Source: a bacterium
GTDB lineage: Bacteria; JACRDZ01; JAQUKH01
NCBI GenBank assembly: GCA_040754625.1
Contig: JBFMCF010000098.1
Location: forward strand, 1-43,679
Direction: 5' to 3'
Length of the DNA stretch: 43,679 nucleotides
How positions within the stretch are numbered: position 1 is the stretch's first letter; every line of letters starts with the position of its first letter. The translations under genes were made by a program, and so were the position numbers. The notes beneath the pieces are model-generated. The model saw nothing but the letters and a program-made list of their open reading frames with translations. It made no database searches and had not been told where the DNA came from. Positions 1 through 43,679 of this stretch are shown piece by piece.

Positions 1-119
1 TTCATTCTGCGCTTGGTTATTTGCCTCCGGATGAATTTGAAGCTGAGCTATTTGAAAAAGAACATAAATTTGGTCCCTGTCAATTTAGTCTAAGCTAAGA
101 TTACAGACATAGGGGTTCA
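1..119 (+). mobile_element. Right end of an IS3-family insertion sequence (cut by window edge)
   Basis: Only the last ~119 bases lie in the window. They carry the C-terminus of the transposase and then about 21 bases that read, towards the outside, as a plausible terminal inverted repeat finishing in GGGGTTCA at 112-119; read inward from the end this starts TGAACCCC, a TGAACC-type terminus as in some IS3/IS911 relatives. The left end is outside the window, so the inverted repeat cannot be paired and the exact boundary is inferred. The element lies against the 3' end of a truncated SIR2-like gene, which it appears to have interrupted. Confidence 0.6.
3..98 (+). CDS. IS3-family transposase (OrfB, rve integrase core), C-terminal end only
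   Basis: An open frame enters from the left edge and stops with TAA at 96-98. Its 31 residues begin HSALGYLPPDEFEAELFEK, the hallmark C-terminal stretch of IS3-family OrfB DDE transposases ('HSALGYLSPxEFE'), which follows the catalytic glutamate of the integrase core. Such proteins cut and join the element ends. The catalytic DDE residues lie upstream of the window, so activity cannot be judged. Family is confident from this short motif; subgroup is not determinable. Confidence 0.8.
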   Translation, partial: HSALGYLPPDEFEAELFEKEHKFGPCQFSLS

Positions 120-340
120 CTCCAATATGAATCGTCACTGTGAAAATCAAAATTATATTTATCTTTTAGGAAAATCAGAAAATTTGGATAATTGCTTATA
201 TTGTCTCCGGTAAGATCGTTATCATTTTTATTTGAAGAATAAAGTCCAAAACGAGATAATCCTATACCAATAAACTCTTTTAACAAAGGTGTTCCCGCTG
301 GTTTAGAAGCTCCTGCCCCAAATATAAAGACTTTATTCAT
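101..340 (-). pseudogene. SIR2-like domain protein, N-terminal fragment truncated by the IS element
   Basis: The frame starts at ATG 340-338 with MNKVFIFGAGASKPAGTPL. The GAGASxPAGxP motif is the nucleotide-binding loop of SIR2-like (SIR2_2-type) NAD-binding proteins, several of which are NADases in antiphage systems. Intact family members are typically several hundred residues; here about 73 gene-derived residues remain before the reading frame runs into the inferred IS end (~120) and stops at 101-103 inside IS sequence. It overlaps the ORF6N-like remnant by 8 bases in the same direction. It is certainly non-functional as an enzyme. The defence role of the intact ancestor is inference. Confidence 0.7.
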
Positions 341-443
341 AATCTAATCCTATTTTTTGCGCTGGTTTTTCCGGTGACATCATAAGCTGATGAATCGCTT
401 CAAAGATTGATATTATCTTTTCATCTTTAAATTTACCATATAT
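333..443 (-). pseudogene. C-terminal tail of an ORF6N (KilA-N-like) domain protein
   Basis: Reading the minus strand from 443, an open stretch of 36 codons ends with TAA at 335-333. It contains FEAIHQLMMSPEKPAQKIG, which closely resembles the conserved C-terminal signature of ORF6N-domain DNA-binding proteins ('FEAIRQLMxPPEKPKRKIGF'). A TGA at 446-444 closes the frame upstream and there is no N-terminal domain before the neighbouring ATPase gene, so only a remnant survives. ORF6N proteins occur in phages and mobile islands; this supports the view that 1-1700 is a decaying accessory patch. Confidence 0.6.
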
Positions 444-462
444 TCAATTCTCAGTGGCAAAA

Positions 463-1698
463 TTAATATAAGAATCCAAATAGCCACAATGGGATTTTAT
501 TTTTAAAACCGGTCTCTGTATCATCTAAAACCAGGAATGAATCTTTAAGATTTTTAATCTGGTCAAAATTTTTATTTTTTCCGCCGATTTCAAAGATATT
601 TTTGTTATCAATAAGAAAATCTCCTTTTGATGGGATTGAGACTTTATGAGAAGTATTAAGCATATTCAGGAAAAAAGTTTCCCTGATATTTCCAATATTT
701 GCGGTCTTGTAATCTGTTATTGCATGAATTAAGTTCGGATTATTGAGATAAATCTTTTCAGGTTTTTCCAATTCCCGCAGGCCTCCTTTGCCTTTAGAAA
801 TACTCATTATTATCCCCGCGTCTTCCAAATATTTTAGATAAATTTTTAATGTCCGCTCATCTCCAATATCAAGAATGTTTTTTAGATTTTTTAAATCAGG
901 CGTAAAAGGAACAGATGACGCTATAATAGATAAAAGCCTTTTGATTTTTTTAATACTATTACCGTTTAATGAAGGATGTATAAGCATTAAATCGCTTTCG
1001 AGTGTAGTATGTATATTTTGCTCCAGTGTTAAACGAAAAATGTTTTTATCCGCGTATTCCTTAAAATAAGGATAATAACCGTAGCTTAAATATTCCTTAA
1101 ATAATGCAAGGACTTTTCTATTTTTTTGTTCAAGCATAGTTATAGCTTTGGCGGATATTTTTTGGTGATTTTTAGTTATTTCTTCAAGCCCATAACTTTG
1201 AAGCTCGCTTTCAGTTGTAATTTCAATAAATTCTCTAAACGATAACCCGGCCATTTTAAAAACAACTGCCCGCCTACTAAGATCATGGGTCCCCTTGTAT
1301 ATCTCCAGCGCCGAACTTCCGGATGCTATTATTTTTAATTTTGGAAATGTGTCATTTATGCTTTTTAATTCTTTTGACCAATTTGAATATTTGTGTATTT
1401 CATCAAAACATAAAAGCTCTCCGCCAAGCTTATAAAACTGCTCTGCTATTTCATAAAGTGAATATTTGCCGACAAGAAAATGATCTGCCTGTACATAGAT
1501 AGCCTTATCTGTAAAAATATCGTTATTATACGAGGAGAGGATGTATTGAATCATTGCAGTGGTTTTTCCTACACCCCTCTGTCCTGTTATTATGGAAAAA
1601 CGATTAGTTAATGGATTAACTTTCAGAAAATATCTCTTATATTCTCTGTTATAAATGTTAATAAAATTCTGGCTGAGTTTAAATAACTCTTCTATCAT
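463..1698 (-). CDS. AAA-type ATPase with DUF4143 C-terminal domain
   Basis: 411 residues, normal length for the AAA_14/DUF4143 family. Walker A is GQRGVGKTT at residues 39-47, Walker B LLCFDE at 95-100, a sensor-like IIASGSS at 123-129, and the family motif with DLSRR at 139-143 (probable arginine finger) followed by LSFREF. The C-terminal part (about 220-411) is the DUF4143 region and holds EIGGKNK, reminiscent of a restriction-nuclease-like fold. The biological role of this widespread family is not established. The start has a good ribosome site (AAGGAG, 7-8 nt upstream). Three palindromes cover its promoter (see 1713-1794), so it is probably tightly repressed. The gene is intact although its downstream neighbours are remnants. 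Confidence 0.9.
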   Translation of the reverse strand: MIEELFKLSQNFINIYNREYKRYFLKVNPLTNRFSIITGQRGVGKTTAMIQYILSSYNNDIFTDKAIYVQADHFLVGKYSLYEIAEQFYKLGGELLCFDEIHKYSNWSKELKSINDTFPKLKIIASGSSALEIYKGTHDLSRRAVVFKMAGLSFREFIEITTESELQSYGLEEITKNHQKISAKAITMLEQKNRKVLALFKEYLSYGYYPYFKEYADKNIFRLTLEQNIHTTLESDLMLIHPSLNGNSIKKIKRLLSIIASSVPFTPDLKNLKNILDIGDERTLKIYLKYLEDAGIIMSISKGKGGLRELEKPEKIYLNNPNLIHAITDYKTANIGNIRETFFLNMLNTSHKVSIPSKGDFLIDNKNIFEIGGKNKNFDQIKNLKDSFLVLDDTETGFKNKIPLWLFGFLY

Positions 1699-1712
1699 AT
1701 AGCTCCTTTCTG

Positions 1713-1794
1713 ATAGTATTGCAATACTATTAAACCATTAGTTTGTTAGTATTGTATTACTATTATATACATAATTTTTAGTATTGCAATGCAA
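1713..1794 (-). promoter_or_regulatory. Promoter of the DUF4143 ATPase gene with three phased palindromic operators
   Basis: On the minus strand a -35 TTGCAA (1789-1784) and a -10 TATAAT (1767-1762) are 16 bp apart. Three copies of TAGTATTGCAATACTA overlay this promoter: a perfect 18-bp palindrome ATAGTATTGCAATACTAT at 1713-1730, a diverged copy at 1747-1762 and another at 1779-1794. Start-to-start spacing is 33 and 32 bp, close to three helical turns, so the sites face the same side of DNA. They cover the -35 box, the -10 edge and the leader. This arrangement implies cooperative repression; the repressor is unknown. Confidence 0.7.
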
Positions 1795-1807
1795 TTTTTT
1801 TAAATAG

Positions 1808-1837
1808 TTGACATTTGTATCCAAAAATGTGTATCAT
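1808..1837 (+). promoter_or_regulatory. Promoter of rlmB giving a near-leaderless mRNA
   Basis: TTGACA at 1808-1813 and TATCAT at 1832-1837, spacer 18 bp. Transcription would start near 1843-1845 and the ATG is at 1848, leaving a leader of only a few bases with no ribosome binding site. Confidence 0.7.
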
Positions 1838-1847
1838 TTAAATCATT

Positions 1848-2597
1848 ATGAATTTTCAAAACAAAATCTGGGGGAAACATCCGGTATTAGAAGCGATAAA
1901 ATCGGGCAGGAGGGAAATAAAGGTAATATTTTTCAGCAAGGAGCTGAAAAGGGATAGTGTTGATGAAATCAAAAAATTAGCCAGGGAGAAAAATATTGAT
2001 TTTGTTTCCAAAGACAAAGGTTTTTTTTATAATTTCGGCCAGAGCCACCAGGGTGTCGCGGCGCTTTTAGGTGACGCGGAAAGAAGGATACAAACCAGCG
2101 TTGAAGATATTTTAGAGGTAAGTAAAAAAAATGGGAAACCGGCATTTATTATTCTTTTGGACAGTATCATGGATCCGCATAATCTCGGGGCGATCCTTCG
2201 CACGGCTGAGTCCGCCGGAGTTGACGGGGTGATTATTCCCAAACACCGCGCGTGCGGCTTAACAGGGACGGTTGCAAAAACCTCCGCAGGCGCGGTGGAA
2301 CATATTTTGATTGCTGAGGTAACGAATTTATCGCAGGAAATCGAACGGCTGAAAAGTGAAAATATCTGGGTAGTAGGATTAGATACCAGGGCTGAAAAAA
2401 GTATTTATGAAATGGACCTGAAAATACCTTTGGCTATTGTTATTGGAAGCGAAGGAGAGGGCTTGCACAAATTGATTAAAGAAAGATGCGATTTTCTGGC
2501 CAATCTGCCCATGAACGGCAAAATAAATTCGCTTAACGCCTCTGTTGCCGCGGGAATTTGCCTGTATGAAGCGGTGAGACAGAGAAAAAATAGTTGA
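1848..2597 (+). CDS. rlmB: 23S rRNA 2'-O-methyltransferase, SPOUT/TrmH family (RlmB-like)
   Basis: 249 residues, the usual RlmB length. The N-terminal substrate-binding domain starts IWGKHPVLEAI (7-17) and includes HQGVAA (67-72). The SPOUT catalytic domain has motif 1 DPHNLGAILRTAESAG (109-124, with the catalytic arginine), motif 2 VIGSEGEGL (198-206) and motif 3 LNASVAAGI (229-237), which form the knotted SAM site. RlmB methylates the ribose of G2251 in the peptidyl-transferase loop; other TrmH paralogues act on tRNA, so the exact target is inferred from the N-terminal domain. The start is fixed because the conserved N-terminus begins a few residues in. The tRNA promoter lies across its 3' end. 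Confidence 0.92.
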   Translation: MNFQNKIWGKHPVLEAIKSGRREIKVIFFSKELKRDSVDEIKKLAREKNIDFVSKDKGFFYNFGQSHQGVAALLGDAERRIQTSVEDILEVSKKNGKPAFIILLDSIMDPHNLGAILRTAESAGVDGVIIPKHRACGLTGTVAKTSAGAVEHILIAEVTNLSQEIERLKSENIWVVGLDTRAEKSIYEMDLKIPLAIVIGSEGEGLHKLIKERCDFLANLPMNGKINSLNASVAAGICLYEAVRQRKNS

Positions 2598-2599
2598 TA

Positions 2600-2627
2600 T
2601 TGACTAATTTATTTTTTTTGATATAAT
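2600..2627 (+). promoter_or_regulatory. Promoter of the four-tRNA cluster
   Basis: TTGACT at 2600-2605 and a perfect TATAAT at 2622-2627, spacer 16 bp. The predicted start near 2634 is about 24 bases before the first tRNA. The -35 box begins 3 bases after the rlmB stop codon. Confidence 0.75.
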
Positions 2628-2657
2628 AATAATTTATTTTTAAATTTGGCGGTTTTT

Positions 2658-2732
2658 GCCGATGTAGCTCAATGGTAGAGCAAGTGATTTGTAATCACTA
2701 GGTTGGAGGTTCGATTCCTCTCATCGGCTCCA
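2658..2732 (+). tRNA. tRNA-Thr (anticodon TGT)
   Basis: 75 nt with encoded CCA. Acceptor stem GCCGATG pairs with CATCGGC; D arm GCTCAATGGTAGAGC; anticodon loop TTTGTAA gives TGT, reading ACA. The T arm GGAGGTTCGATTCCTC is standard. First gene of the cluster, equivalent in position to E. coli thrU. Confidence 0.97.
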
Positions 2733-2853
2733 GATTTTTGCGCAAGACGCAAAAATCAGAGCAATCGAGAATCGAAATTCGAAAATAGAGGAAAAAATTC
2801 GATTGCGGTCTATTTTCGATTATCAATTTTCAGAATTTCATATTTACCAATTC
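2733..2853 (+). repeat. Spacer with tRNA-trailer hairpin and repeat core (copy 1)
   Basis: Directly after CCA comes a perfect hairpin GATTTTTGCG-loop-CGCAAAAATC (2733-2757). It is followed by a ~34-base core at 2757-2790 containing AGAGCAATCGAGAATCG, which recurs after the next two tRNAs. The remainder is a diverged version of the downstream half seen in copies 2 and 3. Confidence 0.75.
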
Positions 2854-2939
2854 GGGGAGATACCCAAGTGGCTAAAGGGAACAGACTGTAAATCTGTCGT
2901 CTTCGGGCTTCGAAGGTTCGAATCCTTCTCTCCCCACCA
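2854..2939 (+). tRNA. tRNA-Tyr (anticodon GTA)
   Basis: 86 nt class II tRNA with a long variable arm (CGTCTTCGGGCTTCG region) and encoded CCA. Acceptor GGGGAGA pairs with TCTCCCC; anticodon loop CTGTAAA gives GTA. Second gene of the cluster, as E. coli tyrU. Confidence 0.97.
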
Positions 2940-3049
2940 GTTTTTTGCTCTTTGAGTAAAAAACAGAGCAATCGAGAATCTAGATTCGAAAATAGACAGA
3001 AATATTTTATTAATCTAATTTCGATTCTCAAATTTCGATTTTCTAAAAA
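2940..3049 (+). repeat. Inter-tRNA repeat unit (copy 2)
   Basis: A hairpin GTTTTTTGCTC-TTTGAGTAAAAAAC follows the tRNA. The shared core is at 2964-2996. A 44-base segment at 3005-3048 is identical to 3190-3233 in copy 3 and carries AATTTCGATTCTC, which pairs with core sequence in the same spacer. Confidence 0.8.
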
Positions 3050-3123
3050 GCGGGAGTAGCTCAATGGTAGAGTTCTAGCCTTCCAAGCTAGCCACGGGGG
3101 TTCGATTCCCCTCTCCCGCTCCA
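3050..3123 (+). tRNA. tRNA-Gly (anticodon TCC)
   Basis: 74 nt with encoded CCA. Acceptor GCGGGAG pairs with CTCCCGC; anticodon loop CTTCCAA gives TCC, reading GGA/GGG. Third gene, as E. coli glyT. GGG and GGA are the main glycine codons of the tuf genes in this window. Confidence 0.97.
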
Positions 3124-3234
3124 AGATTTTTGCACTTTCGCGCAAAAATCAGAGCAATCGAGAATCGAAATTCGAAAATAGAAAAAATCTTTTATTAATC
3201 TAATTTCGATTCTCAAATTTCGATTTTCTAAAAC
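3124..3234 (+). repeat. Inter-tRNA repeat unit (copy 3)
   Basis: Trailer hairpin ATTTTTGC / GCAAAAAT, then the shared core at 3150-3182, then the 44-base segment 3190-3233 identical to copy 2. GAGAATCGAAATT at 3160-3172 is the exact reverse complement of AATTTCGATTCTC at 3202-3214, so the unit can form a long hairpin between two tRNAs. Confidence 0.8.
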
Positions 3235-3310
3235 GCCCATGTAGCTCAGTTGGTAGAGCACATCCTTGGTAAGGATGAGGTCACCAGTTCAATCCTGGTC
3301 GTGGGCTCCA
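3235..3310 (+). tRNA. tRNA-Thr (anticodon GGT)
   Basis: 76 nt with encoded CCA. Acceptor GCCCATG pairs with CGTGGGC with a G-T pair at its inner end; anticodon loop TTGGTAA gives GGT, reading ACC/ACT. Fourth gene, as E. coli thrT, which there precedes tufB directly; here about 5.1 kb separates it from tuf. Its CCA end forms part of a hairpin CCACAC...GTGTGG (3308-3333). Confidence 0.97.
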
Positions 3311-3406
3311 CACTTCGCTAAAGCTTCGTGTGGCCTGTGGCCATTCAAAAGCGAAATGTGTCAAGAAACTTGGGATTGAACTGGGAAAAAAGGTTTAAAA
3401 AAAACG

Positions 3407-3982
3407 GTGGATGAATATCTTAAAGATGAAGATGTCCAGCTAATGCTTCGTTTTAAAGACGGTGATAATTCATCCTTTGAAATTCTTCTTGAAAAATATC
3501 AGTCCCCGATAATTAATTTTTTATATAAAATAACAGGAAATAAAACAGAGGCGGAGGATTTGACCCAGGAGGTTTTTATCAGAGTATACCATTCCGGGAA
3601 AAAATACATTCCACAATCGAAATTCTCCACATGGATTTATATTATCGCGAAAAACACTGCGCTAAATGATATAAGAAGAAAAAAAGGTATTTTGCGTTTT
3701 TTAAAAAAGGATTTGGAAGAGCCAGAGAAAAAAATTCCGGATAATAAAAATCCATCAGCCTTGGCTCAGCTGGAACTAAAAGATCTCCAAAAAGTTGTTA
3801 AAAACGCGATTGATTTACTGCCGCCAAACCAAAAGATTGCCGTGATTTTATCTAAATATGATAGTTTATCCTATGAAGAAATTTCACAAATTATGGACTG
3901 TTCAATTTCTTCTGTAAAATCCCTTTTAAACCGCGCGAAAATATCTTTAAAAGAAAAACTTGAAAAATACGTTTATGATTAA
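3407..3982 (+). CDS. ECF-type RNA polymerase sigma factor
   Basis: 191 residues, typical for group 4 (ECF) sigma factors: only regions 2 and 4 are present. Region 2 (about 22-94) includes DLTQEVFIRVY (51-61), which binds the beta' clamp, and FSTWIYIIAKNTALNDIRR (73-91), which melts and reads the -10. Region 4 (about 136-184) has the -35-reading helix-turn-helix SYEEISQIMDCSISSVKSL. The start is GTG 3407; the nearby ATG at 3411 is out of frame. A zinc-finger anti-sigma gene at 5782 is the likely partner, though the two genes are separated by an insertion. The sigma gene lies just downstream of the tRNA cluster with no clear own promoter seen. Confidence 0.93.
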   Translation: MDEYLKDEDVQLMLRFKDGDNSSFEILLEKYQSPIINFLYKITGNKTEAEDLTQEVFIRVYHSGKKYIPQSKFSTWIYIIAKNTALNDIRRKKGILRFLKKDLEEPEKKIPDNKNPSALAQLELKDLQKVVKNAIDLLPPNQKIAVILSKYDSLSYEEISQIMDCSISSVKSLLNRAKISLKEKLEKYVYD

Positions 3983-4002
3983 ATTTTAATTGTTAATAAT
4001 TT

Positions 4003-4713
4003 ATGGCCGGAAAAAACTGTAAAAAGAAAATATATGAAAAAGCGATAAAAAATTGGCCGCAGGATGAGAGGCCCAGAGAGAAGCTCTTGAGATGCGGTGA
4101 ACATACTCTTAGCGATACGGAATTACTGGCCATAATATTACGGACAGGTATAAAAGGACAAAGTGCCGTTGATTTATCCAGGACGATTATCCAAAAGTTT
4201 AAAACATTTCGCAATATGGGCCATACAAATATTAAAGACTGGGACATAAAAGGTTTAGGAATGGCGAAGATTGCCCAGGTTAAAGCAGCTATTGAAATAG
4301 GCCGCAGGTTCGGAGAAGAAATTCTGAAGGGAAAAAAGGTAAAAATAGAAACTTCACATGATGTGGCAAAGATATTGATGAACAGGCTTAGAGACTTAAA
4401 AAAGGAAGTGTTTAAAGTGCTGTATCTGGATGTCAAAAACCAGGTAATTGAAATAAAAGAAATTGAAGAAGGTTCGGTAAACCAGGCAAGTCCAAATGTC
4501 AGGGAAATTTTACTGCCCGGTTTACAAAATTTTTCTTCGGGGATCATTTGTATCCATAATCATCCTTCAGGAGATTCATCTCCCAGTGAAGAGGACAGGC
4601 AATTTACAAGAAATGTAAAAGATGCCTGCGGCAGCCTGGGATTAAACTTTTTGGACCATATTATTATAGGCGACAATAAATACTTTAGTTTTGCGGATAA
4701 GGGATTGATATAA
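4003..4713 (+). CDS. radC: RadC / UPF0758 family JAMM-domain protein
   Basis: 236 residues, full length. A helix-hairpin-helix segment lies near 83-98 (GLGMAKIAQVKAAIE). The C-terminal MPN/JAMM domain has the metal motif IHNHPSGDSSPSEED with His185, His187 and Asp198 as expected zinc ligands. The biochemical role of RadC is still unsettled; a direct repair role in E. coli has been withdrawn and the family is common next to mobile DNA. It starts 20 bases after the sigma gene on the same strand, with no visible ribosome site, so it may be read through from the sigma transcript. Confidence 0.93.
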   Translation: MAGKNCKKKIYEKAIKNWPQDERPREKLLRCGEHTLSDTELLAIILRTGIKGQSAVDLSRTIIQKFKTFRNMGHTNIKDWDIKGLGMAKIAQVKAAIEIGRRFGEEILKGKKVKIETSHDVAKILMNRLRDLKKEVFKVLYLDVKNQVIEIKEIEEGSVNQASPNVREILLPGLQNFSSGIICIHNHPSGDSSPSEEDRQFTRNVKDACGSLGLNFLDHIIIGDNKYFSFADKGLI

Positions 4714-4720
4714 AAATTTT

Positions 4721-5092
4721 TTATTTGACCGCTCTGTTAAAGACTCTTTCAAGTTCTTCGGTATTTAATGATGCGGTTATAAACCCGGAAGCTCCGTAAT
4801 GCAGTAATTTCAAATATTCTTTATTTTTTAATTTGTCCCCCGAAGTTATCAGGGCGGGTATCATGGGGAACAATTCTTTTAATTTTTTTAAAATCTCTGC
4901 TTGATTTTCTATTTCTTTAATAATACCAATTATAACCAGATTTATCCGGACATTATTCATAATCTCCAGGGCCATTTCTAAATTTAGGGCAAACATTATA
5001 AGATGTCCTTTTTCTGCCAGGGTCAGGCCCAGGGAATCAAGAATTTTAGGGTTTTTGTTAATAATTAGAATGTTGAATTTTTTTTGTCTCAT
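4721..5092 (-). CDS. Degenerate (pseudo) response-regulator receiver domain protein
   Basis: 123 residues with the alternating pattern of a CheY-like receiver. The key residues are gone. The acidic pair after strand 1 is replaced (IINKNPKI, 10-17), the phosphoacceptor position in NLVIIGIIKE (51-60) is Gly56 rather than Asp, and the conserved Lys in GASGFITASLN (100-110) is Ala107. Thr83 (LITSGD) is kept. It therefore cannot be phosphorylated in the usual way and would act, if at all, as a protein-binding module. Last gene of a three-gene minus-strand cassette; it faces radC tail to tail with 7 bases between stops. Ribosome site AAAGGA. Confidence 0.75.
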   Translation of the reverse strand: MRQKKFNILIINKNPKILDSLGLTLAEKGHLIMFALNLEMALEIMNNVRINLVIIGIIKEIENQAEILKKLKELFPMIPALITSGDKLKNKEYLKLLHYGASGFITASLNTEELERVFNRAVK

Positions 5093-5106
5093 AATAGATA
5101 ATCCTT

Positions 5107-5331
5107 TCAGTGTTTTCCCAGCGCATTTAAAATTTCTTTTTTTAACGCTCCTTTGGTTTTTACGCTGTTTATGTCAAGTGACAGGTTCTTAAAGAGAAAA
5201 AAGAAATGGTTAAATATCATTGAACGGGGGATATTGGCATTTTTTTTGCAGCATAATTTATTTAAAAAAACTAATTCTTTTTTATTCAGCTTTAGAAAGA
5301 TAATTCTGTCTTCCTTTTTATTATTTTTCAT
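5107..5331 (-). CDS. Small ribbon-helix-helix-like protein, diverged paralogue of the gene at 5386
   Basis: 74 residues, basic. No exact family recognised. The second half follows the same pattern as its upstream neighbour: NIPRSMIF...L.LDINSVK...LKKEILNAL here against RLPKSYIL...LKIDVMGIK...LRVRVSEAV there. That suggests tandem duplication and divergence of an RHH-type DNA-binding protein. The N-terminal strand would be DRIIFLKLNKKEL. The start has a ribosome site AAAGGG. The downstream receiver gene begins 14 bases after this stop, so all three are probably one operon. Confidence 0.6.
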   Translation of the reverse strand: MKNNKKEDRIIFLKLNKKELVFLNKLCCKKNANIPRSMIFNHFFFLFKNLSLDINSVKTKGALKKEILNALGKH

Positions 5332-5385
5332 TTTTATTTCCCTTTACATGAAAAGTTGTTTAGGGCTTTTCAAAAATTAAAAAAA

Positions 5386-5664
5386 TCAATTTCTTTTTTT
5401 ATATGCTGCCACTGCCTCGGAGACCCTGACTCTCAGATCTTTTTCTTCCTTTATTCCCATAACATCAATTTTTAAATCCATCATCGCGTCTAAAATGGCC
5501 CTTAAAATATATGATTTAGGTAGTCTGTATCCTCCGGACCTTCTCATTGTGCTTCGCAGATTTTCCAGCCAATCATCTATTTCGGGAGTAATTGTAACAG
5601 GTATTCTGATAAGGTCTTTTCGGACATTACCGCGAAAACGTTTATATACAGTTCTTTTTTCCAT
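5386..5664 (-). CDS. Ribbon-helix-helix DNA-binding protein
   Basis: 92 residues. The layout is a basic N-terminus, then the strand LIRIPVTITPEIDDWL and helices through RLPKSYILRAILDAM, which fits an RHH (MetJ/Arc-type) fold, a family of small dimeric repressors. No enzyme motif is present. It heads a minus-strand cassette (RHH, RHH-like paralogue, pseudo-receiver) that lies between the sigma and anti-sigma genes. A -10 box sits 10 bases before the ATG and there is no ribosome site, so its mRNA is probably leaderless. Targets are unknown; autoregulation of the divergent 5665-5781 region is plausible. Confidence 0.7.
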   Translation of the reverse strand: MEKRTVYKRFRGNVRKDLIRIPVTITPEIDDWLENLRSTMRRSGGYRLPKSYILRAILDAMMDLKIDVMGIKEEKDLRVRVSEAVAAYKKRN

Positions 5665-5674
5665 ACTTTGAAAT

Positions 5675-5680
5675 ATTATA
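5675..5680 (-). promoter_or_regulatory. -10 box of the RHH gene (leaderless start)
   Basis: On the minus strand a perfect TATAAT is followed after 10 bases by the ATG of the RHH gene at 5664. The -35 region is weak (TTGATT, about 15 bp upstream). Transcription would begin about 4 bases before the ATG. Confidence 0.5.
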
Positions 5681-5781
5681 ATGTTTTGTAAAAAAAATCA
5701 AGTAAAATGTCAGAAAAATATCCATATTTTTTACCGCAACTTTTTCCTTAAATCTGTGTTTATACATATGGAGGCCAAAAA

Positions 5782-6276
5782 ATGAGTTGCCGTGAAATAA
5801 AAAGCTCGCTGCCTTTATTCCTTGCAGGGGAGTTGCCGCAGGATGAAAAATCCAGGATAAAAATACATCTTGAGAAATGTTTAAATTGTAAAAAAGAATT
5901 GGAACTATTTCAAAAAAGCTGGGATTTGCTTGATATTGCTGATAAAATCCAGCCTTCAATTGCTTTTAAATCGAAAGTCCGCCGGAAGATTTCTGAAAAC
6001 GGATATGACTGTCAGAAAAATAAATTTTTAAGGATGCCTGAATTTTTGCCAAAATGGGTGCCTGCGGCAGTTATAATGTTTTTATTAATGACCGGCGGCG
6101 GCGGGTTGTATTTAAGAAAAATTTTTATAAACCAAAGGATCCAGAATTACGCTTTGATATTTGAATATGAAAATACCCGGATCCCGGATGACCTGGATTT
6201 AGCGGAGGAATTGGAATTAATTGAAAATATGCACGTGCTGGAGGAGGTTGAATTAATTGATTCGATTAACTTGTAA
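5782..6276 (+). CDS. Membrane anti-sigma factor with zinc-finger (zf-HC2) domain and acidic tail
   Basis: 164 residues. The cytoplasmic N-terminus is a ZAS domain with Cys3 and the motif HLEKCLNC (His29, Cys33, Cys36), which holds ECF sigma factors inactive. One membrane helix spans about 92-111. The outer segment (112-164) ends in a run of alternating acidic and aliphatic residues (DLDLAEELELIENM, then LEEVELID). Ribosome site ATGGAGG before ATG 5782. The partner is most likely the ECF sigma at 3407. The acidic tail resembles the mature part of the next gene product, suggesting both bind a common basic partner (inference). Confidence 0.85.
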   Translation: MSCREIKSSLPLFLAGELPQDEKSRIKIHLEKCLNCKKELELFQKSWDLLDIADKIQPSIAFKSKVRRKISENGYDCQKNKFLRMPEFLPKWVPAAVIMFLLMTGGGGLYLRKIFINQRIQNYALIFEYENTRIPDDLDLAEELELIENMHVLEEVELIDSINL

Positions 6277-6529
6277 GGTAGTTGTATTGACTTTATTTAT
6301 CGCAGTGATTTCGGTTTTTATGGAAAATGGGGATATTGTCTTCGCGGAAGATTCCGTTGAAGTTATTACAGGGGAAGATATGGACATAGTTGAAAATCTT
6401 GAATTGCTGGAGAATGAAGATATCGAAATGTTTAGGAAGATGGAAATTTTAGAAGAAGACGATTTTGAATCGGTTGAAGAATTGGATGTCCTTGAACCGG
6501 AGGTGTCTGAAGATGAAGAAAAAAAATAA
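6257..6529 (+). CDS. Small secreted, extremely acidic protein of the sigma module
   Basis: 90 residues. A signal peptide covers about 1-30 (hydrophobic VVVLTLFIAVISVF, cleavage likely after VFA). In the mature part 27 of 60 residues are Asp or Glu, in LE/LD-rich words (VENLELLENEDIEMF, VEELDVLEPE) like those at the end of the anti-sigma factor. The start is TTG at 6257, fixed by the strong site GAGGAGG at 6241-6247 inside the anti-sigma gene; the two genes overlap by 20 bases, implying translational coupling. No family recognised. It could be a decoy or adaptor for the basic DUF3106-type protein encoded next. Confidence 0.75.
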   Translation: MIRLTCKVVVLTLFIAVISVFMENGDIVFAEDSVEVITGEDMDIVENLELLENEDIEMFRKMEILEEDDFESVEELDVLEPEVSEDEEKK

Positions 6530-7061
6530 AATAATGTTTATCCTTGCGGTGAATCTTTGCATTTTTTTGGGATGGAAAGGGCCTTTTGTATTTGCGGGTG
6601 TGGATAACCCGGGAATTAAAGTAAATGGAGCATTGATAGAAAAATGGAAAAGGTTATCTCCTAAAGAAAGAGAAATGATAAGGGACAGGTACCGTCTTTT
6701 CAAAGATATTCCTCTGTCCGAAAGGGAAAGCTTTAAAAGAAATTTAAAACGGTTTAACGCCCTTTCGCCTGAAAAAAAAGCGGAAGTTAAGCGTAACTGG
6801 AAAAGGATGCAGAATTTATCGGTAACGGACAGAAAAAGGATTTTATTAAATTATGAAAAATGGAAAAATTTACCTCCCGGGAAAAGAGAAGAATTAAAAA
6901 AGTTATATAATAAGTTTAAAGAAATGCGGTCTGAAGAACGCAGGCTTTTTTGGGAGAAACAAAAACGCTGGCAGTCTTTGACCCCTGAAGAAAAGAGGCG
7001 TTTACGGCAGGAATACCAGATAAGAGAAAGAAACCGCAAAAGACCGCCTCCGCGGGAATAA
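6513..7061 (+). CDS. Secreted DUF3106-type protein made of seven 18-residue repeats
   Basis: 182 residues from ATG 6513, chosen because GGAGGTG lies at 6499-6505 and a signal peptide starts there (MKKKNKIMFI...FVFA); the frame is open further upstream but without a site. The mature part is strongly basic. Residues 43-168 are seven contiguous 18-residue repeats without gaps, consensus x-K/R-W/F-x-x-L-S-P-x-E-R/K-x-x-I/L-x-x-x-Y, then a Pro/Arg tail. This fits the DUF3106 family, which often sits beside ECF sigma/anti-sigma pairs. It overlaps the acidic gene by 17 bases. Predicted all-helical and periplasmic; a role as sensor or ligand of the acidic partners is inference. Confidence 0.82.
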   Translation: MKKKNKIMFILAVNLCIFLGWKGPFVFAGVDNPGIKVNGALIEKWKRLSPKEREMIRDRYRLFKDIPLSERESFKRNLKRFNALSPEKKAEVKRNWKRMQNLSVTDRKRILLNYEKWKNLPPGKREELKKLYNKFKEMRSEERRLFWEKQKRWQSLTPEEKRRLRQEYQIRERNRKRPPPRE

Positions 7062-7104
7062 AAATTTTTTAAAAATTTAATTGAAACTTTTTTTGGAGAA
7101 TTAT

Positions 7105-7113
7105 TGGTATAAT
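7105..7113 (+). promoter_or_regulatory. Extended -10 promoter of the lipoprotein gene
   Basis: TGGTATAAT: a perfect TATAAT at 7108-7113 preceded by TG, i.e. an extended -10. The best -35 candidate (TTGAAA, 7081-7086) is 21 bp away, too far to count on. The same TGGTATAAT occurs before the radical SAM gene at 42617. Confidence 0.55.
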
Positions 7114-7145
7114 AAAATATAATTAAAAAGAAAGGAGTGTAATTC

Positions 7146-8162
7146 ATGAAAAATAAAGCAGTAAGCATATTTTTGACAGTATTTGTGTTTTCCGTTTTTT
7201 TTACCGGATGCAATATGTTTGGAAAAGATGACGAAAATAATCCGACATCATCAACAACTACCGGGGGAGGCACTACGACGACGGGAACTGCTTCTACATC
7301 TGACCAGAGTGATGTGGAAGAGGCTCTGGCAAACGATGATCTGTTTACCCAGGAAATGAGCGATATGCTGGACGAAGATGAAAGTATGATGGAACTGTCA
7401 TCCAAAGATGATGGATTTAAACTTTCCCCGCTGAGTCTTATTGACACAACTCTGCCGAGGGCAGAATATCATCAACGCTGGAGAAGACAAAGAACGGGAC
7501 TTTCGAATATTAGTAAAACGTTGGAATTTGGTAAAAGTGGTGATACAAGCTATTGCAATATTACAGTTGCCAGAAATATTACGGGACTGTTTTGGGTTGA
7601 TACGACCCGCGACGGCATAAAGAATCCCGGGCATAAACCTTTCGCGGATACAATTACCCACAAGTGGTATTTTGAGAAATATCCCGGCAGGGGCTGGCAC
7701 CTGGCAAAAATTTCCCCGCGTGAAATAAAATTGACTGATACATCAAAACAAAAAGTCTTTATTGATAAAATCCAGGTTGTGTCTAATGGTCAGACGGTTA
7801 TAGAAATAACCTCGCCGGGCCAGATGATTTTAAGGGATAGCCTGCCTCTTTTTACCTCGGGGCAAGAGGTTAAAGTAATGGCGACAGTTAGAAATACCAG
7901 CCCAAGTTATTATCCGGAGACCTTTGTTTTCCTGCACCATTTTTCAGCGTTTGGAATACATAAACGTTTAAAGATGGTCGATGACGGAACAAACGGTGAT
8001 GATATCGCCAATGACGGAATCTGGACAGGTACATGGAGGGTTTGGGGAAATTTAAGGCATTATGCGGTTATTGACGTTTTGGATTCAAAATGTCTCCAGA
8101 ACCAGACAGATGACGATTATAATTCAAACGCGTGGGGTTTGCCATACAGGGTGATACCTTAA
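7146..8162 (+). CDS. Lipoprotein of unknown function
   Basis: 338 residues. A lipoprotein signal (1-21) ends in the lipobox FFTGC with Cys22 as lipidation site. A low-complexity Thr/Gly/Ser linker follows (about 33-52), then a short acidic region. The C-terminal half looks like beta-sandwich material: KVMATVRNTSP and DDGTNGDDIANDGIWTGTW. The latter resembles a 'DDG..GD..A.DGIYT' segment seen in extracellular Ig-like domains, where it may bind calcium. The start has a strong site AAAGGAGTG. It has its own promoter and a terminator at 8188, so it is a single-gene unit, possibly controlled by the neighbouring sigma factor; I see no proof of that. Confidence 0.8.
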   Translation: MKNKAVSIFLTVFVFSVFFTGCNMFGKDDENNPTSSTTTGGGTTTTGTASTSDQSDVEEALANDDLFTQEMSDMLDEDESMMELSSKDDGFKLSPLSLIDTTLPRAEYHQRWRRQRTGLSNISKTLEFGKSGDTSYCNITVARNITGLFWVDTTRDGIKNPGHKPFADTITHKWYFEKYPGRGWHLAKISPREIKLTDTSKQKVFIDKIQVVSNGQTVIEITSPGQMILRDSLPLFTSGQEVKVMATVRNTSPSYYPETFVFLHHFSAFGIHKRLKMVDDGTNGDDIANDGIWTGTWRVWGNLRHYAVIDVLDSKCLQNQTDDDYNSNAWGLPYRVIP

Positions 8163-8187
8163 GTAAATTATAATTTTTAGAATAATT

Positions 8188-8222
8188 AAAAAACCTCTCT
8201 TAAATTTAAGGGAGGTTTTTTA
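8188..8222 (+). terminator. Intrinsic terminator after the lipoprotein gene
   Basis: AAACCTCTCTTAAA pairs with TTTAAGGGAGGTTT (one G-T pair), with A-tract before and T-tract after the stem. It ends the sigma/lipoprotein region and isolates it from the tuf promoter downstream. Confidence 0.85.
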
Positions 8223-8271
8223 TTGGAAAGTTAAGAAATAAATAAAATTTGAATGAATTTTAATTTTTTTC

Positions 8272-8299
8272 TTGACAAGTTATATTTTTTTGTTATACT
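8272..8299 (+). promoter_or_regulatory. Promoter of the tuf-rpmG-secE-nusG-rpl operon
   Basis: TTGACA at 8272-8277 and TATACT at 8294-8299, spacer 16 bp, with AT-rich DNA upstream. Start near 8306 gives a leader of about 126 nt. The leader opens with an imperfect palindrome CGGTATAATTATGCCG (8311-8326). Confidence 0.8.
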
Positions 8300-8343
8300 T
8301 TACACTTTATCGGTATAATTATGCCGGTAATCGTGAAGGAAGT

Positions 8344-9630
8344 ATAACGTAAAACGTAAAAAGTGTATAGAGTTAAAGTTATATACGTGTTACGAATCAC
8401 GAATTAGGTATTTAACGAGGAGGAATAAAAAATGGCTAAGGAAAAATTTGAGAGGAAGAAGCCGCATGTAAATATAGGGACAATAGGGCATGTAGATCAT
8501 GGAAAGACGACGTTAACGAGCTCGATAACGAAGGTATTATCAAAGAGCGGTTTAGCGCAGGCAAGGAACTATGATGAAATAGACAACGCACCGGAAGAGA
8601 AGGAAAGAGGAGTAACAATCAATGTGCATCACACGGAATATGAGACAGCGAACCGGCATTACGCGCATGTAGACTGTCCCGGTCACGCGGATTATATAAA
8701 GAATATGATAACGGGGGCGGCGCAGATGGACGGAGGGATACTGGTGGTAAGCGCGGCAGACGGGCCTATGCCGCAGACAAGGGAACATATACTGTTGGCA
8801 AGGCAGGTAGGGCTGCCTGCGATAGTGGTATTTTTGAATAAGATAGACATGGTAGATGATAAAGAGCTTTTGGATTTGGTGGAGTTGGAAGTAAGGGAAT
8901 TATTGAGCGCGTATAATTTTCCCGGGGAGGAGATACCTGTAATAAAAGGGAGCGCGTATAAGGCGATGGAATGCGCATGCGGGAAGAGAGAATGCCAGTG
9001 GTGCGGGAAGATATATGAGTTAATGGACGCGGTGGACAAATATATACCATTGCCGTCAAGGGACGTTGACAAGCCGTTTTTGATGTCAGTAGAGGATGTG
9101 TTTACGATAACTGGACGTGGGACGGTAGCGACAGGGAGAGTGGAGAGGGGGATAGTAAAGGTAGGGGAAGAAGTGGAAATAGTCGGGATAAAGGACACGA
9201 AGAAGACGGTAGTGACTGGGATAGAGATGTTCCGCAAACTGCTGGATGAAGGAAGGGCGGGTGACAACATAGGCGCGTTGTTAAGAGGCGTGGAGAAGAA
9301 TGATGTGGAAAGGGGCCAGGTATTGGCGAAGCCCGGGAGTATAACGCCGCACAAGAAATTTAAAGCAGAGGTGTATATATTGACAAAGGAAGAAGGAGGG
9401 CGTCACACGCCGTTTTTCAACGGGTACCGTCCGCAGTTTTATTTAAGGACGACGGATGTAACAGGAATGACGAAACTTCCGGAAGGTGTGGAGATGGTGA
9501 TGCCTGGAGACAATGTAACAATGGAAGTGGAGTTAATATCAAAGATAGCAATGGAAAAAGGGTTAAAATTCGCGATACGCGAGGGCGGCCGGACGATAGG
9601 TGCCGGGGTCATCGCGGAGATACTGGAGTA
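8344..9630 (+). repeat. 1287-bp direct repeat, copy 1 (tuf gene plus 88 bp upstream)
   Basis: Copy 2 is at 24214-25500. The bases on either side differ. No difference was seen on visual comparison, including synonymous sites and the non-coding leader. The repeat ends after the second base of the stop codon (TAG here, TAA in copy 2). Confidence 0.93.
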
Positions 9631-9631
9631 G
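8432..9631 (+). CDS. tuf: Elongation factor Tu (copy 1)
   Basis: 399 residues. G1 GHVDHGKT (19-26), Thr62 in RGVTI (G2), G3 DCPGH (81-85), G4 NKID (136-139), G5 GSA (173-175), then domains 2 and 3 with [13 protein letters not shown] and FNGYRPQFY. It brings aminoacyl-tRNA to the ribosome. Two oddities. A cysteine group C181-x-C183-x4-C188-x2-C191 sits in a short insert after G5 and looks like a metal site. The codon use is unlike its neighbours: isoleucine is 27 ATA, 2 ATC and no ATT. Strong site AGGAGGA. First gene of the nusG-rpl operon, in the place of E. coli tufB. Confidence 0.98.
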
Positions 9632-9637
9632 AATGAA

Positions 9638-9787
9638 ATGCGGGAGATAATTACTTTAGCATGCACTGAATGTAAAGAGCGTAATTATTCGACGATGAAG
9701 AATAAAAAGAAACATCCGGATAGAATGGAGACTAAGAAGTATTGTTCTTCGTGTAATAAACATACCTTACATAGGCAGACAAAATAG
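9638..9787 (+). CDS. rpmG: Large ribosomal subunit protein bL33
   Basis: 49 residues, full bL33 length. It begins [19 protein letters not shown] and has paired cysteines Cys9/Cys12 and Cys36/Cys39, the zinc-binding (C+) form. It sits near the E site of the 50S subunit. The start is the ATG at 9638; an earlier ATG at 9633 is in another frame and closes at once. GGAG at the end of tuf serves as its ribosome site. The tuf-rpmG-tRNA-Trp-secE order is common in bacteria. Confidence 0.96.
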
Positions 9788-9871
9788 AAAATCTGCATTT
9801 TACGGGATAAAGGTTATTTCCCATCCTAACTAGTGGTAAATAATCAAAATATTTCTTTAGCTCTTGATTCT

Positions 9872-9945
9872 AGGAGCGTCGGTTAACGGTAAACCACCGG
9901 TCTCCAAAACCGGAACTGCGGGTTCAATTCCTGCCGCTCCTGCCA
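9872..9945 (+). tRNA. tRNA-Trp (anticodon CCA)
   Basis: 74 nt with encoded CCA. Acceptor AGGAGCG pairs with CGCTCCT; anticodon loop CTCCAAA gives CCA; T arm GCGGGTTCAATTCCTGC. Lies between rpmG and secE as in many bacteria. Confidence 0.97.
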
Positions 9946-9980
9946 AAATTTTTCGCTTTGCGAAAAATTAGAGTAATTAG
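9946..9980 (+). repeat. tRNA-trailer hairpin related to the inter-tRNA repeats
   Basis: AATTTTTCGC-TTT-GCGAAAAATT follows tRNA-Trp directly, then AGAGTAATTAGTAATT, a diverged form of the AGAGCAATCGAGAATC core seen after three tRNAs at 2733-3182. This shows the hairpin-plus-core pattern is attached to tRNA 3' ends at two loci. Confidence 0.6.
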
Positions 9981-10030
9981 TAATTTGTGAAAAAAAGGAG
10001 AAGTTTTTAGTCACACATATATAGGATAAA

Positions 10031-10216
10031 ATGGTAGAAAAGATAAAACCTTTTTTTGAAGAAGTAAAAACTGAGATTTTTAAAGTAACCTGGCCTACTA
10101 AGCAAGAAGCTTCAGCAGGGACAGTATTGGTGGTAATAGTTTCTATATTGTTATCCGTTTTTATAGGATTTATGGATTTGGGTTTTTCGAAATTAATTCA
10201 ATTTTTATTAAAATAA
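10031..10216 (+). CDS. secE: Preprotein translocase subunit SecE
   Basis: 61 residues, the short single-span form. The conserved amphipathic segment FFEEVKTEIFKVTWPTKQEA (8-27) precedes one membrane helix (about 31-57). SecE clamps the two halves of SecY, encoded at 34809, in the inner membrane. The order secE-nusG-rplK is the classical one. Confidence 0.97.
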   Translation: MVEKIKPFFEEVKTEIFKVTWPTKQEASAGTVLVVIVSILLSVFIGFMDLGFSKLIQFLLK

Positions 10217-10237
10217 CTTCGATATTTTGGGATCGAT

Positions 10238-10768
10238 ATGGCAAAAAACTGGTACGTACTTCATACCTATTCAGGGTATGAGATGAAAGTAAAAGCGAAT
10301 CTGGAGCATAGGCTGGAAACAATGGGGATGACCGATAAGGTTGGTAAAATTCTCATTCCTACCGAAGAAGTTGCTGAAATAAAAAAAGGTAAAAAAGAGA
10401 TAACCGTTAAAAAAGCTTTTCCGGGCTATATTCTTATAGAAATGGAAATGGACGAGGAGTCTTGGTATGTTATCAGGAATACACCCGGAGTTATGGGGTT
10501 TGTTGGTGCGGGCGCTAAACCTATACCTTTGGAGGAAAATGAGGCTAAAGGTATTATTGACAAGGTAGAGAGAGAAAAATCTAAACCGAGGGCAGAAATA
10601 CCATTTAAGAAAAACGATACAATAAAGGTAACAAATGGGCCCTTTGTGGGGTTTTCCGGTGTGATAAAAGAAATTCATCCTGAACGCGGGAAAGTTAAAG
10701 TGATGGTGACAATATTCGGCAGATCGACCTCTGTCGAATTGGATTTTTTGCAGATAGAAAGAGCGTAA
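10238..10768 (+). CDS. nusG: Transcription termination/antitermination factor NusG
   Basis: 176 residues. The NGN domain (about 4-110) has WYVLHTYSGYE, PGYILIEME (62-70) and NTPGVMGFVG (81-90) and binds the RNA polymerase clamp. The KOW domain (about 125-176) has VTNGPFVGFSGVIKEI and contacts Rho or ribosomal protein S10. No domain insertion. Starts 21 bases after secE. Confidence 0.98.
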   Translation: MAKNWYVLHTYSGYEMKVKANLEHRLETMGMTDKVGKILIPTEEVAEIKKGKKEITVKKAFPGYILIEMEMDEESWYVIRNTPGVMGFVGAGAKPIPLEENEAKGIIDKVEREKSKPRAEIPFKKNDTIKVTNGPFVGFSGVIKEIHPERGKVKVMVTIFGRSTSVELDFLQIERA

Positions 10769-10833
10769 AGAAAACTAAAGGGCTGAAAACAAAAGAACGA
10801 AGATATAAAATTTTAGATTGATAAAGGAGTTAT

Positions 10834-11268
10834 ATGGCGGGGAAACTGATCGCGATAGTAAAATTACAAATACCGGCCGGGAAGGCTAATCCTGCTCCAC
10901 CGGTAGGGCCGGCACTGGGCCAGCACGGTGTGAACATTATGGAGTTTTGCAAGGCTTTTAATGCAGCTACACAGGCTCAGATGGCTGAAAATTTAATAAT
11001 TCCTGTAGTTATCAGTATTTATAGTGACAGGACCTTTACATTTATAACAAAGACTCCGCCAATGGCTGTTCTTATCAAGAAATCCGCCAAAATTGCTAAA
11101 GGATCGAGTATGCCTAACCGTGAAAAAGTTGGAAAGATTACAAGGCAGGAAGCGGAAAAAATTGCCCAGACAAAAATGAAAGATCTTAATGCAAAAGATT
11201 TGAAAGGCGCGGTGAAAATGGTTATGGGAACTGCACGAAGCATGGGTGTAGAGGTGGAGGAAACATAA
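10834..11268 (+). CDS. rplK: Large ribosomal subunit protein uL11
   Basis: 144 residues, full length. The N-terminal domain carries the proline-rich [13 protein letters not shown] (20-32), the hinge next to the thiostrepton site. The C-terminal domain binds the GTPase-associated region of 23S rRNA. Ribosome site AAGGAG. Its stop and the rplA start share one base (TAATG). Confidence 0.98.
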
Positions 11269-11966
11269 TGCAGCATAGTAAACGTTATAATACAGCAAAA
11301 AATTTAGTTGAGAAAGATAAAGCTTACACATTAAAAGAAGCAGTAGCTTTATTTAAACAAATGCCAAAAACAAAATTTGATGAGACAATAAACGTAACCA
11401 TAAAACTTGGTGTTAATCCAAAGCACGCGGATCAAATTGTTAAGGGGACTGTAGTGTTGCCGAAAGGAATTGGCAAAACAGTGAAAGTATTGGTTATTGT
11501 AAAAGGTGAAAAAGAGAAAGAGGCTAAGGAGAATGGTGCGGATTATGTCGGCGCTGAAGATATATTAGAAAAAATTTCAAAAGGCTGGCTGGATTTTGAT
11601 GTAATAGTGGCAACTCCGGATATGATGAAGGAACTAAGCAAATTAGGAAAAATATTAGGCCCGAAGGGATTAATGCCCAATCCTAAAATGGGGACAGTCA
11701 CTTTTGATGTCGGCAAAGCGGTGAGAGATATTAAAGCCGGGAAAGTGGAATTTAAAGTTGATGATGCCGGTGTCATGCATACAATTGTAGGTAAGGCCTC
11801 TTTTAATGAAGAGTCAATTTTGGAAAATCTAAAGACATTATTGGAAGCTGTGTTGATCGCCAAACCATCTGGTGCTAAAGGGCAATATTTAGAAAATGTT
11901 TACCTTTCGTCCAGCATGGGGCCTTCCATAAAACTGGATAAGCAAGAAATAGTAGCGCTTCATTAG
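11268..11966 (+). CDS. rplA: Large ribosomal subunit protein uL1
   Basis: 232 residues, full length. The signature [17 protein letters not shown] lies at about 129-145. It builds the mobile L1 stalk that moves E-site tRNA, and in many bacteria it represses its own rplK-rplA mRNA. Translation is probably coupled to rplK through the TAATG junction. Confidence 0.98.
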
Positions 11967-12024
11967 GAAATTAACAATTGTAAATTGTCAATTGACAATT
12001 GGTATTAAGTAGGGGGTGAAAGCA

Positions 12025-12555
12025 GTGGTTCGAGCAGAAAAACAAAAAAAAGCTGAAGAGTTGCAGGATAAGATTTCAAAGGCCAAATGTTGTGTTTTAA
12101 CCGAATATCGCGGGTTAAATGTAGAGAATATTAATAAGTTGAGAAAAAAAATAAGAGAAGCCGGGGGCGAATATCGTGTTGTAAAAAATACATTGACTAA
12201 CATAGCCTCAAAAAATCTGGGTCTGAACGGATTGGAAAGCCATTTGAAAGGGCCTACGGCAATAGCATTTGGATATGAAAATGAAAGTGCGGTGATTAAA
12301 ATATTATTTAATTTTAGCAAAGGTTTTGATAATTTCAAGGTAAAAGCAGGAGTTTTGGATGGGGTTAACGTAATAGATGCAGATATGCTTAAAAAATTAT
12401 CAATGCTGCCTGGTAAAGAAATTTTATTATTACAGTTAATATCTTGTATAAAAGGGCCATTGTTTAATCTTGTTAATGTATTACAGGCAAATTTACAAAA
12501 TATGGCTTTGGTAATTAATGAATTAAAACTTAAAAAAGAAAAAGAAGGTGTTTGA
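12025..12555 (+). CDS. rplJ: Large ribosomal subunit protein uL10
   Basis: 176 residues from GTG 12025. An in-frame GTG at 12016 would add three residues, but the ribosome site AGGGGG (12011-12016) overlaps it and is 8 bases before 12025, so the later start is preferred. The N-terminal domain binds 23S rRNA (CVLTEYRGLNVENINKLRK; GEYRVVKNTL). The C-terminal helix carries the L7/L12 dimers. The spacer before it has an AATTGTCAATTGACAATT palindrome that could be part of an L10 feedback site (inference). Confidence 0.96.
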   Translation: MVRAEKQKKAEELQDKISKAKCCVLTEYRGLNVENINKLRKKIREAGGEYRVVKNTLTNIASKNLGLNGLESHLKGPTAIAFGYENESAVIKILFNFSKGFDNFKVKAGVLDGVNVIDADMLKKLSMLPGKEILLLQLISCIKGPLFNLVNVLQANLQNMALVINELKLKKEKEGV

Positions 12556-12633
12556 ACAATTTAAAATTAATTTAAAATTTGCACTTTGCAATAAATTGCA
12601 ATGTAGCGAAGCGACAAGGAAAGGAGCAAAGAA

Positions 12634-13032
12634 ATGCCTGATACAAGAATAAATGAACTAGTGGAAAATATTGGAAAATTGAGCGTGCTGGAATTATCCG
12701 AATTAGTTAAAGCAATTGAGGAAAAATTTGGAGTAAAAGCTCAAAGCGGTATGACTATGGCATTTGCGCCTGCCGCAGCAGCCGGGGGCGCCGCGGCAGA
12801 AACAGCGGCCAAGGCGGAAAAAACTGAATTTGATGTTGTTCTTGTTTCTGCGGGGGAAAAGAAAATTCAGGTTATTAAAGTAGTCAGGGAGCTTACAGGA
12901 TTGGGGTTAAAAGAGGCCAAAGATTTAGTTGATAACGCGCCTAAGAATGTTAAGGAAAAAATAAGCAAGGAAGAAGCGGAAAAATTCAAGGCTAAACTGG
13001 AAGAACAAGGCGCAAAAATTGAAATAAAGTAA
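12634..13032 (+). CDS. rplL: Large ribosomal subunit protein bL12 (L7/L12)
   Basis: 132 residues, slightly longer than the E. coli form because the flexible Ala/Gly-rich hinge (about 43-65) is extended. The N-terminal dimerisation region and the C-terminal factor-binding domain ([17 protein letters not shown]) are normal. It recruits EF-Tu, EF-G and IF2 to the ribosome. Strong site AAAGGAG. Confidence 0.98.
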
Positions 13033-13040
13033 AAATTATA

Positions 13041-13070
13041 TTGACAAATACTATTATAGTATAATATAAT
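13041..13070 (+). promoter_or_regulatory. Internal promoter for rpoBC
   Basis: TTGACA at 13041-13046 and TATAAT at 13065-13070, spacer 18 bp (a second TATAAT overlaps at 13060). Start near 13077 gives a leader of ~20 nt before rpoB. There is no terminator between rplL and this promoter, so it adds to read-through. Confidence 0.75.
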
Positions 13071-13096
13071 AAAAATTTTGTGATTATTAAATAATT

Positions 13097-16000
13097 ATGG
13101 CAGACTATAAAAAATACGGTTTAAGAAAAAGACTAACGTTTTCAAAAATTCCGGAAGTTTTGGATGTTCCTAATCTGATGGAAATACAGAAAAATTCATA
13201 CGAGGAATTTTTGCAGATGGACACCCCGCCTGAGAAAAGAAAAATGCAGGGGCTCCAGGAGGCATTCAGTAAAATATTTCCTATTACGGATTTTAAGGGA
13301 AATGCAACGCTGGAATTTGTAAGTTACAATTTCGGGAAGCCTAAATACTCGGTTTTGAAATGCCAGGAAAGGGATATGTCTTATACCGCGCCCCTAAGAA
13401 TAAAGACCCGCCTTATAATACGTGAAGACGATAAAACATCCGGAGAGAAAAAGGTAAAAAGTATTAAAGAGCAGGAAGTATTTATGGGTGAACTTCCCTT
13501 GATGACTGACAGGGGTACATTTGTAATTAATGGTGCTGAAAGGGTAATTGTAAGCCAGCTGCACCGTTCCCCCGGCGTAGCCTTTTCTACGGAAGATAAG
13601 GCTGGCAGGCATACACTGGGCAGAAGATTGTATGTCGCTGAAATTATTCCCTACCAGGGGGCATGGATGTCTTTTGAAGTGGATGCCAGGGAAGTCATTT
13701 ATGCAAGGATTGACAGGAAAAGAAAATTTCCTGCAACAATGCTTTTAAGGGCCTTAGGGTATAGTTCCACCGAGGACATTCTTAGTTTATTCTTTGATGT
13801 CGTAAAAACAGATTTACGGAAAAAAACAAAGAAGGAAGTTGTTGATTTGATTTTAGCGCAGGATGTGGTGGATGTTTCTACCGGTGAAATAATCGCGCAG
13901 GTTAATCAAATAATTACACAAGAATTATATGACAGTCTGAAAAAGGCTGAGATAAAAGAAATAAAAGTCCTTGATGGGAAATTAATGGAATTTTCTCCTG
14001 TCAGGACGACACTTTTGAGAGACACGGTTTTTACCACAAAAGAGGCATTAATAGAAATATATAAAAAGCAGAGGCCGGGGGACCCTCCAAGCGTTGAAAG
14101 CGCTCAGGCGCTTTTGGACCGCTTATTTTTTAATCAGCGCCGGTATGATTTGTCCCGTGTAGGGCGGTATATGTTAAACAGGCGGTTAGGTTTAGATGTT
14201 TCTATTGATGTAAGGACCTTACGAAAAGAGGATGTGGTTGGTACTATAAAAGCTTTGCTTTTTTTAAAACATGAAGGAGAGGTTTTAGAGGATATAGACC
14301 ATCTTGGGAATAGACGCGTCAGGTCAGCGGGAGAACTGCTTCAAAATCAGATAAGGATTGGTTTAGCCAGGATGGAACGGACAGTAAAAGAACGCATGTC
14401 GATTTCAGATATGGATGTTATTATGCCAAGCCACCTGATAAATGCTAAACCGTTAACTGCAGCTGCGCGGGAGTTTTTTGGAAGTTCACAGTTGTCCCAG
14501 TTTATGGACCAGACGAATCCTTTAAGTGAATTAACCCATAAAAGAAGATTGTCGGCTTTAGGTCCCGGCGGACTTTCGAGAGAGCGGGCGGGTTTTGAGG
14601 TCAGAGATGTTCATTATACGCATTATGGCCGGGTTTGCCCGATTGAGACGCCGGAAGGTCCCAATATAGGGTTGATTGTTTCTTTAAGCACATATGCAAG
14701 GGTTAATGAATATGGTTTTATTGAAACACCATATAGAAAAGTAACTAAAGGTGTGGTGAGTGATGTTATAGATTATTTGTCGGCAGATGTGGAGGATAAA
14801 TATATCATTGCGCAGGCAAATGCCACAATCGACAGCAAAAATAAATTCCTGGCTGATAGAATTTCTGCACGGCATAAAGGCGATTTTCCGTTAATTACGC
14901 CGTCTGAGATTAATTATATGGATGTTTCGCCAAAACAACTTGTCAGTATAGCGACTTCCTTAATTCCTTTTTTGGAACACGATGATGCTAACCGTGCGTT
15001 AATGGGGTCGAACATGCAAAGGCAGGCAGTTCCGCTACTCCGGGCGGAGTCTCCGCTTATCGGTACCGGAATGGAATACAGAGTGGCCCGCGATTCAGGA
15101 GCAGTGATTATCGCGAACCACAGCGGTATTATTGAATCTGTCTCTGCAAATGAAATTGTGATTTCTTATATGGATGAGGATAAGAAAAAGCCGCAAAAAG
15201 ATGTATATTCCCTAATGAAATTTAAACGGTCAAACCAGGATACATGTATAAACCAGAAGCCGTTAGTTTCTGCGGGGGACAAGATAAAAGCCGGCGAAAT
15301 AATAGCTGACGGCCCCGCTACGGAATTGGGGGAGTTGGCTCTTGGCCAGAATGTTCTTGTCGCATTTATGCCCTGGTGCGGGTACAACTTTGAAGATGCG
15401 ATTGTTATCAATGAAAATATTGTAAAAAAAGATTTTTTTACATCTATTCATATAGAACGTTTTGAATTAGAGGCGCGGGACACCAAACTCGGCAAAGAAG
15501 AAATCACCCGTGATATACCTAACGTGAGTGAAGAGGCGTTAAAAAACCTGGATGAACGGGGAATTATCAGGATAGGTGCGGATGTCAAGCCCGGCGATAT
15601 TTTAGTCGGCAAAATCAGCCCGAAAGGCGAGGTTGAATTGACACCGGAGGAAAAGCTTTTAAGAGCAATATTCGGGGAGAAAGCAGGAGATGCAAGAGAC
15701 GCTTCACTGCGTGCATCGCCTGGTGTTGAAGGTAAAGCCATAGATGTCAAGGTTTTTTCACGCAGTGAGAAGGATAAAGATGAAAAGACACGCGAAGAAG
15801 AAAAACAGAGATCTAAAGAGATTGAAAAAGAGTATTTAAAAAAATGTAACACGATTGAGAAAAAGATGTGTGAAGATATTGCAAAAATAGTGGAAGGTTT
15901 GCCATCGAATACTAATATTGTAAATGAAGAAAACAAAAAAATATTAATTAAAAGCGGTAATACGCTGACTTCTGCGAGATTGGAAAGATTGGAACCAAGC

Positions 16001-16984
16001 CAGATTAAAAATATAAAAGTCCCGGATAAAGAAATAATGTCGAGGGTCCAGTCTATTAAACTGGAGGCGCAGACAAAAATTGCGGAACTTGAACAGGAAA
16101 AGGAAATACAGCTTGAAAAGATAAAAAAGGGGGATGAACTCCCGCCCGGAGTCATTAAATTAGTAAAAGTTTATATAGCTAAGAAGCGTAAATTGTCGGT
16201 TGGGGATAAAATAGCAGGCCGTCATGGGAACAAGGGAGTGGTTGCGAGAATTGTCGCGGAAGAAGACATGCCGTATTTGAAAGATGGGACACCGGTGGAT
16301 ATTATTTTAAATCCACTGGGGGTTCCTTCGCGTATGAATGTAGGCCAGATTTTAGAAACTCATTTGGGATGGGCCGCGCATAAATTAGGATGCCATATTG
16401 CATCTCCGGTGTTTGACGGGGCAAAAGAAATTGAGATTAAAGAATTGCTTAAAAAAACAGGATTTCCTGAAAGCGGTAAAACCACTCTTTATGATGGACG
16501 GACAGCCGAACCATTCGGCCAGGATATTACAGTTGGTTATATTTATATAATGAAGCTGGCCCATTTAGTTGATGATAAAATTCACGCGCGTTCAATCGGT
16601 CCCTACTCGTTAGTTACTCAGCAGCCTTTAGGCGGTAAGGCCCAATTTGGCGGGCAAAGGTTCGGAGAAATGGAAGTTTGGGCATTGGAAGCGTATGGCG
16701 CGGCATATACTTTACAGGAATTATTGACTGTAAAAAGTGATGATGTCATGGGGCGGACAAGAATTTATGAATCAATAGTCAAGGGGAATAATGTGTTGGA
16801 TGCCGGAATGCCTGAGTCATTTAATGTTCTTGAAAAAGAGTTACGCAGTTTAGGCTTGAATATTACGAGAGAGATGTGTGAAGAAGATTCTGAAAAGAAT
16901 TTAGATGATTTAACTTTTCAAGGACGGGAAGAGAAATCCGCCTCGAAAAAAGATAAAAAGAAAAAGAAAAAAGAAAAAAAATAA
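13097..16984 (+). CDS. rpoB: RNA polymerase beta subunit
   Basis: 1295 residues. The rifampicin pocket (about 460-492) has the sensitive-type residues [16 protein letters not shown] and SALGPGGL. Other landmarks are [10 protein letters not shown] near 761 and the active-site GRHGNKG near 1041. A Lys/Glu-rich coiled insertion spans about 890-1030, and the protein ends in a lysine-rich tail. There is no ribosome site before the ATG (TTAAATAATTATG), unusual for so important a gene. It follows an internal promoter. Confidence 0.98.
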
Positions 16985-16992
16985 TTAAAATT

Positions 16993-19900
16993 ATGCAGGA
17001 TTTAATAAAAAAATTAAAAGGCGAAGAGAAAAAAGAATTTAATGCCATTAGAATTAGTTTAGCATCTCCGGAAATGGTGATTTCGTGGTCGCACGGTGAG
17101 GTGAAGAAGCCCGAGACAATTAATTACAGGACTTTTAAACCCGAAAAGGACGGTTTGTTTTGCGAGAGGATTTTTGGACCGGTAAAAGACTGGGTCTGTA
17201 ATTGCGGAAAATACAAAGGAATAAAACACAAAGGTGTTGTTTGCGATAGATGCGGAGTTGAAATTACACAGGCCAAGGTTCGCAGGGAAAGAATGGGCCA
17301 TATTGAATTGGCAACACCGGTATCCCATATATGGTTTTTTAAAGGGACCCCGAGCAGGATTGGATATATATTGGATATTTCATTATCCTCACTTGAAAGA
17401 GTTTTATATTATGAGGATTATATAGTTATTGACCCCGGGAAGACAAATTTCCATAAAAAACAGCTTCTGAATGAAGAGGAATATCGCAAGGCGCGTGAAA
17501 AATACGGAGATAGTTCATTTTCCGCAAAGATGGGAGCCGAGGGGATAAGAGGCCTTTTAAAAGAGGTAAGTGTCGGTAAATTAAGCGATGAGTTAAGGCG
17601 TGAAGCGAAAGAGGCATCCACCTTAAAGAAAAAAAAGATAATTAAAAGATTGAAGGTAGTAGAAGCTTTCAGGAAATCCGGGAATCTCCCTGAATGGATG
17701 ATTATGGATATTATTCCCGTGCTTCCCGCGGAACTTAGGCCTTTGGTTCCATTAGATGGCGGGCGGTTTGCGACCTCTGATTTAAATGATTTATATAGAA
17801 GAGTAATAAATCGTAATAACAGGCTAAAAAAGCTTATTGAATTAAGGGCGCCCGATGTTATTATCCGGAATGAAAAAAGAATGCTCCAGGAGGCTGTGGA
17901 CGCGCTTTTTGATAACGGCCGGCGGGGCCAGGCAGTAAAAGGGCCGGGAAAGAGGCCGTTGAAATCCCTGAGCAGTATGCTTCGCGGAAAACAGGGCAGG
18001 TTTCGCCAGAATCTTTTAGGTAAACGGGTTGATTATTCCGGCCGTTCAGTAATTGTAGTCGGCCCTGAATTAAAGTTACATCAGTGCGGGCTGCCCAAAA
18101 AAATGGCTTTAGAATTATTCAAGCCGTTTATAATAAAAAAATTAGATGAAAAAGGATTTACACATACAATTAAAAGCGCGAAAAAAATGGTTGAAGATGT
18201 CCGCCCGGAGGTATGGGATATTTTAGAGGATGTTGTAAATGAGCATACAATTTTATTGAATCGCGCCCCTACTCTTCATCGTTTAGGTATACAGGGTTTT
18301 GAACCGGTTTTGGTTGATGGAAAAGCCATCCAGATTCATCCATTGGTTTGCGCTGCGTTTAATGCTGATTTTGATGGTGATCAAATGGCAGTTCATGTCC
18401 CTTTGTCTGTTGAGTCTCAGGTAGAATGCAAGGTCCTTTTAATGGTAACCAATAATATTCTTTCTCCCTCAAATGGCAAGCCCATTACAACTCCAACCCA
18501 GGACATGGTTTTAGGATGTTTTTATTTAACCTCAGTTAAAAGCGGGGAAAAAGGCGAGGGCCGGATTTTTTCCAATCCGGATGAAGTGGTTTTTGCGTAT
18601 GAATCAAAAGAACTTGGTTTACATTCAAAAATAAAAGTTCGAATACAGGGTCAGCTTATTGAAACAACTACAGGCAGGATTATTTTTAACCAGTTATTGC
18701 CGCAGGAATTGCGTTTTATAAATAAAAACATGGACAAAGGGTCTCTGGTAAAATTAGTAACACAGTGTTACCATAAGCTTGGACAGAAGGACACAATTCT
18801 TCTTTTAGATAAATTGAAGCATATTGGATTTGAACATGCAACATTGGCAGGTATCTCAATCTCTATCGATGATATGATAATACCCAAGGAAAAGAAAAAG
18901 ATACTGGACAAGGCTATATCAAAAGTTCAGGTTTTAGAAAATCAGTATAGAAAAGGTATTATCACTGAGGGTGAAAGGCATAATAAAGTAATAGATACAT
19001 GGACACATGTTACTGAGGAGATAACGGACAAATTATTTTCTGAATTGCGGGAAGAAAGCGATATTAAAGGCAATTTTAACTCTATTTTTATGATGAACGA
19101 ATCAGCCTCCCGCGGCAGCAAGCAACAGATCAGGCAATTAGCGGGGATTAGAGGTTTAATGGCAAAACCGTCCGGAGAGATTATAGAGTCGCCGATAACG
19201 GCAAATTTCCGTGAAGGTTTGACAGTTTTGGAATATTTCATTTCTACTCACGGAGGCAGGAAAGGACTGGCAGATACCGCATTAAAGACAGCTGATTCAG
19301 GATATTTAACAAGACGGTTGGTTGATGTTGCCCAGGACGCAATTATTGTTGAGGACGATTGCGGAACAGCAAACGGGATTAAGATTGAAGCGATTAAAGA
19401 AGCAGGCGAGGTTATCGAAAAATTGGGAGATAGAATTTTAGGAAGGGTTGTCCTGGATAATATTGTTGATCCGATTACAGATGAATTGATTTTGAGCGGG
19501 GGAGAGGAAGTAAATGAAAATGCAGCTGTTAAAATAGAAAAAAGCAGAATTGAACGTATACGGATTCGTTCTGTTTTAACATGCGAATCAAAAAGGGGAA
19601 TATGCGCGAAATGTTATGGAAGAAATTTGGCAAATGGAAGGCTGGTTGATCTGGGCGAGGCTGTCGGTGTTATTGCGGCACAGAGTATCGGAGAACCCGG
19701 GACACAGTTAACGATGAGGACATTTCATATCGGCGGGACGGCGAGCCGGGTGGTTGAGCAGTCCCGGATTGAAGCTAAAGGCCAGGGGATTATTAATTTT
19801 CATGATATGAGGACAATAAAAAAGTCTAATGGAATAACAGTCGTTCTCAGCCGCCAGGGAGAGATTTCAGTAAGTAACGAAGCGGGAAGGGAGCTTGAGA

Positions 19901-21033
19901 GGCATACGGTTTTCTACGGCGCAGAATTAATGGTGGAAGAAGGAGATAAAGTAAAAGAAGGAGATATTCTGGTCCAATGGGATTCTTATAATATTCTGAT
20001 TTTAAATGAACATACAGGGAAGGTGGTTTTCAAGGACATTAAAGAAGGTATTACAATGCGGGAAGAGCTGGACAGGGATACAGGTTTGAAAGAAAGACTT
20101 ATTGTTGAACATAAAGAAGAAACGTTGCAGCCGCAAATACTTGTTGTTGATAAATCAAGCGGAGACGCATTGGCACGTTATCCTATGCCTATCAAGGCTC
20201 ATTTAGCAGTTAATAGCGGTGATATGATAACAGCAGGAGATATACTTGCAAAAATTCCGCGCGAAACCACTAAAACTAAAGATATTACAGGCGGGTTACC
20301 CAGGGTCGCTGAGTTATTCGAGGCGCGCCGGCCAAAGGAATATGCGATAATTTCGGAAATTGACGGAATTGTCAAGTTTGCCGGCATATCAAAAGGTTTA
20401 AGGAAGATAATCGTTTATAATGAAGAAACAAACATGGAAAAGGAATATTTTATTTCGCAGGGTAAACACCTTACTATCAGAGAGGATGATAAAGTTAGAG
20501 CTGGTGAGCAATTAATGGATGGGCCTCTTAATCTTCATGATATATTACGGGTAAAAGGTGTGGAGGCTCTGCAGAGATACTTAGTGGATGAGGTCCAGGA
20601 AGTTTACCGCCTGCAGGGAGTAAATATTAATGATAAACATATAGAAATTATTGTCAGGCAAATGCTTAGAAAAGTAAAAATAGAAGATGCTGGAGATACA
20701 AGCTTTTTATCACGGGAAGAGGTTGATAAAATCGAGTTCAAAGAGGAAAATGAAAGAGTAATAGCTAAAGGCGGTAAACCCGCCACAGCGAAACCGATAC
20801 TTTTAGGAATAACAAAAGCGAGTTTAAGAACAGAAAGTTTTATATCCGCGGCCTCGTTCCAAGAAACGACCCGTGTTTTGACTGAAGCAGCAGTGTCCGG
20901 AAAATGTGATTTTTTAAGAGGGTTAAAAGAAAATGTGGTAATAGGGCATTTGATTCCAGCTGGAACTGGAATGGAAAAATACAGGAAGGAAATTTCACCG
21001 GCTGAACAGGAAACTCAACCGGTTGCAGAATAA
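16993..21033 (+). CDS. rpoC: RNA polymerase beta' subunit
   Basis: 1346 residues. Zinc site 1 is Cys69, Cys71, Cys84, Cys87; the catalytic magnesium motif NADFDGDQ is at 457-464; zinc site 2 includes [11 protein letters not shown] at about 864-874 together with an upstream cysteine near 790. The trigger loop ([14 protein letters not shown]) is intact. No large lineage insertion in the trigger loop is evident at this length. As with rpoB, no ribosome site precedes the ATG, 8 bases after the rpoB stop. Confidence 0.98.
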
Positions 21034-21078
21034 TCAAAATATTTTAAAGGGGATTTTGATTTTAATAAAAGGGAAGAT

Positions 21079-21459
21079 ATGCCGACAATAAATCAATTAA
21101 TAAAGAATGGAAGAAAAAAACCTTATTGGAAAAGTTCAGCCCCGGCGCTGCACGAATGTCCTCAAAAACGCGGGGTTTGTATCAGGGTTTATACAACTAC
21201 CCCTAAAAAACCCAATTCAGCTTTAAGAAAAGTTGCAAAGGTAAGATTAACGAACGGAATAGAAGTAACTACTTATATTCCCGGAATAGGCCATAATTTG
21301 CAGGAACATTCAATAGTCTTAATTAGGGGGGGGAGGGTTAAGGATTTACCTGGTGTCCGGTATCATATCGTGCGTGGAGTATTAGATTCTATGGGTGTTC
21401 AGGACAGAAAACAAGGCCGGTCAAAATATGGTGCAAAAAGGCCAAAGGCGGAAAAATAA
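21079..21459 (+). CDS. rpsL: Small ribosomal subunit protein uS12
   Basis: 126 residues. The decoding loop [12 protein letters not shown] (about 40-51) has the lysine linked to streptomycin sensitivity, and KDLPGVRYH (88-96) holds the aspartate often methylthiolated by RimO. First gene of the str region, 45 bases after rpoC with no promoter or terminator seen between. Confidence 0.98.
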
Positions 21460-21481
21460 ATAAGAACCTAGGGGTGATATT

Positions 21482-21952
21482 ATGTCAAGAAAAAAGATAG
21501 TAATAAAAAAAAGAATAAATTTTGATTCCAAGTTTAACAGCGATATAATTGATAAGTTTATTAATAAACTTATGATGAGAGGAAAAAAGAGTATCGCTGA
21601 AGGGGTTTTTTATGGAGCAATGGAGCGGATTGAAAAAATTACAAAAGAAAATCCAATGGAAGTTTTTAATAGAGCGCTGGATAATGTTAAACCTTATGTT
21701 GAAGTAAAGTCCCGGCGGGTCGGAGGTTCCACCTATCAGGTTCCTGTTGAAGTTAAGCCTGACAGGAGAGTGGCCTTGGCTACTCGCTGGATAATAAGTT
21801 ATTCGCGTGAAAGAAAAGAAAAAACAATGGCGGATAACTTGGCTTCAGAGATAATCGATGCAGGTAAAAAACAGGGTGGATCTGTAAAGAAAAGAGAGGA
21901 TACGCACAAAATGGCTGAGGCTAATAAAGCTTTTGCTCATTATCGCTGGTAA
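21482..21952 (+). CDS. rpsG: Small ribosomal subunit protein uS7
   Basis: 156 residues, full length. VEVKSRRVGGSTYQVPVEVK and RKEKTMADNLASEIIDA are the conserved 16S-binding and P/E-site segments. It nucleates folding of the 30S head. Ribosome site AGGGGTGAT. Confidence 0.98.
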   Translation: MSRKKIVIKKRINFDSKFNSDIIDKFINKLMMRGKKSIAEGVFYGAMERIEKITKENPMEVFNRALDNVKPYVEVKSRRVGGSTYQVPVEVKPDRRVALATRWIISYSRERKEKTMADNLASEIIDAGKKQGGSVKKREDTHKMAEANKAFAHYRW

Positions 21953-21957
21953 GGTAG

Positions 21958-22099
21958 GTAATAAGTTTTAAGTCAAAAGTTATAAGTTAAAAGATTGAGA
22001 CTAAAAAGGGAGGGAAAAGAAACGCTTAACTCTTTCAAATAGTTGGGATTTTACTTAAGCTTAAGATTTAATAAACACTTAAGACTTAAAACTTATTAC
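21958..22099 (+). repeat. Large inverted repeat in the rpsG-fusA spacer
   Basis: GTAATAAGTTTTAAGTC at 21958-21974 is the exact reverse complement of GACTTAAAACTTATTAC at 22083-22099, a perfect 17-bp stem closing a ~108-base loop. The loop itself is rich in further partial copies of AAGTTATAAGTT/CTTAAG words. The right arm ends 15 bases before the fusA ribosome site. Confidence 0.8.
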
Positions 22100-22129
22100 T
22101 TATTGACTATTTTGAAGGAGGTTAGTTTT

Positions 22130-24217
22130 ATGGGACGACCCGTCCCCTTGGAAATGACAAGAAATTTCGGTATCATGGCGCACATTGATGCCGGGAAAAC
22201 AACAACAACAGAACGGATTTTATTTTATTCTGGAAAAACACATAAGATAGGTGAAGTTCATGACGGTACGACTGAAATGGATTGGATGGTCCAGGAAAAA
22301 GAGCGGGGAATAACAATCACTTCAGCCGCGACTACCTGTAGCTGGAGAAACCACCGGTTAAATCTAATTGATACCCCTGGCCACGTGGATTTTACGATAG
22401 AAGTTGAACGTTCTTTGAGGGTTTTAGACGGTGCAGTTGCAGTATTTTGCGCGGTAGGAGGTGTTGAACCTCAATCAGAGACGGTATGGCGGCAGGCTGA
22501 CAAGTATAATGTCCCAAGGATAGCATTTATTAACAAAATGGATCGCAGGGGATCGGATTTCTGGAATTGCATTAAAGAAATGAGGGAAAAATTAGGAGCA
22601 AATGCACATGCAATTCAGATACCGGTTGGAAAAGAAGATGAATTTACCGGTGCTATAGATTTGGTCAAAATGAAAAAAATAGCATGGGCAGATGATGACA
22701 GCGGAAAGGGTTTTATTATAGAGGATATCCCGGAAGATTTAAAGGAAGAAGCTTTGAAAAACAGGGATAAGCTTATTGAAGCTATCAGCGAAATAGATGA
22801 AGGGTTAATGGAAAAATATGTTGAAGGTGCTCCTATTACAGATAATGAATTGAGTAATGCAATAAGGAAAGCCACTGTTGAAATTAAGGTTTTTCCGGTT
22901 TTGTGCGGGGCTTCTTTAAAAAATAAAGGTGTTCAGGCGCTTTTGGACGCAATTGTAGATTATCTTCCAAGCCCATTGGATATACCGCCAGTGAAAGGGA
23001 AAGACACTTCCACAGATAATGAAATTGAAAGGGTTGCAGATGAAGATGAACCTTTCAGTGCCCTGGCATTCAAGATAATGACAGACCCCTATGTAGGAAG
23101 GTTGACTTATTTTCGTATCTATTCCGGGAAATTAAGTGCAGGGTCTTATGTGTATAATTCGAGGGCCGAAAAAAGAGAACGGATTGGCCGTTTATTGCAG
23201 ATGCATGCAAATAAAAGGCAGGAAATAGAAGAATGTTATGCGGGAGACATTGTTGCTTCGGTAGGGCTGAAATATACAACGACCGGAGATACATTATGTT
23301 CGGAAGATAAACCTGTGGTTTTGGAAGCTATGGTTTTTCCCGAACCTGTTATTTCGATTGCTATTGAACCAAAAACGAAGATTGACCAGAAAAAACTGGG
23401 AGAATCTCTATATAAATTAGCGGAAGAAGATCCGACTTTTAAAATCAGTGTAAACGAAGAAACAGGGCAGACAATTATTTCCGGGATGGGTGAATTGCAT
23501 CTTGAAATTTTGGTTGACAGGTTGCTTCGGGAATTTAATGTAGCGGCAAATGTGGGGAAACCACAGGTGGCCTATAGAGAAACAATTAAGAAAGAGGCTG
23601 AAGATGAAGGTAAGTATATCAGGCAGACAGGAGGCCGCGGCCAATACGGACATGTAGTTTTAAAAATAGAACCGATAAGCACAAAAGAAAAGCGGCTTGA
23701 GTTTGTAAATAAAATTGTAGGCGGCGCGATACCGAAAGAGTATATAACACCAATTGAAAAAGGTATTCAGGAAGCAATGGATGGCGGTGTTTTGGCTGGT
23801 TATCCGGTAGTCGGTATCCGGGCTACACTTCTTGACGGATCTTATCATGATGTAGATTCTTCCGAAATAGCCTTTAAAATAGCCGGCTCATTGGCGTTTA
23901 AAAATTGTGCTAAAAAAGCGTCACCGGTTTTAATGGAACCGATTATGGAAATTGAAATAGTTACACCGGAAGAATTTATGGGAGATGTTATTGGTGACCT
24001 TAACAGCCGCAGGGGAAAAATAGAAGGGGTTTCAATTAAAGCAAACGCGCAAATAATAAAAGGCAGCGTTCCCTTATCGTCAGTTTTTGGTTATGCGACT
24101 ACTTTAAGGTCTCTTACGCAGGGCAGGGCCACTTATACTATGCAGTTCTCGCACTACGCAGATTTACCAAAACCAATTGCGGATCAGTTGATAGAAAAAG
24201 TGCAAGGGGCAAAATAA
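22130..24217 (+). CDS. fusA: Elongation factor G
   Basis: 695 residues from ATG 22130. The frame is open 29 codons further upstream, but AAGGAGG (22115-22121) and the conserved N-terminus ([20 protein letters not shown]) fix this start. G1 AHIDAGKTT (17-25), G3 DTPGH (81-85), G4 INKMDR. Domains II-V follow, with the domain IV segment GGRGQYGHV. It drives translocation and, with RRF, ribosome recycling. The next tuf leader begins at its stop codon. Confidence 0.98.
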
Positions 24218-25500
24218 CGTAAAACGTAAAAAGTGTATAGAGTTAAAGTTATATACGTGTTACGAATCACGAATTAGGTATTTAACGAGGAGGAATAAAA
24301 AATGGCTAAGGAAAAATTTGAGAGGAAGAAGCCGCATGTAAATATAGGGACAATAGGGCATGTAGATCATGGAAAGACGACGTTAACGAGCTCGATAACG
24401 AAGGTATTATCAAAGAGCGGTTTAGCGCAGGCAAGGAACTATGATGAAATAGACAACGCACCGGAAGAGAAGGAAAGAGGAGTAACAATCAATGTGCATC
24501 ACACGGAATATGAGACAGCGAACCGGCATTACGCGCATGTAGACTGTCCCGGTCACGCGGATTATATAAAGAATATGATAACGGGGGCGGCGCAGATGGA
24601 CGGAGGGATACTGGTGGTAAGCGCGGCAGACGGGCCTATGCCGCAGACAAGGGAACATATACTGTTGGCAAGGCAGGTAGGGCTGCCTGCGATAGTGGTA
24701 TTTTTGAATAAGATAGACATGGTAGATGATAAAGAGCTTTTGGATTTGGTGGAGTTGGAAGTAAGGGAATTATTGAGCGCGTATAATTTTCCCGGGGAGG
24801 AGATACCTGTAATAAAAGGGAGCGCGTATAAGGCGATGGAATGCGCATGCGGGAAGAGAGAATGCCAGTGGTGCGGGAAGATATATGAGTTAATGGACGC
24901 GGTGGACAAATATATACCATTGCCGTCAAGGGACGTTGACAAGCCGTTTTTGATGTCAGTAGAGGATGTGTTTACGATAACTGGACGTGGGACGGTAGCG
25001 ACAGGGAGAGTGGAGAGGGGGATAGTAAAGGTAGGGGAAGAAGTGGAAATAGTCGGGATAAAGGACACGAAGAAGACGGTAGTGACTGGGATAGAGATGT
25101 TCCGCAAACTGCTGGATGAAGGAAGGGCGGGTGACAACATAGGCGCGTTGTTAAGAGGCGTGGAGAAGAATGATGTGGAAAGGGGCCAGGTATTGGCGAA
25201 GCCCGGGAGTATAACGCCGCACAAGAAATTTAAAGCAGAGGTGTATATATTGACAAAGGAAGAAGGAGGGCGTCACACGCCGTTTTTCAACGGGTACCGT
25301 CCGCAGTTTTATTTAAGGACGACGGATGTAACAGGAATGACGAAACTTCCGGAAGGTGTGGAGATGGTGATGCCTGGAGACAATGTAACAATGGAAGTGG
25401 AGTTAATATCAAAGATAGCAATGGAAAAAGGGTTAAAATTCGCGATACGCGAGGGCGGCCGGACGATAGGTGCCGGGGTCATCGCGGAGATACTGGAGTA
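24214..25500 (+). repeat. 1287-bp direct repeat, copy 2 (tuf gene plus upstream spacer)
   Basis: Matches 8344-9630 with no difference seen. Here the 5' boundary falls one base before the fusA stop codon and the 3' boundary after TA of the tuf stop, so the whole fusA-tuf spacer and tuf coding sequence are shared. Confidence 0.93.
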
Positions 25501-25501
25501 A
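24302..25501 (+). CDS. tuf: Elongation factor Tu (copy 2)
   Basis: 399 residues, identical in protein and, as far as I can see, DNA to the copy at 8432, apart from the stop codon (TAA). All GTPase motifs and the C181/C183/C188/C191 cysteine group are as described there. It sits in the classical str position after fusA, where E. coli has tufA, and runs on to rpsJ with a 2-base gap. Because both copies are identical their combined dosage serves one protein pool. Confidence 0.98.
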
Positions 25502-25503
25502 AA

Positions 25504-25809
25504 ATGGCTGAAAAGATAAGAATAAAATTAAAAGCATTTGACCATCGCCTGCTGGATCAGTCAGTAAAGGAAATTGTAAAAACGGTTAAGAAAACCGGCG
25601 CCAGAATTTCAGGGCCTGTACCAATGCCGACTGAGATTAATCGTTGGACTGTTTTACGTTCGCCTCATGTTGACAAGAAAAGCAGGGAGCAGTTTGAGAT
25701 GCGGACACATAAACGGGTGATTGATATTCTTGAGCCGAATCCTCAAACAGTGGATGCATTAATGAAATTAGATTTAGCAACTGGTGTGGATGTTGAAATT
25801 AAATCATAA
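25504..25809 (+). CDS. rpsJ: Small ribosomal subunit protein uS10 (NusE)
   Basis: 101 residues. [29 protein letters not shown] is covered by the conserved segments GPVPMPT and [16 protein letters not shown]. It is part of the 30S head and also the NusE partner of NusB and NusG. Starts 2 bases after tuf; GGAG at the end of tuf is its ribosome site. First gene of the S10 cluster, here fused to the str genes. Confidence 0.98.
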
Positions 25810-25911
25810 GTTATGAGTTTACGAGTTAGTGAGTTTAAGGGCTTTAGAGTTTTAAAGAATTAACTCCTGGCTCTTGAACACTAAAATGCAAAAACTCTAT
25901 TAGGAGCGAAA

Positions 25912-26610
25912 ATGTCATTAGGTCTATTAGGTAAAAAATTGGGTATGACCCAAATTTTTGATAAAGACGGGAAAATAACCGGCGTAACGGTAATTGAAGC
26001 CGGGCCATGTTATGTGATTAAAAATAAAACTGAAGAAAAAGACGGGTACAGGGCTGTTCAAATTGGATATAAACCTGTAAAAGAGTCAAAATTAAATAAA
26101 CCGGAACTTGGACATTTAAAAAAGAACGGCGTTCAGCCTTTAAAATATTTGCATGAATTTGTTTTGAATAAGGACGAAACAGCGGAAACCGGCAGCCAGT
26201 TAAAAATTGATACTTTATTTAAAAGCGGTGATTTTGTTGATATTATAGGAAAATCCCGCGGGAAAGGTTTTGCCGGCGGTGTTAAACGATATGGTTTTAA
26301 AGGAGGTAAGGCAAGCAGGGGGTCTATGTTTCACCGCGCACCCGGGTCGATAGGCGCAAATACTTTTCCCGGCCGCGTATGGAAAGGAAAAAGACTGCCG
26401 GGACATATGGGTGATGCTAAAGTAACAAGCATAGGATTATATGTGGCCCAGGTAGACCCGGGAAACAATTTCCTGATGGTAAAGGGAGCAGTTGCGGGTG
26501 CACCGGGAGGTTTGGTTGTGGTTGAGAAGAGCAAGCGGAATAAACGTGTAAAAGTTACCCAAAAAGTTGCTGAGGAAAAGAAAGGCAAGAAACCATCTGT
26601 CAAAAAATAA
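25912..26610 (+). CDS. rplC: Large ribosomal subunit protein uL3
   Basis: 232 residues. The conserved loop reaching the peptidyl-transferase centre contains HRAPGSIGANTFPGRVWKG and GHMGDAKVT; the position that is a methylated glutamine in E. coli (GQMG) is His here. The C-terminus is lysine-rich. The 102-base spacer before it holds an AGAGTTTT/AAAACTCT inverted repeat just before the ribosome site AGGAGCG. Confidence 0.98.
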   Translation: MSLGLLGKKLGMTQIFDKDGKITGVTVIEAGPCYVIKNKTEEKDGYRAVQIGYKPVKESKLNKPELGHLKKNGVQPLKYLHEFVLNKDETAETGSQLKIDTLFKSGDFVDIIGKSRGKGFAGGVKRYGFKGGKASRGSMFHRAPGSIGANTFPGRVWKGKRLPGHMGDAKVTSIGLYVAQVDPGNNFLMVKGAVAGAPGGLVVVEKSKRNKRVKVTQKVAEEKKGKKPSVKK

Positions 26611-26637
26611 ATTTAACTAAATGTTGAGGCGATATTT

Positions 26638-27261
26638 ATGGAAAAAATTAATATTTTAAATCAAAGCGGTAAACAGGTCGGGGAGCTGAAATTAAAAGAA
26701 GATGTTTTTACCGGCAATGTTAATAGAGCAGTTTTGGCTGATTCGGTCAGGGCTCATCTTAATAACAGGCGGCGTGGAACATCCAGTACTAAAGAGCGGG
26801 GAGCTGTGAGCGGCGGAGGTCTTAAACCGTGGAAACAGAAGGGAACCGGTCGTGCGCGGGTTGGAAGCATTCGTTCTCCCCTTTGGCGCGGCGGAGCGAT
26901 TATTTTTGGGCCGCATCCGCGTTCCTGGAGTTTCCAACTGCCCAGGAAGGTGAAAAAAATTGCGATAAAATCGGCATTGACAGATAAGTTTATTAGTGAT
27001 AAAATAAAAGTTTTAGACGATATAAACTTTGAGAGTTCGAAAACCAAATTAGGATTGGAGTTATTAAAAAATCTTAACGTTTCTGGCAAGATACTTTTCA
27101 TCCTGCCTGATAGAAACGGAAGTGTAGTAAAATCTTTGCGTAATATCAGGGGAGTGAATATAATTTTTACTGATTCAATTTCGGTTTATGATATTTTAGG
27201 CTGTGATGAAATTATTACCACGGCGAAAGCATTGAAAAAAATAGAGGAGCTTTTAGAATGA
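26638..27261 (+). CDS. rplD: Large ribosomal subunit protein uL4
   Basis: 207 residues. The extended loop lining the exit tunnel (about 44-97) has STKERGAVSGGGLKPWKQKG and GRARVGSIRSPLWRGGG-like sequence with a normal tunnel tip. In E. coli L4 also attenuates the S10 operon; here a terminator-like hairpin begins at its own stop codon. Confidence 0.98.
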   Translation: MEKINILNQSGKQVGELKLKEDVFTGNVNRAVLADSVRAHLNNRRRGTSSTKERGAVSGGGLKPWKQKGTGRARVGSIRSPLWRGGAIIFGPHPRSWSFQLPRKVKKIAIKSALTDKFISDKIKVLDDINFESSKTKLGLELLKNLNVSGKILFILPDRNGSVVKSLRNIRGVNIIFTDSISVYDILGCDEIITTAKALKKIEELLE

Positions 27262-27326
27262 ACCCCGCCCCTCCTAAAGAGCAAGTAATTGCAAAAAGAG
27301 GGGATTAAATTATTAACGGGGTTTTT
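27261..27326 (+). promoter_or_regulatory. Terminator-like hairpin between rplD and rplW
   Basis: AACCCCG (27261-27267) pairs with CGGGGTT (27317-27323), with an inner stem CCCCTC (27268-27273) / GAGGGG (27298-27303), followed by TTTTT. It begins on the last base of the rplD stop codon. It could attenuate transcription within the S10 cluster; it may equally be an inserted repeat. Confidence 0.6.
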
Positions 27327-27366
27327 AATTAAAAGGCAGTAAATCCCAAAAAAGAGGAGGAGCGGG

Positions 27367-27657
27367 GTGAAATATATTCCACAATCGATAATTTTCCGGC
27401 CTATTATTACTGAAAGAGCTACTTTAATGCGGGATAAAGACAATAAATATTTGTTTGAAATAGCGCCAGAGGCTAATAAGAAAGAAGTAAAGGCTGCGAT
27501 TGAAGAACTTTTTAAGGTTAAAGTAAAAAGAGTTAATATGATGAATGTTATGGGTAAATTTCGCAGGGTAAGAGGAAAAATCGGGAAAAAATCAGATTGG
27601 AAAAAAGCGCTTGTCACTTTAAAAGAAGGAAATAAAATAGACATTGTTGGAGTATAA
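27367..27657 (+). CDS. rplW: Large ribosomal subunit protein uL23
   Basis: 96 residues. The start is GTG 27367, set by GAGGAGG at 27354-27360 and by the N-terminus [14 protein letters not shown]. The loop [21 protein letters not shown] is typical. It sits at the tunnel exit and docks trigger factor and SRP. Confidence 0.97.
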
Positions 27658-27659
27658 AT

Positions 27660-28496
27660 ATGGGAATAATTCAATATAAACCGACTTCACCTGCAAGAAG
27701 AGGCATGAGTGTGCAGGATTTTTCAGAGCTTACAGATAAACGACCTGAGAAAGCATTAACTATTTCTAACAGGCGTATTAATGGGCGGAATAACCAGGGA
27801 CGGATAACTATCCGGTATAGAGGCGGAGCCCATAAAAAATTGTTCCGGGTTATAGACTTTAAAAGAGATAAGTATAATATTCCGGCCCGTGTTGTTTCTA
27901 TTGAATATGACCCTAATAGAACCAGCTGGATTGCACTTTTAAATTTTCGTGATGGAGAGAAAAGATATATTGTGGCACCCAGCGGGCTTAAGGTTGGAGA
28001 TGAGGTTTTTTCCGGGAAAGGTTCGGAAATAAAAATTGGTAATTATTTACCCTTGAGGGAAATTCCATTGGGAACCACTATTCATAATTTGGAATTAAAA
28101 ATTGGTAAAGGCGGGCAGCTTGGGCGAAGCGCGGGCTGTGCAATAAATTTGGTGGCCAAAGAAGGAGATTATGCGCAGGTAAAAATGCCGTCAGGTGAGA
28201 TCCGGTTTGTTCATCTTGATTGTTATGCGGCTATAGGCCAGGTCAGCAATACAGACCATATGAATGTATCTATTGGTAAAGCAGGCAGGTCACGCTGGAT
28301 GGGTAAACGGCCGCATGTCCGCGGGGTAGCTATGAATCCAATTGACCATCCATTGGGCGGAGGAGAGGGCAAAACATCCGGCGGCAGGCATCCGTGTTCT
28401 CCATGGGGGCAACCGGCTAAAGGATACAAAACCAGGAGAAATAAAAGGACAATTAATATGATAATTAGAAGAAAAACCAAAAAGGAGAGAGGCTAA
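27660..28496 (+). CDS. rplB: Large ribosomal subunit protein uL2
   Basis: 278 residues. [20 protein letters not shown]-type N-terminal segment and the C-terminal [20 protein letters not shown] motif with the conserved histidine near the peptidyl-transferase centre. Needed for subunit joining. Two bases after rplW. Confidence 0.98.
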
Positions 28497-28784
28497 ATGT
28501 CGCGCTCTATTAAAAAAGGTCCATTTGTAGATCAAAGTATTTTGGAAAAGATAGAAAGAATGAATAAGGCCGGTAAGAAAGAGGTAATAAAAACATGGTC
28601 CCGCGAAACAACGGTTATCCCTGAATTAGTTGGATTTACTTTTGCCATCCATAACGGGAAAAAATTTATTCCGGTTTATTTAACAGAAAATATGGTGGGA
28701 CACAAGCTGGGCGAGTTTGCTCCTACAAGGACATTCAAGGCGCATGGCGCAGCTCATACAGAAAAAGCCATTGCATTAAAATAG
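28497..28784 (+). CDS. rpsS: Small ribosomal subunit protein uS19
   Basis: 95 residues. [12 protein letters not shown] start and the C-terminal [16 protein letters not shown] are diagnostic. It forms the 30S head with S13. The ATG directly abuts the rplB stop; the ribosome site AAGGAGAGG lies within rplB. Confidence 0.98.
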
Positions 28785-28794
28785 GAAGAGGTTT

Positions 28795-29187
28795 ATGGCA
28801 GAAATAGCAAAAGCGAAAGTTAAAAATATACGTGCAATTCCATGGAAAGCCAGGAAAGTGATTAATCTGGTTCGCGGGAAAAATATTGATGAGGCTATTA
28901 ATATAGTCAGTTTTATGCCGCAGGCTGCAGCAAAAACTGTAAAAAAATTATTGAAATCGGCATTGGCCAATGCGGGGCAGCGAAAAGGAATTAATAAAGA
29001 GAATTTATATATAGAAAAGATATTTGTTGACCATGGCCCGGTGTTAAAAAGATTCAGGCCGGCTCCGATGGGAAGGTCAATGGCTGTATTAAAAAGATTG
29101 TCACATATTACAGTTATTTTAGGTGAAAAAGAAAAGAAGCAAAATAGGAGGAAACGTGGGGCAGAAGACGCATCCGTTAGGACTTAG
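28795..29187 (+). CDS. rplV: Large ribosomal subunit protein uL22
   Basis: 130 residues. [17 protein letters not shown] and [11 protein letters not shown] (tunnel beta-hairpin) are conserved. The C-terminus runs 32 bases into rpsC in another frame, adding a short non-conserved tail. Confidence 0.97.
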
Positions 29188-29800
29188 ACTGGGAATTATT
29201 AAAGATTGGGATTCCCGGTGGTATGCTAAGAAAGGTTATGCGGATTTATTGCATGAAGACCTTAGAATAAGGGACACCATAAAGAAAAAATTGCACCATG
29301 CCGGAATTCCTAAGATTAGAATTGAAAGGGCGTCTAAAAAGGTAAAGGTAGATATTTTTACGGCAAGACCCGGTATAATTATCGGGAAGCAGGGTGTTGA
29401 AGTTGAGAAACTGCGAAAAGATTTACAGCAATTGTCGGGTAAACAGGTAACTATAAATATACAGGAAATAAAAGATCCAAATCAGAATGCCCAGTTAATA
29501 GCAGAGAATATTGCAGCGCAGATTGAAAAAAGGATAAGCTATCGCAGGGCGATGAAAAAATCAGTAGATATAGTTTTAAAATCAGGTGCGGAAGGGGTTA
29601 AGATTGAATGCGGGGGCAGGTTAGGCGGAGCGGAAATGTCCAGAAATGAGTGGTACTTAAGAGGCAGAGTACCTCTTCATACATTACGCGCGGATATTGA
29701 TTATGGGCAGGCGGAGTCGCACACAACTTATGGAATTGTTGGTGTAAAAGTGTGGATCTTTAAAGGAGAGATTTTAGATACAAAGAATATAACTCAATAA
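29156..29800 (+). CDS. rpsC: Small ribosomal subunit protein uS3
   Basis: 214 residues from GTG 29156, which gives the universal N-terminus [12 protein letters not shown] and follows AGGAGG at 29146-29151. The open frame upstream to 29123 is not conserved. The KH domain has [15 protein letters not shown]; the C-terminal half has [10 protein letters not shown]. It is part of the mRNA entry helicase site. Confidence 0.96.
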
Positions 29801-29843
29801 TTTTTAATTTTGGATTCAAAATTAATAGCAGGAGATAAAGCTT

Positions 29844-30257
29844 ATGTTAATGCCCTCAAGGGTTAAATATAGAAAAAGGCAAAAAGGACGGTTGACCGGA
29901 AAAGCAACAAGCGGCGCGGAAGTGAATTTTGGAGAATATGGCCTGAAATCATTAGAACCGTATTTACTTACTGATAGACAAATCGAGGCCTGTCGTATAG
30001 CAATTACGCATTTTATTAAGCGCGGCGGAAGGGTATGGCTCAGGATTTTTCCCGATAAACCGATTACGAAAAAACCGGCTGAAACAAGAATGGGTAAAGG
30101 TAAAGGTATGGTGGAATACTGGGTTGCGGTCATAAAACCCGGGAGAATTTTATTTGAATTGGGCGGTGTAACCGAAGATATTGCAAAACAAGCATTAAAA
30201 AGGGCAGCTTTTAAATTGCCGTTTAAAACAAAATTTGTTTCAAGGGACAGATTTTAA
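29844..30257 (+). CDS. rplP: Large ribosomal subunit protein uL16
   Basis: 137 residues. [16 protein letters not shown] and the [19 protein letters not shown] region that touches tRNA at the A site are diagnostic. Ribosome site AGGAG. Confidence 0.98.
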
Positions 30258-30276
30258 AAAGGCTAAGGAGTCAAGT

Positions 30277-30489
30277 TTGAAAGCAAATGAATTTAGAAAT
30301 ATGACAAAGGAAGAACTGGATAATAAATTAAAAGAAGAGAGACAGGCTCTTTTTAATTTAAAATTTCAGGCGACTATAGGGCAGGTGGAAAACAGGCTGA
30401 AGTTAAGGACAATTCGCCGTGATATAGCACGTATATTGACTATTTTGAGAGAAAAAGAGATAAAGGAGAGTAAGAATGCCTCAAGGTAA
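30277..30489 (+). CDS. rpmC: Large ribosomal subunit protein uL29
   Basis: 70 residues from TTG 30277, the start that gives the conserved MKANEFRNMTKEEL and lies 6 bases after AAGGAG. An upstream in-frame ATG would add 14 non-conserved residues and overlap rplP. Two long helices; sits near L23 at the tunnel exit. Confidence 0.94.
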   Translation: MKANEFRNMTKEELDNKLKEERQALFNLKFQATIGQVENRLKLRTIRRDIARILTILREKEIKESKNASR

Positions 30490-30748
30490 AAGGAAGGAAT
30501 TTATCGGTGTGGTTAAAAGCGACCGGATGGAAAAGACGGTAGTTGTTCAATGTAAAAGGAGATGCAGCGAACAGCTTTATGGTAAAGTTTTAACCAGGTA
30601 TTCAAAGTTTATGGCTGAAAATCCGGGCAATAAGGCTAAGATTGGGGATATAGTAAAAATTGTTGAAACGAGGCCTTTAAGTAAAAATAAGAGATGGTAT
30701 GTTGCTGAAATTATTGAAAAGAAATTGGCAACGGGAGACAGTAAATGA
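30476..30748 (+). CDS. rpsQ: Small ribosomal subunit protein uS17
   Basis: 90 residues. [14 protein letters not shown] and [19 protein letters not shown] are diagnostic. Early-assembling 30S protein. Overlaps rpmC by 14 bases and rplN by 4 (ATGA). Confidence 0.98.
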
Positions 30749-31113
30749 TTCAGATGAGAACTATGTTAACTGTAGCGGATAATTCGGGGGCGCAATCAAT
30801 TCAATGTATTAAAGTATTAGGCGGTACCAGAAAACGCTATGCCCGTATCGGAGATATTATTGTGGCCGCGGTAAAAGAGGCTATACCGGGCGGAGCGGTA
30901 AAAAAAAGCGATGTTGTTAAGGCTGTAGTAGTTAGAACAGCAGGAATATCTGCAAGGAAAGACGGTTCTTATATCCGTTTTGATAATAATGCCGCTGTAA
31001 TTATTAACGATCAGCTTGAACCAAGAGGGACAAGGATTTTTGGCCCAGTAGCAAGAGAATTAAGAGATAAGCAATTTATGAAAATTATTTCTTTGGCACC
31101 AGAGGTGCTGTAA
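30745..31113 (+). CDS. rplN: Large ribosomal subunit protein uL14
   Basis: 122 residues, the standard length. [17 protein letters not shown] and [15 protein letters not shown] are diagnostic. It forms intersubunit bridges and binds RsfS. Translation coupled to rpsQ through ATGA. Confidence 0.98.
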
Positions 31114-31121
31114 GGAGAAAG

Positions 31122-31445
31122 ATGGCAATAGGTATCAGGAAAAATGATAATGTGGAAGTGATCTCGGGAAAAGAAAAAGGCAGAAGAGGCAGAGTGTTAA
31201 AAGTGCTGCCTAAAGTACGCCGGTTAATGGTGGAAAATGTAAATTTAGCGAAGAAACATACACGCCCCACCAAGGAAAACCCTCAGGGTGGAATAGTGAA
31301 GAAAGAAGTCTCATTAGATTTATCTAATGTAATGTTGGTATGTAATAAATGTGACGAGCCGAGACGGATAAGACATAAAATAATTAGTGAAGGCAATAAG
31401 GTGCGTGTATGTGGAAAATGCGGAGAGACATTTGAAGCAAAATAG
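31122..31445 (+). CDS. rplX: Large ribosomal subunit protein uL24, with C-terminal zinc-ribbon
   Basis: 107 residues. The KOW motif near the start (VEVISGKEKGRRGRVLKVLP) initiates 50S assembly. The C-terminus has two CxxC pairs (VCNKC and VCGKC), the zinc-ribbon form found in part of the bacteria and absent in E. coli. Confidence 0.97.
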   Translation: MAIGIRKNDNVEVISGKEKGRRGRVLKVLPKVRRLMVENVNLAKKHTRPTKENPQGGIVKKEVSLDLSNVMLVCNKCDEPRRIRHKIISEGNKVRVCGKCGETFEAK

Positions 31446-31484
31446 CGCTGAAGAACTGAAGTCTGAAGTTATGAAGGAGATTGA

Positions 31485-32024
31485 ATGGCAAGATTAAAAG
31501 AAAAATTTAAAAAAGAGATTTCGTTGGCACTGAAAGATAAGTTTAAATATAAAAATATAATGCAGATCCCGAAAATGGAAAAAATAGTTATTAACATGGG
31601 GCTTAGTGAAGCAATCCAGAATCCAAAAATAGTTGATGTTGCGGTCCAGGAAATGGCATTGATAAGCGGACAAAAACCTTCCATCCGCCGTGCGAAAAAA
31701 TCCATATCTAATTTTAAATTGCGGGCAGGTGTTCCTATCGGATGTATGGTAACATTGCGCGGGGATAGGATGTATGAATTTTTTGATAGATTTGTAAATA
31801 TAGTGTTGCCAAGAGTAAGAGATTTTAAAGGGGTCAGCAATAAGTCTTTTGATGGAAGGGGAAATTATAATATAGGAATTAAAGAACAAATAATTTTTCC
31901 TGAAATTGATTATGATAAAGTTGATAAAATCAGAGGAATGGACATTACTTTCGTAACAAGTGCCAGGACAGATGATGAGGCAATGGAGTTACTTAAAATG
32001 TTAGGAATGCCGTTCAGGGAGTAA
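31485..32024 (+). CDS. rplE: Large ribosomal subunit protein uL5
   Basis: 179 residues, full length. [15 protein letters not shown] and [22 protein letters not shown] are diagnostic. It binds 5S rRNA and contacts S13 across the subunit interface. The spacer upstream is made of CTGAAG words ending in the ribosome site GAAGGAG. Confidence 0.98.
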
Positions 32025-32026
32025 AA

Positions 32027-32212
32027 ATGGCAAAAACATCAGTTATTGAAAGAGCAAAAAGAGTACCGAAACATAAGATACATAAACACAACAGATGCCG
32101 GATTTGCGGCCGCCCCCGCGGTTATTTAAGAAAGTTCGATATGTGTAGAATCTGTTTTCGTAAATTAGCGCTTTGCGGGCAGATCCCGGGAATTACAAAG
32201 GCAAGCTGGTAA
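32027..32212 (+). CDS. rpsZ: Small ribosomal subunit protein uS14, zinc-binding (type Z)
   Basis: 61 residues, the short zinc form (also called rpsN type Z). [20 protein letters not shown] carries the two CxxC pairs. E. coli has a longer zinc-free form. Two bases after rplE. Confidence 0.97.
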
Positions 32213-32235
32213 GCAAAGATTAGGAGGAATAAATA

Positions 32236-32634
32236 ATGCCGATAATGGACCCAATCGGTGATATGCTGACAAGTATACGGAATGCTAATATGATCCATAA
32301 AGAAAAAGTGGATATTATTGCGTCTCGTATAAAAGAGCAGATTATCAAAGTTTTAAAGGAAGAAAGATATATTAAAGATTTTGAAAAAATAAAAGATAGA
32401 AATAAATCGGTTTTAAGAATATCTTTAATGTATACACAAAACAAAGAGGGAGTAATCAGCGGAATTAAAAGGTTAAGTTCCCCTGGCTTAAGGGTATATT
32501 GTAAAAAGACCAATTTATTCAAGGGAAATAAGGGGTTAGGGATAACTGTTCTTTCAACCTCAAAAGGAATTATGAGTGATAAGATGGCTAGAAAGGAAAA
32601 TATTGGGGGGGAAGCCATTTGTTATGTGTGGTAG
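32236..32634 (+). CDS. rpsH: Small ribosomal subunit protein uS8
   Basis: 132 residues. DPIGDMLTSIRNA at the start and GLGITVLSTSKGIMSDKMAR towards the end are diagnostic. In E. coli S8 represses the spc operon at rplE. Strong site AGGAGGAAT. Confidence 0.98.
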   Translation: MPIMDPIGDMLTSIRNANMIHKEKVDIIASRIKEQIIKVLKEERYIKDFEKIKDRNKSVLRISLMYTQNKEGVISGIKRLSSPGLRVYCKKTNLFKGNKGLGITVLSTSKGIMSDKMARKENIGGEAICYVW

Positions 32635-32707
32635 GCTTTAAGAACGGAAAAACTGATTTTTTCAGATTTAAGTTTTTTTAGTCTAAGTCTATTAAAGCGG
32701 AGAAAAT

Positions 32708-33271
32708 ATGTCAAGAATAGGTAAATCAGCAATAGAAACAGGTCCTGATGTTAAGGTGCAATTAGAAAACGGTGTTATAACTGTCCAGGGTCCAAGGGGA
32801 AAATTATTCCAGCAAATGCCAAGCGGAATTAATTTTAAATTGGAAGATAAAAAAATAGTGTTGACAAGAAATGGTGATGAAAAAAGGGAAAAAGAGCTTC
32901 ATGGTTTAATACGCAGTTTAATTGCCAACATGGTAAAAGGTGTGACAGAAGGGTTTAAGAAAGAATTAGATATTATCGGGGTTGGTTTTAGAGCGCAGGT
33001 AAAAGACAAAAAGTTGATAATGCAGTTAGGGTTCAGCCATCCGGTTGAATATCCCGCGCCAAATGGTATAACCTTCTCTGTAGATGAGAAAGGCACGAGA
33101 ATAACAGTTTCAGGATTTGATAAACAACTAGTGGGGGAAACAGCGAGTATTATAAGAAGATTCAAAGAGCCTGAACCTTACAAAGGTAAAGGAATCAGAT
33201 ACGTGAATGAATATATCCGGAAGAAAGCGGGTAAAGCGGCAGCCGGCGCTGGTGCCGGTGCGGCAAAATAA
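32708..33271 (+). CDS. rplF: Large ribosomal subunit protein uL6
   Basis: 187 residues. Two repeated domains; GVGFRAQVKDKKLIMQLGFSHPV and the signature EPYKGKGIRY are present. The last ~15 residues are an Ala/Gly run beyond the usual end. Sits near the sarcin-ricin loop. Confidence 0.98.
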   Translation: MSRIGKSAIETGPDVKVQLENGVITVQGPRGKLFQQMPSGINFKLEDKKIVLTRNGDEKREKELHGLIRSLIANMVKGVTEGFKKELDIIGVGFRAQVKDKKLIMQLGFSHPVEYPAPNGITFSVDEKGTRITVSGFDKQLVGETASIIRRFKEPEPYKGKGIRYVNEYIRKKAGKAAAGAGAGAAK

Positions 33272-33283
33272 TCAAGGTAAAAC

Positions 33284-33649
33284 ATGAGTAACATAAAAAA
33301 AATTACATCAAGAGAATTAAGACATAAAAAGATACGGCAAAAGGTAAAAGGAAATGAAAAACGTCCGCGTTTGAACATATTTCGTTCTACGAAACATATT
33401 TATGCCCAGATTATTAACGATGATACCGGAAAAACTTTGGTTACTGTTTCTTCTTTAACTCCTAAAATAAGGGAAAAGATAAAAACGGGCGGGGATATTA
33501 ATGCGGCTAAAATAATTGGAGAGGAAATTGCAGATTCAGCAATTGCTTTAGGCATTAAAAAAGTGGTTTTTGACCGCGGCGGATATGTGTTTCATGGCAG
33601 GATAAAAGCATTGGCAGAGTCTGCCAGGGGTAAAGGATTGGATTTTTAA
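33284..33649 (+). CDS. rplR: Large ribosomal subunit protein uL18
   Basis: 121 residues. [20 protein letters not shown] and [19 protein letters not shown] are diagnostic. Binds 5S rRNA with L5. Confidence 0.98.
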
Positions 33650-33674
33650 AAAAAATCTAAAAAGGGGTAGAAAC

Positions 33675-34175
33675 TTGGATAAAGTACAGGATGTTCAATT
33701 GATCGAAAGAATAGTAAGAATAGTTCGGACCGCCAAGGTTGTAAAAGGCGGGAGGAGATTTGGTTTTAGCGCATTGGTTGTTGTTGGCAACGGTTATGGC
33801 AGGATTGGCAGGGGGTTAGGTAAGGCAAACGAAGTCCCGGATGCTATCAGGAAAGCATTAGAGCAGGCAAAAAAGAATATGATAGATATTCCTATCAAAG
33901 GGACAACTATACCATTTAGTATAAATGGAGAAGCGCTTGCCACTACTGTTGTTTTAAGGCCTGCCGCGCCTGGAACCGGAGTCATTGCAGGTGGTGCCGT
34001 CAGGGCTGTTTTGGAAGGACTGGGTGTTCAGGATATATTAACGAAGGTAATCGGTTCAAGTAATGCCATTAATATTGTTAATGCTACTTTTAACGCCTTG
34101 GAAAATATTAAGAAAATAGAAGAGATTTCAAAAACCAGAAAGAGTTCATCTGAGGATGTAAAAAAAGATGTCTAA
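33675..34175 (+). CDS. rpsE: Small ribosomal subunit protein uS5
   Basis: 166 residues with TTG start at 33675, preceded by [26 protein letters not shown] and [20 protein letters not shown] are diagnostic. Acts in decoding fidelity and mRNA entry. Overlaps rpmD by 8 bases. Confidence 0.97.
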
Positions 34176-34350
34176 ACAATTAAAAATAATTCTAAAAAAA
34201 AGTATTATTGGTACCACGCCTAAGCAAAGAAAAATTGTTGAGTCACTTGGGTTCAGATATACAAATCAAGAGGTAGTTCATCAGGATTCATCAGTTATAC
34301 GCGGTATGGTTAAGAAAATACCTCATATGCTGAAAGTTTTGGAAATATAA
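34168..34350 (+). CDS. rpmD: Large ribosomal subunit protein uL30
   Basis: 60 residues, standard short bacterial form. [20 protein letters not shown] is the family signature. Lies between rpsE and rplO as usual; overlaps rpsE by 8 bases. Confidence 0.97.
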
Positions 34351-34361
34351 GGAGTAATACG

Positions 34362-34805
34362 GTGAAACTGGAAGAATTAGGGAAGTGGGGAAGCCCGCGA
34401 AAAAAAAGAAAACTGGTAGGAAGAGGTATTGGTTCCGGCCACGGTAAAACATCCTGTAAAGGGCACAAGGGGCAAAAGGCGCGTTCAGGCGGGAGTATTT
34501 GTCCTGGTTTTGAAGGCGGACAGATGCCATTGATCCGAAGGATCCCTAAACGAGGTTTTACCAGTGTTGATAAGAAAGAATATGTTATTATAAATTTGAA
34601 GGATTTAAATAAATTTGAAAAAGGCGCAAAGGTAACACCGGAACTGCTGATGGAAAAAGGTTTTTATAGAAAAAAAGGCGCAAGGATTAAAATTTTAGGC
34701 ATGGGGGAGTTAAAAAATCCCCTTGATTTAAAAGCCCATGGTTTTAGCAAAGACGCGCAGGAAAAAATAAAGAATGCCGGCGGCACTTTTGAAATTATAA
34801 AATAA
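34362..34805 (+). CDS. rplO: Large ribosomal subunit protein uL15
   Basis: 147 residues from GTG 34362 after AAGGAG. KRKLVGRGIGSGHGKTSCKG and PGFEGGQMPL are diagnostic. Late 50S assembly protein. Confidence 0.97.
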   Translation: MKLEELGKWGSPRKKRKLVGRGIGSGHGKTSCKGHKGQKARSGGSICPGFEGGQMPLIRRIPKRGFTSVDKKEYVIINLKDLNKFEKGAKVTPELLMEKGFYRKKGARIKILGMGELKNPLDLKAHGFSKDAQEKIKNAGGTFEIIK

Positions 34806-34808
34806 AAT

Positions 34809-36116
34809 ATGTTAAAAGGTTTCCAAAATGTATTACAACTTGAAGATTTAAAAAAGAGGATTGGTTTTACTGTCCTCTTATTGGCTGTTTATAGACTGGG
34901 TTCCCATATTCCCACCCCTGGGATTGACGGGCATGCGTTAAGCGCTTTTTTTAACCAGTCCAAAGGGACGCTTTTCGGTATGTTCGATCTTTTTGCCGGC
35001 GGCGCGTTAAAACGGGCTACTATTTTTGCGTTAGGGATAATGCCTTACATTAACGCGTCAATCATCATGGAGCTTTTAACTACTGTAGTTCCTCATTTGG
35101 AGAATTTGAAAAAGGAAGGCGAAGAGGGAAGAAAAAAGATAATACAATATGTAAGATACTTTACTGTTGTTCTTGCTATGGTCCAGGCGTTTGGCATAAG
35201 TTTCTGGCTGGAAAGTTTAAAAAGTACAGAAGGAATGGTTGTCATAAATCCAGGGTTTGGATTTAAAATTCTGACAATAATAACCTTGTCTTCGGGGACG
35301 GCTTTTATAATGTGGCTGGGAGAACAAATTACCGAGCGGGGTGTGGGTAATGGAATTTCCCTGATTATTTTTATCGGTATTATTGCGGAGATGCCCGGCG
35401 CATTGATACAAAGCATTGAATTGATAAAAGGCGGGCAGATAAATATTGTAATTTCTTTGCTTGTACTGGTATTAATGGTTGTTGTTATCGGAGCAGTTGT
35501 TATTCTTGAGAGCGCTCATAGAAAAGTCCCTATTCAATATGCAAAAAGAATAGTCGGGAGGAAAGTTTATGGAGGGCAATCCACGCATCTCCCTTTAAGA
35601 TTAGACCAGTCAGGTGTTATTGCGGTTATTTTTGCGTCTTCCGTGATTATCTTTCCTGCAACCATAGCGGAATTTACCCATATCGGATTTTTGGTAAAAA
35701 TAGCAGGCTGGTTAAATTATGGGACAGTATTACATACATTATTATATGTAGCACTGATTATTTTCTTTTGTTATTTTTATACAGCAGTTACATTTAACCC
35801 GGGTGATATTGCCGAGAACATAAAAAAATCCGGGGGGTATATCCCGGGAATCCGCCCGGGAAAACCGACTGCCGAATATATTGATTATATTTTAACACGG
35901 ATTACTTTAGTTGGGGCAATAGGGATATCGATTATTTCTGTTCTCCCGACTTTTCTTATGCAGGGGCTGAAAGTGCCTTTTTATTTTGGAGGGACCGCGC
36001 TTTTGATTGTTGTAGGCGTGGCGCTGGATTTAATGCGCCAGATAGAGTCCCATCTTTTAATGCGCAATTATGATGGGTTTATGAAAAAAGGAAAGTTAAA
36101 GGCAAGGAGTAACTGA
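34809..36116 (+). CDS. secY: Preprotein translocase subunit SecY
   Basis: 435 residues, ten predicted membrane helices. Landmarks: YRLGSHIPTPGID in helix 1, the plug region after it, LGIMPYINASIIMELL, GERGVGNGIS-like TERGVGNGISLIIF, and RKVPIQYAKR in a cytoplasmic loop. With SecE (10031) it forms the protein-conducting channel of the inner membrane. No ribosome site is obvious in the 3-base gap after rplO. Confidence 0.98.
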   Translation: MLKGFQNVLQLEDLKKRIGFTVLLLAVYRLGSHIPTPGIDGHALSAFFNQSKGTLFGMFDLFAGGALKRATIFALGIMPYINASIIMELLTTVVPHLENLKKEGEEGRKKIIQYVRYFTVVLAMVQAFGISFWLESLKSTEGMVVINPGFGFKILTIITLSSGTAFIMWLGEQITERGVGNGISLIIFIGIIAEMPGALIQSIELIKGGQINIVISLLVLVLMVVVIGAVVILESAHRKVPIQYAKRIVGRKVYGGQSTHLPLRLDQSGVIAVIFASSVIIFPATIAEFTHIGFLVKIAGWLNYGTVLHTLLYVALIIFFCYFYTAVTFNPGDIAENIKKSGGYIPGIRPGKPTAEYIDYILTRITLVGAIGISIISVLPTFLMQGLKVPFYFGGTALLIVVGVALDLMRQIESHLLMRNYDGFMKKGKLKARSN

Positions 36117-36127
36117 AAGGAGAACTT

Positions 36128-36781
36128 TTGCAAATTATTTTGCTCGGAGCTCCAGGTGTTGGGAAGGGAACGCAGGCCAGCCTTTTAGCAAAGAAGCAGG
36201 GAATACCTCATATTTCGGCAGGGGATATTCTTCGGCAGGAAATGAAATCCGGAACGAATCTCGGAAATAAAGCCAAAGACTTTGTTTCTCAGGGGAAACT
36301 GGTTCCTGATGAACTTATAATTGATATAATTAAAAATACTATAAAAGGCGGAGATTATAAAAAGGGTTTTATACTCGACGGGTTTCCAAGAACAATCGTC
36401 CAGGCGAAAGCTTTGGACAACCTTTTAGATAAATTGAATAGAAAAATAACTCTTGCACTTAACATAGATGTTTCAGCGGAGGAAATAGTAAAAAGACTTT
36501 CGGGAAGAAGGGTTTGCGAGAATTGTAAGGAAAATTTTCATATAGAATATAAAAAACCGAAAGCAGAGAATAAATGCGATCGCTGCGGCGGAAAGCTTGT
36601 TATCCGCGATGATGATAAACCTGAGACAATAAAGAACAGACTCGATGTTTATAGAAATATGACAGAGCCCTTGATTGATTATTATGTAAAAAAAGGGCTT
36701 TTGGAAAATATCCCAGGGAATAAAAGCATATTAGAAATTGAACAGGATATTGAAAAGGCTATTTTAAAAAAGGCAAAATAA
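36128..36781 (+). CDS. adk: Adenylate kinase (zinc-LID type)
   Basis: 217 residues from TTG 36128 after AAGGAG. P-loop GAPGVGKGT (7-15), AMP-binding DGFPRT (84-89). The LID has Cys130, Cys133, Cys150 and Cys153, the structural zinc site found in Gram-positive and many other enzymes but not in E. coli. It converts ATP + AMP to two ADP. Last base of its stop region is shared with map (TAATG). Confidence 0.97.
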   Translation: MQIILLGAPGVGKGTQASLLAKKQGIPHISAGDILRQEMKSGTNLGNKAKDFVSQGKLVPDELIIDIIKNTIKGGDYKKGFILDGFPRTIVQAKALDNLLDKLNRKITLALNIDVSAEEIVKRLSGRRVCENCKENFHIEYKKPKAENKCDRCGGKLVIRDDDKPETIKNRLDVYRNMTEPLIDYYVKKGLLENIPGNKSILEIEQDIEKAILKKAK

Positions 36782-37530
36782 TGATTCCACTTAAGACTAC
36801 GGAAGAAATAGGATATATCCGTGAAAGTGGGATAATAGTTGCGGGCGCGCTGGATAAATTAATGAAAGTTATTGGACCCGGTATAAAGACAATAGAACTG
36901 GATCGGCTGGCAGGCGAATTTATTCATACTAAAGGAGCGGAATCAGCATTTTTAGGTTTTAAAGGATTTCCAAAAAGCATATGTGTTTCAGTAAATAACG
37001 AAGTTATTCATGGTATCCCGTGTGAACGTGTAATTAAAAAAGGGGATATTGTAAGTTTGGATATTGGTGTTGTGAAAAACGGGTATTATGCTGACGCGGC
37101 GGTAACAGTAGGGGTTGAAGAAATTAAAGAAGATGCGGAAAAACTGATGCATTCGACACGGGAAGCTCTTTTTAAGGGTATAGAAAAGACTTTTTCAGGT
37201 AACAGATTGGGTGATATTTCTTGGGCTATTCAGTATAATGTTGAAAAAGCCGGATTCTCGGTAGTAAGGAAGTTTGTCGGGCATGGCATAGGAAAACAGC
37301 TTCATGAAGAGCCTCAAATACCTAATTTTGGAAGTCCCGGACAGGGCCCGAAGTTGAGAGAGGGTATGGTATTAGCTATAGAGCCAATGGTAAATTTTGG
37401 CGGTTATGAAGTGGATGTTTGTGATGACGGATGGACAGCTATTACAAAAGATAGAAGTTTATCAGCACATTTTGAGCATACAGTTGCCATTACGGCAAAT
37501 GGGCCGGTGATTTTAACATTGATAGAATAA
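36781..37530 (+). CDS. map: Methionine aminopeptidase, type I
   Basis: 249 residues. The five metal ligands are Asp94, Asp105, His168, Glu201 and Glu232, and His77 is the substrate-contacting histidine. It removes the initiator methionine after deformylation. No N-terminal SH3 extension. Coupled to adk by a 1-base overlap. Confidence 0.98.
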   Translation: MIPLKTTEEIGYIRESGIIVAGALDKLMKVIGPGIKTIELDRLAGEFIHTKGAESAFLGFKGFPKSICVSVNNEVIHGIPCERVIKKGDIVSLDIGVVKNGYYADAAVTVGVEEIKEDAEKLMHSTREALFKGIEKTFSGNRLGDISWAIQYNVEKAGFSVVRKFVGHGIGKQLHEEPQIPNFGSPGQGPKLREGMVLAIEPMVNFGGYEVDVCDDGWTAITKDRSLSAHFEHTVAITANGPVILTLIE

Positions 37531-37620
37531 ATAGTTGTTAGTGAATAGTAGATAATTATAAGAAAAATAATGTCTTCAACTAATTACTGTCTACTGTTCA
37601 CTATTCACTAATATTAAGGA
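37531..37620 (+). repeat. Inverted repeat in the map-infA spacer
   Basis: TTAGTGAATAGT near 37538 is the reverse complement of ACTATTCACTAA near 37600-37611, a perfect 12-bp stem with further partial pairing (GTAGATAATTA against TAATTACTGTCTAC). The right arm ends directly before the infA ribosome site TAAGGAG. Confidence 0.75.
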
Positions 37621-37624
37621 GAAA

Positions 37625-37843
37625 ATGGCTAAAGAGAAAGCTGTTGAGGTTGAAGGTAAAGTAGTAGAAGCATTACCTAATGCTATGTTCCGTGTTGAAC
37701 TGAAAAATGGGCATAAAATGCTTGCCCATATTTCAGGAAAAATGAAAATGAATTTTATCAGGATTCTGCCGGGAGACAGGGTTTTAGTTGAATTGTCGCC
37801 TTATGATTTAAGCAGGGGAAGGATTACATATAGATATAAATAG
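37625..37843 (+). CDS. infA: Translation initiation factor IF-1
   Basis: 72 residues, the standard length. A single OB fold: [55 protein letters not shown]. It occupies the A site during initiation. Standard place between map and rpmJ. Confidence 0.98.
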
Positions 37844-37875
37844 CGCTGAAGGCTGAAGGCTAAAGGCTGAAGGAG
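37844..37875 (+). repeat. Tandem heptamer repeat before rpmJ
   Basis: After the infA stop come four tandem copies of GCTGAAG (one reading GCTAAAG), starting CGCTGAAGGCTGAAGGC. The last copy runs into GGAG to form the rpmJ ribosome site GAAGGAG. Confidence 0.8.
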
Positions 37876-37880
37876 TTTTT

Positions 37881-37994
37881 ATGAAAGTGAGAGCATCAGT
37901 AAAACCAATTTGTGAAAAGTGCAAGATAATCAGAAGAAAAAATGTAGTAAGGATTATTTGTAAAAATCCTAAACATAAACAGAGGCAGAAATAA
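37881..37994 (+). CDS. rpmJ: Large ribosomal subunit protein bL36
   Basis: 37 residues, standard length. [19 protein letters not shown] start; zinc ligands Cys11, Cys14, Cys27 and His32 are all present, the C+ form. Too small for many gene callers. Ribosome site GAAGGAG comes from the heptamer repeat upstream. Confidence 0.97.
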
Positions 37995-38051
37995 TGTAGG
38001 GGCGGTTCTTGACCCGCCCAACAACAGGGCAATTCATGAATTGCCCCTACA
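37995..38051 (+). repeat. Compound palindrome in the rpmJ-rpsM spacer
   Basis: Outer arms TGTAGGGGC (37995-38003) and GCCCCTACA (38043-38051) enclose a hairpin GGGGCGG/CCCGCCC and a perfect 20-bp palindrome at 38027-38046 (GGGCAATTCA TGAATTGCCC). It starts on the base after the rpmJ stop. GC-rich in an AT-rich genome, so it looks like a small dispersed repeat element. Confidence 0.85.
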
Positions 38052-38069
38052 AATAATATTGGAGGAAAA

Positions 38070-38450
38070 ATGGCACGAATTGCTGGAGTGGATATTCCAA
38101 GAGAGAAAAGGGTAGAAATAGCCTTGACTTATATACACGGTATCGGAAGAAAAATATCGAATGATATTTTGAAAAGGGCCAGGGTCAATCCTGATACAAG
38201 GGTGAGAAGTCTGACCGAGGAAGAAGCAGGACGTATTAATGAAATAGTTGCACGGGAATATAAAGTTGAGGGAGAAATAAGGACTGCTGTTGCCATGAAC
38301 ATCAAGAGGCTGATGGATATAGGGTCTTACCGGGGTGTCCGTCATAGAAAGGGTTTGCCTTCCCGCGGCCAGCGGACACGTACAAATGCAAGAACAAGAA
38401 AGGGCCCAAGAAGGACAATGGGGATAAAGAAAGGTAAAATTGAAAAATGA
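38070..38450 (+). CDS. rpsM: Small ribosomal subunit protein uS13
   Basis: 126 residues. [31 protein letters not shown] and the C-terminal [13 protein letters not shown] that reaches the P site are diagnostic. Ribosome site GGAGG. Overlaps rpsK by 4 bases. Confidence 0.98.
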
Positions 38451-38821
38451 GTACAAAGAAAAAGGAAAAAAAAGATATCAGAAACGGCATCGCTCATATT
38501 CATTCAACGTTTAATAATACCATAGTAACTATTACTGATTTACAGGGAAATGTAATTTGCTGGTCAAGCGCAGGGATTACCGGTTTTAGCGGTTCAAGAA
38601 AGAGTACTCCCTTTGCTGCCCAGAGGGCCGCAGAGAACTGCGCACAAAAAGCTGCCGGTCATGGGATGAAAAAAATAGATGTATACGTAAAAGGCCCTGG
38701 TGCGGGGAGGGAGGCAGCTATACGCGCCCTTCAGACAGCAGGAATAGAGATAAGTTTAATAAAAGATGTAACACCGATTCCTCATAATGGATGCAGACCG
38801 CCGAAGAGGAGAAGGGTGTAA
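38447..38821 (+). CDS. rpsK: Small ribosomal subunit protein uS11
   Basis: 124 residues. [18 protein letters not shown] and the C-terminal [16 protein letters not shown] are diagnostic. Forms the 30S platform with S18. Followed by a 231-base structured spacer before rpsD. Confidence 0.98.
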
Positions 38822-38825
38822 ATGA

Positions 38826-38998
38826 GACTACAATTTAACAAATTAATATGCAGTTAAATTGTATAGTCGAATTTACCCCGCACCAAAACTTTCTATTTGG
38901 TGTATGGTAAATTGTTAGTAGAAGTGTTGAAATTCTAGTGCAAAGGTTTATTTGTTACTGATAAACAGTTTTTGGTGCGGGGTTCAATTCGCACTATC
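38826..38998 (+). promoter_or_regulatory. Structured leader between rpsK and rpsD (candidate S4 feedback element)
   Basis: A stem pairs GACTACAATTTAAC (38826-38839) with GTTAAATTGTATAGTC (38853-38868). A long-range stem pairs ACCCCGCACCAAAACT (38875-38890) with AGTTTTTGGTGCGGGGT (38968-38984), extended outward by ATAGT.CGAATT / AATTCGCACTAT. The same left arm can instead form a local hairpin, CACCAAA-ACTTTCTA-TTTGGTG (38881-38902). The two states exclude each other. S4 is a known autoregulator, so a translational switch is plausible; a small repeat element is the alternative. No coding frame fits here. Confidence 0.6.
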
Positions 38999-39052
38999 AT
39001 TTTTGTACGCACTTCATGCTTCATAAATGATGTGCTCATTGAAGGAGAATTA

Positions 39053-39679
39053 ATGGCAAGATATTTGGCTTCAGATTGTAAATTATGCAGAAAAACAGAT
39101 TTTAAATTATTTTTAAAGGGAAACAGGTGTTATTCGGATAAATGCACCCTGGAAAAAAGAAAGGTTCTTCCGGGACAGCACGGGGCAAATAAGAAAAAAT
39201 TATCTGAATACGGATTGAGGCTTAGGGAAAAGCAGCGTTTAAGGTTTACCTATGGGCTTTTGGAGAAACAGTTTAGCAATTATTTTGATAAGGCGGCCAA
39301 GGCAAAAGGGATTACAGGAGAGAATCTTTTATTACAGATGGAAAGACGTTTAGATAATATAGTTTTTAAATTGGGATTCGCGGTTTCCAGAATGGAAGCC
39401 AGGCAATTAGTTACACATGGGCATTTTTTGGTCAATAAAAGGAAAGTAAGTTTTCCTTCCTTTTCAGTGAAAATTGGAGATGTGATTGAAATAAAAGAGA
39501 AATCGAAAGAGAATGTCAGGATAAAAGAAGGATTGGAATTGCTTGAAAAACGCGGACAAACAAACTGGCTGGAATTAAATAAAGAACAGTTAAAAGGAGT
39601 TGTGAAATATTTCCCGGCAAGAGATGAAATGGGTATTCCGATACAAGAAAAATTGGTTGTAGAATTTTATTCACGTTAA
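39053..39679 (+). CDS. rpsD: Small ribosomal subunit protein uS4, zinc-binding form
   Basis: 208 residues from ATG 39053, fixed by AAGGAG at 39042-39047 and the conserved N-terminus MARYLASDCKLCRK; the open frame upstream from 38972 is not conserved. Zinc ligands Cys9, Cys12, Cys26 and Cys31. The S4 RNA-binding domain includes RLDNIVFKLGFAVSRMEARQLVTHG-type sequence (RLDNIVFKLG, ARQLVTHGHF). It starts 30S assembly and in other bacteria binds its own mRNA. Confidence 0.97.
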   Translation: MARYLASDCKLCRKTDFKLFLKGNRCYSDKCTLEKRKVLPGQHGANKKKLSEYGLRLREKQRLRFTYGLLEKQFSNYFDKAAKAKGITGENLLLQMERRLDNIVFKLGFAVSRMEARQLVTHGHFLVNKRKVSFPSFSVKIGDVIEIKEKSKENVRIKEGLELLEKRGQTNWLELNKEQLKGVVKYFPARDEMGIPIQEKLVVEFYSR

Positions 39680-39707
39680 AAGTTTTCCAAAAAAGGAGAT
39701 AGAAGAA

Positions 39708-40697
39708 ATGGAAAAAACACTTTGGAAAGGTATGGAGAGGCCAAGAAAAGTTATAGTTGAGCAGGACACCTTGACTCCTACCTATGGAAAATTTATTGCA
39801 GAACCTTTTGAAAGGGGTTACGGGATCACAATTGGCAATTCGCTTCGGCGGGTATTAATTTCATCTCTACCGGGAGCGGCGGTGACTTCTGTAAAATTTG
39901 AAGGTATTACACATGAATTTACTACTATCCCGGAGATTAAAGAAGATGTTACTGATATAATTTTAAACCTGAAAGAATTAGTGTTAAAATTAAACGGGAC
40001 AGGTCCTGTAAATATTAATTTAAATGTTCACGGTGAAAAGGAAGTAAAAGCCAAAGATATAGAAGCCCCTTCTTCTATAGAAATATTAAATCCGGAACAG
40101 CATATTGCGACACTCGGGAAAAGAGGGAAACTTAATTTAGAGTTAACAGTAGATGTAGGCCGTGGTTATGTGCCTGCGGAATTTAATAAAAAAGAAGGAC
40201 AGGCCATTGGTGTTATTCCTGTAGATTCTCTTTTTTCACCTGTTAAAAAAGTGACCTTTGATGTGCAGAAAACAAGAATCGGACAAATGACAGATTATGA
40301 CCGTGTGGTTTTGGAAATCTGGACAAATGGAAGTATTAAACCGGAAGACGCTTTAGGGTACGCGGCCAAGATAGTGAAAGATCATATGTCGGTTTTTATT
40401 AATTTTGAAGAAAAAGAAGAAGTAATCTCTGATGAGAAAGATGAAGATAAAAAACTTAATGAATTATTGGACCAGAGTGTAGAGGAATTGGAACTCTCTG
40501 TCCGTGCGGCCAATTGCCTGAGGAATTCAGAAATAAAGACAATAAGAGATTTAGTGCATAGGTCCGAAATTGATATGTTAAAATTCAGAAATTTCGGAAG
40601 AAAATCCTTGAATGAAATCAAGGAAATTTTAGTCAGCATGGGTCTTTCTTTCGGGATGAAGATAGATGAAAAAAATAAGAAGAGGAAAGAGGAGTAA
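39708..40697 (+). CDS. rpoA: RNA polymerase alpha subunit
   Basis: 329 residues. The N-terminal domain (about 1-230) has [20 protein letters not shown] and dimerises to seat beta and beta'. An acidic linker ([15 protein letters not shown]) leads to the C-terminal domain (about 250-320) with SVRAANCL and [12 protein letters not shown], which bind UP elements and activators. Ribosome site AAGGAG. Confidence 0.98.
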
Positions 40698-40699
40698 TT

Positions 40700-41053
40700 A
40701 TGAGGCATCGTAACAATAAGCGAAGATTGGGAAGAACTGCTTCTCATAGAAGTGCTATGCTTAGAAATATGGTTACTTCATTTTTGGAGCATGAAGAAAT
40801 TGTTACTACTGAAGCTAAAGCTAAGGAATTGAGGAGAGTAGCTGAAAAAATGATTACATGGGGAAAAGAAAACAACTTGAGCGCCAAGCGGGAAGTTATG
40901 CGTATTGTGAGGGACAAAAATGTTATGAGGAAACTTTTTGAAACAATAGCGCCGCGTTTTGCAAGCCGTTCAGGTGGATATACAAAGATTGTAAAAATCG
41001 GCACACGGCTGGGAGACGCCGCGGAAGAGGTAATGATTAAACTGGTGGGATAA
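40700..41053 (+). CDS. rplQ: Large ribosomal subunit protein bL17
   Basis: 117 residues. [20 protein letters not shown] is the diagnostic start; [21 protein letters not shown] follows. Last gene of the informational block. No clear intrinsic terminator follows; the next 600 bases are gene-free. Confidence 0.98.
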
Positions 41054-41125
41054 AAAAAGTTAAAAATCAGTAGGACTTAGAGGACTTAGGGGACGGAGGA
41101 CTTAGGGGACGTTGGTGCTGAAATT

Positions 41126-41209
41126 GCTTTACAGCATTCAATAATATGTGAAGACGATCCCTATCTGCAGGAATTAGTACGGTATATACATCTGAATCCA
41201 TACAGATAG
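41126..41209 (+). pseudogene. Remnant of an IS200-like / RAYT (REP-associated) transposase
   Basis: The frame reads HSIICEDDPYLQELVRYIHL followed by NPYR and a TAG at 41207-41209. This matches the conserved Y1-transposase segment 'SILCEEDPYLLELVRYIHLNPLRA' of RAYT proteins, found just after their HUH/Tyr catalytic core. Nothing recognisable remains of the catalytic part upstream or the C-terminus downstream. Dead fragment. Confidence 0.8.
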
Positions 41210-41642
41210 AGTGCTCAGATAGGCGTGTAAGGAATATTAATTGATAAAGTAAAGTCCGATTTGAAGGAATAAGGTTTGTAAAAACAATATTGCAAACAGG
41301 CTAATATTTGGGTGGAGACCGTAAGCAAAAAAATATATTTTTTGTTATAGGCTAAGTGTTTTTTCTTGACTTACTTTCTTATAGGCGTCCCCTATTCTCT
41401 CCTTCCGGTATTCCGGCTGCCTATTTAGATAAATCAAAAAAAGTGGCCTGAAATGAATCTGAATGACCAGCCGGATTGGAGCGGATTTTACACGATCTGA
41501 AGCATTGAAGATTTATCTATTTTAGCTCTATTTTGAATCAAAGAGACGGAAGGAAAATACCTAACACCAGCGAATTCATGCTATATACACGAAACACAAC
41601 CATAATACTTAATTGTTTTCTATTTGAAATTTAAAAAACCAC

Positions 41643-41673
41643 TTGACAAATGATAGCAAATATACTATCATTT
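41643..41673 (+). promoter_or_regulatory. Promoter and operator of the PIN toxin / RHH antitoxin pair
   Basis: TTGACA (41643-41648) and TATCAT (41666-41671), spacer 17 bp. A perfect inverted repeat AAATGATAG (41648-41656) / CTATCATTT (41665-41673) with an 8-base centre spans from the end of the -35 to past the -10. This is the expected place for autorepression by the RHH antitoxin. The start point falls at or next to the ATG at 41678, so the mRNA is leaderless. Confidence 0.75.
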
Positions 41674-41677
41674 CAAT

Positions 41678-42112
41678 ATGAAAATAGTTTTGGATACCAA
41701 TGTGCTATTCCAAGCAATCTATAGTGATAAAGGCGCATCGCATAAGATATTGTCCTTAATAAGGTCAGGGGACTTGACATTACTGATTTCAACGACAGTA
41801 ATTACTGAATATGAGGAAGTTCTCAAACGAAACATCGGGGAGCTAAATTTAAACAAAGAAAATATTGAGGACCTTCTGGTTTATTTTGGTTATATTGGCA
41901 AAAGGGTTATTCCGCACTACTTATGGCGTCCTAATTTACAAGATGAAGATGATAATATATTTGTTGAATTGGCATTAAACGGCAATGCCGATTGGCTTAT
42001 AACACAAAATATCAGTGATTTTAGAAATAACGCCGAATTAAGATTTTACGATCTCAAGATTGACACACCATCAAATTTTCAGAAATATTGGAGGAAGAAA
42101 AATGAAAAATAA
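41678..42112 (+). CDS. PIN-domain toxin (putative ribonuclease) of a toxin-antitoxin pair
   Basis: 144 residues, PIN_3-like ('putative toxin-antitoxin system toxin component, PIN family'). Acidic active-site candidates are Asp6 (VLDTNVL), Glu44 (TEYEEVL), Asp89/Asp91/Asp92 (LQDEDDNIF), and Asp105/Asp114 (NADWLITQNISDF). These proteins are magnesium-dependent RNases, often cutting tRNA, rRNA or mRNA. It overlaps the RHH gene by 11 bases. The toxin is first, the less common order. No ribosome site; leaderless start inferred. Confidence 0.88.
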   Translation: MKIVLDTNVLFQAIYSDKGASHKILSLIRSGDLTLLISTTVITEYEEVLKRNIGELNLNKENIEDLLVYFGYIGKRVIPHYLWRPNLQDEDDNIFVELALNGNADWLITQNISDFRNNAELRFYDLKIDTPSNFQKYWRKKNEK

Positions 42113-42368
42113 AGCTAGCGTTTTAACCATTCGTATACCAAAAAGATTGAAAAATGAAATTGAAAAGGTGTCTGATACCCAAGGGGTATCAATAAACCAA
42201 TTCGCGTTATTCGCATTTACGAAAGAAATAGTTGAAATTGAGGACAATAAGTATTTTCAAAAAATATTAAAAAATAAAACCCGGGAAGAGATATTAAGCA
42301 ATTACGACAATATTATGTCTGGTAAAAAATATTCAAATGAAAATGTTCCTGACTGGGACAAAATATAA
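42102..42368 (+). CDS. Ribbon-helix-helix antitoxin
   Basis: 88 residues from ATG 42102, chosen because GGAGG (42090-42094) is 7 bases upstream; an in-frame ATG at 42060 lacks a site. The RHH core (about 6-45) reads SVLTIRIPKRLKNEIEKVS...SINQFALFAFTKE. The C-terminal tail (NVPDWDKI end) would wrap and neutralise the PIN toxin. It probably binds the 9-bp inverted repeat at 41648-41673. Confidence 0.85.
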   Translation: MKNKASVLTIRIPKRLKNEIEKVSDTQGVSINQFALFAFTKEIVEIEDNKYFQKILKNKTREEILSNYDNIMSGKKYSNENVPDWDKI

Positions 42369-42616
42369 TTGAATTAGAAATTGTCAACCAGACGCCAGAC
42401 TGTGTGAAAACTGACACTAAAATCACATAAATTCAATTTGTTTATTCAAAATAGTATTAAATCATTTTTATTTTAAAAATATCGATCTGATTCCGATTTT
42501 ACCTGCCAAATAAAAATATATTGAAAAAACCCTCTATGCAAAGAGCTCCTTTTTGTGCTAAAAAAGTTTTTCTTTGGGTATTTACTGATTCAAATATAAT
42601 AGCATACTTATTTTTA

Positions 42617-42625
42617 TGGTATAAT
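42617..42625 (+). promoter_or_regulatory. Extended -10 promoter of the radical SAM gene
   Basis: TGGTATAAT with perfect TATAAT at 42620-42625. The ATG at 42635 is 9 bases further on, so the leader would be about 3 bases and there is no ribosome site. No convincing -35. The rest of the 266-base spacer before it (42369-42616) is AT-rich with nothing recognised. Confidence 0.55.
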
Positions 42626-42634
42626 TAAATCGCC

Positions 42635-43543
42635 ATGTTTCTTCCTGGATGGTTTAATTATTTTTTATCTTATTATTTTGAAACCCGATTCCTTGGGCAT
42701 AAAAAACCCATATTAGCCGGATTTAAACTTACCCATAAATGTAATTTGGCATGTAAACATTGCCCGTTTTGGCGGAGACAATACCCGGAAAACCTGAAGT
42801 TTAACCAGGTGATTGATATCCTGCACAGACTGCATCAATTAGGTGTCCGCCTGATTGTTTTTGAAGGCGGGGAACCGTTTATTTGGCAGGACGGGAATTG
42901 GACCCTCGCGGATTTAATACCGGAAGCAAAAAAATTATTTTTCAGCATAGGAATAACCACAAACGGGACATTCCCGCTGGATGTCCCCGCCCATACAATC
43001 TGGGTAAGTTTTGACGGTCTTGAAAATACACATAATTATATTCGCGGGAAACCGGTTTTTAATGAGGCGGTTAGAAATATAAAATCCTCTGCCCATCCCG
43101 GCATCTATGCAAATATTACGATAAACAGGATAAATGTAAAGGAAGTGCCGGAACTTGTCAAATATTTAAATAAGCTTGTTAAAGGAATCACTATCCAGTT
43201 CCATTACCCCTATGAAGAGGCAGACGAACTTATGGCGTCTAAAGAAGATCGCCGTATTGTCCTTGATGAATTGATTGACCTTAAGCGGGAGGGTTATTCT
43301 GTTGCAGATTCGGTTTCCGCACTTGAGGCCTTGAAAGAAAACACATGGCGTTGCCATGACTGGATGCTGGCGGATGTTGACCCGGACGGGAAAATAAATT
43401 TAGGATGCTACGTGAAAAACCGCGGCAAAGTCAGCTGTAAAGACTGTGGCTTCGCCGCCCATACCGAAATTTCCCTTGCCTATGATTTAAACATAGAGGC
43501 GTTTCAGGCGGGGAGGAGGATATTCAGGTATCAGAATGGGTAG
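42635..43543 (+). CDS. Radical SAM protein with C-terminal cysteine cluster
   Basis: 302 residues. The iron-sulfur motif CNLACKHC gives Cys36, Cys40 and Cys43; FEGGEP (76-81) binds SAM; ITTNGT (107-112) and WVSFDGLE (123-130) are further barrel strands. Past the barrel are Cys240, Cys258, Cys268 and Cys271 (CHDWM, LGCYVKN, CKDC), which could hold a second cluster like a short SPASM domain. This points to peptide or small-molecule modification, but the substrate is unknown and no precursor gene is adjacent in the window. The N-terminus is hydrophobic (WFNYFLSYYF) and may touch the membrane. Confidence 0.88.
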   Translation: MFLPGWFNYFLSYYFETRFLGHKKPILAGFKLTHKCNLACKHCPFWRRQYPENLKFNQVIDILHRLHQLGVRLIVFEGGEPFIWQDGNWTLADLIPEAKKLFFSIGITTNGTFPLDVPAHTIWVSFDGLENTHNYIRGKPVFNEAVRNIKSSAHPGIYANITINRINVKEVPELVKYLNKLVKGITIQFHYPYEEADELMASKEDRRIVLDELIDLKREGYSVADSVSALEALKENTWRCHDWMLADVDPDGKINLGCYVKNRGKVSCKDCGFAAHTEISLAYDLNIEAFQAGRRIFRYQNG

Positions 43544-43554
43544 CGGGGCTTCAG

Positions 43555-43605
43555 TAACCGGTCAGTTACCGGTGGAAATCAGGTAGGCGCAGGCTTTAGC
43601 CTGCG
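43555..43605 (+). repeat. Two small hairpins after the radical SAM gene
   Basis: CCGGT-CAGTT-ACCGG near 43558-43572, then GCGCAGGCTTTAGCCTGCG near 43588-43606. The second is a GC-rich hairpin (GCAGGC/GCCTGC) in an AT-rich region. No T-tract follows, so they are not clear terminators and look like small dispersed repeats. The last ~75 bases of the window hold nothing recognised. Confidence 0.6.
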
Positions 43606-43679
43606 AGGAATCAAGTGAATAATAAATCTTAAAGACAACAGCAAAAAAAACCGAAGCAAAAGCCATAAAAAAAGGGAAT

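Follow-up and report, generated by a model that had tools for sequence, protein, structure and literature searches.

The anti-sigma factor encoded in the window, by which we mean the whole stretch of 43,679 nucleotides analysed here, carries on its predicted periplasmic side a six-residue repeat that recurs in a small secreted protein encoded next to it, and across genomes this repeat is found almost exclusively upstream of a gene encoding a secreted protein of the DUF3106 family. The three proteins are referred to below as P1 (anti-sigma factor), P2 (small hexad protein) and P3 (DUF3106 protein). Together with an extracytoplasmic function (ECF) sigma factor they form a recurring unit, which points to a so far undescribed way of sensing envelope trouble.

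Gene organization and the partner sigma factor

The genes encoding P1, P2 and P3 follow each other on the same strand (Table 1), with overlaps of 20 nt between P1 and P2 and 17 nt between P2 and P3. The initial annotation described three overlapping genes with embedded ribosome sites, and our analysis agreed with this, as a strong Shine-Dalgarno sequence was identified 7-9 nt before each start. It also proposed that the proteins are made in a fixed ratio; the overlaps suggest translational coupling, not stoichiometry. The start of P3 was assigned to the ATG at 6513, while a longer version of the open reading frame opens at a TTG at 6465. Directly downstream of P3, positions 7146-8162 encode a secreted, lipoprotein-like product in which a choice-of-anchor X domain was matched (6.8e-8).

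Table 1. Positions of the P1-P3 gene set and of the probable partner sigma factor in the window.
Feature	Position	Strand	Evidence or sequence
ECF sigma factor, probable partner of P1	3407-3982	+	Sigma70_r2 2.2e-18; r4_2 1.1e-14
P1 ribosome site	5770-5774		GGAGG
P1, zf-HC2 membrane anti-sigma factor	5782-6276	+	Pfam zf-HC2 3.7e-8
P1 hexad-repeat tail, predicted periplasmic side	6175-6270	+	tail profile match 2.9e-9 (the window's own tail belongs to this profile)
P2 ribosome site, within the P1 gene	6240-6247		GGAGGAGG
P2, small secreted acidic hexad protein	6257-6529	+	TTG start; hexads; signal peptide
P2 signal peptide	~6257-6346		ends in IVFA
P3 ribosome site, within the P2 gene	6499-6505		GGAGGTG
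P3, secreted basic DUF3106 protein, predicted helical solenoid	6513-7061	+	DUF3106 2.6e-20
P3 signal peptide	~6513-6596
DUF3106 domain (PF11304) of P3	6636-7022	+	73.3 bits (curated cut-off 24.3)

The ECF sigma factor gene is located about 1.8 kb upstream of P1, separated from it by radC (4003-4713) and three genes on the minus strand. The host genome encodes five full-length ECF sigma factors and five zf-HC2 anti-sigma factors, and since the other four sets are adjacent pairs, this sigma factor is by elimination the probable partner of P1. In a sigma factor tree its nearest neighbours were, with weak support, the sigma factors of two other loci with the unit (L026 and L021). We rejected the idea that the unit has one sigma factor lineage, as these sigma factors clustered but did not form one clade, and the deep branches of the tree were not resolved. 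When an ECF promoter was looked for before the sigma factor gene and P1, AACTT was found within about 100 nt of both, with no matching -10 element. The three small minus-strand genes occupy 4721-5664, and one of them is receiver-like (response regulator, 2.8e-6), just below the cut-off.

The hexad tail of P1 and its resemblance to P2

P1 matched the zf-HC2 domain at 33.8 bits (curated Pfam cut-off 22.2), and its family profile matched the solved structures of RsiW (1.2e-7) and ChrR (4e-5). The protein has one membrane helix, followed by an outer tail of 54 residues in which 13 acidic residues stand against 4 basic ones. The "LE/LD-rich words" previously noticed in both this tail and P2 proved to be a real six-residue repeat that scores above shuffled sequences, with the consensus L-[DE]-h-h-[EQ]-[ND] (h = hydrophobic) and about four copies in the P1 tail. 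The best hexad score of the tail was 18/18, corresponding to a shuffle p of 0.003, which is the floor of the test. In the AlphaFold model of P1 the zinc-finger region was confident, and the tail was drawn as helical at a pLDDT of about 50, a value that is not evidence of a helix.

P2 obtained no family assignment in Pfam and NCBIfam scans, and the 27 acidic residues counted earlier among its 60 mature residues are exact. Using a profile of P1 tails from other genomes, from which the tail of the window's own genome was excluded, P2 of the window scored 14.9 bits and all 24 P2 proteins tested were matched at 14.4-43.2 bits, as compared to a maximum of 8.8 bits among 960 shuffled P2 sequences. 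Moreover, a stretch of 43 nt is 72% identical between the tail DNA and the P2 DNA of the window, thus making duplication of the P1 tail a plausible origin of P2, as judged from the sequences.

P2 was found in 24 of the 39 tail-bearing loci and was absent from the remaining 15. Its net charge varied from -25 to +2 (median -2.5), and an acidic P2 was therefore rejected as the conserved principle; the trait conserved between P2 and the tail is the hydrophobic/acidic hexad and not acidity as such. The locus-by-locus correspondence between tail and P2 gave a p of 0.02, which changed to 0.16 without one Met/His-rich family, so that matching of the two proteins per locus was rejected as significant solely through this family. 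Its members (L022, L023, and L024) carry Met/His-rich hexads (MDMYEH) in tail and P2 alike, and these possibly bind metal.

Properties of P3

DUF3106 is a family without assigned function, and what is added here is its connection to an anti-sigma hexad tail: in the literature searched, mostly outside subscription journals and supplements, no paper named DUF3106 and no earlier description was found. In agreement with the initial view of P3 as secreted and strongly basic, the protein has a signal peptide, and its mature part contains 48 Lys and Arg residues versus 23 Asp and Glu residues. As signal peptides were identified on both P2 and P3, neither of the small proteins is predicted to be cytoplasmic.

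The AlphaFold model of P3 (18 sequences) shows successive helices with a period of 18 residues and a pLDDT of 90-97 over residues 41-180 except the last few, and P3 is hence predicted to be a solenoid with one helix per 18 residues, of which the overall curvature is uncertain given a pTM of 0.56. Extended helical repeats are a usual shape for binding peptides. No sequence relative of P3 was detected in a PDB sequence search, and the model matched no fold in the PDB at E 0.001 and likewise none in a viral fold library. The Spy/CpxP family profile was not matched, and the Metal_resist model gave an E of 0.38, below cut-off. A relationship of P3 to CpxP/Spy or CnrX was thus unsupported by profile, PDB sequence and fold.

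Linkage of the hexad tail to DUF3106 across genomes

The loci scored comprised the DUF3106 loci L003-L031 and 27 named loci from metagenome-assembled genomes (L047-L073). A hexad tail was located downstream of the anti-sigma membrane helix in most DUF3106 loci with an ECF sigma factor, and an ECF sigma factor lay upstream of DUF3106 in 25 of the 27 named loci. The order of sigma factor, hexad-tail anti-sigma factor and DUF3106 recurs in many phyla, and the co-occurrence of anti-sigma factor, small motif protein and DUF3106 for which the initial annotation proposed a search was thus found as a recurrent unit. Shuffled tails seldom attained the hexad score of the tails of the unit; candidates were pre-filtered at a hexad score of 12, so that their own score distribution is biased upwards, whereas the comparison with control tails and the profile searches are independent of this filter. 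The highest score among about 26 scorable tails of zf-HC2 anti-sigma factors without DUF3106 was 14, and none of them reached 16/18.

A profile of 34 positions built from the tails alone was searched against 386 diverse genomes, resulting in 24 matches in 18 genomes. In 22 cases the match lay upstream of DUF3106 at a distance of no more than about 1 kb. One of the two remaining matches was an artefact, lying antisense to a repeat in ribosomal protein S1, and the other was weak. Several loci in this search had fed the profile, and its recall is therefore partly circular, while the absence of matches elsewhere is not. In 95 genomes from the phylum of genome G088, of which few can have contributed to the tail profile, we obtained 64 tail matches in 57 genomes, every one of them upstream of DUF3106 on the same strand at a distance of 105-630 nt, and no tail match was found in any genome without an above-cut-off DUF3106. 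The corresponding Fisher p of 1e-20 is descriptive only, as related genomes are not independent. The G088 locus has the same sequence as L053, for which the record is named Rokubacteria.

The window itself contains the unit, with tail and DUF3106 on the same strand within about 1 kb, and a congener of its genome (G001) had neither tail nor DUF3106. Named carriers of the tail belong to Rokubacteria, Methylomirabilota, Brocadiales (Planctomycetota), Desulfobacteraceae (Thermodesulfobacteriota), and Bdellovibrionales, corresponding to five phyla or more. In Gammaproteobacteria, sigma factor, anti-sigma factor and DUF3106 are kept, and the anti-sigma tail ends in an acidic-aromatic LDFYxWL-like motif that matches the hexad profile weakly; hexad-less anti-sigma factors with such ends were observed in L003, L061, L062, L066, L070, and L071. 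In some gammaproteobacterial loci, a gene upstream of DUF3106 encodes a secreted protein that is small and acidic and contains an FLGEW-like word.

In three genomes a FecR domain, which is familiar from ECF signalling, is fused N-terminally to DUF3106 (L129:6989-8383, L130:2469-3740, and L131:3-1280), and in L130 a complete set of sigma factor, hexad-tail anti-sigma factor and P2 precedes the fusion. In L129, a secreted helical protein with LTEEQ and LSPVQQ words is encoded at 5984-6580, after the anti-sigma factor and before the P2-like gene; it appears Spy/CpxP-like by eye and has no Pfam match.

The tails were net negative in all 39 loci (median -8) and P3 was net positive in all 27 named loci (+2 to +28), thus making charge attraction between tail and P3 plausible. 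Because of the charge range of P2, the electrostatic idea fits tail and P3 but not P2 generally. The initial interpretation therefore holds with regard to the recurring unit, the exported small proteins and a plausible attraction between tail and P3. In contrast, the free acidic protein that it envisaged as competitor cannot be kept as a general principle, since P2 varies in charge and is missing from the 15 loci mentioned above.

Proposed mechanism and alternative explanations

We speculate that the unit is an envelope-sensing control unit of an ECF sigma factor in which P3 docks on the P1 tail and P2 copies this tail in soluble form; this is the explanation we prefer, although we would put its chance of being correct slightly below even. 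P1 would keep the sigma factor inside the cell and expose its hexad tail outside the inner membrane, where P3 may act as a dedicated periplasmic partner, with the acidic residues of the tail placed on the basic surface of P3 and the hydrophobic hexad residues in its grooves. Through its docking, P3 would determine if P1 is retained or cleaved. Stress in the envelope, e.g., in the form of unfolded or polyanionic material, may occupy P3, which would then leave the tail and allow P1 to be cleaved at site 1 and subsequently at site 2 by an RseP-like protease, setting the sigma factor free. Where present, P2 would compete for P3 and tune the threshold of the response. This reading is favoured by the recurring gene order, the near-exclusive linkage of tail and DUF3106, the motif common to tail and P2, the opposite charges of tail and P3, the predicted shape of P3 and the FecR fusions. 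Points against it are the 15 tail-bearing loci that lack P2, the different tail of Gammaproteobacteria, the low confidence of the modelled tail and the correspondence of tail and P2 per locus being confined to one family. An M50 site-2 protease, belonging to a nearly universal family, is encoded in the host genome (2.5e-63). We consider unlikely a more detailed version, with P2 acting as a secreted decoy of the anti-sigma tail, the P3 solenoid reading the hexads one per helix, and tail, decoy and envelope ligand competing for a single groove to set sigma release. A helical hexad has a rise of about 9 angstrom, close to the distance that usually separates adjacent helices of an alpha solenoid.

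To our knowledge, no ECF system with a soluble copy of the anti-sigma tail has been described. The RseA-RseB system differs in that RseB is not a DUF3106 protein and, as far as we know, RseA has no hexad tail and no tail-mimic protein accompanies it. RseB acting on RseA and CnrX acting on CnrY are precedents of periplasmic control of anti-sigma factors (PMC4598750). In the sigma-E system of E. coli, the periplasmic part of the membrane anti-sigma factor is bound by a periplasmic protein of the same operon, and in the CnrH system of Cupriavidus metallidurans a periplasmic helical sensor domain controls the adjacent anti-sigma factor (PMC4598750); for P3, both binding and control are proposals. 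Unlike P3, CnrX senses metal and belongs to a different family, to which the Metal_resist model is related. CpxP is a basic all-helical periplasmic protein that is docked by charge on the acidic sensor domain of CpxA and removed by stress (PMC4160245), and by analogy P3 may dock on its acidic partner in a similar manner. However, the partner of CpxP is a kinase and not an anti-sigma factor, and P3 resembles neither CpxP nor Spy in predicted fold or sequence.

Alternatively, P3 could be an effector, such as a periplasmic chaperone or envelope binder, made by its own sigma factor, with the tail sensing free P3 as feedback and P2 being a placeholder ligand or co-chaperone. The targets of a sigma factor are often co-operonic, and gene linkage by itself is also compatible with P3 as a mere target gene; in addition, a basic, helical and secreted P3 would be suited to chaperone work, and P2 is optional. 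On the other hand, DUF3106 is linked to the tail motif itself and not to ECF systems generally, indicating contact between tail and P3. Feedback likewise requires this contact, so that the effector role differs from the docking proposed above mainly in the direction of regulation. We regard it as rather doubtful but worth keeping in view.

Somewhat less probable still is that tail and P2 bind each other, or that they have a third envelope component (lipid, LPS, or metal) as their common ligand, with P3 as a separate helper. The motif common to tail and P2 would suit such an arrangement, as would metal binding by the Met/His-rich hexads of one family, but 15 of 39 loci have tail and P3 and lack P2, whereas the tail almost never occurs without DUF3106. 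Finally, similarity of acidic leucine-rich tails could be a chance or compositional artefact without functional meaning, given a short, low-complexity motif and a profile match that was indeed an antisense repeat artefact. With shuffles of the same composition scoring far lower, control anti-sigma tails lacking the motif and a near-exclusive linkage to DUF3106, we find this explanation highly improbable.

ECF sigma factors rank with the commonest signalling systems of bacteria, and the input of many of them is not known. With the unit described here, one widespread ECF type that crosses phyla gains a defined putative sensing motif and two defined candidate partners, and DUF3106 a function hypothesis based on context. 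For a direct test of the proposal, one short peptide and the two small, soluble proteins would suffice.

Other features of the window

Two genes encoding elongation factor Tu (8432-9631 and 24302-25501) specify identical proteins; gene conversion probably keeps the two copies alike. Positions 2658-3310 contain four tRNA genes (Thr, Tyr, Gly, and Thr), and their spacers have a repeat of about 98 nt in common.
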